DNA of 64,000 bases. Origin: a virus. Below are positions 1 through 64,000 of the stretch, piece after piece; within the stretch, counting starts at the first letter, position 1, and each line of letters opens with the position of its first letter. The translations under genes and the position numbers were made by a program. Location of the stretch: positions 1-64,000 of the IMG/VR virus record IMGVR_UViG_3300042311_000389. One strand, given 5' to 3'. The notes below the pieces were generated by a model. That model made no database searches, had not been told where the DNA came from, and saw only the letters and a program-made list of their open reading frames with translations.

Positions 1-7
1 TTATTCA

Positions 8-1414
8 CTACGATTGATTTATCTTCTCCTGTAATAATTTCACAAACTCATTCTGAATCATTTTGGTAAACTTAATATAAGGAGCGTCTTCCGAATCTCT
101 ATTATACCCACCTGTTCCTTTTGGTGGTCGAGTATTTCTACCCATAAAGTTTAATCCTGATATGTTTGTAATACATTTGTGTCCTCCACTATTTGCCTGA
201 ATAAAATCCCAAGCATTTACTTTAATCTCGTCTAACATTTGTCTATGTTCTTCAGACAATTCAGAGAAAGGTTTTTCCATCATCTCACCGATATGAATTA
301 ATTTTTCCTTACCATCTTCCATTGTTTTATATTCCTTACCATACAAAGCAACAAAATCTTTAAATGTAAACCCTGTTGATTCCGGATTAAAATCTTTTGA
401 TGACTCTGAAATCCATTTGATTGTTGAAAGGGAAATCTCTCTTTGTTTTAATTGGTCTTCCCATTTTGATAATACCTCTTGAGCAATCTCACCTAAATTA
501 ACACCTTTTAATTGACGTTCACTTTTAAATGGATTACAAGATGCTTGAACCAAACCTAACGGCCAAGCAATAACAATAAAGTCAGCCTCAGGATTGTTTT
601 TAAATGGTGTGTATCTATCGTAAGAACCTGGTTTAAACATTGAACCTCCACCGTATTGAACAATTACATTACCTAATACTTTAACATTTGGATTAGTTTG
701 CATTGATTTAACATACTCATCTTTATTTGTTTCAAGTTGTTCCGGTTTAGCATAACCTTTTTCAATCATTATTCTTTTAATAGTGTGAAGAATGTTTATC
801 AATGACGGAGTACATTCCATAACCAATGTCTCTAAGAAACCTGGTTTATTCTTAAACGCCAATAATAGTTTGTTAGTAACTAACCCCATTAACATTTTAT
901 TTTTTTCTAATGATTTTTCTTTATCTATTCTAAATAAATAAGATATTACTTCATCAACTGAAATATCATTAACCGCATAGTTTGCTGAATCCACTGTTGA
1001 AATAAGTAATATATCCGAGGACGGGAATAATTCTTTTGGAGAAACTACCTGAGAGATTGTTTCAACATTTGAACGAGAACTTCTAAAAGATGTTGACTTT
1101 GTATCTTCAGCTCCGGCTTGTCTATCGTGGTGGTCAGTATGGATTACGAACATTGGTTTTCCGTGAGCAAAATCAACTAAAACCGGCATTACATCACCTT
1201 TAGCATCATTCTTCTTCACAGCAAATTCTTTATCCCCATATTGAATGATATGAGCGTCAACTACTTTAATACCATTATTCTCAAGATATTGTTTCATTGC
1301 AATAGCCGTTGTAACACCATCTAAATCTTGGTGAAAATATATTTCAGCTTTTGGGTATCTCTTAGCAAGAGCGTTAATGTCTCTTAAACCACTTTCTTTT
1401 ATAAGTTTTTTCAT
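8..1414 (-). CDS. DHH/DHHA1-family phosphoesterase (RecJ/NrnA-like)
   Basis: This protein of 468 residues belongs to the DHH phosphoesterase superfamily, whose members are metal-dependent exonucleases or oligonucleotide/cyclic-dinucleotide hydrolases. HQDLDG lies at residues 28-33, VDFAH at about 80-84, and the signature DHHD at 94-97. Near residue 410 SGGHK matches the substrate-binding GGGH motif of the C-terminal DHHA1 domain. I start at 1414, where the ATG overlaps the stop of the upstream gene as TAATG; an in-frame start at 1435 would lie inside that gene. It shares a transcript with the peptidoglycan-binding-like gene. The family is firm. The substrate (single-stranded DNA, nanoRNA or a signalling nucleotide) cannot be read from sequence. 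Confidence 0.85.
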   Translation of the reverse strand: MKKLIKESGLRDINALAKRYPKAEIYFHQDLDGVTTAIAMKQYLENNGIKVVDAHIIQYGDKEFAVKKNDAKGDVMPVLVDFAHGKPMFVIHTDHHDRQAGAEDTKSTSFRSSRSNVETISQVVSPKELFPSSDILLISTVDSANYAVNDISVDEVISYLFRIDKEKSLEKNKMLMGLVTNKLLLAFKNKPGFLETLVMECTPSLINILHTIKRIMIEKGYAKPEQLETNKDEYVKSMQTNPNVKVLGNVIVQYGGGSMFKPGSYDRYTPFKNNPEADFIVIAWPLGLVQASCNPFKSERQLKGVNLGEIAQEVLSKWEDQLKQREISLSTIKWISESSKDFNPESTGFTFKDFVALYGKEYKTMEDGKEKLIHIGEMMEKPFSELSEEHRQMLDEIKVNAWDFIQANSGGHKCITNISGLNFMGRNTRPPKGTGGYNRDSEDAPYIKFTKMIQNEFVKLLQEKINQS

Positions 1415-1779
1415 TAAAATATTTTTCCTAACCAATTAATAAATTCATCAATTACACCACCTTCTTCAGCAACCAAATCTTCACATCTTTGTTTATCTTT
1501 TGGTGACATTTTAGACCAAGTATCACGTCCCCAAACACCATCTGTAGGGACAACACCTATCTTTGATTGATATTTAGCGATAGCTTTAGCAGTATCAGAT
1601 TTTAAATTATTATCCGTTAAACCATCAACTTTTAATCCCGCTCTTATTTTTTCATTCAAAAACCTTTGAACACCTCTAATAAAAGTATGATTTGGTGCAT
1701 CGTCTTGTTCATTCAATAATCCGTATCTTGAACGAATATCGTTTCTTTCTTCTTCAGTAATTATAAATCTTTTTGACAT
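1414..1779 (-). CDS. Peptidoglycan-binding-like small protein with a candidate capsid-targeting N-terminus
   Basis: A protein of 121 residues. Residues about 50-92 (VDGLTDNNLKSDTAKAIAKY, then TDGVWGRDTW) look like a PG_binding_1 repeat, the small helical module that holds cell-wall hydrolases to peptidoglycan. No catalytic domain is attached. The N-terminus contains ITEEERNDIRSRYGLLNE, and a closely similar IRxxYGLL(N/T)E occurs in the 18988-19611 product. That stretch ends in L-N-E, compatible with a T4-type prohead protease site. A TATTTATA motif lies 15 bases upstream. It could be a virion protein acting on the wall at entry or a wall-binding accessory; the role is inferred. Confidence 0.6.
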   Translation of the reverse strand: MSKRFIITEEERNDIRSRYGLLNEQDDAPNHTFIRGVQRFLNEKIRAGLKVDGLTDNNLKSDTAKAIAKYQSKIGVVPTDGVWGRDTWSKMSPKDKQRCEDLVAEEGGVIDEFINWLGKIF

Positions 1780-1794
1780 AGTATTTGTTTTAGT

Positions 1795-1802
1795 TATAAA
1801 TA
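1795..1802 (-). promoter_or_regulatory. Late-type motif TATTTATA
   Basis: On the minus strand the octamer TATTTATA is 15 bases before the ATG at 1779, followed by ACTAAAACAAATACT. It lies directly after the terminator of the methyltransferase gene, as expected for a new transcription unit. Calling it a promoter rests on recurrence of the same motif before other genes. Confidence 0.5.
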
Positions 1803-1811
1803 TACAGAAAA

Positions 1812-1837
1812 TAAAAAAAGAGGTTACAACACCTCTT
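1812..1837 (-). terminator. Rho-independent terminator of the methyltransferase operon
   Basis: On the minus strand a 7-bp stem (AAGAGGT / ACCTCTT, arms 1831-1837 and 1818-1824, loop 1825-1830) is followed by a T-rich tract. The stop codon of the methyltransferase gene (1824-1826) lies at the stem/loop boundary, so the terminator is built into the end of the coding region. Confidence 0.75.
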
Positions 1838-2687
1838 CTTTTAATTCTAACTTTGTTTGTTTTCGTTCATCAATTAATGATTGAACTCTTTTCCTTGCAA
1901 TATCTGTATAACCCGGAGACAACTCAATTCCAATCCATCGTCTTTCTAATAACTCAGCAGCAAATGCCGATGTCCCACTACCCATAAATGGGTCAAGAAC
2001 AATGTCATTCTTATATGATAATATCTTAATTGCCTTTGCCGGAATATCCATTGAGAATGTCGCCTTTGTTAATGACCTAGTATCCGCAAAATATTCCCAT
2101 CGTCCAAACACCAAGTTCATAAACTCTTTCTTGTCTTCGTCCTGATAGACCATCTTGGTTCTAACTTTACCATCTTCATTAGTAACTTCAGTTGGTGTTC
2201 CCAACCATTGTGAAACTCCTTTAGACAATTTTTTACTACTTTTCTTATAAGCCAAAATCACACATTCCTTTGGATTGTAAACATAAGGTGCCGACGCACT
2301 CATCCAAGAACCCCAAGCAGTTTGTCTAACTCTATGTGGACTATCTTCTGTAAGGTCAACTAATCCACTAAACTTAAACCCAACTTCTTTCATTAACATC
2401 CAAAACTCAGCAACAAATAATATTCTCCCCCCTCTTTCTTGAACATTTAATTCATTTGGAATGTTTACCGCTATTCTTCCGTCATCTTTCAATACTCTTA
2501 ACGCCTCTCTCAACCAATCCTTTGTCCACTCGTAATACTCCTCCATAGGTAAATCATCCTTATGAACATCATAAGATATGTTTACATTATATGGCGGTGA
2601 TGTCACCAACAAATCAATTGAACCTTCAGGAAATGTTTTCATCACCTCAATACAATCACCATTAATTATTTTTCCTGTCTCTATCAT
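1824..2687 (-). CDS. DNA methyltransferase (beta-class, N4-cytosine or N6-adenine)
   Basis: A 287-residue site-specific DNA methyltransferase that transfers a methyl group from S-adenosylmethionine to an exocyclic amino group. The catalytic motif TSPPYN is at residues 29-34, and the cofactor motif DPFMGSGT follows near residue 230. That order is the beta class. Serine before PPY is commoner in N4-cytosine enzymes, but N6-adenine activity is not excluded. No restriction nuclease is adjacent, so it is an orphan enzyme, probably protecting phage DNA from host restriction or marking DNA. It is the last gene before a terminator. A second, unrelated methylase is at 11501-12349. Confidence 0.9.
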   Translation of the reverse strand: MIETGKIINGDCIEVMKTFPEGSIDLLVTSPPYNVNISYDVHKDDLPMEEYYEWTKDWLREALRVLKDDGRIAVNIPNELNVQERGGRILFVAEFWMLMKEVGFKFSGLVDLTEDSPHRVRQTAWGSWMSASAPYVYNPKECVILAYKKSSKKLSKGVSQWLGTPTEVTNEDGKVRTKMVYQDEDKKEFMNLVFGRWEYFADTRSLTKATFSMDIPAKAIKILSYKNDIVLDPFMGSGTSAFAAELLERRWIGIELSPGYTDIARKRVQSLIDERKQTKLELKEEVL

Positions 2688-2688
2688 T

Positions 2689-3000
2689 TTACTCTTTTAA
2701 TTGGTATTTCCAACCATCTTCTTTTTTAATTGGTGTAATTTCTAAATCCAAAAACACCGCGTTTTGTTCACCAGCGTGTAACCCTAATATATTATAATCG
2801 TAAAACTCTTCAGCCTCACCCATAGTCATTAGGTCTCTTTCTTGTAGGATATTTAATATCCCTTGTTTTGAATATAACATTTTTCTTCCCGGAGAACCAA
2901 AGTCCTCAACTATCCCAACGATAGCACTTTCTAACCCATCCAATAGAACCGCACCTTCTGCGTATTCATCAATATCAACCGTTACTCTCAAGACGTTCAA
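2689..3000 (-). CDS. Hypothetical protein
   Basis: I do not recognise a function. The frame gives 103 residues from a TTG at 3000 that lies inside the upstream gene (26-base overlap). No ATG lies near the N-terminus, so TTG, or a GTA/GTT a few codons later, must serve as the start. The protein is acidic and soluble, without membrane segments. The middle (EDFGSPGRKMLYSKQGILN) has the composition of a compact conserved fold. It sits one base upstream of the methyltransferase start, so the two are probably co-translated. Confidence 0.6.
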   Translation of the reverse strand: MNVLRVTVDIDEYAEGAVLLDGLESAIVGIVEDFGSPGRKMLYSKQGILNILQERDLMTMGEAEEFYDYNILGLHAGEQNAVFLDLEITPIKKEDGWKYQLKE

Positions 3001-3211
3001 TTTTACGAACCAAATACCACAACGCTTTCTTCATATCCTGAAGTTCTTTATCCGTCTCTTTCTTACCTGCTCTTGCAACATATTTCACAACATTGAAGAT
3101 GTAAGCATCTTTATCAAGACCCCAAGCTTCACATACTTTTACAACCTCATACGGGTTGTCTTGTCCCCCATAATGTTCAGGGTGGTTAACCATTTCTTTG
3201 TTTTCACTCAT
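2975..3211 (-). CDS. DUF3310 family protein
   Basis: A 78-residue protein matching DUF3310: VNHPEHYGG near residue 8, then NPYEVVKVCEAWGL, FNVVKYVARAGKK and a final KKALWYLVRKIERL helix. The family is common in phages, often near nucleotide-metabolism genes; a link to nucleotide kinases has been suggested but no reaction is established. The ATG at 3211 overlaps the previous stop as ATGA, indicating translational coupling. Confidence 0.85.
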   Translation of the reverse strand: MSENKEMVNHPEHYGGQDNPYEVVKVCEAWGLDKDAYIFNVVKYVARAGKKETDKELQDMKKALWYLVRKIERLESNG

Positions 3212-3429
3212 AATTTTACTATATAATATTTTCCTAACTTAACACTTTTCTTATACCCATTTCTAACGGAGAATAATGGTTTTGTAGTAACATTAACACC
3301 AATACCATTATTAAATCTAATGGACCAACCTGATGGTGAGTAACTATATAATATTGATTTATTAAATAATTTAATCACCGTTTGACCACAACCCACACCA
3401 ATATTATAAGTTTGTTTAGATAGCCACAT
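3208..3429 (-). CDS. Hypothetical small beta-rich protein
   Basis: A 73-residue basic protein with alternating hydrophobic residues (for example KLFNKSILYSYSPSGWSIRF), suggesting a small beta-sheet fold. I do not recognise it. It overlaps the preceding gene by 14 bases and the following gene by 4 (ATGA), so it is translated within the same operon. Confidence 0.5.
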   Translation of the reverse strand: MWLSKQTYNIGVGCGQTVIKLFNKSILYSYSPSGWSIRFNNGIGVNVTTKPLFSVRNGYKKSVKLGKYYIVKL

Positions 3430-3598
3430 AATATCCTTGACTTAATTTACTTTCTTTAATGTAACCCTCAGATATTAAGGTATCTAATTGTTTTTTTGTC
3501 TCATCTTCATTAAGTTTAAGGATGTACTTTGAGATGTAACTAATGTGGATTGGTTGTCTTAACTTATCCATTAACGATTTAATCTGTCTTTTGTCCAT
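3416..3598 (-). CDS. Hypothetical small protein, possible winged-helix fold
   Basis: A 60-residue protein. The pattern of short helices followed by TLISEGYIKESKLSQGYYVA resembles a minimal winged helix (recognition helix plus beta wing), so DNA binding is possible. No family is recognised and no acidic or catalytic cluster is seen. The start overlaps the stop of the upstream 255-residue gene as TAATG. Confidence 0.5.
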   Translation of the reverse strand: MDKRQIKSLMDKLRQPIHISYISKYILKLNEDETKKQLDTLISEGYIKESKLSQGYYVAI

Positions 3599-4365
3599 TA
3601 TGATAATAATTTTCTTGTTATTTTAACATTTTGATTAATATATGATAATATTTTTCTTTTAAATATTGGAACCAATGTTTCCTCTAACGGGAAGACATCA
3701 TTACAAAATACCTCAAATATTGGATAATACTCCTCTTTGTTTTTCTCGTATGTTTTTGAAAAAGTAGAGATAATTTCCGGTATAGTCAAACTATCCTGTT
3801 GTCCTTTGAAAACTAATTTTAAAGATGTTTTTGTTTGACCTTTTGTTTTATACACCTTTCTTGTGGTATATTGCCAAACATATAAAGTTTCAGGTGTTTT
3901 ATAAGAAAAGAACCCTGATTTGCTTTGCAGATTATTTTTGTTTTTCTTTACCACAACATCAATGGAATCAAAAACAATACTCCATATTGATTTTGCAAAG
4001 TTAAAATAGTCGTGTAGTTGTGGTTGACTAATTTTTAATATTTTTTGATACTCAATAACTTCCTCGTCATCTAACACAGGAATATCTTTAACTTTTAAAT
4101 CAGATAAGACTAGTTCATCATCATTAGAAGTTAATTTTCTATCAACATATAAAATTTTGTTTTGTGTAAGTAAGGTCTGTATATTACCCAAATGTAACGA
4201 AAGTTCGATAAACATCGGGTAGACCTCCATTCTCTCAAGATGTTTATTCATCTTTTGAAAGTAGTCCAATAAAACATACTGTTTTTGTTCGGCGTCGAGA
4301 ATACCATCAAATAACCAATCGGTATCCATTAAAAATTTATTCTTATTTTTCTGTTTCATTCCCAT
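3598..4365 (-). CDS. Hypothetical protein
   Basis: A 255-residue soluble protein of unknown function. The N-terminus (MDTDWLFDGILDAEQKQYVL) is followed by helical segments, a charged linker (residues about 85-105) and a beta-rich middle. No catalytic motif, signal peptide or membrane segment is visible. It is the first gene of the leftward run toward the methyltransferase. A weak host-type -10 (TATATTTT, one mismatch from TAnnTTTG) lies just upstream. Confidence 0.6.
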   Translation of the reverse strand: MGMKQKNKNKFLMDTDWLFDGILDAEQKQYVLLDYFQKMNKHLERMEVYPMFIELSLHLGNIQTLLTQNKILYVDRKLTSNDDELVLSDLKVKDIPVLDDEEVIEYQKILKISQPQLHDYFNFAKSIWSIVFDSIDVVVKKNKNNLQSKSGFFSYKTPETLYVWQYTTRKVYKTKGQTKTSLKLVFKGQQDSLTIPEIISTFSKTYEKNKEEYYPIFEVFCNDVFPLEETLVPIFKRKILSYINQNVKITRKLLS

Positions 4366-4413
4366 ATTCTATTATTTAAAATATACGGAAAAAGATTGGA
4401 AAAAGGAATAGTT

Positions 4414-5775
4414 TTAATTAACTCTCATTATGTAATAGGTTATACCATTAACTTCTTCAGTATCATATTGACCGTCATAACTATTCATAATACCCCAACC
4501 ATCAGAGTCAACTAACCCTTGAGCTAAAGCGTCTTCATCTATATATTCCTTGAAGTCTAAACCATAGTTTCTAAGATAATCTAATGGGTCTCTTTTTACA
4601 TCTCTAACCAACTCATTAACTTTATTCTCAATCATATCTTCACTTGGTTCGGTATCAACTTCAATACTATCTAACTCTTCTTGGAGAGCTTCTATCTGAT
4701 TCTCTAAATCTTCATCGTAATCATAATAATTCTCATCATCAGAATCTAATTCCAACCTTTGTTGTTCTAAATCATATATCATAGTTTCAAGTTCATCTTT
4801 TCTTTCTTCTTGTTCATCAGTTAATTCATAATCATCATCACTAAAATAACCCTCAGGATAATCTCTAATTTGATAATCATAATCCTCTTCAGCCATTCTA
4901 ACAATAGCATCAACATCTAAATAATCTTCAATAAATGATTCACTAAATCCGTCAGCACCTACATCATCGATATAAGACACCGCATATTGTAATGCCGCAG
5001 CATCCATTTCTTCTTCAGTTCCAACAGTATATTCTCTATCTTTGAAACCAGGCATTAAAACCTCAAATTGTTGTAAACCATAATGAGTATATCTTGATGC
5101 GTACATCATATAAACATCCGCATTATTCTCTTCTAATTCTTCAATTTCTGTTTGTGTTTCATCAATAGTTTCTTGTAATTCATATGCTCTCTCGTCATTA
5201 TCATCAAGTCCCTCATACTCTTGTTCCAAATCTTGAAGTTTACTTCTCAAAATTGTTAATTTTTCAATATCCTCATCCGATAATGGTTCAATCTCACCAT
5301 TATTAACTAAGTTATCAAATAACGCGTGAGCTTTCTCTCCGGTCTCATCCCCCTGTTCTAAAGCCCACTCATCACTATCACGAAGAGATTCTTGTTCACC
5401 AAGTTTAGCATTTAGTTCTTGTTTCTCTCTAATTCTTTCACGAGGAGAACCACCATCAGAAATATATTTTTTAACTTGTAAACCACCTAAGTCACCCACT
5501 TTAGTATTACGAATATCTAATGAACCATCAATATAAGCTATTGGCCCAATATCTTTAACATCTTTACCACCCAAATCTAAATCACCGGTAATGTATAATG
5601 GTTTACCACCATATTGTTTCATTTTTCTAAAAACATTACCATTATAACTGGCATATCTCATCACATCCAAGTAATCCTCAGGAGATATTCTATAATATTC
5701 GTCCTCAGTTTCTTTGATGATTTGTTTAATTACTTTATATAATTCGGATTCTGTAAGTCTCAATTTTCTACTCAT
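4414..5775 (-). CDS. Acidic coiled-coil protein with candidate capsid-targeting N-terminus
   Basis: A 453-residue, strongly acidic protein. It opens with LRLTESELYKVIKQIIKE, an amphipathic helix ending in I-K-E. Residues about 45-105 form short repeats (LYITGDLDLGG, YIDGSLDIRN) like a small leucine-rich or beta-solenoid region. Long Glu/Asp-rich coiled-coil stretches follow at about 170-220 and 315-370. I use the ATG at 5775; an in-frame start five codons upstream would place the TATTTATT motif inside the coding region. The acidity, coiled coil and N-terminal peptide suggest a capsid-interior or scaffold-type protein, which is an inference. Confidence 0.65.
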   Translation of the reverse strand: MSRKLRLTESELYKVIKQIIKETEDEYYRISPEDYLDVMRYASYNGNVFRKMKQYGGKPLYITGDLDLGGKDVKDIGPIAYIDGSLDIRNTKVGDLGGLQVKKYISDGGSPRERIREKQELNAKLGEQESLRDSDEWALEQGDETGEKAHALFDNLVNNGEIEPLSDEDIEKLTILRSKLQDLEQEYEGLDDNDERAYELQETIDETQTEIEELEENNADVYMMYASRYTHYGLQQFEVLMPGFKDREYTVGTEEEMDAAALQYAVSYIDDVGADGFSESFIEDYLDVDAIVRMAEEDYDYQIRDYPEGYFSDDDYELTDEQEERKDELETMIYDLEQQRLELDSDDENYYDYDEDLENQIEALQEELDSIEVDTEPSEDMIENKVNELVRDVKRDPLDYLRNYGLDFKEYIDEDALAQGLVDSDGWGIMNSYDGQYDTEEVNGITYYIMRVN

Positions 5776-5778
5776 ATC

Positions 5779-5786
5779 AATAAATA
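5779..5786 (-). promoter_or_regulatory. Late-type motif TATTTATT
   Basis: On the minus strand TATTTATT-GAT-ATG places the motif only 3 bases before the start at 5775. If it is a -10 element the transcript would be leaderless or start within the first codons. The same arrangement recurs at 35705 and 61738. Confidence 0.4.
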
Positions 5787-5831
5787 TCAACGAAGATACA
5801 AAATTTATTTACTTATTACCATTATTATTGA

Positions 5832-5839
5832 TATTTATG
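5832..5839 (+). promoter_or_regulatory. Late-type motif TATTTATG
   Basis: TATTTATG lies 29 bases upstream of the ATG at 5869. It forms a divergent pair with the minus-strand motif at 5779-5786. Confidence 0.4.
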
Positions 5840-5868
5840 GTTATATAAACATTAAAACATATTTCACA

Positions 5869-6012
5869 ATGGGATGCGGATGTAAAAACAAAGGAACTCA
5901 AACTCCTCCACCAGCTCAACAAACGAATACTCCTGCAGGACAAAGTCAACCACAGACTCAACCTATTCAAGAATCTATTCGTAAAGTAGTTGAAAAATAT
6001 TACAAGAAGTAA
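5869..6012 (+). CDS. 47-residue Cys-rich N-terminal protein
   Basis: This short gene encodes MGCGCKNKG, then a Pro/Gln/Thr-rich linker (QTPPPAQQTNTP), then a helical tail IQESIRKVVEKYYKK. It has its own upstream motif (5832-5839) and its own terminator (6042-6067), which strongly supports a real gene. The MGCGC start could bind metal or a partner, or be lipidated only if exported, but no signal peptide is present. The tail resembles the helical peptides at the start of the candidate capsid-packaged proteins. Function unknown. Confidence 0.7.
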   Translation: MGCGCKNKGTQTPPPAQQTNTPAGQSQPQTQPIQESIRKVVEKYYKK

Positions 6013-6041
6013 TAACTAAACGTTTGGGGTAAAAAACTACA

Positions 6042-6067
6042 GGGGGACAATTTTGTTCCCTTTTTTT
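6042..6067 (+). terminator. Rho-independent terminator
   Basis: GGGGACAA / TTGTTCCC form an 8-bp stem with one G-T pair, followed by seven T. It closes the transcript of the 47-residue gene. Confidence 0.8.
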
Positions 6068-6074
6068 ATTTATA
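6067..6074 (+). promoter_or_regulatory. Late-type motif TATTTATA
   Basis: TATTTATAATTAAAAT begins at the end of the preceding terminator T tract, 41 bases before the ATG at 6116. The flank resembles TATTTATAATAAAAAC at 11417 and 17216. The spacing is the longest of the set, so this is a weaker candidate. Confidence 0.35.
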
Positions 6075-6115
6075 ATTAAAATTAATTTCTATATTATTTC
6101 GTATAACTTAAAAAT

Positions 6116-6934
6116 ATGAAATATATAAATGAGAACTCAAATAGAGGATTAGTTAATTTATTCTCCGACTACATTGTCAACAAAATAAATAAAGACAAAC
6201 AATACGATGTTGTTATTGAAGTAACCGATTGTGGTAAATTCTTTGTGGTTAATGGAATGACCAACTCCGATAAGATTTTAGATATGGTTAATGTAAAAGA
6301 GTCTTTTCTTGAGAGTTATAAATCACTACTAACTAATTTTGGTTATGAAAATGTTAATGTAATTGATTTAATTATGTATGGAAACGAATTATCAAAAAAA
6401 GATGAGTATACTTTTGACTTTTATAATTCTTCAAGACCATTATATCATCGTAATTTAATTTCAGAACTTGTTGAGAATCCTCAACCTAAATTCAATTCCA
6501 TTTCTTATAATAGTAGATTAGAATATGAATTAGATTATTCAGAGGATGATACAACTAATTTAGATTATTTTACATACGCACCATTAAACGTTTCATCCGA
6601 GTTTCCACACGGATATAGTTTAAGTATGGGAAGACAAGAATTATATTATTCAGAATACATCTCTAACCAATTATTTGACGTAATACTAACTGACAGTTTA
6701 ACTTTTAAATATTCGTCCGTTAAACAAGACGATGATAATCAAATAGACATAACATCAAATAGTATTCATCCAAAAAAAGATATTATATCAATGACACTAG
6801 ATGTATTTGATTTTGATATGTTAACATTTTACGATATGATTAAAGGTTATGATATCATTGAAGACATTACCGAACCATTCGACACTAAACCTTGGTTAGT
6901 CAGAGATAAAATTAAAGACCTGATATTATTCTAA
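6116..6934 (+). CDS. Hypothetical protein (very tentative S-adenosylmethionine synthetase-like N-terminus)
   Basis: A 272-residue soluble protein. Its first ~75 residues (GLVNLFSDYIVNKI, then a beta hairpin with FFVVNG and ILDM) vaguely follow the order seen at the start of S-adenosylmethionine synthetases, and LYHRNLISEL occurs near residue 120. The catalytic signature of that family is not visible, so I do not name it. It is transcribed rightward alone and ends at a bidirectional terminator. Confidence 0.55.
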   Translation: MKYINENSNRGLVNLFSDYIVNKINKDKQYDVVIEVTDCGKFFVVNGMTNSDKILDMVNVKESFLESYKSLLTNFGYENVNVIDLIMYGNELSKKDEYTFDFYNSSRPLYHRNLISELVENPQPKFNSISYNSRLEYELDYSEDDTTNLDYFTYAPLNVSSEFPHGYSLSMGRQELYYSEYISNQLFDVILTDSLTFKYSSVKQDDDNQIDITSNSIHPKKDIISMTLDVFDFDMLTFYDMIKGYDIIEDITEPFDTKPWLVRDKIKDLILF

Positions 6935-6936
6935 AT

Positions 6937-6966
6937 AAAAAAATCCCCAATCAAGGGGATTTTTTT
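6937..6966. terminator. Bidirectional rho-independent terminator
   Basis: AAAAAAATCCCC / GGGGATTTTTT form a stem with loop AATCAA, flanked by A and T tracts. It separates the convergent 6116-6934 and 6965-7252 genes and should work in both directions. Confidence 0.9.
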
Positions 6967-7252
6967 ATAGTCCAAAATGTTCTTTAATGATTGCAACACC
7001 TTCTTCAATTTCATCGTAATCTCTATCCGGAGCATATAGATAACTTTTATGGTCATCTGTGTCCGGTGATTCAACAACCATAAATGCGGGAACAAATTCA
7101 TTCTCAGTAATTTCAACAAACATTTCGTATTCATCTTCGTGTTCATCAATATCTCTAACCTGAAATGGGATATTTGATTCCTTTAATTGTTTCTTCATTG
7201 TCTCACAGTGGGGACAACCTTTCATCGTGAAAAGAATTAGTAACTTATCCAT
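6965..7252 (-). CDS. Glutaredoxin-like protein
   Basis: A 95-residue glutaredoxin-fold protein. The active site CPHC is at residues 13-16 after the first beta strand (LLILFTMKG), and the cis-proline loop is FVPAF. Glutaredoxins reduce disulfides, classically in ribonucleotide reductase. Its start overlaps the end of the thioredoxin gene by 8 bases, so the two are made together. The likely client is the class I reductase at 61823-64000, whose C-terminus carries a Cys pair. There is no membrane segment or signal peptide. Confidence 0.85.
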   Translation of the reverse strand: MDKLLILFTMKGCPHCETMKKQLKESNIPFQVRDIDEHEDEYEMFVEITENEFVPAFMVVESPDTDDHKSYLYAPDRDYDEIEEGVAIIKEHFGL

Positions 7253-7568
7253 TGATTAGGTTAGTTACCAATTGTTTAATTTGTCCTTCTATTTGAACAC
7301 CTGTTTTAGTATCAACAACATCACCATTGTTAAACACTTTTATTGTTGGAACCGCTCTAATATTATATTTTTCAGCAAAGTCTCGGTTTTTTTCAACATT
7401 TATTGTGTATAATTGAACTTCGGAATTTTCATTTCTAAATTCTTCAGAAACTTTTTCAAATATAGGTTTCATCATTTTGCACGGGCCACACCATTCGGTA
7501 TATCCATCAATAATTAATTTTTCACCATTGTTAATTTTTTCCTGTAATAATTCTTGTGTAATTTCCAT
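7245..7568 (-). CDS. Thioredoxin
   Basis: A 107-residue thioredoxin. The active site WCGPC is at residues 26-30, preceded by the beta strand KLIIDGYTE, and the cis-proline motif VPT is near residue 74. Length and spacing match the canonical single-domain family. It is cytoplasmic and would reduce disulfides, most likely in ribonucleotide reductase or as a polymerase or assembly factor. Pairing with the glutaredoxin gene supports the reductase role. Confidence 0.92.
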   Translation of the reverse strand: MEITQELLQEKINNGEKLIIDGYTEWCGPCKMMKPIFEKVSEEFRNENSEVQLYTINVEKNRDFAEKYNIRAVPTIKVFNNGDVVDTKTGVQIEGQIKQLVTNLING

Positions 7569-7570
7569 TC

Positions 7571-7891
7571 TTAATCTTTTTTTGTTAATCGTTTTATTTG
7601 TAGTAAAATATAATCCACTACGTTTTGTTTATCCACCTTTGTTAATATAAATATCTTAGTTTGTGACTTCCGTAAAATTAAAATACCGGTAGAGTCATAT
7701 TCATATAATCTGTCTTTATAAACTATCTCGTGTTCATTATTTACAAAATAGTCAAACCACAATGTATGTGATTTATTTAATAATTTGTCTGTGTCTTCTT
7801 TAGACATAGTTGGATACACCTCTACAATACTAGGGTGAACTCCAAACCTTTCTTTAAAGGTATCTACGCAATGTTGTGGTATTTCTTTCAT
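7571..7891 (-). CDS. Hypothetical protein
   Basis: A 106-residue basic, soluble protein. It has mixed helix and strand, with IVYKDRLYEYDSTGILILRK as a clear beta region and a helical C-terminus (VVDYILLQIKRLTKK). No family is recognised. It lies 2 bases from the thioredoxin gene and 1 base from the PcfJ-like gene, so it belongs to that operon. Confidence 0.6.
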   Translation of the reverse strand: MKEIPQHCVDTFKERFGVHPSIVEVYPTMSKEDTDKLLNKSHTLWFDYFVNNEHEIVYKDRLYEYDSTGILILRKSQTKIFILTKVDKQNVVDYILLQIKRLTKKD

Positions 7892-7892
7892 C

Positions 7893-9641
7893 TTAAAAAT
7901 CTAATGCGTCCGGGTCATTATAGACGGGAACAATGTTATAATTATACGAATTTAATTTCATAATTGAATCGTTTTCCCAACATAATTGTTGTTCAGTCAT
8001 ATCTTTTCCGGTTTTAGTTACAGAATATCTTACCACTTCTTTTGTTCCCCAATCAGAGAACAATTCTTTATTTTTAAACTCACCTTTAATCTGTAAGGTA
8101 TCGAACAAATCCTCATAATGGTAAATTCTATTATCCAATTTAATTAATGCGTCATTCCAACTTTCATCCAATCTATCATTACGTTTACCTAAAGTTTGAG
8201 CTCTCGCTAAATCAAACGTATTATGTTGAGAAGGTAAAGTAATACGATATTCAATTGACGCTCTCTCTTCTTCATTACCCTCACCTCGTCTCATAGATAT
8301 CAATAAGGAATCAATTCTTCTAACATATGTCTTAACACAATTAGATTGAAATGACGACTCGTTGTTGTATCGTTTAGATGTTGTTAACACCTCCGGATAG
8401 TATGGACCATCTTTGGTCAAGATAACCTCATTCACCTTATCCACAAACTCTTGGTTGTAGATTCTAGTAAAATCACCATTGGTATAATGGTTGTATTTCT
8501 CTGACCAATCGTAATGTTCTTGAACAAACTCATCGTGAGTTCTTGATGTCCATTTAACTGTCTCCATTTGGTCTAACAAACGATAAAATCTAAAGTGGTC
8601 ATCAATTACAGTATGATTAATTAATCCTTTTTTAAATAATTTATATATCTCAAAAAAATTAGAGAACTCCTTTTTTGTCAATAAACCTTTCCCAATATTA
8701 TTATGAAACAGAGTCTGAGACTTCTCTAATAACAATTGAATAAACTCGTCCGGTTGATTTAAAATAAACTTCTCACCAAATATTTCACAAGCGTTGGTGA
8801 AAGTATTTGAACTTTCAAACGATTTAACATTATGTAATGCTCGTTTAACTTTATCCCCCTTTAAATTATGAACCCTCATTAAAGCATCAATATACTTATA
8901 TCCACACTTTACCAAATCTTTCTTCTTTGGTTGGGGATAGGTATTCATAAGTTCAAACCAATTGTTCGGAACTTTGGTTCCTTGAGCGTCCAAATATCTT
9001 TTATAGATTCTTTGTTCAGGAAGTAAATCAGCATATAGTTCAGTTCCGGGAATGGCATTAACAAAGGTTGAGATTACCTGATTGATAATTGTTGGGATAT
9101 CCACTACTTTTTTATCAACTATTGTATTCAACGAATCTCTTAAATGTCGTCTCATATTATTAATAGGGTCGTGGCTAAACATAACTCTACTAACTCTTTT
9201 ACGACATTTTCTTTTCAAATGGTAGTTGTCTAATGAACCGGTGTATAATGCGTTTGTTTTATAGTTAAACGTAATAAATTTACAATTAGTCCGAACTTTA
9301 AACCACTTACCAGCAACTCGTCTTGTTTTAATATAACTGAATACCTTGAAGGAAACTTTATCATTCTCTTTAGTCACACAGATAATCACTCTATTAAAAA
9401 ATAATTGAGCAAGTGGGTTCCCGTAATGTTCTACAAATTTTTCTTCTGTATCATAATCCGCATTAAAAGTATAGTCACCCCAAGGCGTATAACTTGTATG
9501 TCTATTGGACCCTAAATTAACTTCAATTGTCCCCCAAAAATCATCCTCAACTTCTTTTTTAAGAGGACGAATAGGATTCGTGTCCGAGTATTCCGACACG
9601 TTATATCTTTTTACGGTATAATTAAATAATTCTTCTTTCAT
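7893..9641 (-). CDS. PcfJ-like protein
   Basis: A 582-residue protein. Residues about 430-520 match the PcfJ family core: SSFQSNCVKTYV (an HCV-like Cys segment), the strand DSLLISMRR, IEYRIT, then ARAQTLGKRNDRL. PcfJ was named from a conjugative plasmid; its biochemical function is unknown, and homologues occur in phages and mobile elements. I start at the ATG at 9641 because the longer frame begins at a TTG that is part of the -10 element TACTTTTG. It heads an operon with thioredoxin and glutaredoxin under a host-type promoter. Confidence 0.7.
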   Translation of the reverse strand: MKEELFNYTVKRYNVSEYSDTNPIRPLKKEVEDDFWGTIEVNLGSNRHTSYTPWGDYTFNADYDTEEKFVEHYGNPLAQLFFNRVIICVTKENDKVSFKVFSYIKTRRVAGKWFKVRTNCKFITFNYKTNALYTGSLDNYHLKRKCRKRVSRVMFSHDPINNMRRHLRDSLNTIVDKKVVDIPTIINQVISTFVNAIPGTELYADLLPEQRIYKRYLDAQGTKVPNNWFELMNTYPQPKKKDLVKCGYKYIDALMRVHNLKGDKVKRALHNVKSFESSNTFTNACEIFGEKFILNQPDEFIQLLLEKSQTLFHNNIGKGLLTKKEFSNFFEIYKLFKKGLINHTVIDDHFRFYRLLDQMETVKWTSRTHDEFVQEHYDWSEKYNHYTNGDFTRIYNQEFVDKVNEVILTKDGPYYPEVLTTSKRYNNESSFQSNCVKTYVRRIDSLLISMRRGEGNEEERASIEYRITLPSQHNTFDLARAQTLGKRNDRLDESWNDALIKLDNRIYHYEDLFDTLQIKGEFKNKELFSDWGTKEVVRYSVTKTGKDMTEQQLCWENDSIMKLNSYNYNIVPVYNDPDALDF

Positions 9642-9659
9642 CAGGTTTATTTTGAACCA

Positions 9660-9691
9660 CAAAAGTAAGACATTAAATTTGAATATACAAA
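9660..9691 (-). promoter_or_regulatory. Host-type (Bacteroidota) promoter for the PcfJ operon
   Basis: On the minus strand TTTG (9688-9691), 20 bases, then TACTTTTG (9660-9667) match the Bacteroidota primary-sigma consensus TTTG / TAnnTTTG. The ATG at 9641 is 18 bases downstream. This promoter decides the start codon of the PcfJ-like gene. Confidence 0.75.
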
Positions 9692-9982
9692 TTAATTAAG
9701 GGAAAAGTGAGCAAATTGTGTGTGATAAATTATGGACTTAATCTTATCCATATCAACCTCATCGTTTTGAGATTTTTTAAGTTCCACAACAATAGATATG
9801 ATTTGTTTTTGGGTTAAGGAAACATCCTCTCCGTTCTCAATATTATCTAATGATTGTTGTTTTACTCTGTCGTAGAAGTCATCCTTTAAAACATCCCCAA
9901 TTAACTGAAGTAAGTCATTGGGGTTGTTATTAAAGAAAGTTATAAATTGATTAATGTAGATTTCAACGTCAACATTTTTCAT
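9692..9982 (-). CDS. Hypothetical protein
   Basis: A 96-residue, mostly helical acidic protein (INQFITFFNNNPNDLLQLIG near the start). No family is recognised and no membrane or catalytic motif is seen. It follows the 464-residue leucine-rich gene by 17 bases and is probably co-transcribed with it. Confidence 0.6.
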   Translation of the reverse strand: MKNVDVEIYINQFITFFNNNPNDLLQLIGDVLKDDFYDRVKQQSLDNIENGEDVSLTQKQIISIVVELKKSQNDEVDMDKIKSIIYHTQFAHFSLN

Positions 9983-9999
9983 AGTAGTAATTTTTTAAA

Positions 10000-11394
10000 T
10001 TATTCTTCCATATGGTAGAAACCGTCACCTGAATTGTATTTTTCTAACGATTCAGGAACTTGAACATTCGGACATCTACTTACATTTAAAAATGTAAGGT
10101 TTGGTAATGTTGTAACACATTCAGGAATTGTTCTTAATTCTCTGTTACCAGGGAAAGCTAAGAACACTAAGTTTTTTAATTCACAGATTGAATCCGGAAC
10201 TTTACTAATCATATTTTCAAACAAAATAGCTGTTAACGATGTGAATCGACTGATTGTGTCCGGAACATCAATATTAACATTTTCATTTGACGTGTTAATA
10301 ATATTTAATCTTTTGATTGTTGTTGGTAATGAGTTGAATAATTCTTCAAAACCATATAATGCTACGAACTTACCTGTTGCGGAGTCCGGATATTTAATCT
10401 CAACATTATCCGAATTTGGTTTAACAAATCCTGCAGCAAATTCAGGTTTGAATATTTCTTTAAACTCAGACCATTTTCCATTTAAATACTCAACAACCGG
10501 GATGTTACCTCCGTGTTGGTTAGCAAATTTAAATTGGTTTGATGGGAAGTGGAATTGATATCTTTCAGATGGCAATCCTGTAACCTCACCTACTTTACCT
10601 TTATCATCATTAGCAATGAAAATATATAACGGACCTTGATTTCTATAAGTGTTTGAATAACTTGAGTTTTCTGCTGCAGTACACCAATTGGTTTCACCTC
10701 TATCAAGACCACCATTATATCCTCCGAAATAAGACGCCGCCTTAGAACCTAAAGCCCCTTTGTCAGCAATTTTGATTAAGGTATATTCAGAACCAACTTT
10801 TAAGATTTCAGCACCAGGAATATTATAGTTTGTGTTAACCGCAGCTCCCACCTCTTTCTTAACTTTTTTACCACGATACATATTTAAATCAACAGTTTCA
10901 CCATCACCCACTTTAACTTTCAAGTGTGATAAGTCACTTAATGATTTAACATTATTAATATCTTTTTTAGATGCGTCCTCTAAACTACCTTTAAATCTAT
11001 CGTATTTCACTAATAACTCAGTGAATTGAGATAAATCTTCTAAGAAAAGTCTTCTATATTCGTTTGCCTTTGCTTTATATTCGTCAGAACCAACTTCAAT
11101 TGGTTCGTTAGTCACTTCTCTAGTAAGGGTTGGTTTAACAAATAAATTCAACAACCATTGTGTATATTTACCAACTTTAACTTTGTCACTTGTCATATCT
11201 TCAACAGACGCAGCTTCTTTGTCATAGTTTTCAGGAACTCTTGTTGTTGGGTCAGCAAAAACTATTTGCTTAACAACCTCAAATGGTAAAATACCTTTTT
11301 TTCTGTCACCACTAGGTAAAACATATTTCTTGTATAATATTTGAAAACGAGCGTCTTCAGTAATTAAGTTCGATAATACTTTTGTAATCTTCAT
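10000..11394 (-). CDS. WCTA-domain protein with C-terminal leucine-rich repeats and candidate capsid-targeting N-terminus
   Basis: A 464-residue protein. Residues 1-14 (KITKVLSNLITEDA) closely resemble the start of the 35523-35705 product and end in I-T-E, a possible prohead protease site. The middle (about 225-310) contains TNWCTAAENSSYSNTY, GPLYIFI and YQFHFPSNQF. This Trp-Cys-Thr-Ala / Tyr-Gln-Phe-His-Phe pattern recurs in large phage and giant-virus proteins, but I know no established activity for it. Residues about 340-460 are leucine-rich repeats (FTSLTAILFENMISKVPDSI), a protein-binding surface. Two promoters precede it, one host-type and one late-type. It could be packaged and injected as an effector; this is inference. 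Confidence 0.65.
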   Translation of the reverse strand: MKITKVLSNLITEDARFQILYKKYVLPSGDRKKGILPFEVVKQIVFADPTTRVPENYDKEAASVEDMTSDKVKVGKYTQWLLNLFVKPTLTREVTNEPIEVGSDEYKAKANEYRRLFLEDLSQFTELLVKYDRFKGSLEDASKKDINNVKSLSDLSHLKVKVGDGETVDLNMYRGKKVKKEVGAAVNTNYNIPGAEILKVGSEYTLIKIADKGALGSKAASYFGGYNGGLDRGETNWCTAAENSSYSNTYRNQGPLYIFIANDDKGKVGEVTGLPSERYQFHFPSNQFKFANQHGGNIPVVEYLNGKWSEFKEIFKPEFAAGFVKPNSDNVEIKYPDSATGKFVALYGFEELFNSLPTTIKRLNIINTSNENVNIDVPDTISRFTSLTAILFENMISKVPDSICELKNLVFLAFPGNRELRTIPECVTTLPNLTFLNVSRCPNVQVPESLEKYNSGDGFYHMEE

Positions 11395-11409
11395 TTTAAT
11401 TGTTTTTAT

Positions 11410-11417
11410 TATAAATA
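11410..11417 (-). promoter_or_regulatory. Late-type motif TATTTATA
   Basis: On the minus strand TATTTATAATAAAAACAATT runs toward the ATG at 11394 (15-base gap). It lies downstream of the host-type promoter at 11470-11500, giving the gene two candidate starts of different class. Confidence 0.55.
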
Positions 11418-11469
11418 TTTGTTTTTTGTAAATAATTCATCAAACATCATTTACTTTTGTTCGAGTTGA

Positions 11470-11500
11470 CAAAGATAATAGTTATTTTTTATAACACAAA
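11470..11500 (-). promoter_or_regulatory. Host-type (Bacteroidota) promoter
   Basis: On the minus strand TTTG (11497-11500), 19 bases, then TATCTTTG (11470-11477). It directly follows the stop of the Dam-type gene and precedes the 464-residue gene by about 75 bases. Confidence 0.7.
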
Positions 11501-12349
11501 CTATTTTTGGTAATTCATAATTAGAAGTTCTTCCCCCATATTTTGAGTTTTCCCCTTCTTAGCCGCCGCTGCCTTAGCAAACTCTTTCTTCTCCCACACA
11601 TATTGAAGTTGTGGGAACCAAGTATGTAATTGAGGAAAATCATAATAAGATAAGGAAAACTTTCCTTGAGTGGATTTTAAACAATCCGCCAATCTCTCGT
11701 GGTCCTTACTATCAAAGTCGTGGTTATTATAATAGTTCTCAGTTTTCCAATATGGTGGGTCAGCATAAACATAAGTAGATGGACTATCGTATTTTTGAAT
11801 AACCTCTTCAAAGTCCATATTTTCCACCTTAGTAATCTTTAAGAAATGTTCTACCCAATCCGGTTTAGATAACTTATCTCTGAATGTTAGATACTTTGAT
11901 TTATATTTCCCTTTCAAATCTATAAATGAACTTGTTTCCGGTTTAGAACCCGAGAATACCTGAGCCAATACATAAGCGTATTTTGCAGCAACAACGTAAT
12001 CGTAAGCCTGTAAGCTTAAATTCTCATTAAAAATTTCAGCTTGAAAGCTGATAAATTGTTCTTTGTAGATATCCGGTGTTGGAAACTCCCCTCTTTGTTG
12101 ACAAGGAATGTTATTCACTTCTTCTAATAATCTCTCAGGATTCTGAAGACATTGAAATAAATTGTAGTTAAGTGGGTTAAAGTCGTTATAAACAACTTCT
12201 TTTAAATTGGGGTATTTGGTTAAGTCCATATTAAAAAACACCCAAAACATACCTGAAAATGGTTCTATGTATGTTTCAATGTCATTAGGTATGAATGGAA
12301 CAATCCATTTACCTATTTTTGATTTACCCCCGATGTACGATAATGCCAT
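11501..12349 (-). CDS. dam: DNA adenine methyltransferase (Dam/D12 class)
   Basis: A 282-residue N6-adenine DNA methyltransferase of the Dam/D12 (alpha) class. The N-terminal cofactor loop SYIGGKSKIGKWIVPFIP is followed by YIEPFSG, and the catalytic DPPY is near residue 198 (YVYADPPYW). GEELLIMNY ends the protein. It probably methylates adenine in a short palindrome; the site cannot be predicted. I start at the ATG at 12349, because the upstream alternative begins at a TTG inside the -10 element. The gene has its own host-type promoter divergent from the small membrane protein gene, pointing to early expression. Confidence 0.88.
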   Translation of the reverse strand: MALSYIGGKSKIGKWIVPFIPNDIETYIEPFSGMFWVFFNMDLTKYPNLKEVVYNDFNPLNYNLFQCLQNPERLLEEVNNIPCQQRGEFPTPDIYKEQFISFQAEIFNENLSLQAYDYVVAAKYAYVLAQVFSGSKPETSSFIDLKGKYKSKYLTFRDKLSKPDWVEHFLKITKVENMDFEEVIQKYDSPSTYVYADPPYWKTENYYNNHDFDSKDHERLADCLKSTQGKFSLSYYDFPQLHTWFPQLQYVWEKKEFAKAAAAKKGKTQNMGEELLIMNYQK

Positions 12350-12364
12350 AATTTTTCTTTTTAA

Positions 12365-12396
12365 CAAATATAAGAATAAAAAAGTAAAAAAGCAAG
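12365..12396 (-). promoter_or_regulatory. Host-type promoter for the Dam-type gene
   Basis: On the minus strand CTTG (12393-12396), 20 bases, then TATATTTG (12365-12372). The ATG is 15 bases further on. It abuts the divergent promoter at 12397-12427. Confidence 0.72.
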
Positions 12397-12427
12397 TTTC
12401 TCTTTTAAATATTTTTTATTATCTTTG
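12397..12427 (+). promoter_or_regulatory. Host-type promoter for the small membrane protein gene
   Basis: TTTC (12397-12400, one mismatch to TTTG), 19 bases, then TATCTTTG (12420-12427), 22 bases before the ATG at 12450. Its -33 box directly abuts that of the divergent Dam promoter, so polymerase bound to one could exclude the other. Confidence 0.65.
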
Positions 12428-12449
12428 TTGTAAATTAATATTTACTACT

Positions 12450-12668
12450 ATGGAACCAATTAAAGGACAAATTATTGAGGAGAGAGACATTAACAGTGTT
12501 GACGTAGAATCATTTGAAACCCCAAAAAAAGAATGTAAATCTTGTAAACAAAAAGGTTTAACTAAAGGTCAACAAGGTTTGGCTTTATTAGGGACTTACC
12601 TACTATTTGCATCAATTTACGGGACTATTAAATTAGTTAAAGACATATTAAATTATTTTGGATATTAA
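12450..12668 (+). CDS. Small single-pass membrane protein
   Basis: A 72-residue protein. The first ~30 residues are acidic and cytoplasmic, a CKSCKQKG segment (possible metal-binding pair) follows, and GLALLGTYLLFASIYGTIKL forms one membrane helix near the C-terminus. The start follows a clear host-type promoter, so early expression is likely. A longer in-frame opening upstream runs into the divergent promoter and is rejected. Its stop overlaps the stop of dnaJ on the other strand by 4 bases. A role in host takeover or superinfection exclusion is possible but not shown. Confidence 0.7.
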   Translation: MEPIKGQIIEERDINSVDVESFETPKKECKSCKQKGLTKGQQGLALLGTYLLFASIYGTIKLVKDILNYFGY

Positions 12669-13579
12669 TTCCTATCAAACTTCACAAATAATTTAATAAA
12701 TAAATCACCACTATTATGATACCCTTTAGATTTAACTCTAAGGGGTTTTGATGTATCAAATGTTTTTGGTAGTTTAATAGATAAATCACCTTGAGGATGA
12801 GCAATATTTAAAGTATCTTTAGACAACTCATTTAAATTAAAATACGCATTATAAATTAAATCATAACCTGATTTATCAAAATTGTTTTCTTCACGTACTT
12901 TAATTCTTAAAACTAAATTACCGTACATCCCATCTTTGTAGTCACCCTTATCTTGTAATCTTAAAAATTGACCATCATCGACACCGTGAGGTAATTTAAC
13001 AGAAACAGTCTCATTAGTTTTAACAGTAGTTTTTCCGTGACAAGTACCACAAGTTGTTTTGTAAGTAAAACCATTACCACCACAACCACCACAAGCTTGT
13101 CTTATCATCTGCACAAATAATCCAGTACCAATTCTTTGGATAATAAATCCCTCACCGTTACAAGTTGAACAATTTACTCGTTCACCACCGTTACCATTAC
13201 ATCCACCACACTTAGATTCTCTAACATAATTTATTGTCTTATCAGAACCATTAAAAGATTCTAACGCCCCAATAGTAACTTCAATAACTTTATCCGGAAC
13301 CGCACGTCTCCTTTGAGTGTGCATCTGATTAAACATATCTTCAAAAGGGTTGAATCCTCCTCCACCCATATTAGCAAATGGATTTCGTTTTTGATTATCG
13401 TATTGACTTCGTTTATTTTCGTCACCTATTGTATCATATGCCTCTGAAATTTTCTTAAACTTATTTTCATCCCCTCCTTTATCCGGATGATGCTCAACCG
13501 CTAACTTTCTATAAGTTTTTTTTATTTCGTCTTGTGAGGCATTTTCATTAACACCCAATATTTGATAAAAATCTTCCAT
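12665..13579 (-). CDS. dnaJ: DnaJ/Hsp40 co-chaperone
   Basis: A 304-residue DnaJ. The J domain (residues 1-65) has the HPD tripeptide at 31-33 that stimulates Hsp70 ATPase. A short Gly/Phe region (about 70-85) follows, then four CxxCxGxG-type zinc motifs (CGGCNGNG, CSTCNGEG, CGGCGGNG, CGTCHGKT) at about 123-195, and the C-terminal substrate-binding domains. It is shorter than cellular DnaJ (about 370-380), with a compact Gly/Phe region and C-terminus. No DnaK or GrpE lies in the window, so it probably recruits host DnaK to phage protein folding, replication or assembly. Confidence 0.95.
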   Translation of the reverse strand: MEDFYQILGVNENASQDEIKKTYRKLAVEHHPDKGGDENKFKKISEAYDTIGDENKRSQYDNQKRNPFANMGGGGFNPFEDMFNQMHTQRRRAVPDKVIEVTIGALESFNGSDKTINYVRESKCGGCNGNGGERVNCSTCNGEGFIIQRIGTGLFVQMIRQACGGCGGNGFTYKTTCGTCHGKTTVKTNETVSVKLPHGVDDGQFLRLQDKGDYKDGMYGNLVLRIKVREENNFDKSGYDLIYNAYFNLNELSKDTLNIAHPQGDLSIKLPKTFDTSKPLRVKSKGYHNSGDLFIKLFVKFDRN

Positions 13580-13617
13580 TCTTTACTTAGTTTATATTTA
13601 AAGTTAAATTATATATT

Positions 13618-14262
13618 ATGAATTATTTAATTGTTCTATTTAAAAATAAAGTAAAAAAGAAAATAATCAAGAAGTTTAAGACCTCAAATCGAGCGAATAC
13701 TTTCTACGAATCTTTATTGGAAACTAGTGACAATGTTATTTTTGATAAACAATATGAAAATGGATTCTTATCAAAATACGAAATCGCAATACTTGAAAAA
13801 GTATCGGGGACTTTCTTACCTGTATTTTTAAAAGACGAATTAGGTAGGAATATTAAAGTAGACTTAGAGGATGATGATTTTTCTATTAAAAAAATTAACC
13901 CATATCACATTGATGAATTTATTTTAGACACCTCCTTAAATAAAAAAATAAACTCTAAGGAGTTTATTAAATTATATTTAGACCCAACGGGATTTAAATT
14001 AGTGTCAAAGTTAAATAATAAAATTGTAGTTCAGAATGACGATAAATTTAATTTATTCACATTAAAAAATGATTACGATTCAAGTAGATTCATAGATTCT
14101 ATTTCAGAATTTTTTATGGAACAAAAAAGATTTGATTGTATGTTTGTCAAAGACTATTCAAACGCTCAAAGAAAATATCTTTATAATTTATTAATTGAAA
14201 ATGGGTTTTCTAAGTCTTACTTACAACGTCAGACAACGACCCATCCTTCAATAAAAACATAA
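13618..14262 (+). CDS. Hypothetical protein
   Basis: A 214-residue basic protein with a Lys-rich N-terminus (KNKVKKKIIKKFKTSNRAN) that suggests nucleic-acid contact, followed by alternating strands and helices. No family is recognised. It is the only rightward gene between dnaJ and the fibre cassette apart from the small membrane gene. Its last 53 bases overlap the convergent 14210-14464 gene, so the two mRNAs could pair. Confidence 0.6.
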   Translation: MNYLIVLFKNKVKKKIIKKFKTSNRANTFYESLLETSDNVIFDKQYENGFLSKYEIAILEKVSGTFLPVFLKDELGRNIKVDLEDDDFSIKKINPYHIDEFILDTSLNKKINSKEFIKLYLDPTGFKLVSKLNNKIVVQNDDKFNLFTLKNDYDSSRFIDSISEFFMEQKRFDCMFVKDYSNAQRKYLYNLLIENGFSKSYLQRQTTTHPSIKT

Positions 14263-14464
14263 ATTCTATACCCGATATATCAATTTTAAATTGTTTAAAG
14301 TCTCTATCAACATCTCTAAAGTTTTTTTGAACTTTTTTATAATCATCATACTTAAGTTCCATCGCAACAGCCATAGTCCCATCCGGAAATAGCGTTTGTA
14401 ATCCATCAGCAACAAGTGCTAATTTTTCTATTATCCCATCAATACTTTGAACAGTCTCTCCCAT
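14210..14464 (-). CDS. Hypothetical protein
   Basis: An 84-residue protein with an N-terminal helix (VQSIDGIIEKLALVADGLQT) and a mixed C-terminus. No family is recognised. Its start overlaps the upstream gene by 34 bases, and its 3-prime end overlaps a convergent gene by 53 bases. It belongs to the leftward small-gene operon running down from about 15.4 kb. Confidence 0.55.
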   Translation of the reverse strand: MGETVQSIDGIIEKLALVADGLQTLFPDGTMAVAMELKYDDYKKVQKNFRDVDRDFKQFKIDISGIEFMFLLKDGSLSDVVSKT

Positions 14465-14631
14465 AATGTTAGTTTTTTAGGTGGTTCAGGTGGTTTTGGG
14501 AGAATATCATCTTTTGATAACCCTCTTAATTGACCTATAATTTTATTTTTTTCTTTTTCAAGTTGTTTTGGAGTGTTAACGATATCATTCCCCAGTAACT
14601 CCAACTCTTTCAATGCTTTCTTCTTCATCAA
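14431..14631 (-). CDS. Hypothetical small protein
   Basis: A 66-residue Lys-rich protein: a helical N-terminal half (ALKELELLGNDIVN), a central KDDILPKPPEPPKKL proline hinge and a hydrophobic WERLFKVLMG tail. The pattern could be a peripheral membrane or protein-binding tail. It overlaps the upstream gene by 47 bases in another frame. No function recognised. Confidence 0.5.
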   Translation of the reverse strand: MMKKKALKELELLGNDIVNTPKQLEKEKNKIIGQLRGLSKDDILPKPPEPPKKLTLWERLFKVLMG

Positions 14632-15013
14632 CTAATTCTATTTTACCGGTCTTTAATTCAAAGTTAAGGTTTTTTAAATTATTTAAATTTTCTTTTTCAA
14701 ATATTGTTTTTAACTCTTCAACTTTGTTTTGAAATAATCTTTCTTTTTCCTCTCTATCGTGATTGTACTTAATAATGTTTTTTAAATTTTGAGACATTCT
14801 TTCAACAGACTCTTCATTTATTTCAGAAACAAATGAAAAAAATCTTTCACCACTAGTTTTACTAGTTTGTTCCATTACTTTATCTTCATCGACAAATTTT
14901 TTCGGTAATTTCCAAGTTGTTGGAAAACTAACATCAAAACTTAAATAACTCTCCAATTTTCTAACGGATTGTAAATAAGGTAATAATGCGGAAAATTCTT
15001 TATATAAACTCAT
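14585..15013 (-). CDS. Hypothetical coiled-coil protein
   Basis: A 142-residue protein. The C-terminal two thirds are strongly helical and charged (KYNHDREEKERLFQNKVEEL), indicating a coiled coil. No membrane or catalytic motif is present and no family is recognised. It is 2 bases downstream of the small membrane gene at 15016-15204. Confidence 0.6.
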   Translation of the reverse strand: MSLYKEFSALLPYLQSVRKLESYLSFDVSFPTTWKLPKKFVDEDKVMEQTSKTSGERFFSFVSEINEESVERMSQNLKNIIKYNHDREEKERLFQNKVEELKTIFEKENLNNLKNLNFELKTGKIELVDEEESIERVGVTGE

Positions 15014-15015
15014 AA

Positions 15016-15204
15016 TTAATTTTTAATAATAAATGTTAAACAATATGATATTGCAAATCCAAGAAATATAAGTTCCCATTTACCCCACACAATTGGCTTA
15101 GGTGGGTTTGAAAATAGGGAACTTATTATTCTACCAACCGTTCTTAAAACGGTCAAAACAGAAAAGATAAATACAAATAAAAATATTGTATTAAGATTAT
15201 CCAT
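15016..15204 (-). CDS. Small membrane protein with two membrane segments
   Basis: A 62-residue protein with two hydrophobic helices: TIFLFVFIFSVLTVL near the N-terminus and LIFLGFAISYCLTFI near the C-terminus, separated by a short polar loop with NPPKPIVWGK. Size and topology fit a class II holin-like protein, but the lysis cluster is 3 kb away, so this is only a possibility. Its ATG overlaps the stop of the H1-like gene as TAATG. Confidence 0.6.
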   Translation of the reverse strand: MDNLNTIFLFVFIFSVLTVLRTVGRIISSLFSNPPKPIVWGKWELIFLGFAISYCLTFIIKN

Positions 15205-15380
15205 TACTCGTCTTTTTTTCTTTCAGATAAAATCTCTTTTCTTAGACTATCTAATAATTTTTTTAAATCTTGTGCAGATTTTCTAGCTCTTGTTCCAGCA
15301 CTGTTATTACCACCAAAAAATTTTGTGGTGTCTACTGATAATTCTTCAACTAAAGCTTTAATTTGTTCTAATGTTTCCAT
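15204..15380 (-). CDS. Histone H1-like DNA-binding protein
   Basis: A 58-residue protein too short for most gene finders. METLEQIKALVEEL is followed by TTKFFGGNNSAGTRARKSAQ and a Lys-rich helical tail (LRKEILSERKK). The NxxAGTRARK segment is the hallmark of the short histone H1-like proteins of Bacteroidota, which bind and compact DNA. The phage copy may organise phage DNA or compete with the host nucleoid protein. The start is the ATG at 15380 and the stop overlaps the next gene as TAATG. An AATTTATTAAAACAATT segment upstream resembles the late-type promoter flank at 11417 but lacks the exact core. Confidence 0.75.
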   Translation of the reverse strand: METLEQIKALVEELSVDTTKFFGGNNSAGTRARKSAQDLKKLLDSLRKEILSERKKDE

Positions 15381-15460
15381 TTGAATTGTTTTAATAAATT
15401 TATTTTTATATTGATAAAAGTAATTTTTTTTACCCTATAGTAAATACTATCCGTGTTTTT

Positions 15461-15928
15461 TTAATATTGGACGTGTTTATCAAGGATTTTATATATGGTT
15501 GTTACCATATCTAAATCTGATTTTGTAAATGATTTTTTGTAATTGAATAGGTCGGTGAAGAAATGACCTATTGAGGTCTTAACCTTATATTCTTTTTGAC
15601 TATAAAACGTTTCATCAAAAAATGATTCAAAATAATCAAAGTGACCACCTTTTTCATCAAATTTTATGTTTTCCTGACCAAAATTAGTGATTACCTTATT
15701 CCAACACCATTCAAAGTGATTTCGTTTATCATCATCAGTTAAATCAATCTTAATCTCATTAGACGAATCTAATTCCCCTAAATAAGTGTTTAAGATTAAT
15801 TGATTAAGTGAATGCGTTAAATCAGAATACAATTCCATTTTTTCCGGAATTATATTATTACTCTTAAACCAAAGGTCTACTTCTTCAGGTAATAAAGGTT
15901 TTGATATGTAGCTAAAAAAATTCTCCAT
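15461..15928 (-). CDS. Hypothetical protein with a start codon inside a terminator-like hairpin
   Basis: A 155-residue soluble acidic protein with no recognised family (KSNNIIPEKMELYSDLTHSL near the start, HFEWCWNKVI in the middle). I choose the ATG at 15928. A longer frame begins at a TTG at 16000 inside the preceding gene and is less likely. The chosen ATG and the next codons lie in the 3-prime arm of a perfect 11-bp inverted repeat followed by seven T, so translation or transcription of this gene is probably controlled by that structure. Confidence 0.55.
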   Translation of the reverse strand: MENFFSYISKPLLPEEVDLWFKSNNIIPEKMELYSDLTHSLNQLILNTYLGELDSSNEIKIDLTDDDKRNHFEWCWNKVITNFGQENIKFDEKGGHFDYFESFFDETFYSQKEYKVKTSIGHFFTDLFNYKKSFTKSDLDMVTTIYKILDKHVQY

Positions 15929-15946
15929 AGAGTTGTCTATGGAGAA
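15914..15946 (-). terminator. Terminator/attenuator hairpin spanning the start of the 15461-15928 gene
   Basis: TTCTCCATAGA (15921-15931) and TCTATGGAGAA (15936-15946) are perfect inverted repeats with a 4-base loop. Reading leftward, the hairpin is followed by TTTTTTT (15914-15920), the layout of an intrinsic terminator. It ends the 15975-17195 transcript, but its 3-prime arm also carries the start codon of the next gene. Confidence 0.8.
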
Positions 15947-15974
15947 ATTATAAGTTAGAATATTTGTTTGTAAA

Positions 15975-17195
15975 TTATTGTGTTTTTCTATCGTACCCAA
16001 TCAACGATTTCATTCTATCAAATTCTTCATTGATTTGTTTTGTTTTTTTGTCTTCAGTAGACTCTAATTTAACACTTACACCTTTACCTTTTTCAGTTCC
16101 GCTTTTTTCGTTAAAAACCGGTTGAGATACTCTATTATAGGATTGGTCTTTTAATTTTTTAAGAGTGTTTTTCTTTCTTAATTTATTAAACCTATCATTT
16201 GCTTTAGACTCTAATGCGTTTCCACCCGGAGCGTTTCCTGTTGTTGAATCCCCTTTATATAATTTTTCCATAAAATCTTCATTAAATTCTATAGCGTCAG
16301 GTGTTGGTAAATTTAAACCGGCAATTTCATAATTAAAATCTTCTAAATCATCAGTCATTTCAAAAGCCTTTTTATCCATTTTCTCTAACTCACCATTACC
16401 TACCGGAAATGTTTTTGGATTCATATCGTACTCACCTTTAGAACCATCTTTAAGGTAATCTTTCATTTTCTTAGCAACAGATTTAATGTAATCATCATTT
16501 TCTTTACCATCTTTTGCGTGAATTTGTTTGTATTTTTCTAATCCTCTTGGAGAACCTCCAACAACTTTAATATTTGTTTTATTTTTATCTTTCTCTTCCT
16601 TAACAATTTTTTCAATTAAACTAATCATTTCAGTTTCAGTTAAAGAATACGATTCTTTAACCGGATATTCTTTACCATCCACTTCAAAAGAATCTTCACC
16701 ACTTTTCTTAGCATTAGATAAAGCTCCTGAAAACGCATTACCTTCATCCGTTTCAGTTTTTTTTCCTTTTCTTAACATTTTGAAATCCTCAGCGTCAATC
16801 TTATTGTTTTTGTTTCTATCTAATTTTCTTTGACGACCTTTTAATGCTTCAGTAATATTAACCCCTTGACACATTTCTTTCGTAACCTTATCATCTTTAC
16901 CAAAATTTTCAATATGGTATCTACAAGTTTTTTCTTTATCTTCGTCAGTAGATTCATTTTTGGTTACATAATCAAATTCACCATCTAATTTTTCGTCAAC
17001 ATCATAGATATCTTCATACATATCACCGCCTTTAGAACCACATTCGTTACATTCACCTTCATATATAGTTCCACCACATTCACACACGCTGCCACCTTTA
17101 ATTTTAGAAACAAGACTATCCACCTTTTCTTCTAATGTTTCTTTTAAAACTTTAGACACTAAATTATCTAAATAAGTTGTATTTAATTTTTTCAT
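15975..17195 (-). CDS. Candidate capsid-interior/scaffold-type protein
   Basis: A 406-residue, charged, largely disordered-looking protein. It opens with KKLNTTYLDNLVSKVLKETL, ending in L-K-E. A possible zinc ribbon CECGGTIYEGECNECG lies at about 38-53 and an EF-hand-like loop DRNKNNKIDAEDF near 125. A second LTETEMISLIEKIVKEEK copy of the helical peptide sits at about 186-203. The C-terminus is INEEFDRMKSLIGY. The composition and repeated (L/I)-x-E sites fit a prohead core or internal protein cut by a gp21-type protease, which is an inference. A TATTTATA motif is 13 bases upstream. Confidence 0.6.
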   Translation of the reverse strand: MKKLNTTYLDNLVSKVLKETLEEKVDSLVSKIKGGSVCECGGTIYEGECNECGSKGGDMYEDIYDVDEKLDGEFDYVTKNESTDEDKEKTCRYHIENFGKDDKVTKEMCQGVNITEALKGRQRKLDRNKNNKIDAEDFKMLRKGKKTETDEGNAFSGALSNAKKSGEDSFEVDGKEYPVKESYSLTETEMISLIEKIVKEEKDKNKTNIKVVGGSPRGLEKYKQIHAKDGKENDDYIKSVAKKMKDYLKDGSKGEYDMNPKTFPVGNGELEKMDKKAFEMTDDLEDFNYEIAGLNLPTPDAIEFNEDFMEKLYKGDSTTGNAPGGNALESKANDRFNKLRKKNTLKKLKDQSYNRVSQPVFNEKSGTEKGKGVSVKLESTEDKKTKQINEEFDRMKSLIGYDRKTQ

Positions 17196-17208
17196 TTTTA
17201 GTTTTTAT

Positions 17209-17216
17209 TATAAATA
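17209..17216 (-). promoter_or_regulatory. Late-type motif TATTTATA
   Basis: On the minus strand TATTTATAATAAAAACT is 13 bases before the ATG at 17195. It is nearly identical over 16 bases to the motif at 11417, supporting a shared function. Confidence 0.6.
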
Positions 17217-17231
17217 TATTAGTTTTTAACT

Positions 17232-18035
17232 TTATTTCTTTTGAAAGGTATTTTCATATTCATAAGCAATGATTGTTTTAATAACATTCTCACTTATATT
17301 ATGTCTCTCACTAATGTTTTTAATAGCATTCTTAACTTTTTCGTTTTCAAATATTTTTAAAGCTTTTATGTCTCCTTGATTACAATATGGAAATTTTTGA
17401 CATTTCTTTTTAACTTGGACAAATTTTCCTCCCGGAATTTGTGTTTTAGACTTACCTCTCCAATCTTTTTTATTTTGAGATTTTGCCCAAGCTGCTGTAG
17501 TTTCGTAAGAACCTGAAGAACTAACCCCTGTCGATTCAGTAGCCTCAACTTTTTTAGTTTCACCACAAACGCATTTAGATTTAACTCTATCACAAGAATC
17601 ACAATACTCTTCTTTACCTTCTTTAACACAATTAGGTACCATCTTACCGTTTTTCTTTTTCATACCCTTTTGTTCGTAATCTTTCCAACAATCTTCTTCC
17701 ATTTCTTTTTTAGTTGTAGAAAATAATGGTGCCGAAAAACCTCCCGCAGAACCTGCACCGGTAGCTTCTGATGTCTCACCGTCTTCACCCATTATTGGTA
17801 ACCCCATAGTTAATTTACCAATAGGTGTTTTAAGTTTACCTTTACCCACTAATTTATCTATGTTATTTTTTTTAATACGTTTTTTAACGATTTCTTCATT
17901 GGCAACACCATTACTAGGTATTGAGTTTTTAAATTCATTTTTAGCTAACATTGCCGCAGTACCACCACCAGAACTAGCAGATTGACTATCAATCTCACTT
18001 TTTAATTTTGCAGCAATTACATCAGGTTTTATCAT
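17232..18035 (-). CDS. Cys-rich structural-type protein of unknown function
   Basis: A 267-residue, basic, low-complexity protein. A Ser/Gly-rich N-terminus is followed by EEDCWKDYEQKGMKKKNGK and VPNCVKEG, then a CDSCDRVKSKCVC cluster near 145-157 that could bind zinc. A CQKFPYCNQG pair lies near 221, and the C-terminal helix has ISERHNISENVIKTIIAYEY. It immediately precedes the 15975-17195 gene in transcription, and both have Cys clusters in charged linkers. I infer a capsid-interior or assembly role from that context only. Confidence 0.55.
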   Translation of the reverse strand: MIKPDVIAAKLKSEIDSQSASSGGGTAAMLAKNEFKNSIPSNGVANEEIVKKRIKKNNIDKLVGKGKLKTPIGKLTMGLPIMGEDGETSEATGAGSAGGFSAPLFSTTKKEMEEDCWKDYEQKGMKKKNGKMVPNCVKEGKEEYCDSCDRVKSKCVCGETKKVEATESTGVSSSGSYETTAAWAKSQNKKDWRGKSKTQIPGGKFVQVKKKCQKFPYCNQGDIKALKIFENEKVKNAIKNISERHNISENVIKTIIAYEYENTFQKK

Positions 18036-18037
18036 AA

Positions 18038-18283
18038 TTAAGCGTTTTTAAGTCTTGGTTCCCAATAACTTCTATTCATCCACATAAATGAATAGAATTC
18101 ACGAAACATCTTTAAAGCAATGTCCTTAACATCACCTTCAAGTTTACCTCGTTTAAGTTCTTTAGATATTGTATCTATTAATTTGGTTTCGTATTGTTGT
18201 ACCGTAGTACTCCCTAAGAAATCTTTAATTTCTTTACGAATCATAACCTCAATCTCTTTTTTCTCTGTTGCGGATAATGCCAT
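18038..18283 (-). CDS. Hypothetical helical protein
   Basis: An 81-residue helical protein: MALSATEKKEIEVMIRKEIK, then KLIDTISKELKRGKLEGDVK, and a Trp/Tyr-rich end (FYSFMWMNRSYWEPRLKNA). I start at 18283, where the ATG overlaps the upstream stop as TAATG; an in-frame start 60 bases earlier lies within that gene. No family is recognised. Its place between the spanin-like genes and structural genes does not settle a role. Confidence 0.6.
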   Translation of the reverse strand: MALSATEKKEIEVMIRKEIKDFLGSTTVQQYETKLIDTISKELKRGKLEGDVKDIALKMFREFYSFMWMNRSYWEPRLKNA

Positions 18284-18714
18284 TACTTTGTTATTATAAG
18301 ATATGTTGATGCAATTATACCAGCATAAGTTCCAACTTTCCATAAGAAAGTTTTAGTTCTTTGACCTTTAAGTTCTTTGTGTAAACTATTAGTTAGTTCT
18401 TCAGACACTTTTAATTGTTCGTCCTTTTTACCTAACATAAAATTATTATTCTTATCTTTTTCTTCAAGAAGAACAATGTGAGAATCTTTTTCTTTTTCTC
18501 TCTCTTCAGTTTTAATTAACTTTTCTTGAGTTAATTTCAATTCCACTTCACACCCATCACCTTTTAGAATATCCTTTATCGCCAATTTAGCAACCGGAAC
18601 TTTTAACCTAACTTTGGTTGTATCGCTTTTAGTTGTTGGTTTTGTTGTATCTGTTTGTGAAAAACTGCTCAAGCTCGTTAGCAGTAAGAGTATCAACACT
18701 ATTAACTTTTTCAT
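18283..18714 (-). CDS. Exported coiled-coil protein with C-terminal membrane helix (lysis-associated candidate)
   Basis: A 143-residue protein. Residues 1-19 (KKLIVLILLLLTSLSSFSQ) are a signal peptide cut by signal peptidase I; no lipobox Cys is present. A Thr/Lys-rich segment, a DGCEVELKL stretch with a single Cys, a long coiled coil (about 55-115) and a C-terminal membrane helix (KVGTYAGIIASTYLIITK) follow. The gene starts inside the upstream spanin-like gene (86-base overlap), recalling nested Rz/Rz1 pairs. It may be the second spanin component or a periplasmic holin partner. Confidence 0.6.
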   Translation of the reverse strand: MKKLIVLILLLLTSLSSFSQTDTTKPTTKSDTTKVRLKVPVAKLAIKDILKGDGCEVELKLTQEKLIKTEEREKEKDSHIVLLEEKDKNNNFMLGKKDEQLKVSEELTNSLHKELKGQRTKTFLWKVGTYAGIIASTYLIITK

Positions 18715-18988
18715 CTGTTTGTTTTTTAATTATTGTTATGTTATTATCTATGTGATGAATTTCTTTTGTAATTTTAACCACATTACCTTTTACAGAATCA
18801 ATCTTAACATCAATCCCTTCGTTAATCGCTTTAGCTGAATCAATTTCAGTTTGAATTGAATTTATTTTATCTTTATAAGATTGAACATCTGTTTTAATTC
18901 CGTTAGTCGTGAAGATATTCCATCCGGCTAATACAATTACTATGATTAATAAAATGTTCTGTTTATTATTTCCTATAATATCTTTCAT
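18629..18988 (-). CDS. Inner-membrane spanin-like (Rz-type) protein
   Basis: A 119-residue protein with one N-terminal membrane helix (NILLIIVIVLAGWNIFT) and a periplasmic coiled coil (about 30-95), ending ANELEQFFTNRYNKT. This is the layout of an i-spanin, which links the inner to the outer membrane during the last step of lysis of Gram-negative hosts. The next gene begins within its coding region in another frame, and the amidase is one gene upstream. Spanins share little sequence, so the call rests on topology and position. Confidence 0.6.
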   Translation of the reverse strand: MKDIIGNNKQNILLIIVIVLAGWNIFTTNGIKTDVQSYKDKINSIQTEIDSAKAINEGIDVKIDSVKGNVVKITKEIHHIDNNITIIKKQTDEKVNSVDTLTANELEQFFTNRYNKTNN

Positions 18989-19611
18989 TATTTTTCAGTT
19001 TTTTTTCTTGAAGCTAATATTTTAGCCCATTTTGATTTAAATTTTTGATAATAAGTGTTTAACTTAGTTAAAAGACCAATAAACTCGTCGTCCGCTTTTA
19101 TCATTTCACCTTCAATATAAATACCATTTTCTTCACCTATTGAAAAGAAAAATTCTATATCTTGTTCAATTAACTTTCCGGACCACTCAACATTATTTGT
19201 ATACACATTTAACTTATTAAAATCCACCATATCAGAAACTTCAGCAACAAATTCATCCATAGTTTCTTGGAATGCAATTTTTTCATCAGTAGTTAATTCT
19301 AAATCAGTTTGTTCTTTTCCGTGTAATACTAAAATACCCCCCGAGATTCTATATCCTTGAGTTTTATCATCTTTTGATTCTTCCTCATCATCATACCCAT
19401 CCCCATCAGTATCGGCAGTCTCATAGTCAATTGTATCCTCAACTGATTTAGCAACATTAATTTTAGATGTTACATTGTCACCGGTCAAATCAATCTCTTC
19501 CTCAGTTAATAATCCATATTGTCTACGGATGTCTTCATTAATAGTCTCATTATTTAACAATTTTCTTGAGGCTTCTAATAATTTTTTAATTTCATCGTGT
19601 GAATTATTCAT
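18988..19611 (-). CDS. Acidic protein with IRxxYGLLTE motif, candidate virion/internal protein
   Basis: A 207-residue acidic protein. Residues about 24-38 (INEDIRRQYGLLTEEE) match the motif in the 1414-1779 product. An Asp-rich DTDGDGYDDEEE segment near 68-80 resembles calcium-binding thrombospondin type 3 loops. The folded C-terminal half includes RISGGILVLHGKEQTDLEL and FFFSIGEENGIYIEGEM. No enzyme motif is seen. It overlaps the amidase gene by 8 bases, so it is made with the lysis genes, but its N-terminal motif suggests a packaged or structural protein. Confidence 0.55.
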   Translation of the reverse strand: MNNSHDEIKKLLEASRKLLNNETINEDIRRQYGLLTEEEIDLTGDNVTSKINVAKSVEDTIDYETADTDGDGYDDEEESKDDKTQGYRISGGILVLHGKEQTDLELTTDEKIAFQETMDEFVAEVSDMVDFNKLNVYTNNVEWSGKLIEQDIEFFFSIGEENGIYIEGEMIKADDEFIGLLTKLNTYYQKFKSKWAKILASRKKTEK

Positions 19612-20200
19612 TTTCTATTTTTTTTAATAGTTCATTAAAGTTAAACGCTGGACTTAAATCAGTGTAGATTGTATCATAATTACTCTTAGACACTATTCCA
19701 ACATATTTTTCAATACCAGCAATTTTTGTATTGTGTTCTACTATTTGTGGTTTAATTTTCATTTCTTTTAACAATTTATAACATAAAGAATTTGTACTTT
19801 GGACTTGTTCTTCAGTATATGGTTGCCAAAAAAAGTAATCTCTCCACTTCTTTTCAAACACATTACCTTTATAAATATCCCCAATCCAGTTAATGTAATG
19901 GTTGGTTAGCGGTTCTTTTTGTAACCACCCTAAATTTTCTAAAGATATAATAATTGAATTACGATTTATATTGGGGTCTTTGAAGTATTCCGAATGCTCG
20001 GTGTTTCCCAATAGTTGAATAACTTTACCTTCCCGGGTAATAATATAGTTGGGGATTCTTTTGAAATCCCCATTATAACGAAACTTCAACGACTGAAGAT
20101 AGTCGTTGATATTTCTTGATGTATGTGTAAGTATGATTTGGTGTTTCTTTTTTTGTTTTCCAACAGGTTTAAACTCACCATATTTAGTTATGTCTATCAT
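19604..20200 (-). CDS. N-acetylmuramoyl-L-alanine amidase-like endolysin
   Basis: A 198-residue protein with an Amidase_2 (type 2) layout: IILTHTSRN supplies the first metal-binding His region, then RIPNYIITREGKVIQLLG, the strand SIIISLENLGWL, and a late EHNTKIAG segment. Such enzymes cut the amide bond between muramic acid and the stem peptide. The usual motifs are diverged (THTS for HHT), so some zinc ligands need a structural check. There is no signal peptide, so a holin would be needed. It sits among membrane and spanin-like genes, consistent with an endolysin. Confidence 0.7.
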   Translation of the reverse strand: MIDITKYGEFKPVGKQKKKHQIILTHTSRNINDYLQSLKFRYNGDFKRIPNYIITREGKVIQLLGNTEHSEYFKDPNINRNSIIISLENLGWLQKEPLTNHYINWIGDIYKGNVFEKKWRDYFFWQPYTEEQVQSTNSLCYKLLKEMKIKPQIVEHNTKIAGIEKYVGIVSKSNYDTIYTDLSPAFNFNELLKKIENE

Positions 20201-20218
20201 TCCACATAAATTAAAGTT

Positions 20219-20980
20219 TTATGATTGTGGTTTAATGTAACTTAGTCTATTAGGTCTTGGAGATTCATCGACAATATCTTCTTCAGTAATTTCTTCAAAT
20301 CCCTCATCAAAGTAATCTTCTTTATCAACCAATTCTGATTGTGGTAACTCAATATATTTTTCAACAATAACCTCAACAGGCACTTCAATAATCTTTTCAA
20401 CTTCTTTAATTACCTCTTTTTCAACAATTACTTCTACAGGTACTTCAACAATCTTTTCAACTTCTACGATTTTTTCAACCTCAACAGTTTTAACCTCATC
20501 AGTACCTTCTTTAGTTAATTCATCATATTTTACAAAAAAATGTAATGAAGTTAATGATATAATTGGAAGTAATCCCCCACCTAAAAACGCTAACCATCTT
20601 TTTTGTGAAACAACATCATTTATATCCGACCCTAACATTTCCCAAACAGGTGAGGTTAATTCAACCCAAGATTTAAACAAATCTCCGTTGACATCAATTT
20701 CTTTAAATGAAAAGAATATATTCCCAATCATTTGTATAAAGGTAACTAATCCGAACATAAACCATACACCACCTTTAATTCTGTTTGTTGCCGCAACTAA
20801 TGCGGTCATAGCACCAACTTCAATAGCGATTGATAGGTATATAGCCCAACTAATAGGATTTGTTAAGTCATACCAAGATACTACGTGAGATATTGATATA
20901 CCCGCAACTAAAAGAATTGGTATTAAAAACATCGCTCTTACCGGATGTTCTTTAATCCAACTAATAATTGATTTAATCAT
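20219..20980 (-). CDS. Multi-pass membrane protein with a Val-Glu-Lys repeat tail
   Basis: A 253-residue protein with about four membrane helices in its first 160 residues (AMFLIPILLVAGISISHVV, WAIYLSIAIEVGAMTALVAA, FMFGLVTFIQMIGNIFF, and FLGGGLLPIISLTSLHFF). A long repeat of KIVEVEKIVEVPVEVIVEK type follows at about 168-218, and the tail is acidic. The same repeat occurs in the 26303-27055 product. Position between two lysis-like genes suggests holin or antiholin, but size and repeat are unusual for a holin. Function unknown. Confidence 0.6.
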   Translation of the reverse strand: MIKSIISWIKEHPVRAMFLIPILLVAGISISHVVSWYDLTNPISWAIYLSIAIEVGAMTALVAATNRIKGGVWFMFGLVTFIQMIGNIFFSFKEIDVNGDLFKSWVELTSPVWEMLGSDINDVVSQKRWLAFLGGGLLPIISLTSLHFFVKYDELTKEGTDEVKTVEVEKIVEVEKIVEVPVEVIVEKEVIKEVEKIIEVPVEVIVEKYIELPQSELVDKEDYFDEGFEEITEEDIVDESPRPNRLSYIKPQS

Positions 20981-21245
20981 TTGTGATTTTACTTATTTCT
21001 TTATCGATTTCTGTTTGTCTATTGACATCCATAATTTTTCTATCTGTAGCTTGAATCATTCTTTTTTCAGATTTCAACCCTTCAATTTTAATTTCTTTAG
21101 TTATTTTAACTTCTAAAGTATCAACTTTTTTTGTCACTTTATCTACTCTACCATTAGTGGTACAAGTTTTAAAGAACACGATAATAATTAAGAAAAACAT
21201 AATTCTGTTTCCCCACACATCAATAAAATTTAATATTGCTTTCAT
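20973..21245 (-). CDS. Single-pass membrane protein (holin or spanin-like candidate)
   Basis: A 90-residue protein with one membrane helix (RIMFFLIIIVFFKTCTT, about 14-30) and a charged coiled coil behind it. The topology resembles an i-spanin or a small class III holin. It starts a transcription unit just after the sigma-factor terminator, and its last 8 bases overlap the next membrane gene. A TATTTATT lies 46 bases upstream inside the terminator loop; I give that little weight. Confidence 0.55.
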   Translation of the reverse strand: MKAILNFIDVWGNRIMFFLIIIVFFKTCTTNGRVDKVTKKVDTLEVKITKEIKIEGLKSEKRMIQATDRKIMDVNRQTEIDKEISKITND

Positions 21246-21276
21246 AATTTTTGTTTTAGTTTTATCATAAAAGTAA

Positions 21277-21308
21277 AAAACCTTCTATTATAATAAATAG
21301 AAGGTTTT
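21277..21308 (-). terminator. Rho-independent terminator of the sigma-factor operon
   Basis: AAAACCTTCTATT (21277-21289) pairs perfectly with AATAGAAGGTTTT (21296-21308), and reading leftward the stem is followed by further T residues. It lies 7 bases after the sigma gene stop. The loop and 3-prime arm contain TATTTATT on the minus strand. Confidence 0.88.
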
Positions 21309-21315
21309 AAAGTTT

Positions 21316-22116
21316 TTACATATATTCAAATAAAATTGAACTATCATTCCTTAATTTTCGTAAGGCTTTCTCTTTGATTTGTCTAACACGTTCCTTAGTT
21401 AGATTAAAATCTCCACCAATATCTTCAAGTGTTCTTGGGGTCCCACTAAGACCGTAATAGTCCTCAACAATTACTTTTTCTCTTTCATCTAAAACACTTA
21501 GTAATGAATGTAATTGTAACTTCAATTCATCTTTAGTGTTGAAAACCTCATCCGGCATATCCGCTTGGTCATTTTTAATAATATCAACAAGAGTATCTCC
21601 ATCTTCGTTGATGTTCATATCTAAATCAATCATTGAAGGTAGGTTTTGAAACTTATCCTCCAATTTACCACCATTAGATTCAATTGCTTTCTTGGCTCTA
21701 TGTAAATCTTGAACAACATTAACCGGTAGTCTGATTGTACGAGCATTATCGTTCAGAGATTGAAGTATGGATTGTTTAACCCACCACACAGCATAAGATA
21801 TGAATCTAAGATTCTTAGACCAATCAAAATTTTGGATTGCTTTCATCAATCCTAAGTTACCCTCAGAGATTAAATCAGGGAAGTCTAAACCTTGATTTTG
21901 ATATTGTTTAGCAACTGTAATAACAAAACGTAAGTTACCCTCCAACAATTCTTGGTTTACTTCATCAATCTCTCTTGGAGATAAAGTCCCGGACATAATC
22001 AATTTAGATAATTCTCTCTCTCTTTCAGGAGTCATTACTTTAATCTTACGAATGTCTTTTAAATACAAGTTAATCTCTTCTTGATTAATTGGAATACCTG
22101 AGCTTTTTTCTTTCAT
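21316..22116 (-). CDS. RNA polymerase sigma-70 family factor
   Basis: A 266-residue sigma factor. INLYLKDI matches region 1.2. Region 2 spans about 64-125, with NLRFVITVAKQYQNQGLDF, DLISEGNLGLM (core binding) and FISYAVWWVKQSI (-10 recognition and melting). Region 3 is shortened and variable (about 130-190), and region 4.2 is the helix-turn-helix TLEDIGGDFNLTKERVRQIK near 227-246. It is as short as Bacteroidota primary sigma factors and clearly related to them. It probably redirects host RNA polymerase to phage promoters, possibly the TATTTAT(A/T/G) class. It is expressed behind a host-type promoter and followed by a terminator. Confidence 0.95.
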   Translation of the reverse strand: MKEKSSGIPINQEEINLYLKDIRKIKVMTPERERELSKLIMSGTLSPREIDEVNQELLEGNLRFVITVAKQYQNQGLDFPDLISEGNLGLMKAIQNFDWSKNLRFISYAVWWVKQSILQSLNDNARTIRLPVNVVQDLHRAKKAIESNGGKLEDKFQNLPSMIDLDMNINEDGDTLVDIIKNDQADMPDEVFNTKDELKLQLHSLLSVLDEREKVIVEDYYGLSGTPRTLEDIGGDFNLTKERVRQIKEKALRKLRNDSSILFEYM

Positions 22117-22117
22117 A

Positions 22118-22690
22118 TTAATTTGAGTATTTGTTTAGTTGTGATAATTCTTTTTCAGTCAACGAATTTAACCCTTTTTCTTTAATCTTTTCTAATAATT
22201 CGTCTAAAGATGGACTACGTTGTTTATTCTTAATTTCTTGTATATCATCTTCTTCTTCATCATAATCAAAGTCAAAGTTTTCAATGTTTAAATTAAAATT
22301 ATCTCGAATTTGTTCTTGTATCATTTTTCGTACCTCAAATTCATTTGGTTCAGAACCAAGTGATTTTTCTGACATAAAGTCACTAATCCCATCATTAAAA
22401 AGATGTTTCGATATTTTTTCAGGTAAACCATATGACAATTTGTCAGATGTGTAAGGTAGTAATACATACATTATCTCACCAACACCTAAAATCATATCAA
22501 TATAATCTTTCACATCCTCATAGGAATCTAATGTTGAGATTGTGAACACAGATGATTCTGGTCCAAAATAAAAATTAAGATTTGGTGTATCCGAAATAAC
22601 ACATAATTCTTCTGCAATTTGTTCTGTAAATTCTTTTGGGTTGTCGTTTTTAGCAAAGACAAATAAAATGTATTTGGTTAAGTCATTCAT
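22118..22690 (-). CDS. Hypothetical protein co-transcribed with the sigma factor
   Basis: A 190-residue acidic protein with an N-terminal alpha/beta part (TKYILFVFAKND, NLNFYFGPESSVFTIST), a charged linker (about 140-158) and a C-terminal helix pair SLDELLEKIKEKGLNSLTEK of a kind common at the C-termini of Bacteroidota proteins. It lies directly behind a strong host-type promoter and ends 1 base before the sigma gene, so it could regulate sigma or be a general early protein. No family is recognised. Confidence 0.65.
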   Translation of the reverse strand: MNDLTKYILFVFAKNDNPKEFTEQIAEELCVISDTPNLNFYFGPESSVFTISTLDSYEDVKDYIDMILGVGEIMYVLLPYTSDKLSYGLPEKISKHLFNDGISDFMSEKSLGSEPNEFEVRKMIQEQIRDNFNLNIENFDFDYDEEEDDIQEIKNKQRSPSLDELLEKIKEKGLNSLTEKELSQLNKYSN

Positions 22691-22721
22691 ACGTTATACG
22701 TTTAAATTAGATATTATGTTA

Positions 22722-22752
22722 CAAAGATACGAAAAAAATTATGTTTCCCAAA
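22722..22752 (-). promoter_or_regulatory. Host-type promoter for the sigma-factor operon
   Basis: On the minus strand TTTG (22749-22752), 19 bases, then TATCTTTG (22722-22729). The -33 box lies inside the terminator hairpin of the upstream gp46-like gene, so terminator and promoter overlap. The ATG at 22690 is 31 bases downstream. Confidence 0.78.
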
Positions 22753-22771
22753 CTTTTATTGGGAAACATAA
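22739..22771 (-). terminator. Rho-independent terminator overlapping the end of the gp46-like gene
   Basis: TTATGTTTCCCAA and TTGGGAAACATAA are perfect 13-base arms with a 7-base loop, followed on the minus strand by seven T. The 5-prime arm encodes the last residues of the gp46-like protein (YVSQ). Confidence 0.9.
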
Positions 22772-25125
22772 CTAATATTTTCTTCTTTTCTAATTCTCAC
22801 CACATTATCAGCCCAATTTGTTACTAATGGGTTGTGTGTGATAACGAATATTTTCTCAAAGTATTCTTTAATCTTACTAAAAAACTCTGATACCATCTCC
22901 AAGTTGTCGTTGGACATCTTCCCGAACACCTCGTCAAATACAACGACGTTAGCTCTTGGTAATGAACATATCTTACTTAACACCGCTCTTAACGCTAGTG
23001 AAGCAATTGACCTTTCATATCCGGACCCGGACGCCATTGGTTTCTCAACTTGAGTGTTGTTATCAATCATAAGGAAGTCAACTTCATTCTTATCGTTAAT
23101 CTTAACTTCTAATCTAAAGTGACAACTATCCTCTAATAATCGTTGAAGTTCACTATTAATAAGTGGCATCATTGTCTTCATAATAAGTTTGGTTACACCA
23201 TTCTTACCAAAGATTTCCAAATAGATTTTATAGATTCTTTCTCTTTCGGCCTCTTCAGCAATCTTTCTAATTGTTTCCAAGTTAGAAGTTATTTTGGTAG
23301 TTAGATTGGTAATTGTAAACTTATTGTTTGAGATACTAGTTTCAATAGTTTTCTTTTCACCCTCAAGTTCATCAATTCTAATCGCCGCTTTAATCAACAA
23401 TCCATCTGTCTTATTGTTTTCCACAATCTTATCTTGAACTTCAGAATATCTTTCTAATTTGGTTTTCAATGAGTCAATCATCAATTGGAAACGTTCAACA
23501 CTTAATTCATATTTCTCTTTAATAAGTTTGTTTTTCTCATACTCATCAAACTCTTTTTTAAGGTTCACAAAACTTAACTCTTTGCCGGTTAAATCCTGCA
23601 TTAACCCTTCTAATTCCTCTTTATGCGTGATAAGTCCGGCAAGTTCCCCAATTTTGGCGTTAGTTATAGCCGCGTTCATCAGTTCAATACCACAGTGTTC
23701 ACATTTGATTCCACCATCAACCGAACTCTTCAGTTCTTCAATACTTTTAATCTTGGCGTTATTCTCCGCTTGTTTGGTAATCAAATCTTTAATCTCCTGT
23801 TTTACCTCATCGTGTTTATCTTCGTGGTAAAATTCTGATGGTTCTACAACCTTAACACCATCTCTATCTGAAATAGCTTTGGCTTTTTGTAGGTCCAACC
23901 CATTAATCTCTTCCTGAACTTTGTCCGGAGAAACCGTTACCAATTCATTGTCAATATTGTGTTTGGACTTTAACAATCCATCACGATATTCCTGACCTTT
24001 AAGGATTCTTGATTTAGCATCTTCTAACTGAACATCTAATGTTAGATTACTCTCCGTTAAAGTATCTATGGTATCTTGACTAGTTTGGTTATCCGTTTTA
24101 AGTTCTTCAGAGTTATAGATGTTTGACAACATTCCTTTTGAGAAGTCACTATAAATTTCTTTGGCAGCTTCTTCTTTACGTTTAAGGAAATCCAACCCCA
24201 TAAATCTTGAAAGAACTTGACCCCTCGCCGTAGGTTTGGCATCAATTAGTTCTTCCAAGTTGGTGGCAGTTGTTAGGATGGTCATTAAGAAGTCCTCTTT
24301 GGTCCCGATAGACGTTTTGATAAACGCCTCGGTCTCTCTTCGTTGTTCTCCGGTGAAGTTTTGTAAACTACCATCAGACAATCTTTTATAGAAGTCCAAC
24401 TCGGTCTTAACCGTCCATTCACCTTTTTTTGATAACTTTCTTTCAATATTTCTCAATATGATATACTCCTCACCATCAATTGTAATCTCACCTTTTACGG
24501 CAACTTTGTTTCTCTCTGTAAACCTGTTGAATATCTCCTCCGCCTTTGATGTCTTGGTTGTCTCATTAAAGAATAAGAACATAAGTAAATCCACAGTCAA
24601 AACTGTCTTACCCCCAAAGTTAGGTGGGTTTGACTCCACAACCGTAATCCCATCACACTTCTCAAAATCTATCTTCTGATTCTCACCATAGGATAAAAAG
24701 TTTGAGAACTCAATGTTCTTAATATACCATCTTTTAAACGGAGCAGCATCAGTTTGAGTTTGTAACAATTTGTTATCCACAATACTATTAAGTTGGTAGA
24801 TATCATCGTAGTGTTCCATATTCCCTTTTGACTCCAAGAATGAACGAACTAATTCTAATTGATAGTTCTCATCCAAGATGTTAAAGGATATGTCTACGGT
24901 ATGTGTGGTGTCGTCAGCAACCTTTGTCTTTGTAATAACATTAACATTGGTTGTGTTGTACTTCTTTTGAAAGTAATGACGAACACTTTTTATTTTTTCT
25001 TGTGTAAAGTTTTCAGCATAGTCCTCCCATACAATCTGTAGGTAAGGATTATCAAAACTTGTGATATCTAAATCTTTTATCATTATTGTGTAATTAAATT
25101 CTATGGGGGGATTGAATAAATCCAT
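22756..25125 (-). CDS. gp46/SbcC/Rad50-like recombination nuclease ATPase subunit
   Basis: A 789-residue SMC-like ATPase, expected to work with the gp47-like nuclease at 27277 in end resection for recombination-dependent replication. WYIKNIEFSNFLSYGE opens the ATPase domain, Walker A is near 161-170, two coiled-coil arms flank a zinc hook CEHC near 475, and the signature SGSGYERS (about 703) and Walker B VVVFDEVFG (about 728) follow. Walker A reads SNPPNFGGKT, with Pro replacing the first canonical Gly. About 125 residues precede the ATPase domain, which is unusual. Translation may instead start at the ATG at 25083 (MIKDLD). Confidence 0.9.
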   Translation of the reverse strand: MDLFNPPIEFNYTIMIKDLDITSFDNPYLQIVWEDYAENFTQEKIKSVRHYFQKKYNTTNVNVITKTKVADDTTHTVDISFNILDENYQLELVRSFLESKGNMEHYDDIYQLNSIVDNKLLQTQTDAAPFKRWYIKNIEFSNFLSYGENQKIDFEKCDGITVVESNPPNFGGKTVLTVDLLMFLFFNETTKTSKAEEIFNRFTERNKVAVKGEITIDGEEYIILRNIERKLSKKGEWTVKTELDFYKRLSDGSLQNFTGEQRRETEAFIKTSIGTKEDFLMTILTTATNLEELIDAKPTARGQVLSRFMGLDFLKRKEEAAKEIYSDFSKGMLSNIYNSEELKTDNQTSQDTIDTLTESNLTLDVQLEDAKSRILKGQEYRDGLLKSKHNIDNELVTVSPDKVQEEINGLDLQKAKAISDRDGVKVVEPSEFYHEDKHDEVKQEIKDLITKQAENNAKIKSIEELKSSVDGGIKCEHCGIELMNAAITNAKIGELAGLITHKEELEGLMQDLTGKELSFVNLKKEFDEYEKNKLIKEKYELSVERFQLMIDSLKTKLERYSEVQDKIVENNKTDGLLIKAAIRIDELEGEKKTIETSISNNKFTITNLTTKITSNLETIRKIAEEAERERIYKIYLEIFGKNGVTKLIMKTMMPLINSELQRLLEDSCHFRLEVKINDKNEVDFLMIDNNTQVEKPMASGSGYERSIASLALRAVLSKICSLPRANVVVFDEVFGKMSNDNLEMVSEFFSKIKEYFEKIFVITHNPLVTNWADNVVRIRKEENISYVSQ

Positions 25126-25131
25126 TGGTTG

Positions 25132-25162
25132 AATGTCTAAAAAATGTCTAACGAATGTCTAA
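25132..25162 (-). repeat. Three direct repeats of TTAGACATT at 11-base spacing
   Basis: Copies at 25132-25140, 25143-25151 and 25154-25162 read TTAGACATT on the minus strand. They fill the gap between the 25159-25416 stop codon and the gp46-like start. The spacing of one helical turn fits a protein-binding array or an RNA element. Confidence 0.6.
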
Positions 25163-25416
25163 ACAGTTTCAGGTGTAACAACCTCAGCGTCTATTACATT
25201 AACCTCATTTGTATCACCAACAATCACATCGGCGTTTAATTCTGTTGTTTCACCATTCTCATTTTGGTATTGAGCCTTTAACTCTTCCATTTGTTTCTCA
25301 AACATTTCTTGATACTCCGCTTGAGCTTTCTTTCTTAATCCTTTAATAGTGTTGTTTCTTGTTGATACTCTTGCTTTGTGTGCCTTTGCACCACCACGTA
25401 ATTTTGACTTTGGCAT
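25159..25416 (-). CDS. Hypothetical basic protein
   Basis: An 85-residue protein. The first half is very basic (MPKSKLRGGAKAHKARVSTR) and helical, and the second half is acidic (GDTNEVNVIDAEVVTPET). The basic half suggests nucleic-acid or ribosome contact. No catalytic motif is seen and no family is named. It sits between the gp46-like gene and small unknowns in the replication and recombination operon. Confidence 0.65.
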   Translation of the reverse strand: MPKSKLRGGAKAHKARVSTRNNTIKGLRKKAQAEYQEMFEKQMEELKAQYQNENGETTELNADVIVGDTNEVNVIDAEVVTPETV

Positions 25417-25428
25417 AATTGTATTTAT

Positions 25429-25944
25429 TTAATTGTTATTTAATTCATTATTCATTTGTTCTTGTATTTCTTCTAAAGTTATTCCCGGTTCGTTTTCAAT
25501 TCGTTCTTTAACTTCATTAGTTAATCTATCAAGAATACTTTTACCTAAATTGTTATCATTATCTGTAAAGGCAACAGGTGTTGTGTCTTCATCATCATTT
25601 CGATATGTTTCTAACCAATCCGGTCTTTCTTTAACACTTATACTTTCAACTTTTTCAATTAGTTTTTGAACTTCCGGTTTAGAACCTTTTAACATTTTAG
25701 ACATCTGAACCTTTCTTTCAATATTTCTGTATCTAGTGTAAAAATTTTGAGTATTCGCCCCGTGAAAATTAATATCAGTATTATTATCTTCTAAATAATA
25801 TATAATATCAACAATTTCATCACTATCATCATTAATCCCCATATCATTCACCAACTGAAAAAAATCATCACACTTAATAATCTTTCTTGTCTCAGTCTTA
25901 TCTTTCAAAAACTTAATAACAAAGTCACCTAATTTACTTTTCAT
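25429..25944 (-). CDS. Hypothetical protein
   Basis: A 171-residue acidic protein: helical N-terminal half (KLGDFVIKFLKDKTETRKII), a basic middle (NIERKVQMSKMLKGSKPEV) and an acidic tail rich in Asn and Glu. No membrane segment or known motif is present. It is in the leftward operon with gp46- and gp47-like genes, which is the only clue to its role. Confidence 0.6.
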   Translation of the reverse strand: MKSKLGDFVIKFLKDKTETRKIIKCDDFFQLVNDMGINDDSDEIVDIIYYLEDNNTDINFHGANTQNFYTRYRNIERKVQMSKMLKGSKPEVQKLIEKVESISVKERPDWLETYRNDDEDTTPVAFTDNDNNLGKSILDRLTNEVKERIENEPGITLEEIQEQMNNELNNN

Positions 25945-25947
25945 ATT

Positions 25948-26301
25948 TTAATTTTTTGTCGGTCTATTTTCTTCAAACCATTCCACCATACCGTTGAAAG
26001 CCCATACTGACCCTGACGCTAACATACCATCAAAGAACCAAGAGACCCAACTTGAAACCCCTAACATTTCGTGTACTGGTGAATATAAGAAAATTCCAAA
26101 AAAGAATCCAACCCATACCGAGGCACACATCATACATTTAATCATATCACTCACAAATATAAAGAATCCTCGAAAAGGAAAATGTGGTGTGTTTGATGCT
26201 TTGTTAATGGAGTTTCTCGGCCCATTAAAGATACTTCCGTAAACAATTATGTTGGTCATCCCGTAAGCCATAATCATCCATAATAATAATTGTGTTATCA
26301 T
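25948..26301 (-). CDS. Membrane protein
   Basis: A protein of about 117 residues with roughly three hydrophobic segments (MITQLLLWMIMAYGMTNIIV, ASVWVGFFFGIFLYS, and a third near WVSWFFDGMLASGSVWAF). An MIKCMMCASVW pair of cysteines precedes the second. I prefer the ATG at 26301, which follows the upstream stop by one base, over a GTG inside that gene. It recalls small DUF1360-type membrane proteins, but I am not sure. No function is known. Confidence 0.6.
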   Translation of the reverse strand: MITQLLLWMIMAYGMTNIIVYGSIFNGPRNSINKASNTPHFPFRGFFIFVSDMIKCMMCASVWVGFFFGIFLYSPVHEMLGVSSWVSWFFDGMLASGSVWAFNGMVEWFEENRPTKN

Positions 26302-26302
26302 A

Positions 26303-27055
26303 TTACATTGTTTCACTTATATTAGAACCTTTAAGAAATACAGCCCCTTGACTGACTTTCATCGATTCCAATTGTTTATTTATTTTTTCAAGGTCCTCAA
26401 TCCTTGTGTTCTTTAAAGATAGTTCTTTTCTAAGTTTCTGTAAAGTTTCTTGGAGAAGTAATGTCTTATCATTTGATTTTTCCACTTCAATTACTTTTTC
26501 AACCTCAACTATTTTATTAACTTCGACAATCTTTTCAACGGGAACTTCTTTAATAATTTCAACTTCCTTAATTGTTTCAATTATCTCCGGTGGTCTATTT
26601 TCCAACTGTTGTATTTTTAACAATAGTTCATTTATCTGAGTATTGTCACTAATATATTCTATTTTTGTGACAACTTTTTCAACAGGGACTTCTTTTACAA
26701 CCTCGTTAATTACTACTTTTTCAATAGGGATTTCTTTAATAACCTCAACTTCTTTGATAATTTCAACCGGAACTTCTTTAACAATTTCTTTAATAACTTC
26801 TCTGATTACCTCAACCTCTTTGATAACTTCAACAGGAACTTCTACCCGTATTTCACGGATTACTTCAATTTCTACCTGTTTTTCACCGACAATATCCGTT
26901 TTTCCTGAATCATTACCAAGAAGACCATATTTCTTAATATTAAACCCTTCAGTATAACATTTCGTAATGAACTTATCAATATCCTCAATATTATTTAACT
27001 TACAATATTCTTGGACTGACTTTAATTGACTAGCTGTTAATTTTATCTGACTCAC
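26303..27055 (-). CDS. Protein with long Val-Glu/Lys-Glu repeats
   Basis: A 250-residue protein. An N-terminal helical domain (ASQLKSVQEYCKLNNIEDID) is followed at about 60-200 by degenerate repeats of the type EVIKEVEVIREV / VPVEKVV, and then a coiled coil (QETLQKLRKELSLKNTRIED). The repeat alternates hydrophobic beta-branched and charged residues and often forms extended or beta-like stalks. The same repeat type occurs in the 20219-20980 membrane protein. The start is a GTG overlapping the previous gene by 26 bases. Function unknown; it may be a spacer or assembly platform. Confidence 0.6.
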   Translation of the reverse strand: MSQIKLTASQLKSVQEYCKLNNIEDIDKFITKCYTEGFNIKKYGLLGNDSGKTDIVGEKQVEIEVIREIRVEVPVEVIKEVEVIREVIKEIVKEVPVEIIKEVEVIKEIPIEKVVINEVVKEVPVEKVVTKIEYISDNTQINELLLKIQQLENRPPEIIETIKEVEIIKEVPVEKIVEVNKIVEVEKVIEVEKSNDKTLLLQETLQKLRKELSLKNTRIEDLEKINKQLESMKVSQGAVFLKGSNISETM

Positions 27056-27290
27056 GTTCTTTGTTTTCTCGATATTTTATCCAATCATCAATTAACCAAC
27101 ACTGATGTTTTGGGATATTACATTCAATCAACAACTTATATTTTAGGTTGATTAATTGGTCTTTATTTAAGTCATCAACGAAAATCGCCAAATAACTATT
27201 ATCAGGTTTCCCTAATTTCTTTTCGTGTTCAATTTCTCTTTCAATTTCATCCCACTCTTCATTAGTATATTTGTCTCTAAGATTTCCCAC
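27030..27290 (-). CDS. Hypothetical protein
   Basis: An 86-residue, charged, helical protein (TNEEWDEIEREIEHEKKLGK near the start; CNIPKHQCWLIDDWIKYREN toward the end). The start is a GTG overlapping the gp47-like gene by 14 bases, and the end overlaps the next gene. No family is recognised. It is part of the recombination operon. Confidence 0.55.
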   Translation of the reverse strand: MGNLRDKYTNEEWDEIEREIEHEKKLGKPDNSYLAIFVDDLNKDQLINLKYKLLIECNIPKHQCWLIDDWIKYRENKERESDKINS

Positions 27291-28065
27291 TATTAACTAA
27301 TTTTTCTGTTCCGTTTATTATATCATCAAATGATTTCATCTTAAATGATAAGAAAGGTTTTGGATTATCCAAATCAACAAATGAATATTCATCAGATTCT
27401 AAATTATAGATTCCAAACCCGTGTTTAGTAATTGTCTCACCATAGTTCTGTTGGATTGTTGAACCTACCATATACGCTTTCTTACCACCCGGGATGTTGA
27501 AGATTTGTCTTTTGTGAATATCACCACATAAAACTAAATCACATCCATTAAACTTATCAGTTTCAAATCCGGTTTCAAACTTATATCCGATGTCGGTTGT
27601 TAATCCCTGAACCGGTCCGTGGAATAAACCAATCTTCAATCTACCCGTTTTTTCAATCTCAGGTGGAATGTTATGGTCAAGTAATGAATATACAACCCAA
27701 TCAACATTATCATCCTCGTATTCACCTCTGTTCTTCAAATAAACGATGTTGTCGTTCTTTAAGGAATCAATCACCGGTGTAAGAGCATCCAATCTTGAAG
27801 AGTTAGATTCCAAGAAGTCGTGGTTTCCAATTATAATAATAGTTTTGGCAATTTGAGAACATTCTGTAAGAATCCAAGCCACGAACTCAATAAGTTCGGG
27901 TGTCATTTGGTTTTTAGAATGAACTAAATCTCCGGTGAATACAATCCTGTCCGGAGCAATCTCTCTGAATTGTTTCAACATATTATTCAATATTCCTCGA
28001 TATAAGTCGTGGTCTTTGAATAATCTTATATGTAAGTCACTAAAGTGAACTAATTTTTTAATCAT
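27277..28065 (-). CDS. gp47/SbcD/Mre11-like metallophosphoesterase nuclease
   Basis: A 262-residue calcineurin-type metallophosphoesterase. HFSDLHIR (about 7-14), VFTGDLVHSK (about 43-52), IGNHDFLES (about 79-87), GLFHGP and LVLCGDIHKRQ supply the metal ligands typical of SbcD/Mre11/T4 gp47. With the gp46-like ATPase it should form the end-resection complex that creates 3-prime single strands for recombination-dependent replication. It is shorter than T4 gp47 (339), mainly at the C-terminus. The start is the ATG at 28065, just after the upstream stop. In T4 genes 47 and 46 are close; here five small genes separate them. Confidence 0.9.
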   Translation of the reverse strand: MIKKLVHFSDLHIRLFKDHDLYRGILNNMLKQFREIAPDRIVFTGDLVHSKNQMTPELIEFVAWILTECSQIAKTIIIIGNHDFLESNSSRLDALTPVIDSLKNDNIVYLKNRGEYEDDNVDWVVYSLLDHNIPPEIEKTGRLKIGLFHGPVQGLTTDIGYKFETGFETDKFNGCDLVLCGDIHKRQIFNIPGGKKAYMVGSTIQQNYGETITKHGFGIYNLESDEYSFVDLDNPKPFLSFKMKSFDDIINGTEKLVNSGKS

Positions 28066-28066
28066 C

Positions 28067-28282
28067 TTAATTATCAAATAATTTAAACTCTTCATTTACG
28101 TGACCACAATCGTCACATCTGTATGTTGGAAACGGAACTATAGTGTCTTCCTGACTTCCCGTTAACAATTTGTTAACTTTTTTAATTAATACAACTTCTT
28201 TGAAGTATATACCACCACAGTCCTCACATACTAATGTAGGTTGTTGTTTTAAATCAATCTTTGGTTTTAATAAATCGTCCAT
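28067..28282 (-). CDS. Small zinc-ribbon protein
   Basis: A 71-residue protein with two Cys pairs, VCEDCGG near 18-24 and RCDDCGH near 54-60, separated by a basic linker. This is a treble-clef or zinc-ribbon layout likely to bind DNA or a protein. It lies between the nuclease genes of the replication and recombination operon. No specific family is recognised. Confidence 0.7.
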   Translation of the reverse strand: MDDLLKPKIDLKQQPTLVCEDCGGIYFKEVVLIKKVNKLLTGSQEDTIVPFPTYRCDDCGHVNEEFKLFDN

Positions 28283-28310
28283 ATTCTTTTTTTATAAATT
28301 TAGTTTATTT

Positions 28311-29174
28311 TTATTTCTTTGTCAAATACTTTGACATATCCATTTCCAATATGGTTTCTTGAACACCTTTTGGTACACGGAACTCTTCATACTCCCCAAT
28401 TTCCTTAACAAGAACAATAATACACCCATACAATTTAATGTTCTCGTATTTTGTTCCTTGTAACATTTTAATAAGAAGTTTCCCATAAAATGGTAATTGT
28501 GTAAAGTAGTGACCCAATGCGTTGTTAGGTAAGTTATCAAATGGGTAATACATTTTTTTGGTGAAAAATGACTCCTCAAAGTTTTTTGGTTTATTGGATT
28601 TCCAATCTGTAATTACCAAACCAAACTCTGTTTGTTCTTTATTCATTATCAACCACACTTTATCGGGCTGTCCGGTATATTTCAACTCAGGGTCCCCCAA
28701 TACAATTTCCGTGTCCAATAACACCGCGCCTCTCTCAACCATAAGATTTAAATATGCCGTTCCGGCAGAAATCATACTATCCCCTTTTAAGATTTGGGTG
28801 AAGTCACATTCAAAGATGGGTTGTCTAACTTCTTTGTAATTCCCAAACATCTCAATGGTTTTCTTCTCCAACATATAGTGGACCCTACTACCCATATTGG
28901 TTGAGTAATCTCCGGCAGCCTTCCACTCATCTAATAATTGTTGTTGGACAAACACGTCACCTTTGGCTTTCTTTAACGATATACCTTCAGTATCAAACTC
29001 TTCATAGAAGTATTTCATCACCTTACTAACAGATGGATAATCACTTCTAATAACTCCGGTCTCATCCTTCATATAATAAGTGTGGGTATCCTCAACGAAT
29101 GTTAGTTCAAGTTCCTCTCTTCGTTTATCTAATAACCCCCTTATTTCTTTCGCAACCTCATTTAAATCTATCAT
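28311..29174 (-). CDS. PD-(D/E)XK superfamily nuclease (RecB/Cas4-like exonuclease)
   Basis: A 287-residue protein. YPSVSKVMKYFYEEFD near residue 45, GSRVHYMLEKKT near 95, then TGQPDKVWLI near 163 (Asp of the active site) and VITDWKSNKP near 183 (D/E-x-K) match RecB-type exonucleases. It has no iron-sulfur Cys set, unlike many Cas4 proteins. In phages such enzymes process DNA ends during recombination or degrade host DNA. It is one base after primase in the same operon. Confidence 0.8.
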   Translation of the reverse strand: MIDLNEVAKEIRGLLDKRREELELTFVEDTHTYYMKDETGVIRSDYPSVSKVMKYFYEEFDTEGISLKKAKGDVFVQQQLLDEWKAAGDYSTNMGSRVHYMLEKKTIEMFGNYKEVRQPIFECDFTQILKGDSMISAGTAYLNLMVERGAVLLDTEIVLGDPELKYTGQPDKVWLIMNKEQTEFGLVITDWKSNKPKNFEESFFTKKMYYPFDNLPNNALGHYFTQLPFYGKLLIKMLQGTKYENIKLYGCIIVLVKEIGEYEEFRVPKGVQETILEMDMSKYLTKK

Positions 29175-30074
29175 CTATTTCATTGTATAAAAATGATTAT
29201 TTATGTCACCCCTTAAATCAGCTACATCGGCATCACCCGTTAATTTTATTATTTTAACCTTACCATATAATCTACCCCCATTTAAATTATGGAATAACTT
29301 AACAGCGTCATTCCAAGCATCACTATCCAAACAAATAATTACATTTCCATTTGCTTTTTCATATAAGGTATTAAGTAATAAGTCTGACATATGTTTTCCC
29401 AACATAGCAATACTATTCGGTAGGAATATAGCGTCAAACGCACCCTCACAAAGATGGATGTCCTCATTCCAATTGATTGTACTCTCAAAAAAGATTATTT
29501 CGTCTTTAGATGCTTCCGGGTTTTTGTATTTAGCTCGACTGTTTGGGTCCCAACTTCGAGCAATAAAATAGTTTAACTCGTCCTTACTATCATAGGATGG
29601 TATAATAATTCTACCCGAGAACGCACCTTGGTCACAGAACCCAATCCCATACTTTTCAATAATCTTATCAGTGATTCCTCTTTGAGTTAGGTAGTTATAC
29701 GCTTGACGACGAACAGGGTACACCAAACTACTATCCTTGAATTTTGTAAATCCTTCAGGTAGTTTTAATTTGTTAACTCGTTTTTCCTTTGGTTTGTGAT
29801 TTTCAGGTTGGAGTAGGTTATAAACCTTTTTTTGTTTCTTGTTACCAAAATTATCTATAAGTTTACCAAGAGGACCTTTAGTATTATTCTCATCACCACA
29901 ACTCCAACATTTGTAGACGTGTTCAAAGTAATTTACTTCAAGGTTTCCTTTATGTCTGTCTTCATCGCATATTGGACAGTCAAAAGATATTTGACCCTTT
30001 GACTCATAGTGAAGTTTCTCATCACCTAAGATTTCGTGTAGTATCTCTAATAAAATTTCCGCATCATCTGACAT
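29175..30074 (-). CDS. DNA primase (DnaG/Toprim type)
   Basis: A 299-residue primase. The N-terminal zinc finger is CPIC near 33-36 with CWSC near 56-59. The basic subdomain with QAYNYLTQRGITDKIIEKYG follows, and the Toprim fold has the acidic LCEGAFDA near 206 and ICLDSDAW near 248. It makes RNA primers for the lagging strand and corresponds in role to T4 gp61. No fused helicase domain is present, so a separate helicase must be elsewhere. It is the first gene of the replication and recombination operon, behind a host-type promoter only 4 bases from the start codon. Confidence 0.92.
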   Translation of the reverse strand: MSDDAEILLEILHEILGDEKLHYESKGQISFDCPICDEDRHKGNLEVNYFEHVYKCWSCGDENNTKGPLGKLIDNFGNKKQKKVYNLLQPENHKPKEKRVNKLKLPEGFTKFKDSSLVYPVRRQAYNYLTQRGITDKIIEKYGIGFCDQGAFSGRIIIPSYDSKDELNYFIARSWDPNSRAKYKNPEASKDEIIFFESTINWNEDIHLCEGAFDAIFLPNSIAMLGKHMSDLLLNTLYEKANGNVIICLDSDAWNDAVKLFHNLNGGRLYGKVKIIKLTGDADVADLRGDINNHFYTMK

Positions 30075-30078
30075 AAGT

Positions 30079-30109
30079 CAAATATACGAATAAAATTATT
30101 ATTATCAAA
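30079..30109 (-). promoter_or_regulatory. Host-type promoter for the primase operon
   Basis: On the minus strand TTTG (30106-30109), 19 bases, then TATATTTG (30079-30086). The ATG at 30074 begins 5 bases after the final G, so the transcript should be leaderless or nearly so. Confidence 0.78.
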
Positions 30110-30135
30110 ACTTTATTAGTTTTTTAATGCCACTA

Positions 30136-30143
30136 TATTTATG
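30136..30143 (+). promoter_or_regulatory. Late-type motif TATTTATG at the head of the fibre cassette
   Basis: TATTTATG followed by ATAATAACATTTC lies 18 bases before the ATG at 30162. It is divergent from the host-type primase promoter, so this 87-base gap would switch between early leftward and late rightward transcription. Confidence 0.5.
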
Positions 30144-30161
30144 ATAATAACATTTCATTAA

Positions 30162-30710
30162 ATGACAACGAACATTTTAATTAACAACATATCGGGAGCA
30201 TCACCATTTAACATTTATTTATGTGACCCATCAAATATTACTTGTATATACATTGATACGATACCTTCGTCGTCATTACCTTATGACTTTGTGGTCCCTG
30301 TTATTATGGGGAGTCAAAATTCTTTTAGTTTAAAAGTTGTTGATAGTAATAATTGCGTATTTTATCAAAATTTAACCGCTATTGTTGTTAGTCCAACACC
30401 AACACCAACTAATACTGTAACACCAACTATTACACCAACATCCACACCAACCTCAACACCGACCCCTACTCCAACACCCGCGACATTAGTTTTAGAGTTA
30501 TTTGGTTGTTGTGATTTAACGACCCAATATGTTTTATATAACCCAACTTTGGCATCCCTTCCGGGTGTTTATACGGCAACAAATGGTCAACCTTATGAAG
30601 TTGTAAATGCAACACCATCTTATGGCACACCAACGGTTACAATAACTGACATTTTCAACAATTATAATGATTGTACGAATTGGTTAATAATATTTGGTGG
30701 TTGCCCATAA
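30162..30710 (+). CDS. Fibre-cassette protein with Thr-Pro linker
   Basis: A 182-residue protein. The N-terminal domain (ISGASPFNIYLCDPSNITCI) is clearly related to the start of the 33301-35526 product. A Thr-Pro repeat linker (about 78-106) leads to a small C-terminal domain with CCDLTTQYVLYN and a terminal FGGCP. The gene begins a run of rightward fibre-like genes. I infer a short tail fibre or baseplate-attached adhesin; no enzymatic motif is seen. Confidence 0.6.
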   Translation: MTTNILINNISGASPFNIYLCDPSNITCIYIDTIPSSSLPYDFVVPVIMGSQNSFSLKVVDSNNCVFYQNLTAIVVSPTPTPTNTVTPTITPTSTPTSTPTPTPTPATLVLELFGCCDLTTQYVLYNPTLASLPGVYTATNGQPYEVVNATPSYGTPTVTITDIFNNYNDCTNWLIIFGGCP

Positions 30711-30742
30711 TTAAATGATAATAATTAAAATAAAAAAATAAT

Positions 30743-33286
30743 ATGCCTTGTAGTTCAACATACTGTATAAATAACACCGGATTAGTTGGTGCCGACGACA
30801 CCTATATCACAGGTGGAACCTACAATGGTTACACTTATTGGTCGGGACAAACTAATGGTTGGGTAATCTTTTATTCAACCGGAACAACTAGTCAATGGTG
30901 TCTATCAAACACTTTTAGTGGAACTTGTTCATTAGCAGGAAAAACACCTTGTTTTAGCTCTTGCCCTGATTTAAGTACCGCCTATGTTTATTCCGGAGTG
31001 TGTCCAACACCAACGCCAACACCAACAAATAATTGTAGCGTTTTAGATTTTAACGCGGTATTTGATTGTGAATTTATTCCAACACCTACAATAACACCAA
31101 CCTCAACTATTACCCCAACACCGACAATAACGCCAACAGCGACAAACCCTTGTTCTATTATAGGTATTGATGCAATAGCGTATCGAACACCTCAGACATT
31201 ACCGTTAATGTTTATGTCGGAAAACTACGAACCATTACAGATGTTTGAACCTCTAACTATTTTTAATTGTGGTGTTTCAGGTGATGTTACATTTAATTTA
31301 ATTAATGACGATATTATTTGTACAAGCATTTTAACATTCCAAAATTGTTTTGACAATGAATTATTTTATTGTTCTAACGTATCATTACTACCAGGACAAT
31401 CGTTAGAATTATTTCAGGTATATGGTACACTAGTTGATAATGAATCTAAATGTATAACATACATTGGTAACTCCGATAATAATGTAGATATTAACACAAA
31501 TGAAATTATTATTGAGACAATATCATTTGGAAATGTTAATAATGGTAAATGTGTTGAATGTGATAATTATATACCACCAACACCAACACCAACACCGACA
31601 CAAACACCAACAAACACACCTACACCAACCGTTACTCCAACAAATACACCTACCCCAACAGTTACTCCAACAAATACGCCGACAAGTTCAATTCCGTCTA
31701 CACCAACACCAACACCAACATTAACAAATACACCGACAGTAAGTCCAACAATAGGTTCAACACCTACTGTAACACCGACAAACACACTAACACCGACACA
31801 GACACCGACACCAACTGAGACACCAACACCAACACCTACACCAACATCGGGTGCGACACCTATTGAAACATTCACAATGAGTGCAACAAGTTTGGATAGT
31901 ATTACACCAATTATTAGTGGACAAGGGTTTAGAGTTAGCGCATCATTACCATTTACAGTTGATTGGGGTGATGGTAATACAACTAATTATCTAGCCGGTT
32001 TAAGTTATATATCACATACATACTCTACACCTTATACAGGAAATATATTAATTCAATCTTCAGATTTAACATCAATAACTCATTTGGTTCCTAAAAATGT
32101 TACACCTCAAATTAATTCATTTTCAACAAGATATTTAGAAATTGAAACCTCTGAGTTAAATCTTTTGGATGGATTGATATCAATGGGTGACTCTAGTTCC
32201 CCTGATAATTATTTTTCATCAGGAGATATTAGTTCATTACCTTCAACATTGATTTATTTTTATTCAACATATAGTAATTGTTACGGTGATATTTTAGATT
32301 TACCGCCAAATTTGATAGATTTATCTATTAATTCCTTAAGTAGTAATTTAAATCAATCAAATACTATTACAGGTGATATTGTAAATTTACCATCAACTTT
32401 ACAAAAAATTGAAATTGGTGGAGATAATACTCTGAACGGAGATGTATCTGATTTCCCTTCATCACTTATCAATATAATCATAGATGGTCAAAACACTATC
32501 GACGGTGATATATCATCGATGTCAACACTAACTAATTTAGTACGATTCGACCTATATGGTAATAACAATCTTTTTGGTGATTTAGGTGGTTTATCAGGTA
32601 ATAGTGTTACCCAAATAAGAATAAAAGGAACAAACTATGTATCGGGTGACATATCAACATTACCATTAAATTTAACAACTCTTTTAGTTTGGGGTAATAA
32701 TACTCTTTACGGAGATATTAATACATTCAACTATTCAACATTATCATTCATACAAATTTATGGGGATAATAATATTATTGGAAATATTAGTTCATTAAAT
32801 TTAAATGTTGGCGCCACTTTTGATTTAGATGGTGATAATACGTTAACTGGTGATATCGCAACTTTAGGTAATTCTAACGCATATAGTTCAATAACTATAA
32901 AAGGTAATAACGACATTTACGGTAATATTCAAGATTTACCTTCTAATGCAATAAGAATTGGTATATACGGTAATAACACAATATCGGGTGATTTATCATT
33001 AATTAATTTAAACACCCGAACATTATATGTTTATGGTGCTAACACAATATCAGGATTCACAGATAGTACAAAAATTTTCACAGGTTTACAACAAATTGAA
33101 ATTATTGGTGATGGATTCGATAGTGCTAATATCGATAATTTACTAACAAGTTACGCTAATTCAACTTGGATTGGGGGAGGTCGATTGTTAAAATTAAATG
33201 GTACATCATTCCCTCTATGGAATAACACCACATCATACAGCACATTAGAAAACCCACCATTAAATGTTACTATAACAATATCATAA
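30743..33286 (+). CDS. Large fibre/adhesin with Thr-Pro stalk, PKD-like domain and GDI-type repeats
   Basis: An 847-residue protein. A Cys-rich N-terminal domain is followed by a first Thr-Pro segment (about 86-133), a folded domain, and a long Thr-Pro stalk (about 275-373). A PKD-like strand set contains [10 protein letters not shown] near 406. About 350 C-terminal residues are tandem repeats built on [20 protein letters not shown]-type units (leucine-rich, solenoid). The architecture, stalk plus repeat tip, is that of an adhesin that reads the host surface. It is likely virion-associated. The repeats make it a candidate for rapid evolution of host range. Confidence 0.65.
31567..31860 (+). 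repeat. ACACCA-type hexanucleotide repeat encoding a Thr-Pro stalk
   Basis: The stretch is dominated by ACACCA/ACACCG/ACTCCA hexamers encoding alternating Thr and Pro, with occasional Asn, Val or Ser. Because the unit is 6 bases, slippage would change stalk length without a frameshift. Similar tracts lie near 30393-30480, 31000-31140, 40598-40740 and 43742-44118. Confidence 0.8.
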
Positions 33287-33300
33287 AATGAAAATATAAT

Positions 33301-35526
33301 ATGACTACAATCGATATCACAAATATAATAGGATTAAGTTATCCATATGACATTTATGTCTGTGATATCTACGGTAATAATTGCATATTAGTGTCAACCG
33401 TATTTACAAGTATTCCACCAAGTAATACAATATTATTACCACCTCAATTTAACAACGCATCATCCGTTGGAATTAAAGTAATAACTTTAGATGGTTGTGA
33501 GAGATTCAAAATAGTCGATTGTTATTCTATCAACCCAGCATTACCATTTATATCTAATTGGGATACTACATTATTTATTGAAACAATAACATTACCATAT
33601 GAACCAACAGGGTTTTATTATGGCACAATTGATTGGGGTGATGGGGTCATAACTGATAACACCTACCTTAATAGGTCACACACTTATTTTACACCAGGTT
33701 CTTATACTATAACAATTACAGGAACATTAGTTGGGTGGAGTTTTAATAATAGTGGAGATAGACTAAAAATTAAGGGAGTTTCCCAATGGGGCTGTTTACA
33801 ATTAGGTAATTTAGGATTTAATTTCGCCGGTTGTAATAATTTAATTTTAACTTCTGTTAGTGATACATTAAATTTGACAGGAACAAATAATTTAAAATCA
33901 TTATTTTATTTTTGTTCATCAATCACCACAATAAATAATTTAAATGATTGGGATGTTTCAGATGTAACAGATATGTCAAATATGTTCAATTTTTGTAGTT
34001 CATTTAACCAACCTTTAGATTCTTGGGATGTTTCAAATGTTACTGATATGTCTCAAATGTTTCGATTTACTTCATTTAATCAAAATATTAGTACTTGGGA
34101 TGTATCAAATGTGACGAATATGTCGTTGATGTTTCAGAATTGTCCATTCAATAACGGTGGTTCACCGTCTATTAGTGGGTGGTCAACATCAAATGTTACT
34201 AATATGTCTCAAATGTTTTGGAACACAACACCTTTTAATCAACCAATAGGTTCTTGGAATACATCTAATGTCACCAATATGTCAGGAATGTTTCGGAACG
34301 CGACCCAATTTAACCAACCATTAGATTATTGGAACACATCTAATGTGACTAATATGAGTCAAATGTTTAATAACACTATCCTATTTGACCAACCTATTGG
34401 AACTTGGAATGTTTCAAATGTGATTAATATGAGTCAAATGTTCATTAACGCAACATCATTTAATCAACCTATAAATAATTGGGAAAGAATATCATCTCCT
34501 GACACATCAACATTATCGAACGTAACAAATATGGATAATATGTTTAATGGTGCCATCCTATTTAACCAACCAATAGGTTCTTGGAATACATCTAACGTTA
34601 TAGATATGGGAGGTATGTTTTTAGGTGCAATTTTATTTAATCAACCAATAGGTTCTTGGAATACATCTAATGTTACGAATATGGGGTCAATGTTTAGTAA
34701 CGCAACTCAATTTAACCAACCAATAGGTTCTTGGAACACATCTAATGTGACTAATATGAGTCAAATGTTTAGAAATGCCGAATTTTTTAATCAAGATATT
34801 GGAGGTTGGGATGTTTCAAATGTTCAGTCTATGACAGTTATGTTCCAAAGGTCTGGTGTCTCAATTAGTTCTTTCAATAACGGTGGTTCACCATCAATTA
34901 GTGCGTGGACTCCAACATCTCTTATATCTACATTTGGTATGTTTAATGGGGCAAATAATTTTAATCAAGATATCGGAAATTGGGATGTTAGTACTATTAC
35001 CAATTTTAGTGGAATGTTTTTAGTTTCAGCATTTAATAATGGTGGTTCACCATCAATTAGTGGGTGGACAATAAACACCTCAAGTAATGTTAATATGTAC
35101 ATTATGTTTGGTATAACGCCATTTAATCAATTTATTGGTAATTGGAATGTTTCAAAGGTAATTAGTATGCAAGAAATGTTTAGGTCAAGTGGAGCATTTA
35201 ATCAAGACATTTCAAGTTGGAATGTTTCAGGTGTTACAGATATGAGTTTAATGTTTTACGCCGCAACAGCATTTAATCAAAATATTGGTGGATGGAATGT
35301 GAAAAACGTTAGTAACTTTACAGGATTTATGTCTGGTAAAACATTTACGGATTATTCAACAACAAACTTAGACGCAATTTATAATGGATGGAGTTCATTA
35401 CCATCTGTAAAACCAAATGTTAATATCTTCTTTAATGATATTAAATACACATTATCCGGTCAATCAGGTAAAAATATACTTACAGGAGCCCCAAACAATT
35501 GGGTAATTACTGATGGTGGAATTTAA
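33301..35526 (+). CDS. BspA-like (DUF285) repeat fibre protein
   Basis: A 741-residue protein. The N-terminal domain ([20 protein letters not shown]) is paralogous to that of 30162-30710. A PKD-like segment with [11 protein letters not shown] is near 113. From about residue 205 to 690 there are many tandem ~25-residue units of the form W(D/N)(V/T)[14 protein letters not shown]. That matches the DUF285 / bacterial surface 26-residue repeat of BspA-type adhesins. Such repeats bind proteins or glycans in bacteria. Here they probably form the receptor-binding part of a fibre. Its stop overlaps the convergent 35523-35705 stop. Confidence 0.8.
33946..35330 (+). repeat. Tandem ~75-base coding repeats (DUF285 units)
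   Basis: Units sharing TTTAATCAACC(A/T)ATAGG-like text followed by TTCTTGGAATACATCTAATG recur, nearly identical around 34230, 34560, 34635 and 34710. Others are more diverged. The identity at DNA level invites homologous recombination between units. Confidence 0.8.
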
Positions 35527-35705
35527 TCTGTTAATTTCTTAGGCGATTTACCCAAGTTTTCATATATCCTTAGAAGTTTTAAGGATTCATAATAATTTTT
35601 CTCAAGACGTTCCAATTCTTTTTCCGGAACACCTTTGTCACAAGCCAATTCATATTGTTCTTTAGCTTCTGTAACAATATTTGATATGGTACTAATAAGT
35701 TTCAT
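35523..35705 (-). CDS. Small protein with candidate capsid-targeting N-terminus
   Basis: A 60-residue helical protein. It begins [20 protein letters not shown], strikingly like KITKVLSNLITEDA at the start of the 10000-11394 product, and V-T-E falls at the same position as I-T-E. The rest is a charged coiled coil. The start is the ATG at 35705, 3 bases after a TATTTATA motif. It is a lone leftward gene within the rightward fibre cassette, unlikely unless independently expressed. I infer a small internal head protein like T4 IPI-IPIII; function unproven. Confidence 0.6.
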
Positions 35706-35708
35706 ATC

Positions 35709-35716
35709 TATAAATA
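35709..35716 (-). promoter_or_regulatory. Late-type motif TATTTATA
   Basis: On the minus strand TATTTATA-GAT-ATG, the same 3-base spacing and almost the same 17 bases as at 5775-5786. Confidence 0.5.
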
Positions 35717-35781
35717 TCACCAATTACACCATTTATTAAAAGTAAATGTCAATTATATTTTAATAAAATCAAACTTTAGAT

Positions 35782-35789
35782 TATTTATA
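35782..35789 (+). promoter_or_regulatory. Late-type motif TATTTATA
   Basis: TATTTATAGTAAAATAAC lies 19 bases before the ATG at 35809, divergent from the motif at 35709-35716. Confidence 0.55.
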
Positions 35790-35808
35790 GTAAAATAACA
35801 AATATAAA

Positions 35809-36483
35809 ATGGTAGGGAATAACATATATTACTTTGAATCGTGTTGTGGAAATGTTTCTTCAATTGGTATATCAAGTGGGGAAACAACAACTCCTTGGAC
35901 TAATTTTAGTGCTACAACAGGGAATCAATATGGCGTTGTCATAAATGGTTTATTTTCAGGTTGTGTTACCTATAGCGGTGTCACAACAACACCATTAGAA
36001 GGTTTAACAATATATGACGCACCACCATCATTTCTATTATATAACGATTGTGATGTATGTAAGATAACTTTTCCGTGTTTTACACCCGCACCAGCTAATA
36101 TTCCTGTAATAACAGGACAAATAAATGAATGTGGTGTAATTACAATTTTACCTATGCAAGTTGAGTGTGTTTCAAATAACCCATCCTCATCTCAGTCATC
36201 GGATGGCGAAGTTTCAGTATCAATTACAGGTGGAACACCACCATATACAGTTTATTGGTCTTCATCAACAAATCCAAGTATGGGGATTCATCCCGCATTA
36301 AATAATATACCAAACGGTACTTACGCAGCAACTGTTGTAGATTCTTACGGAGATTTTACAGTAACAGTTTATTGCACAATTTTCACAGATAAAGATTGTT
36401 CTTTTGGTGCGTCTATAACAGAATTTCCTGTTATTGAATGTATACCTAATAATATTACCGGATACACATTTGATATAACATAA
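35809..36483 (+). CDS. Fibre-cassette protein with one SprB-like repeat
   Basis: A 224-residue protein. The N-terminal part is Cys-rich (YYFESCCGNVSS, DCDVCKITFPC). Residues about 128-185 form one SprB-like beta repeat: DGEVSVSITGGTPPYTVYWS, then IPNGTYAATVVDSYGDF. SprB repeats occur in the Flavobacterium gliding adhesin and other Bacteroidota surface proteins. It has its own late-type motif and leads the second half of the fibre cassette. Virion location is inferred from context. Confidence 0.65.
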   Translation: MVGNNIYYFESCCGNVSSIGISSGETTTPWTNFSATTGNQYGVVINGLFSGCVTYSGVTTTPLEGLTIYDAPPSFLLYNDCDVCKITFPCFTPAPANIPVITGQINECGVITILPMQVECVSNNPSSSQSSDGEVSVSITGGTPPYTVYWSSSTNPSMGIHPALNNIPNGTYAATVVDSYGDFTVTVYCTIFTDKDCSFGASITEFPVIECIPNNITGYTFDIT

Positions 36484-36487
36484 CCAT

Positions 36488-38686
36488 ATGCCAGCAACAT
36501 TTTCAGCCGCAACTTGTATAACATATAATCCCGGTCCTGTACCTGCGGAAGGTCCTTTTGAGATTTATTTAAATAATGATTATGACGCAGCCCCATTTAT
36601 ACCTTATCTTACTTTATGGGATGTTACGGGAACACAATGTCCTTATATAATTGAAGTTCCTACAGGAACAACAGTTATTAACTTTAAAGACATTGTAACC
36701 AATTACTGTATTAACATTCCTGTTCAAGATAATAACTTATGTATTAATTGTGACTTAGGATTATCCGATTATTCAGCAACTTCAATTGGTAACATTACCG
36801 CAGGATATTTAACGGGGTCTTGTAATCCATCAGATTATCAAATAATTTGGTATGGCCCAAATAACCCAACATTATTTTCATTTTCGTCCGGTGTTGGTAT
36901 TTTCGGAGTATATGGAATATCTGCAAGTACAGTTAATCATCCTTTACTAGGGTCACAAGCAATGCCTAGAGAAGCCGGTGTTTACATCCCTGTTATTACT
37001 AATGTAATAGCAAATGGGATACACTATTCTATTACAGGTGATAGTTCTACCATACCCGCGGATTTAAATTGTTTATCATCAATTAATGTATTACCAATAA
37101 CTTGTGACATAGATACAAACCCAACAACAACGTATCCTTTGACCGAATATAAACATTATATAAATTTAGATGTTGCCTCTACAGATTTAGTTGACTCACA
37201 AGCAACATTTAAAATCACATCAAACACTAAATACCTTGTTTGGGCTTTTCAAGGAAGAGCGTTTGCCGATAGAATTACTATAAGTTTTAGTGGCGCAAAT
37301 TATCCCGATAAAATTGGTTTAGAAGATTTTGTAATTGGGGCTTGTTTAGATAATCTAACCCCTTGCCAAACTAATGTTTCAAATAGATTCGCACCAAACT
37401 TGTTTCCTAAATCAGCAAGAACAGAAAGTTATTTTCAAAAAATAACAACGCTAACTGCATTCACCATAAATGATTATGACGAGATTATAGTTGATTTCAA
37501 ACCTAGCGTACCCAATACATTATGGGACTTTTATATGTCTTGTTTAGATGATTGGACTTGTGTGGACTGTATAACAAATCCTACTCAAATGAAAATTATT
37601 GGTAGTTCTGTTTATCGTAATACATCCGGTTGTAATGTTACTATTGGTTACACTCTTGATGGGTGCAACGTAAATTACCCAAACACATCCGATTATATAA
37701 ATTATTTTGCCGCATATAACAACGGTACTTCATATATTTCAACTTTCCCAATTTCTGCAGTATTTTACACACCACGCTTTTATTCTCAAAACACGACTTG
37801 TCTTGGTAATACCGCACAATGTTTTTTAGATTCTGAGTCAACATCATATAATAAAACTTTTTTACCTGACGGTAGAGGGGTTTTTGGTTTCACAGGGTCG
37901 AGTACATTTATATCAACATATTACCAATCGTGGGTGTCCAAAATACCAACTTGTTGGTCACCACCAGGACCACCACCTACAGATTTAGGATATTACAAAT
38001 CCTTTGCCGTAACGATACCTTCACAGGGCTCTACAGTAAATTGTGTTGGTGATACAGGTGTCGCAAGTTATACTAGATTAATATTCCACCCAACATCAAT
38101 CATCGAAACAGGTACAACAGGTTCTCAATATTATATGACAATAACTGCAAATACAATAACAAAACAAATAACCTTACCATCTGACCCGTGTGGAGACCCT
38201 AATACTTCAATAACAACCTTAGTAAACGAGATTAATAGCACATCAACAAGTTCTTCGGCACTATGGGGAACAAATAGAACATTCCCATCAACAGGTCTTT
38301 ACTATAAAAGTCCAGTTTCAGCCACATACATAGCCACAGGTTTCACCTCATCTACAACCGCTGATACTAAATCAGGTTATTGGTTAAGTACAAGTGGTAG
38401 TTTTAATACATATCCATTTTCAGGCACCCCATCAACATTAATACCGTCCTTGTCGGGAACAGTTTGTAATTATGATTCATATGGACAGTCAACATTTAAC
38501 GCTACTGCAGGTCAGACAACTTTTTTACACTATAGACACGAATATCAAACTAGATTATTAAACTCTTCAAATGATTTTGAGATTTGGGGCACACCAATAG
38601 TCAATGGTATTAGGGTCCCACCTCAAGTTTTAGCTTATAGTAATATAGGTGGTATAATAACTACTAATCCAACATATGTAATTTAA
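36488..38686 (+). CDS. Large fibre-cassette structural protein
   Basis: A 732-residue beta-rich protein with no recognised catalytic motif. Near the start GPFEIYLNNDYDAAPFIPYL recalls the N-terminal attachment domain of other cassette proteins. Several Cys pairs are present (CINCDLG, CVDCITNP). Ser/Thr/Asn/Tyr-rich composition is typical of phage fibres. It lies 4 bases after the previous gene and 1 base before the next. I infer a fibre or tip component. Confidence 0.55.
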   Translation: MPATFSAATCITYNPGPVPAEGPFEIYLNNDYDAAPFIPYLTLWDVTGTQCPYIIEVPTGTTVINFKDIVTNYCINIPVQDNNLCINCDLGLSDYSATSIGNITAGYLTGSCNPSDYQIIWYGPNNPTLFSFSSGVGIFGVYGISASTVNHPLLGSQAMPREAGVYIPVITNVIANGIHYSITGDSSTIPADLNCLSSINVLPITCDIDTNPTTTYPLTEYKHYINLDVASTDLVDSQATFKITSNTKYLVWAFQGRAFADRITISFSGANYPDKIGLEDFVIGACLDNLTPCQTNVSNRFAPNLFPKSARTESYFQKITTLTAFTINDYDEIIVDFKPSVPNTLWDFYMSCLDDWTCVDCITNPTQMKIIGSSVYRNTSGCNVTIGYTLDGCNVNYPNTSDYINYFAAYNNGTSYISTFPISAVFYTPRFYSQNTTCLGNTAQCFLDSESTSYNKTFLPDGRGVFGFTGSSTFISTYYQSWVSKIPTCWSPPGPPPTDLGYYKSFAVTIPSQGSTVNCVGDTGVASYTRLIFHPTSIIETGTTGSQYYMTITANTITKQITLPSDPCGDPNTSITTLVNEINSTSTSSSALWGTNRTFPSTGLYYKSPVSATYIATGFTSSTTADTKSGYWLSTSGSFNTYPFSGTPSTLIPSLSGTVCNYDSYGQSTFNATAGQTTFLHYRHEYQTRLLNSSNDFEIWGTPIVNGIRVPPQVLAYSNIGGIITTNPTYVI

Positions 38687-38687
38687 T

Positions 38688-40016
38688 ATGAGTACAACTA
38701 AACATTATCAAATACAAATAACGGGAGGAACATCTACCGGACCATACACCGTTTACTACGGTGTGGTTCCTAACCCACCATTATTCACAAATTCTATTGT
38801 ACCACCTATTTATCCAATAAGTGACCCAATAGTCTACGCTCAAAATCTAGACATAGATGAATTAACGGGAGAAGGAATTATTGTTGAGGTACCAATATCA
38901 ACAACTGTTCTATATCTGTATAATCAACTTTGTCCTGATAACACAATTACTTTAGTACCAACTAACAATATTGTTTATAAAGATTTTTGTTTAACTTTCA
39001 CCAATTTTTCGGAAGCAATAACAGTAACCACTCAACATCATTTTACCCAAAATGGGTTTGATAGTAACGGAAATCCTATTTGGGTTTCTGATAGTGATAG
39101 TAGTATAAATATTAAATGGAATGGTACTAATTGGGTAGTATTAGGGTATAACCCATTAGATATCCCTATAACTATAAAATCAGGTTCAGGTGTAACTGCA
39201 AACCCACCTGAAGGGTGGTCTATTGATGGTGTATCTTCACGAGTATTTCAAGTTGTTTATAACATAAATGAATGTTCTTCACTTTACGAAAAATCATCAT
39301 TTCCAGCAAGTATTAATCAACCAACTTGTTTATGTGATGGTAGTATATTATTTAACCCTAACTTAGATAACCCTCCATTCACATATTCAATTAATAATGG
39401 TGTGACATATAGTAATTCACCAATATTTTCAAATTTATGTTCAGGGATTTATAGTTTATCTATATTAGATTCATTAGGTAATAATTTTGGTAAAACAATT
39501 ACTTTAGACGAACCAACATTTGCAACAACATATACATTATCAGTAAATACTATACCAAGTACTCAAATTAATAACCCGACAACTATTTCTAAAACTTACG
39601 AGACGACTATAATTGTTACTCCGGAGTTACCGGATGGTACTACAGTGTATTTTGATTTGATACATAACAATAGTTTCTATTCAGGTCCGTTAAGTGGTAC
39701 TTCAATATTGACAACAGGTACTTCATTATATAAAAATGAAATTTCAATTCCATTATCGTCAACATTTAATGATGATTCAACATCTATTAATACATCACCG
39801 GGTTGTCAAAGTAATATAATATATCAATATAATACAACAGAATCTTGGAATACTTTGGGATTAACAAACACAGATACTATAACCATTACCACATCAACTA
39901 GAGTAGATAAAACTACATTAGGACTTTGTGTTGTTGGGTATAGTGACGATTCTTACTCAATTGCCAACGCTCGTATAGAAGGTTGTGATTGTTGTACAAT
40001 ATTAATTAACACATAA
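38688..40016 (+). CDS. Fibre-cassette protein with SprB-like repeat
   Basis: A 442-residue protein. The N-terminus (YQIQITGGTSTGPYTVYYG) resembles the attachment-like domain of 36488-38686. Residues about 205-270 form a SprB-like repeat (CLCDGSILFNPN, PFTYSINNG, then SGIYSLSILDSLGN). The C-terminal domain ends GCDCCTILIN. No enzyme motif is seen. It is likely to form part of a tail fibre with its neighbours. Confidence 0.6.
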   Translation: MSTTKHYQIQITGGTSTGPYTVYYGVVPNPPLFTNSIVPPIYPISDPIVYAQNLDIDELTGEGIIVEVPISTTVLYLYNQLCPDNTITLVPTNNIVYKDFCLTFTNFSEAITVTTQHHFTQNGFDSNGNPIWVSDSDSSINIKWNGTNWVVLGYNPLDIPITIKSGSGVTANPPEGWSIDGVSSRVFQVVYNINECSSLYEKSSFPASINQPTCLCDGSILFNPNLDNPPFTYSINNGVTYSNSPIFSNLCSGIYSLSILDSLGNNFGKTITLDEPTFATTYTLSVNTIPSTQINNPTTISKTYETTIIVTPELPDGTTVYFDLIHNNSFYSGPLSGTSILTTGTSLYKNEISIPLSSTFNDDSTSINTSPGCQSNIIYQYNTTESWNTLGLTNTDTITITTSTRVDKTTLGLCVVGYSDDSYSIANARIEGCDCCTILINT

Positions 40017-40028
40017 TCAAAAATATAA

Positions 40029-40036
40029 TATTTATA
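40029..40036 (+). promoter_or_regulatory. Late-type motif TATTTATA
   Basis: TATTTATA-TAGT-ATG places the motif 4 bases before the start at 40041. Confidence 0.45.
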
Positions 40037-40040
40037 TAGT

Positions 40041-42455
40041 ATGGCATATATACTTAAAAATACATCGGGTTTAGTAAATACAAGATTAACTGATACAGGT
40101 AGATTAAAACTGTCTCAAGGTAATTTTAATATTTCATATTTTCAAATTGGAGATAGTGAAGTATCTTACAATACATTAGCAAATACTTACAATCAAACAA
40201 GAACTAATATATTAGAACCAAATTTTAATTCACAAAATTCGGCTCAAGGACAAACTAATAAACAAAATATTAAATATCCGTATTATGTTGACGGTACAAA
40301 TGGTAACACTTATGGTATCCCATTTATGTCTTCTGAAGTCGCACCAATTTATAATACAGCAGCAATTAGAGGTTTTTTCTCAGGTAATACTACGTTAAAT
40401 ACTTGGAGTGCAATTACAAGTAATTCATACGTTATTAATTCAAATTATGTTGTCGATATGAATTCATTATCGGGTGGTACAACAATAAAGATAATTTATT
40501 CAGGTTGTAACACAAATATTGTTAGACTACCAGCCAAAGGTGATTTAATCACCATTTATTATGATGGTAATGGTGCGACGGATTGTGGTTTAGTCGCAAC
40601 ACCTACAACACCTACACCAACACCCACACCAACAGTAACACCATCTTACGATGCTTGTGCTTTACCTTTACCAACACCAACTCCATCAGCAACTTGTTGT
40701 GTGGTAACACCAACAGGATGTACACCAACACCTACTCAACAATACGTAATGTCTATGAGTAGTTGTTATAGTATGTTAACATACAGAATTGTAGATATTT
40801 GTATAGACGTTATCACATTAGATAGAGTCACACCTGATTTCTCATATATTGCGTCGGGATGTTCATATTCAAGAGTATTAGTTTATCCACCAAATATGAC
40901 AACTATATATGATAGTGTAACACCATTACAACATTGGAATACGGATGTAATTAATTATGAATCTGTTTGTAATACAGACCAATTTGACGTTAAAGTTTGG
41001 AATATGAATATTCCTTGGTCGGAGAATCCTGCTGGATTATTTGATGACCAAAACATCGGATTTAAAAACTTTACGTCTTCAACTTATTTAGGTACTAAAG
41101 AATACTTAGGATATATGACAAGTAGTGGACAAACTTTTGTTAATAGTAACAAAAATTTAATTGACCCTACTTATTATTCTGATACTTTTGGAAACAAGAT
41201 TATTGTTAAACCTGAAGACCAAAAAGCTATCGCGATTATTCACTATACAAATCAAACTATAGACTTTTTCTATGGTGAAAAATTTGCTATGGAACCTTAT
41301 AGTACATTAACACCTGATGATACAACAGGTGATGCAAGAAACTTTAAATTACACATTCCTTGGCTAATGTGGCATAAATCACCAACTTGTTGTATTGGAG
41401 AAACATTTTATGTTGACCCACCTAACGATGAATTTGTTGATTCTAAATTATTAACACCATACTACATTCAATCAACTAAAAATACTGATATGAATGACCC
41501 TGGTATTCGTTACTATAATTTATGGGACACATATCCATCAACGAATGATAATTCAATACCTAATAGAGTTGGTAAGGTATTTCCTGACCAAAAAATTATA
41601 GTAATTGATGATGATGAATTAGTCGCAGCACTTTCATATAAGTCAAATCGTAATTGGACTTTACCAGCATCAACAACATCCTTAATAACACCAAATACTT
41701 GTAATACTCAATCATCTAACATAGGTGTTTTAACAAACCCTGATGAAAGTATGTATATTTCGTATTTACTAACTAATTCATCGTCAGGAGCGACCAACTC
41801 ATTACATTGTAATTATTATTCAAATATTGTTGGACCGTTTAATGATTGTAATAATATTGGCGCACAAAACGTGGCAGTTAGATTTAACGGTGAATTTAAT
41901 TGTTTAAATCAAATTACTAATACACCTATACCAACAGGTTATTTAGCGGACACTTTCCAAATACTTTGTCAAAAAGTAACAGGTGATACTAGACCAGTAT
42001 CGTCTGAATGGAGATTGATTGATTTTAGTACTGAATTAACATCAACAAATGTTAACGGATATATTACTCAATCAGGTCTTACAGGTAACACATTTGTCAT
42101 TACTAATGATTTATATAATTCTGCAAGTGGTAACACATATAACTTAAATGATTATATTGATTTACCAACCGGAACAACATCTAATACAACTCTTAATTTT
42201 GGTGATGAATATTATTTCTACGGTTCGTTAGAAACTGACATTCAAGCAACAATTTATGAGATGAAATATAAGATAAATCTTGGTCAAGCCGAGTTTCAAG
42301 CGTCTTCAAATCCAAGTTGGTCAGCAAACACAAATTCATATATTACTGAAATTGGGCTTTACGATGACGAAATGAATCTTATGATTGTATCAAAGCTACA
42401 ATCTCCTGTTCTTAGACAGGGTATTCAACAGTTTTTAGTAAAATTTGATTTTTAA
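40041..42455 (+). CDS. Tail fibre/baseplate-associated structural protein
   Basis: An 804-residue protein. The N-terminus (LKNTSGLVNTRLTDTGRLKL, then FNISYFQIGDSEV) and the C-terminus (YITEIGLYDDEMNLMIVSKL, ending in a QQFLVKFDF strand) have the form of phage tail-collar or fibre-attachment proteins. A Thr-Pro and Cys-containing insert (about 187-233) interrupts the N-terminal half. It probably anchors fibres on the baseplate. The gene is followed after 3 bases by a RuvC-like resolvase. Confidence 0.65.
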   Translation: MAYILKNTSGLVNTRLTDTGRLKLSQGNFNISYFQIGDSEVSYNTLANTYNQTRTNILEPNFNSQNSAQGQTNKQNIKYPYYVDGTNGNTYGIPFMSSEVAPIYNTAAIRGFFSGNTTLNTWSAITSNSYVINSNYVVDMNSLSGGTTIKIIYSGCNTNIVRLPAKGDLITIYYDGNGATDCGLVATPTTPTPTPTPTVTPSYDACALPLPTPTPSATCCVVTPTGCTPTPTQQYVMSMSSCYSMLTYRIVDICIDVITLDRVTPDFSYIASGCSYSRVLVYPPNMTTIYDSVTPLQHWNTDVINYESVCNTDQFDVKVWNMNIPWSENPAGLFDDQNIGFKNFTSSTYLGTKEYLGYMTSSGQTFVNSNKNLIDPTYYSDTFGNKIIVKPEDQKAIAIIHYTNQTIDFFYGEKFAMEPYSTLTPDDTTGDARNFKLHIPWLMWHKSPTCCIGETFYVDPPNDEFVDSKLLTPYYIQSTKNTDMNDPGIRYYNLWDTYPSTNDNSIPNRVGKVFPDQKIIVIDDDELVAALSYKSNRNWTLPASTTSLITPNTCNTQSSNIGVLTNPDESMYISYLLTNSSSGATNSLHCNYYSNIVGPFNDCNNIGAQNVAVRFNGEFNCLNQITNTPIPTGYLADTFQILCQKVTGDTRPVSSEWRLIDFSTELTSTNVNGYITQSGLTGNTFVITNDLYNSASGNTYNLNDYIDLPTGTTSNTTLNFGDEYYFYGSLETDIQATIYEMKYKINLGQAEFQASSNPSWSANTNSYITEIGLYDDEMNLMIVSKLQSPVLRQGIQQFLVKFDF

Positions 42456-42458
42456 CCT

Positions 42459-43058
42459 ATGAAAAAAACATTAAAGGAAAGCCCTAAAGTTTTAGGGCTT
42501 GATGTTTCTACCAAAACTATTGGATGGGCATTATTTGACATACAAAGTAGAGAATTATTAGAACTAACCCACGTATCACCAACTCCAAAACCAAAGGAAG
42601 ATAACAAAATAAAAGAATTACTTCTTAAAGGGGAAATCTTTAGAACTAAACTTTTAGAATATAAAGATATGGGGATTACTAAAGTAATCATTGAGGAACC
42701 TCTATTAAACTCAAATAACGTCTACACAGTTCAAACATTGTTAAGGTTTAATACTTTGGTCACCAAAGAAATTTACGATGTTTTAGGGGTGGTTCCTGAC
42801 TTCATATCAACATACAACTCTCGTAAGTTCGCCTTTCCTGAATTAGTCAAGGAAAATGACAAAGGTAAATTTGTATTATTTGGTGGTCTTCCAAAAGACA
42901 TAGATAAGAAACTAATAATATGGGATTTAATTGCCAAGAAAGAACCACAAATCACTTGGCAATACACAAGAAACAATACCCTCAAAAAAGAAAACTTTGA
43001 CCAAACAGACGCTTATTGTTGTGTCTTAGGTCATATGAGACAAGAAAATATATGGTAA
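42459..43058 (+). CDS. RuvC-like Holliday junction resolvase
   Basis: A 199-residue RNase H-fold nuclease. LGLDVSTKTIGWALF (first catalytic Asp near 15), VIIEEPLLNS (Glu near 80) and DQTDAYCCVLGH (Asp near 187) give the D-E-D set of RuvC/phage resolvases. It would cut four-way junctions in replicating phage DNA before packaging, the role T4 gives to the unrelated gp49. Its position at the end of the late fibre operon suggests late expression, in step with packaging. Confidence 0.85.
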   Translation: MKKTLKESPKVLGLDVSTKTIGWALFDIQSRELLELTHVSPTPKPKEDNKIKELLLKGEIFRTKLLEYKDMGITKVIIEEPLLNSNNVYTVQTLLRFNTLVTKEIYDVLGVVPDFISTYNSRKFAFPELVKENDKGKFVLFGGLPKDIDKKLIIWDLIAKKEPQITWQYTRNNTLKKENFDQTDAYCCVLGHMRQENIW

Positions 43059-43060
43059 AT

Positions 43061-43088
43061 AAAAAACCCCCTTAATTGGGGGTTTTTT
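43061..43088. terminator. Bidirectional rho-independent terminator
   Basis: AAAAAACCCCC / GGGGGTTTTTT with loop TTAATT separates the convergent rightward fibre cassette and leftward tail operon. Confidence 0.93.
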
Positions 43089-46000
43089 TATTTACATATG
43101 TGACTTAATGATAACGTATTATTTTCTTTACCACAACCAACTTTATACGAATATGAATAATCATTAGTTATTCCATTAATTGTGTCATTTAGAACAACAG
43201 GTTCACCTAAACCATTATATGTTTTAATGTCTTGAATTAAAGAATAATTTTCCCCAATAAAATTCATCAGAATAGTAATTGTATCACCCTGACCTACATT
43301 ATATGATTGAGAATAAGTAGTAATTAAATTATTATCCCAAGAATAAATAACAGTAGTACCATTAACATTATTTAATAAAACCTTACCTTGACCCTCTCCT
43401 CTACATTTATTAGAAAATTTAAAATCTAATTTACATTCTTTAACATCCACAAGAGTTAATGATTTAATTGTATCAAGACATTTTTCACAATCATATATCT
43501 CACCATCAATACTTGTAAAATAATTAACAGTACCCGAATCATATGTATTAACATACATACCTAAGTATTGGTTTAAAGTTGATGTATTACCAATTAATTC
43601 CCAACAAGCTTTATTTTCTTTTCCGTCAGTAAATAATATTGTATCTCCTAATACCATTCCGTTTATCGCCAATACAGATTGAAGAATCACAAGTGACTCT
43701 TTGACTCCACCACACTGTCTATAAGCATAATATGTTGTTAATGGTGATGGTGTAGGTGTTGATGTGTTAGTCGGTGTCATTGTCATTGTCATTGTTGGCG
43801 TCATTGTCATTGTTGGCGTCATTGTTGGCGTCATTGTTGGCGTTTGTGTTGGACTTAAAGTAATAGTTGGCGTCATTGTTGGCGTTTGAGTCATTGTCGG
43901 TGTTGGCGTAACTGACGCATCCGGTGTTGGTGTCACTGTTGGTGTTGGAGTTACTGACGCATCTGGTGTATCTGTCATTGTCGGTGTTGGAGTATTGGTC
44001 GGAGTTTGAGTCACGGTTGGTGTGTATGTTGGAGTCATTGTTGGTGTTTGTGTTACTGTTGGTGTTACTGTTGGTGTTACTGTTGGTGTTTGTGTTGGAG
44101 ACACACTTGGAACTGGTGTACAATGTTCACAAGAAATATCATAATTAATAGTTGTACTAACTATTACCGTTGTGTTATGCAACGATTCCGGGTCACAATT
44201 AGTTTTAACATAAATTGTATTATCCGGATAAGTTTCAACATTACCCTCACCAATTTGTGGTGAACTTTCAATTAATGTTCTAACCCAACCATAAAAAATA
44301 TCATCGGTTGGGTATCCATTTACACCTAAAGTATATCCTGTATAAATCACACTAGACGTGACAAAAGTTCCTGCAGTAACACTAAGAGTAAAAATCGCAC
44401 TATTTAAAACACAATTTGTAAACCCTGAGGTTAAATCATAAAAACCTTCATTTAACATTTCTCGAGGACCTGTTTTGACAATAACAGGATTTTTACCGAA
44501 TGTTAAATCACCACTACAAACACTATATGTACCTGAACCATTATAAGTAGTTACACCAGGAATTAGAATTTGTTTTATTTTTGAAAATCCACCTGAATCC
44601 ACAACTCTAAGTGAGTAAGTACCTGCTGATAAATTATTTACCGTCATTCCGGTTTCACCATTTGACCATATAAATTGGAACGGTGGTTCCCCGTCTAAAA
44701 CATAAGCCGATATACTACCATCAGAATTTACCGCAAAATCACTACCTAATAAATGAAAATCAACCTGTTTTGACGCACCAATTGTAAATGGTGTTGATTG
44801 ATAACATTTAGTATTATCAACAACACTTGCAAGATAATTACCTGAGGCTAAATTATTAAACGTATACGAGGTTACCGAAGTTGTTATTAATTGTGAGTTA
44901 ATACTATATCTATATGGTGGTGTCCCCCCACTAGTAATATATAAAGTAACACTACCATTCTCATTACCACCAGTTGTTCCGGTAGTTGTCGTAGTTAAAC
45001 CAAATAGGACTTCGTTATTAATCGTATAAGTACCTGAATAAGTACAAGGACCTAAATCAGTAACACTTATTGTATAATTTCCTGAGGATAAATTTTCAAA
45101 TTTCCAAACATTACTATTTGCACTATTTGTGGTTATATTACCATTTGAATCTGTTAAGGTATATGTATATGGTGGAGTTCCACCTAATACGGTTATTGGC
45201 CCTAATATACCTGATAAATCATTACATTTTGAATTTGTAGTATTAACAAAAACACTTGAGATTCCTGCAGGAGTTAATAATGTTGTTGACGATGTTGCTT
45301 TACATAACCCCGCGTCTGTCACTTCAACAGTAAAATTACCCGGAGCCAAACTTGTAAAAATAACAGTTCTATCAAACGTAACAATTGATTCACCATTTGA
45401 TGCTAAATAATAAAACGGGGCGGTTCCGTCTACAACAATTACGGTCACTTCACCATCACTCCCAAAACAACTTGGTTGAGTCACGAACAATGAACCAATC
45501 GATACCGGATTCACCAATTCGACTGTCGCACTTTTTAAAACACTACATCCCGAATTATCCGTAACAGTAACATCATATATTCCTTCTGTCAATCCAGTTA
45601 ATGAATCACCAAAACCCCCATTTGACCATAAATAAGTGTACGGTGGGTTACCTGTTAAACCACTAATAAATATTTTACCTGAATTTGTAGTACAACCCGC
45701 ATCGTTAACCACAAACAAATCATAATTAATTGTAGTTGAAGTTTTAATTATACAAGTCTCTGACATCCCTGTACATCCCGCACCGTCATCCGCAATAACA
45801 TAGTATGTTCCTGCACTTAATGACGTAAATTCAGTAACATTTGAATAAGATGACCCCGACTCAATTAACCCAAAAGTATTTTCATATAGAGAGAATGTTG
45901 CATTTCCGTAAGAATATGTTGTAGAGGCAGTTATTGACCCATTATTTAATCCACATAAAGTATCAGTATGACTATCTATCGAAGTACAAGTACCACTAGA

Positions 46001-46261
46001 AATTAAAACATTTACAGGTAACACAGTATTTGGAGAACAACTATCTATTATATTAAATGTATAGGTACCAGCACTTAAGAATAGTTTTTCATAAGTATAA
46101 ACATCAACACCCAGTGGTATTACATCAGTAATTGGGGTTATCCATTGTATAGTAAACGGTGGAGATGTTGTACCTGTTATTACATCTATAGTAAATCCCC
46201 CCGAAAAAGAGTTAGTACAATCACCTGTTATACTAATATTATATGTTATTTCACAAGCCAT
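43088..46261 (-). CDS. Large SprB-repeat adhesin/tail fibre with Thr-Pro stalk
   Basis: A 1057-residue protein. About seven SprB-like beta repeats fill residues 70-620, each with GG(T/D)(P/A)PYxY(x)W and LSSGNY/LSAGTY(S/T)V(S)VxD motifs. They are followed by a Cys-containing domain, a Thr-Pro-(Met/Val) stalk (about 714-840) and a C-terminal domain (YAYRQCGGVKESLVI to the end). SprB repeats are a Bacteroidota surface-adhesin module, which supports the host assignment. It is the last gene of the leftward tail operon and probably forms a long fibre. Paralogous modules occur in 35809-36483 and 38688-40016. Confidence 0.72.
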   Translation of the reverse strand: MACEITYNISITGDCTNSFSGGFTIDVITGTTSPPFTIQWITPITDVIPLGVDVYTYEKLFLSAGTYTFNIIDSCSPNTVLPVNVLISSGTCTSIDSHTDTLCGLNNGSITASTTYSYGNATFSLYENTFGLIESGSSYSNVTEFTSLSAGTYYVIADDGAGCTGMSETCIIKTSTTINYDLFVVNDAGCTTNSGKIFISGLTGNPPYTYLWSNGGFGDSLTGLTEGIYDVTVTDNSGCSVLKSATVELVNPVSIGSLFVTQPSCFGSDGEVTVIVVDGTAPFYYLASNGESIVTFDRTVIFTSLAPGNFTVEVTDAGLCKATSSTTLLTPAGISSVFVNTTNSKCNDLSGILGPITVLGGTPPYTYTLTDSNGNITTNSANSNVWKFENLSSGNYTISVTDLGPCTYSGTYTINNEVLFGLTTTTTGTTGGNENGSVTLYITSGGTPPYRYSINSQLITTSVTSYTFNNLASGNYLASVVDNTKCYQSTPFTIGASKQVDFHLLGSDFAVNSDGSISAYVLDGEPPFQFIWSNGETGMTVNNLSAGTYSLRVVDSGGFSKIKQILIPGVTTYNGSGTYSVCSGDLTFGKNPVIVKTGPREMLNEGFYDLTSGFTNCVLNSAIFTLSVTAGTFVTSSVIYTGYTLGVNGYPTDDIFYGWVRTLIESSPQIGEGNVETYPDNTIYVKTNCDPESLHNTTVIVSTTINYDISCEHCTPVPSVSPTQTPTVTPTVTPTVTQTPTMTPTYTPTVTQTPTNTPTPTMTDTPDASVTPTPTVTPTPDASVTPTPTMTQTPTMTPTITLSPTQTPTMTPTMTPTMTMTPTMTMTMTPTNTSTPTPSPLTTYYAYRQCGGVKESLVILQSVLAINGMVLGDTILFTDGKENKACWELIGNTSTLNQYLGMYVNTYDSGTVNYFTSIDGEIYDCEKCLDTIKSLTLVDVKECKLDFKFSNKCRGEGQGKVLLNNVNGTTVIYSWDNNLITTYSQSYNVGQGDTITILMNFIGENYSLIQDIKTYNGLGEPVVLNDTINGITNDYSYSYKVGCGKENNTLSLSHICK
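43742..44118 (-). repeat. Low-complexity Thr-Pro stalk repeat
   Basis: On the minus strand this is a run of ACNCCN/ACAATGACN units encoding Thr-Pro with frequent Met, Val and Gln. Its Met-rich half (near 43780-43860) differs from the other Thr-Pro tracts. Confidence 0.8.
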
Positions 46262-46265
46262 TTTA

Positions 46266-49200
46266 TTATGAGCAACTAATTGTAAAGTTTATTCCTACAT
46301 CTATTTTTATATTCCATCCTAAGTCTTTATCCGCACAGTTTGTGTTAAATATTGTTACGGTCGTATAAGTCTCGTTAAAATAATAATCAAGCCCCATTGT
46401 GAGTAAACCATTTAAAGAGTATCTTAACGATGTAACCCATTTTTCGTTAGTTGGTGCACTATAAATTTGATTAACCGCAGAACCACTAAAGAACCAATCA
46501 TTTATTATTAATGTGTCATTAAACGTAACATTAACATACCATTGGGATATCACACTACTACTTTCACAATCAACCAATTCATTATCTACTGTATAAGAAT
46601 TAATAACAGAATTTAAAACACCATTAAAATTAGATACCCTACCACCAAACGGGTAAACGTTACATTCTTTTAACTGACGGGGACAATCGGTATTATATAT
46701 TGTGGTAGTTAATTCACAAGGTCTACAAGGAACCGGTACAAATTGACATCCTCTTTGTCTTCTCCAAACAAATTTTTGTCTGTGGAAAATTGAATTTTCT
46801 AATTTAACCCCCGTATTCCAAATAGTACTTGCAGGTATCATTTGTTCTACCAAACGAATCCAATAATCACCCAAACCATCAACATATTGTGTCATAGTTT
46901 CATATGTGAAGTTATCGTTAGCAATACCCGCAATATTTTCAGACTCTAAGTATCTCCAATAGATTGATTGTAATGTTGGATAACCACTCGTACCACCATC
47001 TGTCGCAAATTGTCTATTTCTAACATTAATAGTATTTTTCCAAAATGTTTGAGCAAACTCAAAGAATGATTTATTCTTTGGTTGCGGATTAATAACCGTC
47101 CAATCAATATCACCTTTACTAGGATAAATCGACACCGGATTAGGGTCACAATGAGTTGGTGGAACATAATTTAAACCTTCATTAGGTATTGGGTAATTAA
47201 ATTGGTTTGACATATACCAAACATCGTATAATAACCCCTGACCCGGATTCAAAAACAAGTCAATGTTTTTAACGTTAATTACTAAATTATCATTATCCGT
47301 ATTATAAAATGAATCAAGTCCACCATCAAAATTAGACCTAAGACCTACTTCTGTATCAACCCAACTTTTATTATTATCAACTACCGGTTTTAAATTAAAC
47401 CCTAATGTAGTGTAAGGTAATTGTCTATAAACGTTTAAGAAATCTTGACCATAACTAAATGGTGTTAATTTAGTTTGATAGTTAGGATTAGACCCTGTAA
47501 ACACACTAGTTGTTAAATCAACTTGTTCTAGCGACCTATGTTTAGGTGTTGACTCAAACCAACCACTACCCATTTGAAAAAAATAAGAGTCCGTATTAAC
47601 GGGTGATTTTGGATAACCTAAGTTATCTATAGGGTAATCATCAAGACTTACATTTGAATCTGTTAATTGGGATGTTGTTGTGAAACCACTATATTCAATG
47701 TTTTGAATTCTAAAAGTGTATGATGGGTCTACAACAGGGATACTCTTTGAGTATGTGCCTCCTGAGATGTTCGCAAATTGAGTATTGAACTCATTTATAT
47801 TAATTTTTTGGTCAGCTAAATAAACATACTCATTAAACTCAACTAAAGCATCCGGAGCACCAATCATTCTCATTAACGTTTCAATTGATTTTCTAGTACC
47901 TTTTGACTTGAATAAGTAAGCGGAATTAAGAATTAAATTATTATAATAATTGTAATTTAACTCATCCGGAGTCTGAGATTGAGCAACCCCAGTAAATGAC
48001 GAAGTATCACTATTTTTTTGTCCAAAAACAGAGTCTAAAAAACTATCATTTGATATTGGAGTAATGTTTGTTGCCCACCCTAATGTTTGAGCTAGATTTT
48101 TTAATAATTGAGATGGAATATCATTCCCTGAATTATAATTCACAGAATTCATATAAGCCAAAGCGTTTATGAATTTTTTAGTTTCATCAAAACTTCTACC
48201 ATATATTTGTAACACTTTTTGAATCTTTTGGTCTGTAGTGTCAAATTCTCTAAACGAATCTGTAGTCAAAAATCTCGACACTAAATTTGTTTGGTAACCA
48301 TCAAAAGACGCACTAATATCGTTTAATGTAGTCAAATAAACCGTAAACGCATTAGTTAAAATATCTAAATTCCAATTACCATATAAAGGCCAAGTAACAT
48401 TTTCATTGTTAATATAATAGGCCCCGTCATCCGTTTCCATTGGAACTTGGAAAGTTGCTGTATATATTGGTGATATATTTCTATTCAATAAAAATCGTTG
48501 AACTTCGTCAAATTTAACACTAAACACCGCATTAACTTCGTGGTCATTTGGTCTAATAACTATATCATCAGTTGTACTTGTATTACCGGAAAATGGATTA
48601 CCCGTCACATAAATCGTAAGAGTACCTGAAGATGTTGTATTTGTCGGAACAATCTGTACCACATTATATCCCATACCATTATAATATAACGAATACTTAG
48701 CGTATTGTGTCGTCATATTACGTAACTCGGAAACTTGTATTTCTCTCAACTGTAGATTTCTAGTTGCATTAACTGAAAAATCAATATCAAATGGGTTTCT
48801 AATTCTATCAACAACTAAATCAAAACTAGTTTCCATTGTAATTGGATTATAAACTATATTAGTTGCTGTATCACCCGTAGTATAATTTTCAGACATAAAT
48901 GTCATTTCTAAAGCCGCGGGGAAATTACTAATAATAGTTTCAACCGATGTTGAAATCCTTTTAACCATTGACCCATATGTAGTAAAATTAGTAACTTGAG
49001 TTAAGTCAAAATTAGGATAAACTTTAAAATTATTTTCAAAAATAGCCCTTGATTGGTCAACACTTGAAAGCCCTAATCCCTCTAAATTTACAGGACTTGA
49101 AAATGTTCCTGTTGTAAAAGTTCTATTAACCTTTTCATTTAAGGCGGTGGTAAACTCAAAATTACCTTGCGTTAACCCTCCCCCAGCAACTAATTGGAAC

Positions 49201-49274
49201 CCAACTAAGTTATCTGAGAAAGTACCCGCACCTGTTGCCGGTTGTGGTGGACAAGTAAAATTTTGATTTGCCAT
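46266..49274 (-). CDS. Baseplate/tail protein with a P2 gpI-like segment
   Basis: A 1002-residue structural protein. Residues about 345-480 (VLQIYGRSFDETKKFINALA, DIPSQLLKNLAQTLGW, and SKGTRKSIETLMRMIGAP) follow the pattern of the tail protein I family, which links baseplate wedges to fibres. Beta-rich N- and C-terminal parts flank it, with Cys clusters (CRPCELTTTIYNTDC). It lies in the leftward baseplate operon downstream of gp25- and gp6-like genes. I infer a wedge or fibre-connector role; the family match is by motif only. Confidence 0.6.
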   Translation of the reverse strand: MANQNFTCPPQPATGAGTFSDNLVGFQLVAGGGLTQGNFEFTTALNEKVNRTFTTGTFSSPVNLEGLGLSSVDQSRAIFENNFKVYPNFDLTQVTNFTTYGSMVKRISTSVETIISNFPAALEMTFMSENYTTGDTATNIVYNPITMETSFDLVVDRIRNPFDIDFSVNATRNLQLREIQVSELRNMTTQYAKYSLYYNGMGYNVVQIVPTNTTSSGTLTIYVTGNPFSGNTSTTDDIVIRPNDHEVNAVFSVKFDEVQRFLLNRNISPIYTATFQVPMETDDGAYYINNENVTWPLYGNWNLDILTNAFTVYLTTLNDISASFDGYQTNLVSRFLTTDSFREFDTTDQKIQKVLQIYGRSFDETKKFINALAYMNSVNYNSGNDIPSQLLKNLAQTLGWATNITPISNDSFLDSVFGQKNSDTSSFTGVAQSQTPDELNYNYYNNLILNSAYLFKSKGTRKSIETLMRMIGAPDALVEFNEYVYLADQKININEFNTQFANISGGTYSKSIPVVDPSYTFRIQNIEYSGFTTTSQLTDSNVSLDDYPIDNLGYPKSPVNTDSYFFQMGSGWFESTPKHRSLEQVDLTTSVFTGSNPNYQTKLTPFSYGQDFLNVYRQLPYTTLGFNLKPVVDNNKSWVDTEVGLRSNFDGGLDSFYNTDNDNLVINVKNIDLFLNPGQGLLYDVWYMSNQFNYPIPNEGLNYVPPTHCDPNPVSIYPSKGDIDWTVINPQPKNKSFFEFAQTFWKNTINVRNRQFATDGGTSGYPTLQSIYWRYLESENIAGIANDNFTYETMTQYVDGLGDYWIRLVEQMIPASTIWNTGVKLENSIFHRQKFVWRRQRGCQFVPVPCRPCELTTTIYNTDCPRQLKECNVYPFGGRVSNFNGVLNSVINSYTVDNELVDCESSSVISQWYVNVTFNDTLIINDWFFSGSAVNQIYSAPTNEKWVTSLRYSLNGLLTMGLDYYFNETYTTVTIFNTNCADKDLGWNIKIDVGINFTISCS

Positions 49275-50182
49275 TATTGTGTTATATTTGTAAAGTTTTT
49301 ACTAAAATCAATATTATTTCCTCTATCTTGTCTAACTTCATATAATAAACTATTAAATTGGTCTCTAATTTCGTATAAGTTGTATTGTTTGTAAATATTA
49401 TTACTTGTATCGTATAGAGTATAGATACCATCATCAATTGATTTAGTTTGATTACCATAAAGAGCAATTGCTAATGTCGAAATATCGTGTTCAGCAATTT
49501 CAATATCTAAACTTATTGGATTAAAGAAAGTATTTGTAATTATAATATTTTGATTTGGCTGTCCAATATAAGGAGTCGCGTTTGGATTATTTGTTGGCGC
49601 CGAAGATGGTGATACAGTACAAAACAATAAATTAGTATTGTTGTTAGTATAACGATATCTAATCGCCTTTTGTGATGAGTTTGTTAAATTTTGAACTACA
49701 GGTTCACAAAAGAATGATGATGTAATTATTCTAAAAAAATTAGGTATTTTTGTACCGTCTGAATTTAAATATTCAATTCTGAATCCAACTAAACCTTGAC
49801 TAACAAATTTGTTTCTATAGTTTGATGGAACCGAATTTAAATCAATCACTAAACCTTTAACATTAGGTAATGAAGATAACACCCCACAATCCAATATAGT
49901 GGTTCTAATTTGAGCCGGTCTAAGAAATAAGGTATATATACCAATTTTATTAAATTGTTCCGCAGGCAGTCTTAAATTGTATAATCCCCCTAAAATCTCA
50001 ATATTAGAGTTAACCCCTGTCGTATCATTATTGTAGTAAGGTGTTAATACAGATAACGCATCCAATTTTGTTAACACAAAGTTGTTTGTTTCATCTCTTG
50101 TTGGAGTATAATTCAATATTATCTCCACATCTTCCGGACTTACGTCTGCCGGTCTTATCGTTCCATAGGTTCCTGTTGCCAT
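49274..50182 (-). CDS. Tail/baseplate structural protein
   Basis: A 302-residue protein. TIRPADVSPEDVEIILNYTP near the start, GLYNLRLPAEQFNKIGIYTL and VLSSLPNVKGLVIDLN are well-ordered beta segments. No enzymatic motif is seen. It overlaps the next gene by one base and follows the previous by one, so the operon is tightly coupled. Function in the baseplate is inferred from position. Confidence 0.6.
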   Translation of the reverse strand: MATGTYGTIRPADVSPEDVEIILNYTPTRDETNNFVLTKLDALSVLTPYYNNDTTGVNSNIEILGGLYNLRLPAEQFNKIGIYTLFLRPAQIRTTILDCGVLSSLPNVKGLVIDLNSVPSNYRNKFVSQGLVGFRIEYLNSDGTKIPNFFRIITSSFFCEPVVQNLTNSSQKAIRYRYTNNNTNLLFCTVSPSSAPTNNPNATPYIGQPNQNIIITNTFFNPISLDIEIAEHDISTLAIALYGNQTKSIDDGIYTLYDTSNNIYKQYNLYEIRDQFNSLLYEVRQDRGNNIDFSKNFTNITQ

Positions 50183-50183
50183 C

Positions 50184-51350
50184 TTATGTTGTCGCGTTAA
50201 TTATGTTAAAAAATTTATATCCGTACTTTTCTAAACTACCGATACTGTTAACCTCACCAAGTCTTTCAATACTCTCTAAGGCTGAGTTCTTCCCTCGTTC
50301 TATAAATACATTGCTTTGCACTTCTGCTTCATCAATTATTCCTAATAATAGCTCATTTTTCACAATTGGTTGACAAATTACTGTATCAGTAGTCAAACCT
50401 GATGATTCAACTATGAAAAGTGTCGTACCATTATTATAATCATAGTAGGTAATATCATTAATTGTATAGGCTGTATATAACCCATCTTCAAACACACCTA
50501 AATATCTACCAACAAATCCAGTGTTTCCGGTTATATCGTATGTAGTTACCGAATAAGGTGTAGGACCATATTGTTTTAAATCCGTTAATGATGATGTAGT
50601 ATACCCTGTAATTAAAAATGGTACTGTTGTAAATTGAGTAATATCTTGAGTTGTTGAATCACAATTATTATCACCACTAAAAATATATTTATAAGGAACT
50701 AATATATTTTGCCAATTACCACCCATAGGTGTAAAAAAAGCCTCACCGTTTGGGTTATCAATAGTTGTTCCGGTAAACGGAAGATTAATTGTTTTAGTTA
50801 TAGTATTTGTTCCCCAAGGACTCAAACCTGTCAATTTAATTTGAGTTTCACCCGTTGCCGTATAATCGTGATGTATTTGAGCGGTCGATGTTATAGGTTC
50901 TGGTAATGAACCGTCCCCCCAATCAACAGTATATGTTGAAAACTGTAAGTATTTCTTAAATTCAACATCCGATGTATTATAAAAATAAACTCTTTGGGAT
51001 TCTAAAGTTGTTGCGGAAAATAAAAAATTTAACATAGTGTCTTTTTGTACAACCATACCGTCAAACACTGAATAATACCCAATATCAACCGTGTTTTCTG
51101 TAAGTAGAATTGGTACTGTTAAACCGGTTAATAATGAAGTTCCCCCTGTACCTCCTGATAATACTTCTGTCATTGCGGAATACGCATATGTTGAACCTGT
51201 TACAATTATTTCAATCATTTTTGATTGAAGGACACAACATTCCTTAGAATATGATGTTCCCGTAATAGTGGTACCATTATAATTAACTTTGAATACGTCC
51301 CCACTAATTACACCAGGTGAAATCTTTATACTATAATTTTTATCTATCAT
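50184..51350 (-). CDS. Tail structural protein with PKD-like domain
   Basis: A 388-residue beta-rich protein. YSIKISPGVISGDVFKVNYN near the start resembles the N-terminal modules of fibre-cassette proteins, and residues about 142-185 contain YTVDWGDGSLPEP and HHDYTATGE, a PKD-like domain as in 30743 and 33301. The C-terminus is a helical segment (RGKNSALESIERLGEV). It is likely a baseplate or fibre-adaptor protein; this is inference. Confidence 0.6.
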   Translation of the reverse strand: MIDKNYSIKISPGVISGDVFKVNYNGTTITGTSYSKECCVLQSKMIEIIVTGSTYAYSAMTEVLSGGTGGTSLLTGLTVPILLTENTVDIGYYSVFDGMVVQKDTMLNFLFSATTLESQRVYFYNTSDVEFKKYLQFSTYTVDWGDGSLPEPITSTAQIHHDYTATGETQIKLTGLSPWGTNTITKTINLPFTGTTIDNPNGEAFFTPMGGNWQNILVPYKYIFSGDNNCDSTTQDITQFTTVPFLITGYTTSSLTDLKQYGPTPYSVTTYDITGNTGFVGRYLGVFEDGLYTAYTINDITYYDYNNGTTLFIVESSGLTTDTVICQPIVKNELLLGIIDEAEVQSNVFIERGKNSALESIERLGEVNSIGSLEKYGYKFFNIINATT

Positions 51351-51352
51351 AA

Positions 51353-52240
51353 TTAAGGATTAATATATTCATACCATTTTATTGAACTTACGTCACCAAC
51401 TCTATTACCACTAATATTATCAAATATTTTATAAGTGTAATCGGTATAATCCAACACAACTTTATAATAGAAAAAGTTTTCCGGTTTAAATTGAAATAAT
51501 GACGGAACTAACGGTAATACTTGAGGTGTTGTCATCATTTTAACAAAAATCCCTAATCTAGCATCAAAAAACTTAGCAGTCATATAAAAAGTTTCCGTAG
51601 TATTTGTTGGGTTAGGATTAATGTTTAAAAAATTCTTTTTCCTTAACCAATACAAGAAGAACCCTTCCTTATCACCAACATAATCTAATTTAAATGACGG
51701 TGTTTTAATATTGACCGGTGGCATCAAAGAAGATGTTATTCCGGTAACGGAATAACCTTGTTGAACCGGTATAATTACTGTAAAATAATTAGTTTGTGTT
51801 GTTGCATCTTTAGTATCATAAAAATCCAATTTAAAAAATGATTTTGTAAAAGGTTGTGTATAATAATATAAGTCATAAGTTGTAAATCCTTCCGGAATAT
51901 AACTAGTTTTCCAATCAGTTGGAACTGCTGTTGTTATATCTAAAGATGGGTTTGGTGGAACTGTTGGTTGTAAATCACCATTATCATCAGGTAGTAACAC
52001 ACTAAAAAAATGGAAATCATAATTGACATCAGTTCTTGAACCATTAGGATGCGATGCGTGAGCAAATCTTAATATCTCAAAATCATCAGCAACTCCTGTA
52101 ACTCGTTCAACCGCAGTTTTTTGATATTCATCCACAGCATCTGTTCTACCCAAAAAATCCCATTTGATTTCTACAGGTAGATTAATATATTTGTCGTCAC
52201 CTTTTGGTAGTGTAAATTTAAATTTATTATTCACATTCAT
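51353..52240 (-). CDS. Tail structural protein
   Basis: A 295-residue beta-rich protein with aromatic C-terminal strands (FQFKPENFFYYKVVLDYTDY). I start at the ATG at 52240, which overlaps the upstream gene by 14 bases; an in-frame start at 52264 lies deeper in that gene. No family is recognised. Position in the leftward tail operon suggests a baseplate component. Confidence 0.55.
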   Translation of the reverse strand: MNVNNKFKFTLPKGDDKYINLPVEIKWDFLGRTDAVDEYQKTAVERVTGVADDFEILRFAHASHPNGSRTDVNYDFHFFSVLLPDDNGDLQPTVPPNPSLDITTAVPTDWKTSYIPEGFTTYDLYYYTQPFTKSFFKLDFYDTKDATTQTNYFTVIIPVQQGYSVTGITSSLMPPVNIKTPSFKLDYVGDKEGFFLYWLRKKNFLNINPNPTNTTETFYMTAKFFDARLGIFVKMMTTPQVLPLVPSLFQFKPENFFYYKVVLDYTDYTYKIFDNISGNRVGDVSSIKWYEYINP

Positions 52241-54083
52241 CGTTTTTAGGTTCTGCAGCACCATAAAGTGTTGCGTAATAGTTCATATCGTTCTCTCTAT
52301 AATTAGTTCCTTCCGGTATTATTCTAAAAATAAAATTACCATAAGGATAATGAGTACTATTTAAAAATGGATAATCAACACCATTACCTTCAGCATCTTT
52401 AAACCCATATTCATATATGTCTCTCCATATAAATGAATTATATGTTGTTGAAAAATATGAATAGTCCGGAATATCCACAGTATTTCTTATATCACCCGTT
52501 TCAATATAATCAGAAAAAACTCTAAGGGTAAGTTTCCTATGTGGTTGATAATAATAACCATATCTACCCACATTAAGATTATTTGTAGGTCTTGTAGGTA
52601 CAGTAAACACACTATCATTGTATGTTATTTTATGATAATTTTCACTTAACAATCTTTCTTTTTGTTCAAAATTATTCCACTCATAAAAACCTCCATCAAT
52701 TGTGTCACCACTTTTAAGCGACCTAACATAATTAAACTGAATTGTACCCGGATTACTAGTATTGTAATTAGGGCCTGTGTAATTATCTATCGTAGCCCCT
52801 ACAAAATTAGATAATGTTGTTTGCCACCAAGGATTTGGTGATAATGAATTTCTCAACGGTAAGTTAAACTCAAAACCTTGTTTTAATTTAACATTATCAT
52901 TGAACATTAACCCAAAATAACCTTTCCATACTGTTGTAACATATAGTTCATTAATTGGTCTTTTATGATTATCTCTTAAATCACTAACGTCAATATCTTT
53001 ATTAAACGACAATGAATAAGATTTTGCACCTTCTTTATATGAAACTCGACTAATTTTATTTGGTGTATATGCAGAACTTTCAAATTTTCTTTTGTCGCCA
53101 AATATGTTTTGTTCAAACCCCGCATTAGTTAAAGCAGCGTCGCCAACATTTGTTATTATTTTATGTCTAACAACATAATATTCTGACATTGTATCATCAG
53201 CGTTTTCATTATTTATAATTCTTATAAAATTACCATAATCATCTTGAGAAAATGGATTAGAAACGTAACCAATATTGTAAATATTAAAAACATATTCGTC
53301 GTATCCCGGTAATCCATTACCTAAAGAATAAACTTGAAATGTTTCTTCGAAACCGGTTGCTCTAAGTTTAATCTTAACATATTCCCCAACCGATAATCCG
53401 TGTTTAATTGGACATCTAAACTCAATAATACGATTACCATTCATCATTAAATCATTTCCCGGTACAATACTATTACTATTACTGTCGTCAACCCTAACTA
53501 TAAATGGAATGCCTTCAAAAGCTCTAAATTGATTAAATGTCGGAGGACTTGTTGTTTCGTCAAAATATTGTAATAGTTTACCCGGTACATTTAAATAAGG
53601 ATAACTAATAAAATGATTCCAATTATAGGTTGAAGCACTTTTACTCACAAAATTAATATGAACCATACCGTTACTATCAGGTGTTGTATATCCGGAAATA
53701 TTATAATCATTTCTTATAAAATCAAATTCATTATACTGAGGGTAACCATTCCAATCAATAGCATCCGGATTTTGTTTACATTGGTCAATAGTATTTTGAG
53801 TTTCATTGGTATAATACAAATTATTTTCTAACGGTGTATATGGACAACTACCTGAATACGCATTGTCAAATATTAACGCAAATTTACATACCGGTCTGAA
53901 AATTGTGGATTTTTCTCGTTCATCTTTAAACAATTGAGCTAAATTAATATCAATACTTCTATCGAATTCCTGTAAAGTTTTCGCAGTTTGAACTAATGGT
54001 GTCGGTATCGATAAATTAGTATTCGTTGCGGTTTTATAACGCAACGAACCTAACACTATTCTTATTTCATCTCTATTACCCAT
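52227..54083 (-). CDS. Tail/baseplate structural protein
   Basis: A 618-residue protein rich in Asn, Tyr and Phe. RDEIRIVLGSLRYKTATNTN starts it; the region with FRCPIKHGLSVGEYVKIKL and YVFNIYNIGYVSN has beta-barrel-like strands. No enzyme or known domain is recognised. It follows the 1759-residue gene by one base. By order after gp25- and gp6-like genes it may occupy a place like T4 gp8, but no sequence match supports that. Confidence 0.55.
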   Translation of the reverse strand: MGNRDEIRIVLGSLRYKTATNTNLSIPTPLVQTAKTLQEFDRSIDINLAQLFKDEREKSTIFRPVCKFALIFDNAYSGSCPYTPLENNLYYTNETQNTIDQCKQNPDAIDWNGYPQYNEFDFIRNDYNISGYTTPDSNGMVHINFVSKSASTYNWNHFISYPYLNVPGKLLQYFDETTSPPTFNQFRAFEGIPFIVRVDDSNSNSIVPGNDLMMNGNRIIEFRCPIKHGLSVGEYVKIKLRATGFEETFQVYSLGNGLPGYDEYVFNIYNIGYVSNPFSQDDYGNFIRIINNENADDTMSEYYVVRHKIITNVGDAALTNAGFEQNIFGDKRKFESSAYTPNKISRVSYKEGAKSYSLSFNKDIDVSDLRDNHKRPINELYVTTVWKGYFGLMFNDNVKLKQGFEFNLPLRNSLSPNPWWQTTLSNFVGATIDNYTGPNYNTSNPGTIQFNYVRSLKSGDTIDGGFYEWNNFEQKERLLSENYHKITYNDSVFTVPTRPTNNLNVGRYGYYYQPHRKLTLRVFSDYIETGDIRNTVDIPDYSYFSTTYNSFIWRDIYEYGFKDAEGNGVDYPFLNSTHYPYGNFIFRIIPEGTNYRENDMNYYATLYGAAEPKNDECE

Positions 54084-54084
54084 T

Positions 54085-57000
54085 TTATATTGTTGTTATT
54101 TCAGTATTTACCCATTTACTTCTAAATCTATCATAAGCGGTTTTACCTCGTTTTAATCCAAAATAAAAATGGAAAGGTGCACCAACAGTTACCATTTGAG
54201 AGTCAGGGTTATTACGCGTCCAATTTGAAACACCAGCACTTAAGTCACCCGCACCGTCCACCGCGTAAATGTATCCTTTATCATCAATAACCGATATTCC
54301 ATTATTCCTAAAATATCTTGAATTAACATCTAATCTATCTAATGATTGATATTTTGACTTATATATTGTATCATAATTCCAATTATTCCCTTCATTACCA
54401 AAAATACTTCCAGCGGTTTTAATTTCCCATTGAGATAATGGTACAACTTGAGAATATACCGGAAAATTACTAAAAGCACAGGATTGATTATTAATTGATG
54501 CCGTTGGGTCAATTATTGTTCTTTTAGGTGTTACATAATCTCTAAATTGTGTATCCGATGAATAAAAAATACCTAAATAACCTCCATTACATTCAAAATA
54601 TATAGGGTTCTGTTTTGATGGGTCAGAATTATTAGGGTAATTTGATGACTGAAATGCCGCAACACCTAGTTCAGAATTAATTGAGATTAATTGAGCATAA
54701 TCCGCATCAATTTTTAAATTTCCTCTTGGGTCGTCTTCTTGTTGGAAATAAGCTAAAATGTTTGCTCCGGCAAGTAAATTTTGTATAAACCCATTATCTA
54801 AAAATCTACTCACTATAAATAAATTAAGTATTTCATCAACGTGTGAAAAAGTAGAAGAATTTAATTTATTTGCAATATATCCATCATATTCATCAGACAT
54901 TACAATTTCTTGTAAAAAATAACTTCTTGGACCTAAATCAATCATAGTGGTAGGGTATTTAATATCACCACTGAAATCATCTCCGTCATATGGTGCACAT
55001 TTGTAATAAAATGATTTAGTCGCAATATGATAAACAACAGGAAAAGATGGTTGAAGGCAGTATCCGTTTATCGGTGCGTTTGGAGGATTAGATGTTGGGG
55101 ACGTATAACCAACAATATCATTTTTAAATGGCATAACATATAAATTACCATTAACCCAATTATTATTAAACGTGTGTGAAAAAACATTTCTACAAGCACC
55201 TAACATAACCATATTTCTTGAAATCCATTCGGCCATCAACTCCCAATCTCTAACTAAAGATAAAAACATTCTTGTTATAAAAATATAACATCCTTTATTA
55301 AATATTCGTTTACCAGCAGAATATTGTCTTCCATAATCAATCTTAATTGTTGAATTAACTGTTCCTGGTGGGGTATAACAACCGTAACACTCTAAATTAA
55401 CTGACCCCCCACAAGTAAATGTGTTAAATAAACCATTAATTTGTGTTTGATTGTCATTTAAACTAATTGAATTACCTCCACCAATCACCGAAGATGAACC
55501 TGCCGAAGAATAAATCCCAACAGTACCTTTTTCAGGAATTAAATAAACCTGTAAATTTGCGTTCTTTTGTAATACCCAAGAATTACAACAAAACTCTTGA
55601 GTTACTGTTGATGTTGGTAATCTATCTCCTCTCATTACTAGTTGTTTACCTGAGACTCCTTTACTAAAATTTAAAGTATTTCCGGTAGAATTATATGTTG
55701 GAGACCAATAATACGGTATTAACGTGTCTACCGGGTCTGCAGGTGTGTTCCATCGATATTCCCATCTAAGACAACCAATAATTCTTCTTGTACATTCCCA
55801 ATAACCTGTTAACCTTTCATAATTACCACTTAAATTCATAATTGCCGAACCTTCAACAATTTCATTAGGAACATAACCCTCATTGTTACCGTTTATATTA
55901 TATAAAAGACTGGAATTAATCACCAAATAAGGTGGTTGCCAAGTACCTCCGGGGCTTGATGCTGGTAACATTCTTGGAACCCTAGTAAACCAATTACTAC
56001 CACCTAAAACAGAAAACCCTCTATTTGGAACGGGTTTTCCCGCAGTTGTAATTGATGGATTTACTGACCCCTGATTACTACATTGTAAAGTAAAACTATT
56101 TGATTTATTATCTAATTTTGAATAATAACTAACTAAATTGGAGTTAAACGCACTATATCCCGCGGCCAAATGTGTTAAAGTATCTGCGGTAAGCATAAAT
56201 TCATTATACTGTACTGTCATTCCTGACACATCAACCTGTTGAGGTGTAAATGAGAATGAATCGAAATATAATTTTTGGCCGGTATTAGAGTACGAATCCG
56301 TTTCAACATTACTACCAGCTGTAACTCCATTAACTGTTGTTTGCAGATAGTCACCACTAGAGTGACTTATGTTTAAAAATTTACCCTGTATAGGTATGTT
56401 CATTCTACATTTAGTTGTAATTTTCCTATCACCTTCGTTAGTAAAACCAAATAATTTACCTAAACCATATTCTATTTCTATTTTATCAGTATATGGGTCA
56501 ACACCTCTATTTAAAATAATAACACCCATTAAATCCCGATTTTTAATTGAATCGGCAGCCTTTAAAACCATTGGAGTTGGTATAGATAAACCAGTCTCAG
56601 CATTAAAACGTTGCATAGACCACATTGTAGTTTTATTACTTATATAACGGTTATTTAATGATGTATAACCTAACCCACTAGTCGTTGATGGATTACACAT
56701 CCCTGTAAATGTACTGTAAGTCATACCCGTAATAACTTGAAAGTATTCAACATCTGTTGGGAATCTATAAATGTAATTATATTTAGTATTACCCGTTAAA
56801 AAAACATTATATGTTGGTCCGGGAACATTTCCACTTGTACCATTTGGATTAGCGTAAGGAACAGTTACTGTTGTCAATCCTGTAACTGTTATACCAGTAA
56901 TTGCATAATTACCCGCCTTATTAATCAAAGGACTATTTAAATTTGGGTCTTTACTATATGATGGATTTTGGAACGCAATCATTTGACCTGAAACGTATTT

Positions 57001-59364
57001 TTTAAGTGTTGACTTATCACAAAGAATTACAACTGTATTGTCGTAATGTATTTGATTTGTCCCCGGATTTCTTGTTGGGTCATATTTAACACTAATCCTA
57101 TTAACACCTCCACCAGGATTACTTGGACCTCCATCAAAATATTTTGCTTTAACATTAAATAAATTTATTCTATCCGCAATTGGTAATGCGGTTGTTGTCC
57201 AAGTATATTTTTCAGTCCCATTATTTAATGAATATGGTGATGGGACACCATACCCCGGATTAGCCGTTTGTCCATCAAATTGTTTACCAGCAAATTGAGT
57301 TGCAACCATTGACCTAATTCCTGAACCTTTTAAATCATAAGGTCCTAAAGGGAGTGCCAAACCTGTTGTATAAATAAAATTAGTTGATGTATTTCCTGTT
57401 TTTGGAACTTTATAACCACCCACCGATGATAACTGTACTACAGGTTTACCTAAACTGAGTGGTGATGAAGAAAGAGCGTCACCGACAATATAAGTACAAG
57501 GAACTAAATCCTCATTGCCGGTCTCTAAATCACCTAAACCATTATCCTCATCCGGGTTTTCATCAATACCTTGACCTTGATTACAAGAACACATACTACA
57601 ATCAGGGTATGTTAATATTGGTACCTGAATACCAACTAAATTCATTTTCCATAACTGAATTAAAATATAAATTAAAAGAGCGACAATTATTAAATATAAT
57701 ACTCCCATTGCAAAAATACCCGCACTAAATGTTGCCCCAAAACCTACAGCAAACGCACCAACAAAGTTATTAACCGACGCTATCCCATAATAAATAATTA
57801 AATAAGGTATATAAGCAACTCTTAATATCCATATCACAAAATAAAGTAAATGTAAGAGAAGTATTAACGCAAAAAATATTGGTGTTAAAATTATACTTAA
57901 AAATGAAAATAAAACATAAAAGAAATCAAATCTAAAATACCCATCATTTGTTGGATACCTATTATTCTCACTTTCACACGCCTCATCCAATATGTTTTTA
58001 ATTCCTGTAAATTGTTGATAACCACCTCTACGATGTTCCCCAATAAATTGAGATACAGTATAAACTTTATTATATTGCATAAGATAAAATTTATCTTTAC
58101 AGTCTATCGCCTCTTGTAACATTGTATCATCACTCAAATCCCAATAATCATCCCAATCAAGACTAAACGCGTATGATTTTTGAACGTCAGTCCATTCTTT
58201 AATATTTGGAACCAAATAATAAGCTCTTTTAGTTTGAGCGGAAGCTGATGGAGATTGAGCCCATTTAACTTTAAACCTATATTTACCTTTTGTTGGTATA
58301 CCTTTATTTGGGTCAGGAGATAATACTTGTTCCCCAAATTCATTAGTTATATAATAATCTAAATTCATAGGAACATCCACTAACCAAGTACCGTCAGTAT
58401 CTATAATTGTACCACCCCCTTCTAAACCATACGATTCAAGTATTGGTCTTCCAAGACTATCTTGTTGAATAGTTTGTCTAATCGCCAATATTTCACCAGG
58501 TCCTGTAATTAAATTACATAAATAACCTGAATCTCTAGTTGGTTTACAATTTCGCCTAATCGAATTACTGTCAGAATCAGAAACCATTGACCCCATAAAA
58601 ATAGCGGTAGGTCGTATATCAATATTGGACTCACCTGTTAAATCAAAATCTGTTCTAGTTATACCTAAATTACATATTTCAGGTTGTCCCCATAATGGTT
58701 CTATTTCTATAGTTCTTTTAAAACTAACAATCTGAGGTAATTCACCTAAATTAGTTGAAGACCTAAACTTAGTTCCATCAACTTGATTTTCGGTCGCTCG
58801 ACCCATTCTAATTAAATCTTGAGGAGATAATGAGAACTCACCAATATCGGATAAATCAACATCAACAACAATAGTGTGAGAACCTACAGGAACCCCAAAT
58901 ATCATATAGTCACCACTTTGATTGGTCACCGCGTTATATTTGTAGTATTTGTCATAAATTTCACCAAGAACAGGGCTTAATAATACATCTTGACGAGTAA
59001 AAAAAGTACCGGTTGGTATGTGAGCACTATAAGATGGTTTGTAAGGTAACAGATTATATCTATATCCATCATCATTAACATCATACAAATTACTGTATGG
59101 ATATATATTAGACACTACAGGGTCATCTTTATCAATAGAATCTAATGGTATGAATATTGAAACTTTAGCATTTGGAAGACCAAAACCATTGTTTACACTG
59201 ACTCTACCAACAACAACACCATAATCGGCACATTGTCGTGTGTAGATATCACTTTGCAGGATTTTTAAGGATAGAATTTCTAAATATTCGAACTCTTGGT
59301 CAATTAATACCTTTAATGAGGTATCTACACCGACTTGGGTTCTTATTCTATAAGAATTTGACAT
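54085..59364 (-). CDS. Giant baseplate-region protein with internal membrane-helix cluster
   Basis: A 1759-residue protein, the largest in the window. An N-terminal part contains a carboxypeptidase-regulatory-like beta fold (VVVGRVSVNNGFGLPNAKVS, then SGDYMIFGVPVGSHTIVVDV). Residues about 478-570 hold four or five strongly hydrophobic helices (for example IILTPIFFALILLLHLLYFV and VLYLIIVALLIYILIQL), followed by a Cys-rich CSMCSCNQG segment. The remaining ~1150 residues are beta-rich with no catalytic motif. Its place behind gp6 suggests a gp7-like wedge protein, but membrane helices are unusual there. They may act in membrane contact or penetration at infection. A late-type motif lies 14 bases upstream. 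Confidence 0.6.
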   Translation of the reverse strand: MSNSYRIRTQVGVDTSLKVLIDQEFEYLEILSLKILQSDIYTRQCADYGVVVGRVSVNNGFGLPNAKVSIFIPLDSIDKDDPVVSNIYPYSNLYDVNDDGYRYNLLPYKPSYSAHIPTGTFFTRQDVLLSPVLGEIYDKYYKYNAVTNQSGDYMIFGVPVGSHTIVVDVDLSDIGEFSLSPQDLIRMGRATENQVDGTKFRSSTNLGELPQIVSFKRTIEIEPLWGQPEICNLGITRTDFDLTGESNIDIRPTAIFMGSMVSDSDSNSIRRNCKPTRDSGYLCNLITGPGEILAIRQTIQQDSLGRPILESYGLEGGGTIIDTDGTWLVDVPMNLDYYITNEFGEQVLSPDPNKGIPTKGKYRFKVKWAQSPSASAQTKRAYYLVPNIKEWTDVQKSYAFSLDWDDYWDLSDDTMLQEAIDCKDKFYLMQYNKVYTVSQFIGEHRRGGYQQFTGIKNILDEACESENNRYPTNDGYFRFDFFYVLFSFLSIILTPIFFALILLLHLLYFVIWILRVAYIPYLIIYYGIASVNNFVGAFAVGFGATFSAGIFAMGVLYLIIVALLIYILIQLWKMNLVGIQVPILTYPDCSMCSCNQGQGIDENPDEDNGLGDLETGNEDLVPCTYIVGDALSSSPLSLGKPVVQLSSVGGYKVPKTGNTSTNFIYTTGLALPLGPYDLKGSGIRSMVATQFAGKQFDGQTANPGYGVPSPYSLNNGTEKYTWTTTALPIADRINLFNVKAKYFDGGPSNPGGGVNRISVKYDPTRNPGTNQIHYDNTVVILCDKSTLKKYVSGQMIAFQNPSYSKDPNLNSPLINKAGNYAITGITVTGLTTVTVPYANPNGTSGNVPGPTYNVFLTGNTKYNYIYRFPTDVEYFQVITGMTYSTFTGMCNPSTTSGLGYTSLNNRYISNKTTMWSMQRFNAETGLSIPTPMVLKAADSIKNRDLMGVIILNRGVDPYTDKIEIEYGLGKLFGFTNEGDRKITTKCRMNIPIQGKFLNISHSSGDYLQTTVNGVTAGSNVETDSYSNTGQKLYFDSFSFTPQQVDVSGMTVQYNEFMLTADTLTHLAAGYSAFNSNLVSYYSKLDNKSNSFTLQCSNQGSVNPSITTAGKPVPNRGFSVLGGSNWFTRVPRMLPASSPGGTWQPPYLVINSSLLYNINGNNEGYVPNEIVEGSAIMNLSGNYERLTGYWECTRRIIGCLRWEYRWNTPADPVDTLIPYYWSPTYNSTGNTLNFSKGVSGKQLVMRGDRLPTSTVTQEFCCNSWVLQKNANLQVYLIPEKGTVGIYSSAGSSSVIGGGNSISLNDNQTQINGLFNTFTCGGSVNLECYGCYTPPGTVNSTIKIDYGRQYSAGKRIFNKGCYIFITRMFLSLVRDWELMAEWISRNMVMLGACRNVFSHTFNNNWVNGNLYVMPFKNDIVGYTSPTSNPPNAPINGYCLQPSFPVVYHIATKSFYYKCAPYDGDDFSGDIKYPTTMIDLGPRSYFLQEIVMSDEYDGYIANKLNSSTFSHVDEILNLFIVSRFLDNGFIQNLLAGANILAYFQQEDDPRGNLKIDADYAQLISINSELGVAAFQSSNYPNNSDPSKQNPIYFECNGGYLGIFYSSDTQFRDYVTPKRTIIDPTASINNQSCAFSNFPVYSQVVPLSQWEIKTAGSIFGNEGNNWNYDTIYKSKYQSLDRLDVNSRYFRNNGISVIDDKGYIYAVDGAGDLSAGVSNWTRNNPDSQMVTVGAPFHFYFGLKRGKTAYDRFRSKWVNTEITTI

Positions 59365-59378
59365 ATATTATCTTTTTT

Positions 59379-59386
59379 AATAAATA
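59379..59386 (-). promoter_or_regulatory. Late-type motif TATTTATT
   Basis: On the minus strand TATTTATTAAAAAAG lies 14 bases before the ATG at 59364, in the 72-base gap after the gp6-like gene. Confidence 0.45.
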
Positions 59387-59436
59387 GTTTATACACTATT
59401 TTTAAAAGATAATTCATTATTATTTAAAATAAATTA

Positions 59437-61275
59437 TTATGAGAAATTAACTGTTTTAAGATTTTTAACTCTAATATTAATATCTTTGTTAGAATATCTG
59501 ATTTGATAGCTTTGTGTAGGTTCCGCATAAATTGTTTCGTCAATCAATTCAATTTGTCTTGTTGTTGGGTCTGAATATCTTTGAGATGTTTGAGATGATG
59601 AATATTGTCCACCAACATTATTAAAAAATTGTACATCTGAAATTGTAATAACCCCATTTTCATTTTGTAATAATCTTTTTAAATCAGATACGTTAACATT
59701 TTGACCCATTTGTCTGTTTGACGGACTAAAATAGTCAGAAACTACAGTTATTAACTGAGATATAACAGTACCTTGATTTTGAGAGTTATCCAATACAACG
59801 TCAACGTTTACACTTAAATCAATTACATTAGCACTTTGAACTGAAACGTAATCATTAATCATTCTATAATTTGAAAGGTAATTAGCTACATTACTTTTTA
59901 ACGTATTTGAAACAACTTCAGTTAATGCCCCCGATTCGTCATACGATAACATTTGAATAATAATTTTGTTATTTTGTTCAGTAATTGCAACTTTAGCAGG
60001 TGCTCCGTATTGAGACGGCATTGTTCGAATAATTGACTCATAATCATTAACTGTCACCGCTCTATTTTGTGCGGAAAAATTATAAGAAACCATATTCCTT
60101 ACTTCTTCCGTTGTTGGGAAGTCTGCCCCACCAATTGCCGCAGTAACATTTGAACATCTTAATGAATTAACGACTGTTGTATTAATACTTTCTGACGGTC
60201 CATTAACAAAAAAAGAAACTGTACCAACTTGCGTGATTGTATCAACACCTAAGTTACTTCCGGTACCACCACCAACTCTGTATTGAACAAATAGTGTAGT
60301 GTTTGCCTTTAGAGTACTACCTAACCCTAAATTATTTGAGTATTTGTTTAGGTTTAACATAAATCCGTTTGCCGCGAATTCTCTTAATTGTTCGTCAGCG
60401 GATTGATTACCACCACCGAATGTCATTTTTAAGAACCCTTCAGGCGTAAATTCAGAAATAAACTTATTACTTGTCTGAATATATTTCCCAACTTTAATTC
60501 CCGGAGAATCTGATACTTTTGTTGGGTCTTCAACAAAAACTCTATCTTGAGCTAAAGCTTGAACTTCATACCATTTATTATCAGTTCCTAAAAATTCTTG
60601 TGATGATGGTACGTTAGTATATTGAGTTCCATCTTTTAATAAAACCCCGGTGATTCCTAATACATTTTTTTCTGGTAAGAATAATTCATAAAAAGGTTTA
60701 ACATCATTAGGTGTTATAACTTTTTTGAATACTTTAGTCAAACCATTAACAACGGTTTCTCGTTTAGTAATTGTGTAATTAAGTATTCTATTATTTGAAT
60801 CAAAATTTGGAATTTTCAATCTATTTGGGAACCCATCAGCATTAGTTGGTGAAGCAAAATCAATTTCATAAACCGTTTCAAAAATTTGTCCCGCTCCGTT
60901 AAATTGAGAACCTCTTCTTAATACCCCACAATAACTTAAATCTTCTTTATCTCCATAAGCCGGTACTGTAATAGAGAAATCAATTAATGCAACTGACGGT
61001 CTCATTCCCGGTATTTTTAATCCATAAGTTTTCGCAATATTATATACTGACGACCTTTGTTGAGCGTATTGTAACACAGTCTCCTGAACACTTCTATCAA
61101 TATTAAATTGTAAGTTGTCTGTTACCGCAGCATTCAGGTCTAATAAAACCGAAAATACCGATGCGTCATTAAAATTCTGAACAGTTTCAGGATAATAAGT
61201 TTTAGTAAAATTTATAAGTTCCGTCCTGATTGATTGGAAATCTCTTGTTGTGTATGAAATCTTTTTATTAGCCAT
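59437..61275 (-). CDS. Baseplate wedge protein, T4 gp6-like (Baseplate_J family)
   Basis: A 612-residue protein. The N-terminus (SYTTRDFQSIRTELINFTKT, then FNDASVFSVLLDLNAAVTDN and IDRSVQETVLQYAQQRSS) is typical of gp6/gpJ-type wedge proteins that form the ring around the hub and trigger sheath contraction. NRAVTVNDYESIIRTMPSQYG near 400 is the conserved C-terminal core. Length is close to T4 gp6 (660). It lies 4 bases after the gp25-like gene, the order expected for a contractile-tail baseplate. This strongly indicates a myovirus. Confidence 0.9.
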   Translation of the reverse strand: MANKKISYTTRDFQSIRTELINFTKTYYPETVQNFNDASVFSVLLDLNAAVTDNLQFNIDRSVQETVLQYAQQRSSVYNIAKTYGLKIPGMRPSVALIDFSITVPAYGDKEDLSYCGVLRRGSQFNGAGQIFETVYEIDFASPTNADGFPNRLKIPNFDSNNRILNYTITKRETVVNGLTKVFKKVITPNDVKPFYELFLPEKNVLGITGVLLKDGTQYTNVPSSQEFLGTDNKWYEVQALAQDRVFVEDPTKVSDSPGIKVGKYIQTSNKFISEFTPEGFLKMTFGGGNQSADEQLREFAANGFMLNLNKYSNNLGLGSTLKANTTLFVQYRVGGGTGSNLGVDTITQVGTVSFFVNGPSESINTTVVNSLRCSNVTAAIGGADFPTTEEVRNMVSYNFSAQNRAVTVNDYESIIRTMPSQYGAPAKVAITEQNNKIIIQMLSYDESGALTEVVSNTLKSNVANYLSNYRMINDYVSVQSANVIDLSVNVDVVLDNSQNQGTVISQLITVVSDYFSPSNRQMGQNVNVSDLKRLLQNENGVITISDVQFFNNVGGQYSSSQTSQRYSDPTTRQIELIDETIYAEPTQSYQIRYSNKDINIRVKNLKTVNFS

Positions 61276-61279
61276 AATA

Positions 61280-61738
61280 TTATATATTAATTATTACAAA
61301 ATCGCTAGTATTAAAAACATCATCTGTGATGATATAATCAATCCTAACTTTAGCGGTATGTTCTAATTGACCAATACCAGGTACTCTAAAAACTCTATCG
61401 TTCTCACCATTAATATAAGACCCTTTATCTTCTTGTCCATCAGACGCCGCAGTTACACTAATATTAGTAAGTTTTAAATTTGGCATATACAAATCAACAG
61501 CGTCACGTATTTCAGATTCTATTTGTGAAAATGTAGGTGTATCTAATGGGTCAAAAAGAAATTCATATAATCTTGTCCCAAAATCAGGTAAATAATATCT
61601 TGAACCTTTTCTTGTTAGTAAAAGATGTATTAAGTTGTTTCTAATTTCTTTTTCGGTTGTACTAGATAAATCTAAATATTTCCCATCAAAAGAATCTCTG
61701 AAAGGAAAAGTTAACCCGTATGTTGTTCCATCTGCCAT
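61280..61738 (-). CDS. Baseplate wedge protein, T4 gp25-like (GPW/gp25 family)
   Basis: A 152-residue protein of the GPW/gp25 family. RNNLIHLLLTRKGSRYYLPD and FGTRLYEFLFDP near 33-62 are diagnostic, and the RxxPxFG-like turn is present as YLPDFG. The protein joins the inner baseplate to the first sheath ring and is shared by myoviruses and contractile injection systems. I start at the ATG at 61738, because a longer frame to 61783 would contain two TATTTATA motifs and lacks family similarity. It begins the leftward tail operon. Confidence 0.92.
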   Translation of the reverse strand: MADGTTYGLTFPFRDSFDGKYLDLSSTTEKEIRNNLIHLLLTRKGSRYYLPDFGTRLYEFLFDPLDTPTFSQIESEIRDAVDLYMPNLKLTNISVTAASDGQEDKGSYINGENDRVFRVPGIGQLEHTAKVRIDYIITDDVFNTSDFVIINI

Positions 61739-61741
61739 AAC

Positions 61742-61776
61742 TATAAATATAGTGTCGTCATTATTTTTTATAAATA
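61742..61776 (-). promoter_or_regulatory. Two late-type TATTTATA motifs before the tail operon
   Basis: On the minus strand TATTTATA occurs at 61769-61776 (30 bases before the ATG) and again at 61742-61749 (3 bases before it). The upstream copy would give a normal short leader; the downstream one a leaderless start. Confidence 0.55.
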
Positions 61777-61785
61777 CCCCCAAAA

Positions 61786-61812
61786 TAAAAAATCACGACC
61801 TAAGTCGTGATT
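61786..61812 (-). terminator. Rho-independent terminator of the ribonucleotide reductase gene
   Basis: AATCACGAC / GTCGTGATT, 9-bp perfect arms (61791-61799, 61804-61812) with a 4-base loop, followed on the minus strand by TTTTTATTTT. It lies 10 bases after the reductase stop. Confidence 0.92.
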
Positions 61813-61822
61813 TATATTCTTA

Positions 61823-64000
61823 TTAAGAACCACATCCGAAACATTCAAATTCCGTATCTGTTGGTTTTTGTGTTAATTCAACCGTTGGTTTATCAATTGA
61901 TTTTGGTTGACCTACTTTAGATATATCCACAGCCAAGTGTTTTGCTCCGGTCGATATCGCTTTCGTTCTAACATAATAACAAAGAGTTTTTAATCCTTTA
62001 CCCCAAGAATGGAAGTGTGATGATGAAATTTTTGATAATGTTGGGTTTGACATATAGATATTCATTGATTGTGATTGGTCAATGAATGGTGCTCTGTCTG
62101 CCGCCATATCAATAAGTTCTCTTTGAGATATTTCCCAAATTGTTTTGTATTTTGGAATTAAATGTTCAATTCTTTTAACTTTCTTGTTGTAATTTTTATC
62201 TTCTTGGTCAAGATAATTATTAAAGTTAATATTTTGAATTGACCCTTCATTCATAATGATTTCGTTTTTCAAATCTTCAGACCAAATACCAATTTTCTCA
62301 AAATCACTAATTAAGTATTTGTTAACAATTAAAATTTCTCCCCCAACTACACGACGATTAAATAATGCCGAGTGAGCCGGTTCTGTCATTTCAAATGAAC
62401 CTGTAATTTTAGCTGAAGACGCAACTGGCATCTGAGCCGTGAATAACGAATTACAAACCCCGTGATTGGACACTTCTAACTTAAGTGAGTCCCAATCCCA
62501 CATTCTACCTAATCCTTCGTAATCTAATCCCCACATATCAAATTGGAATATACCTTTTGACATTGGTGAACCTTTAAAGAATTCGTATGGTTTATATTCA
62601 CCTGATTTACATAACTCCATACTCTCAGTGATTGCCGCAAAGTAGATTGTTTCAAATATTTCTTTGTTTAATTGTTTTGCCTCTTCAGATGTGAATATGT
62701 AATCCATTAAGAAAAACACGTCAGCAAGACCTTGAGTTCCAATAGCAATCGCTCTTTGTTCTAACCCACCTTTTCTACCTTGTTCAGTTGAATAACTATT
62801 AATGTCAACAACTTTGTTAAGTGCTCTAACAACCTTTCTAACTTCACTGTAAAGTAACTTGAAATCAAACTCTCCTTTAACAATAAAGTTCTTCAATACC
62901 ATAGATGATAATGTACAGATTGCTGTGGTGTTCTCATCAGTATATTGGTAAATCTCATTACATAAGTTAGATTGTTTAATCACCCCAATGTTTTGATGGT
63001 TTGTCTTTCTATTAGCACTATCTTTAGAACATAAGTAAGGAACTCCTGTTTCAACCTGAGATTCAATAATTTTATTCCAAATTGTCTGTGCCTTTACTTT
63101 TTTACCAAGACCAAGTTCAACCGCTTTGTTGTAGTTTGATTCGTACTCATCACCATAAGCTTCTTGTAATGGTTTGATACCCGCTTTGATAATATCGTTA
63201 GGACAGAACAAATACCAATCACTATTGTTCTTAACCGCATTCATAAAGTTGTCCGGTAACCAAATTGAAGTAAATAAATCTTTTGCTCTCAATTCTTCAG
63301 CCCCCGTATTCTTTTTGATTTCAAGTAAATCAATAATATCTTTATGCCAAGGTTCAATGTAGATTGCTGCACTACCGGGTCTTCTACCTTGTTGATTAAA
63401 GAATCTTAATCCTTCATTAACAATCTTTAAGTATTTTAATAAACCACCGGCAAATCCACCTGATGAGTTAATACGACTCTCTTTACTACGAATACTTGAC
63501 ATACATAATCCAATACCTGCAGCATCTGACGAATACGTTGAAATGTCGTTGAATGTTTGTAATAACCCTTCTCTTGAATCCCCGTGATTGTATTTCAACA
63601 CACAAGACGCTAGTTGAGGGGTTTTAGTCCCCGCATTAATCATAATTGGTGTGGCAGGAGATATAACTTGATTTGATAATGATTGATAATACTCAACCGC
63701 TTGTTCAAATGATTTAGTAACCCATAAAGCCACTCTCATATACATATGTTGAGGTCTTTCAATTACTCTACCTTCAGGATTTTTTAACAAATACATTTCT
63801 TGTAACGATTTCCACGCAAAATAATCAAAATTGTAATCATTCTCGTGATTTATTACAGAATCAATATTTTCAGTACCATATAGTTCAATAGTTTCCATTA
63901 ACTTATCGTTAATGATACCATCAACGTGTAAGGTGTGCATTGTATTACAGAAACTTTCATCAGTCTCTTTGTGATATGCAGATATTGCCACAGATGATGC
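61823..64000 (-). CDS. nrdA: Class I ribonucleoside-diphosphate reductase, large (alpha) subunit, N-terminus cut by window edge
   Basis: At least 726 residues of the catalytic subunit that reduces ribonucleotides to deoxyribonucleotides. PQLASCVL carries the substrate-site Cys, NLCNEI holds the Asn, Cys and Glu of the radical site, and TAICTLSS the partner Cys. The region AAIYIEPWHKDI and GSFEMTEPAHSALFNRRVVG are family signatures. The C-terminus ECFGCGS is the Cys pair reduced by thioredoxin or glutaredoxin (genes at 6965-7568). The frame remains open to the window edge; a GTG at 63991 is inside it, so the real start lies beyond. The small subunit is not in the window. Confidence 0.95.
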   Translation of the reverse strand, partial: ASSVAISAYHKETDESFCNTMHTLHVDGIINDKLMETIELYGTENIDSVINHENDYNFDYFAWKSLQEMYLLKNPEGRVIERPQHMYMRVALWVTKSFEQAVEYYQSLSNQVISPATPIMINAGTKTPQLASCVLKYNHGDSREGLLQTFNDISTYSSDAAGIGLCMSSIRSKESRINSSGGFAGGLLKYLKIVNEGLRFFNQQGRRPGSAAIYIEPWHKDIIDLLEIKKNTGAEELRAKDLFTSIWLPDNFMNAVKNNSDWYLFCPNDIIKAGIKPLQEAYGDEYESNYNKAVELGLGKKVKAQTIWNKIIESQVETGVPYLCSKDSANRKTNHQNIGVIKQSNLCNEIYQYTDENTTAICTLSSMVLKNFIVKGEFDFKLLYSEVRKVVRALNKVVDINSYSTEQGRKGGLEQRAIAIGTQGLADVFFLMDYIFTSEEAKQLNKEIFETIYFAAITESMELCKSGEYKPYEFFKGSPMSKGIFQFDMWGLDYEGLGRMWDWDSLKLEVSNHGVCNSLFTAQMPVASSAKITGSFEMTEPAHSALFNRRVVGGEILIVNKYLISDFEKIGIWSEDLKNEIIMNEGSIQNINFNNYLDQEDKNYNKKVKRIEHLIPKYKTIWEISQRELIDMAADRAPFIDQSQSMNIYMSNPTLSKISSSHFHSWGKGLKTLCYYVRTKAISTGAKHLAVDISKVGQPKSIDKPTVELTQKPTDTEFECFGCGS

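Follow-up and report, generated by a model that had tools for sequence, protein, structure and literature searches.

In phage T4, the Shine-Dalgarno sequence and/or the AUG of the genes e, soc, 49 and I-TevI is sequestered in long transcripts, and late promoters near the start of e and I-TevI give rise to transcripts without the 5′ portion, which are translated (PMC3014915 and PMC2988022, in the portions available of both reports). In IS200, one stem-loop is reported to terminate impinging transcripts and a second one to occlude the ribosome binding site (PMC3196728, available portion). Here we analyzed a 64,000-nucleotide stretch of viral DNA (the window; positions 1 to 64,000 of IMG/VR record IMGVR_UViG_3300042311_000389), in which a hairpin conserved by compensatory change contains the start codon of a gene and a promoter-like block is placed directly beside its 5′ arm. 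The features of this locus are the following:

15461..15928, minus strand: regulated gene, 155 aa (MENFFSYI...), of a family without known function; start backed by 72 relatives
15914..15920, minus strand: U7 tract, encoding the end of Asn3 and Phe4-Phe5
15921..15931, minus strand: 3′ arm of the hairpin, TCTATGGAGAA, containing the ATG (15928-15926) and most of codons 2-3
15932..15935, minus strand: hairpin loop CAAC, whose letters and length vary among relatives
15936..15946, minus strand: 5′ arm of the hairpin, TTCTCCATAGA, supported by sequence, folding and covariation
15940, minus strand: predicted transcription start inside the 5′ arm, assumed by position rule as the 7th nt after the -10
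15947..15952, minus strand: -10-like hexamer TATAAT, immediately 5′ of the 5′ arm
15969..15974, minus strand: -35-like hexamer TTTACA, 16 nt from the -10
15975..17195, minus strand: upstream gene, 406 aa, with a TATATTTATAAT element ~13 nt before its ATG; its transcripts would enter the hairpin
21316..22116, minus strand: phage sigma-70-type factor with regions 1.2, 2 and 4, a candidate user of the TTTACA/TATAAT block

The locus resembles T4 e, soc, 49 and I-TevI as well as Aeh1 mobE in that a hairpin over the start region, here a predicted one, is formed in transcripts initiated upstream (PMC3014915 and PMC2988022, same portions). As described there for e and I-TevI, a nearby promoter, here a predicted one, would produce transcripts that drop the 5′ portion. 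The pairing of the start codon in the long transcript, as in these two genes, is indicated here by prediction (probability of an open AUG, P(AUG open), at most 0.02 in 44/44 start regions) and by compensatory changes. While T4 uses the late promoter TATAAATA, the focal gene has no such T4-type promoter but a TTTACA-N16-TATAAT block, and no Shine-Dalgarno sequence was seen by eye upstream of the hairpin ATG. Moreover, most relatives carry a U tract behind the stem, whereas the layout of e, soc and I-TevI is without one, and the gene family is unrelated to T4 e, soc, 49, I-TevI and Aeh1 mobE.

With IS200 the element would share a transcriptional plus translational block against read-through (PMC3196728, available portion); in that account IS200 relies on two separate stem-loops, whereas here one stem would serve both purposes and has a predicted promoter start inside it. 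The stem, short loop and U tract are those of an intrinsic (rho-independent) terminator, from which the element differs in that 4 of its 11 pairs are G-C, that it contains the AUG of the next gene and that 13 of 89 start regions have a short U run. Read-through protection similar to that proposed for the focal element is found in IS10 and IS50. The available part of PMC4265352 yielded no passage on IS50 read-through protection, and in the accessible text of the open-access literature we found no description of this gene family, nor one of a single stem that terminates and hides an AUG with a promoter start inside.

The regulated gene and its start-codon hairpin

A scan of viral contigs returned 73 loci encoding relatives of the regulated gene, 72 of them with full 5′ sequence (first set). 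The conserved protein starts at the hairpin ATG or its counterpart in all of these 72, and an in-frame stop lies 6-84 nt upstream of this ATG in 72/72; in the nearest relative (L001, 90% identity) the stop is 12 nt upstream. Since in-frame stops precede the ATG in the relatives, the TTG at 16000 is not conserved as a start codon. We rejected it as the start codon, and its use, which the original prediction had named as the observation that would speak against its own reading, found no support. Additional ATG, GTG or TTG codons between the upstream stop and the ATG are present in 16/72 relatives, mostly 6-9 nt upstream, and slightly longer proteins are possible in these.

The gene product was modeled as an all-helical protein (pLDDT 89.8). 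Searches gave no match in Pfam (E<=0.1), PHROGs (E<=0.01) or PDB folds (E<=0.001), nothing significant among PDB sequences and a single match in BFVD (E<=0.001), which is an uncharacterised phage protein. No relatives were confirmed in one scan of genome contigs and none matched in a named-phage collection. A baseplate protein of the virus is 27% identical to those of Flavobacterium phages (immuto) and of a Microcystis phage, and the primase is 33% identical to that of immuto. Named phages thus appear to be only distant relatives, and a Bacteroidota host is possible.

We confirmed the 11-bp perfect inverted repeat with a 4-nt loop and U7 on the minus strand (15946-15914), as claimed by the original prediction, together with the location of the ATG of gene 15461-15928 in the 3′ arm. 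A gap of 28 nt separates the stop of the upstream gene (15975) from the hairpin, which extends into the next gene. Its folding energy of -15.0 kcal/mol compares with -3.7 +/- 1.9 for shuffled sequences (z -5.9), none of the 200 shuffles being equally stable. A terminator scan includes the hairpin (11 pairs, 4 of them G-C) as one of 20 terminator-like sites in 19 kb, compared with 6.5 in shuffles. Its exact sequence is present in a single copy in the 70.7-kb virus record containing the window, and Rfam covariance models gave 0 matches in the window at gathering score. With a covariance model of the hairpin itself we obtained 126 matches, all at this one site (74 sources, 781 kb, both strands counted), so the hairpin was rejected as a repeated element. 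Plus-strand matches occurred in 69/74 sources, with L041 and L052 reaching no better than E 0.56 and 0.81; there was no match in L055 (truncated), L057, L062, L067 and L073. Among 585 ORF starts (ORFs of at least 80 codons in the window and 37 loci), the strongest start-codon hairpins are 22 in number, and all 22 belong to ORFs that begin M[EDT]N like gene 15461-15928. Weaker start-codon hairpins are predicted at the starts of the window genes 3598-4365 and 6116-6934.

The 72 relatives of the first set and the window represent 44 distinct start regions. A second scan gave 337 encoding loci, and the best 80 of these 337 contributed 52 distinct start regions, 46 of which are absent from the first set; this best-80 set is closer to the window and therefore less diverse. 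The total is 90 distinct start regions including L115, or 89 without L115, which has no CAT; L055 was left out of all start-region counts. In both sets the 5′ arm was anchored on the CAT partner of the ATG, which makes pairs +1 to +3 invariant by construction. The hairpin is retained in the 90 distinct start regions with compensatory changes and, judged from this comparison, is therefore not a chance structure.

In the first set, pairs -1, +1 to +4, +7 and +8 are standard in 44/44 start regions (+1 to +3 by construction), followed by pair +5 (42/44), +6 (37/44), -2 (38/40) and -3 (34/37). Pair +6 corresponds to the third base of codon 2 and is C-G in 18, G-C in 7, A-T in 6, T-A in 5, G-T in 1 and T-T in 7 of the 44; hence this base can be G, C, T or A, and the upstream partner usually matches. 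In the seven start regions with T-T the core hairpin is weak (-5.3 to -7.1 kcal/mol), and 12/44 start regions carry a G-T pair at +4. The second set is more uniform, with pairs -1 to +8 all Watson-Crick in the 45/45 CAT-anchored start regions. In its 46th member, L115, TAT replaces CAT, which by eye results in a G-T pair at the G of the ATG. The gap from CAT to ATG is 6-15 nt, and the letters and length of the loop vary in both sets.

For covariation we used an alignment (A3) of 35 of the 44 start regions in 34 distinct rows. It excludes four loci whose 3′ arm MAFFT had misplaced in alignment A1 (L041, L052, L057 and L062) and five near-copies (L020, L027, L043, L045 and L058), all of which were kept in the ATG-anchored count. 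Paired cells amount to 97.3% compared with 87.9% in shuffles and 37-47% when slid by 1-3, and the covariation score is 0.252 compared with 0.089. Neither value was reached in 500 shuffles, although shuffle and Fisher values overstate significance because the sequences are related. Two of the five measures are not above shuffles, namely pairs changed on both sides (4 vs 2.8; 89/500) and further pair types (12 vs 10.3; 83/500). On a tree of the first set, the minimum number of state changes is 12 for pair -3, 8 for +6, 5 for +4 and 4 for -2, where any state change counts and the tree was built from the protein without its first ten residues under a simpler model, with two flagged long branches. 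Compensatory base changes in related phages, proposed earlier as a check, are accordingly present by the A3 score. The AUG lies within the hairpin in every start region looked at, in line with the earlier claim of a start codon hidden in the stem; the hiding itself is predicted.

Two variants stand apart. In L166 (2001-2009), Glu2 is replaced by Gly (GAG to GGG) and the untranslated 5′ arm reads CCC instead of CTC, an amino-acid change that tracks the RNA stem. L041 and L052 (ATG at 4992) have an additional Asn codon and three more stem pairs, and the stem still abuts the T run.

The U tract and the question of termination

In the window, a G+C-containing stem is followed by a U tract, which is the arrangement of an intrinsic terminator. 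A T run of at least six is present in 76/89 distinct start regions (33/44 in the first set and 43/45 in the second), and termination at the U tract is likely in most relatives on the basis of these sequences. The closest alternative to our reading below is that the element is a plain intrinsic terminator of the upstream gene, its overlap with the start codon being mere compaction. The long T runs agree with this, as does the nearly invariable TTT at Phe codons 4-5 (TTT 161 : TTC 1 compared with 482 : 206 in the rest of the family genes). The preference for GAG at Glu codon 2 (GAG 59 : GAA 3 compared with 164 : 517) strengthens the stem, and the extra Asn codon and three stem pairs of L041/L052 keep the stem against the T run. 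The rest-of-gene counts come from the first set (52 distinct genes). A control with codons 2-13 of the other window genes gave TTT 20 : TTC 3 and GAG 6 : GAA 29, so the TTT bias may be partly general near starts, the GAG bias not. Against a plain terminator, the T run changed at least 4 times on the first-set tree (short in 11/44) while the AUG stayed paired in 44/44, and the promoter-like block beside the 5′ arm is left unexplained. We consider this alternative unlikely.

In total the T run is short in 13/89 start regions, where the hairpin is retained. Because of this, the predicted hiding of the AUG, which is common to all start regions examined, is the more constant part of the element, more so than the terminator. 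The terminator of the upstream gene originally predicted fits most relatives. Of the proposed attenuator and translational operator in one element, the conserved structure with its AUG stands, whereas a constant dual element does not, and the promoter-like block had been missed.

A promoter-like block beside the 5′ arm

The -35-like hexamer in relatives is TTTACA and also GTTACA, TATACA or TTCACA. When anchored on it, the match to TATAAT averages 4.43/6 at a spacer of 16 and does not exceed 2.95 at any of the other spacers between 6 and 33 (44 start regions). A -35-like block is present in 88 of the 89 start regions, and 82 of these 88 have a match of at least 5/6 at spacer 16/17, compared with 8.7 on average and no more than 18 for shuffled spacers (500 shuffles). 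The -10 is poor in L010 (TACCCT), L057 and L062, and L164 has no -35-like block by eye. The distance from the -35 varies less to the CAT (sd 0.94) than to the ATG (sd 2.65), a difference partly built in by limiting the search for the -35 to 28-36 nt from the CAT. The position of the -10 relative to the arm was measured in 82 start regions: its end coincides with the first paired base in 39, runs into the arm in 33 and lies 1-4 nt away in 10, so that it touches or overlaps the arm in 72/82. Due to the overlap in 33/82, conservation of the -10 is not fully independent of the stem.

In whole records, TTTACA-N16/17-TATNNT is not clearly enriched (65 matches vs 49 in the reversed control; 12 records), so the promoter inference rests on conservation at this site. 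An abundant TTTACA/TATAAT promoter class is unsupported by the same counts, and TTTATAA[TC], a short motif taken by itself, hardly exceeds chance overall (121 vs 103.8).

A start 7 nt after the -10 lands in the 5′ arm in the window. In read-through transcripts of the second set, P(AUG open) is predicted to be <0.1 in 45/45, in addition to the values of at most 0.02 for the first set given above. With the assumed local start it is higher in 44/44 (median 0.37), and in 8/44 the local transcript is still predicted closed (P open <0.1).

Three further explanations bear on the conserved start-codon hairpin. A translational operator recognised by a protein such as the gene product, in the manner of T4 gp43 or gp32, would account for such a hairpin being conserved at one gene only. 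It is improbable given that loop letters and length vary widely, with no fixed loop signature, and that the gene product is without recognised fold or family. A role of the stem in RNA processing or in stabilising the upstream or downstream mRNA, with at most a secondary effect on translation, would suit a stable stem between two genes; it requires neither an AUG in the stem in every relative nor a promoter-like block and is very improbable. Finally, a DNA operator, with a repressor dimer bound to a palindrome that indeed lies at the predicted transcription start, was rejected as highly improbable on the variable half-site spacing (6-15 nt instead of a fixed one), and the G-T pairs at +4 in 12/44 suit RNA pairing better.

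The region beyond the regulated gene also carries TTTAC, which occurs within 45 nt of the stop of this gene, ahead of the following gene, in 37/48 distinct sequences. This downstream gene (window 15204-15380) encodes a 58-aa histone H1-like Hc1 protein (PF07432, E 3.4e-18). In many relatives the region upstream of the Hc1 gene begins with TTTACA and carries a conserved AATAAAC.

Upstream transcripts and a proposed origin-selective switch

Transcripts of the upstream gene would enter the hairpin. In most of 38 loci this gene is preceded by GATATTTAT or a similar element (by eye), the window copy being TATATTTATAAT at about 17205-17220. The pattern GATATTTATNANNNAAA gave 32 matches in 10/12 records and 0 for the reversed control, the search covering records other than the window's own. 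We fetched 18 of the 32 sites, and in 18/18 an ORF of 40 codons or more follows within 60 nt. Comparison of 10 ORFs behind GATATTTATNANNNAAA with PHROGs gave matches for 3, which are a head maturation protease, a tape-measure-like protein and a homing endonuclease. From these contexts the promoter-like motif GATATTTATNANNNAAA probably serves this phage group as its late promoter. Those transcripts that the hairpin would shut out may be late ones, because the element of the upstream gene resembles the one before the head protease and the tape-measure-like gene. Placing the focal -10 in the same class as the TATTTATAAT of the upstream gene was dropped, as relatives show two different motifs. Sigma70_r2 was found in 9/9 related records tried, and the phage sigma factor may read the TTTACA/TATAAT block.

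Two strong terminator-like hairpins, found on both strands, lie at window 22737-22773 and 21277-21308. The former lies immediately ahead of gene 22118-22690, and this gene carries a TATCTTTG element resembling Bacteroidota host promoters.

We propose that the hairpin is part of an origin-selective expression switch, by which the gene is expressed from its own promoter and read-through from the neighbour is shut out, and assign this reading a probability of roughly 60%. RNA polymerase arriving from the upstream gene would copy the whole inverted repeat, and the read-through RNA would fold into the full hairpin with the AUG buried in the stem. Where the U tract is present, many of these transcripts would probably end there. 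Polymerase from the local promoter would start inside the 5′ arm and yield RNA without the outer 5′ strand, which could form neither the terminator nor the full lock and would be translated from a leader of ~7-15 nt. In this way the gene would be driven by its own promoter and shielded from read-through. Because the promoter-like block adjoins the 5′ arm, an attenuator that needs read-through becomes a switch that depends on transcript origin. The hairpin with its compensatory conservation, the conserved start codon and the conserved promoter-like block with its placement are observed, whereas the activity of the promoter, the start site, termination, the block on translation and the timing are what we infer in this scheme.

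A more specific version is tentative and, in our estimate, somewhat short of even odds. Here the single stem would act as a valve that terminates and translationally locks transcripts from the neighbour, and the start inside the 5′ arm would exempt local ones. The timing may be the reverse of that of T4 gene e, with late read-through excluded and an expression window of its own, possibly set via the phage sigma factor. For T4 gene e it is early read-through that is shut out, whereas the focal hairpin would shut out late read-through if the GATATTTATNANNNAAA class is late.

Overall, start-codon sequestration is backed here by broad compensatory evolution within coding sequence, in uncultured aquatic phages, where synonymous changes and even one amino-acid change keep pace with the stem. 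Should the promoter placement hold, the T4 trick of uncoupling a gene from its operon would occur in a distant phage group, joined to termination in a single element. Such an element would also amount to a compact module for sensing the origin of a transcript.
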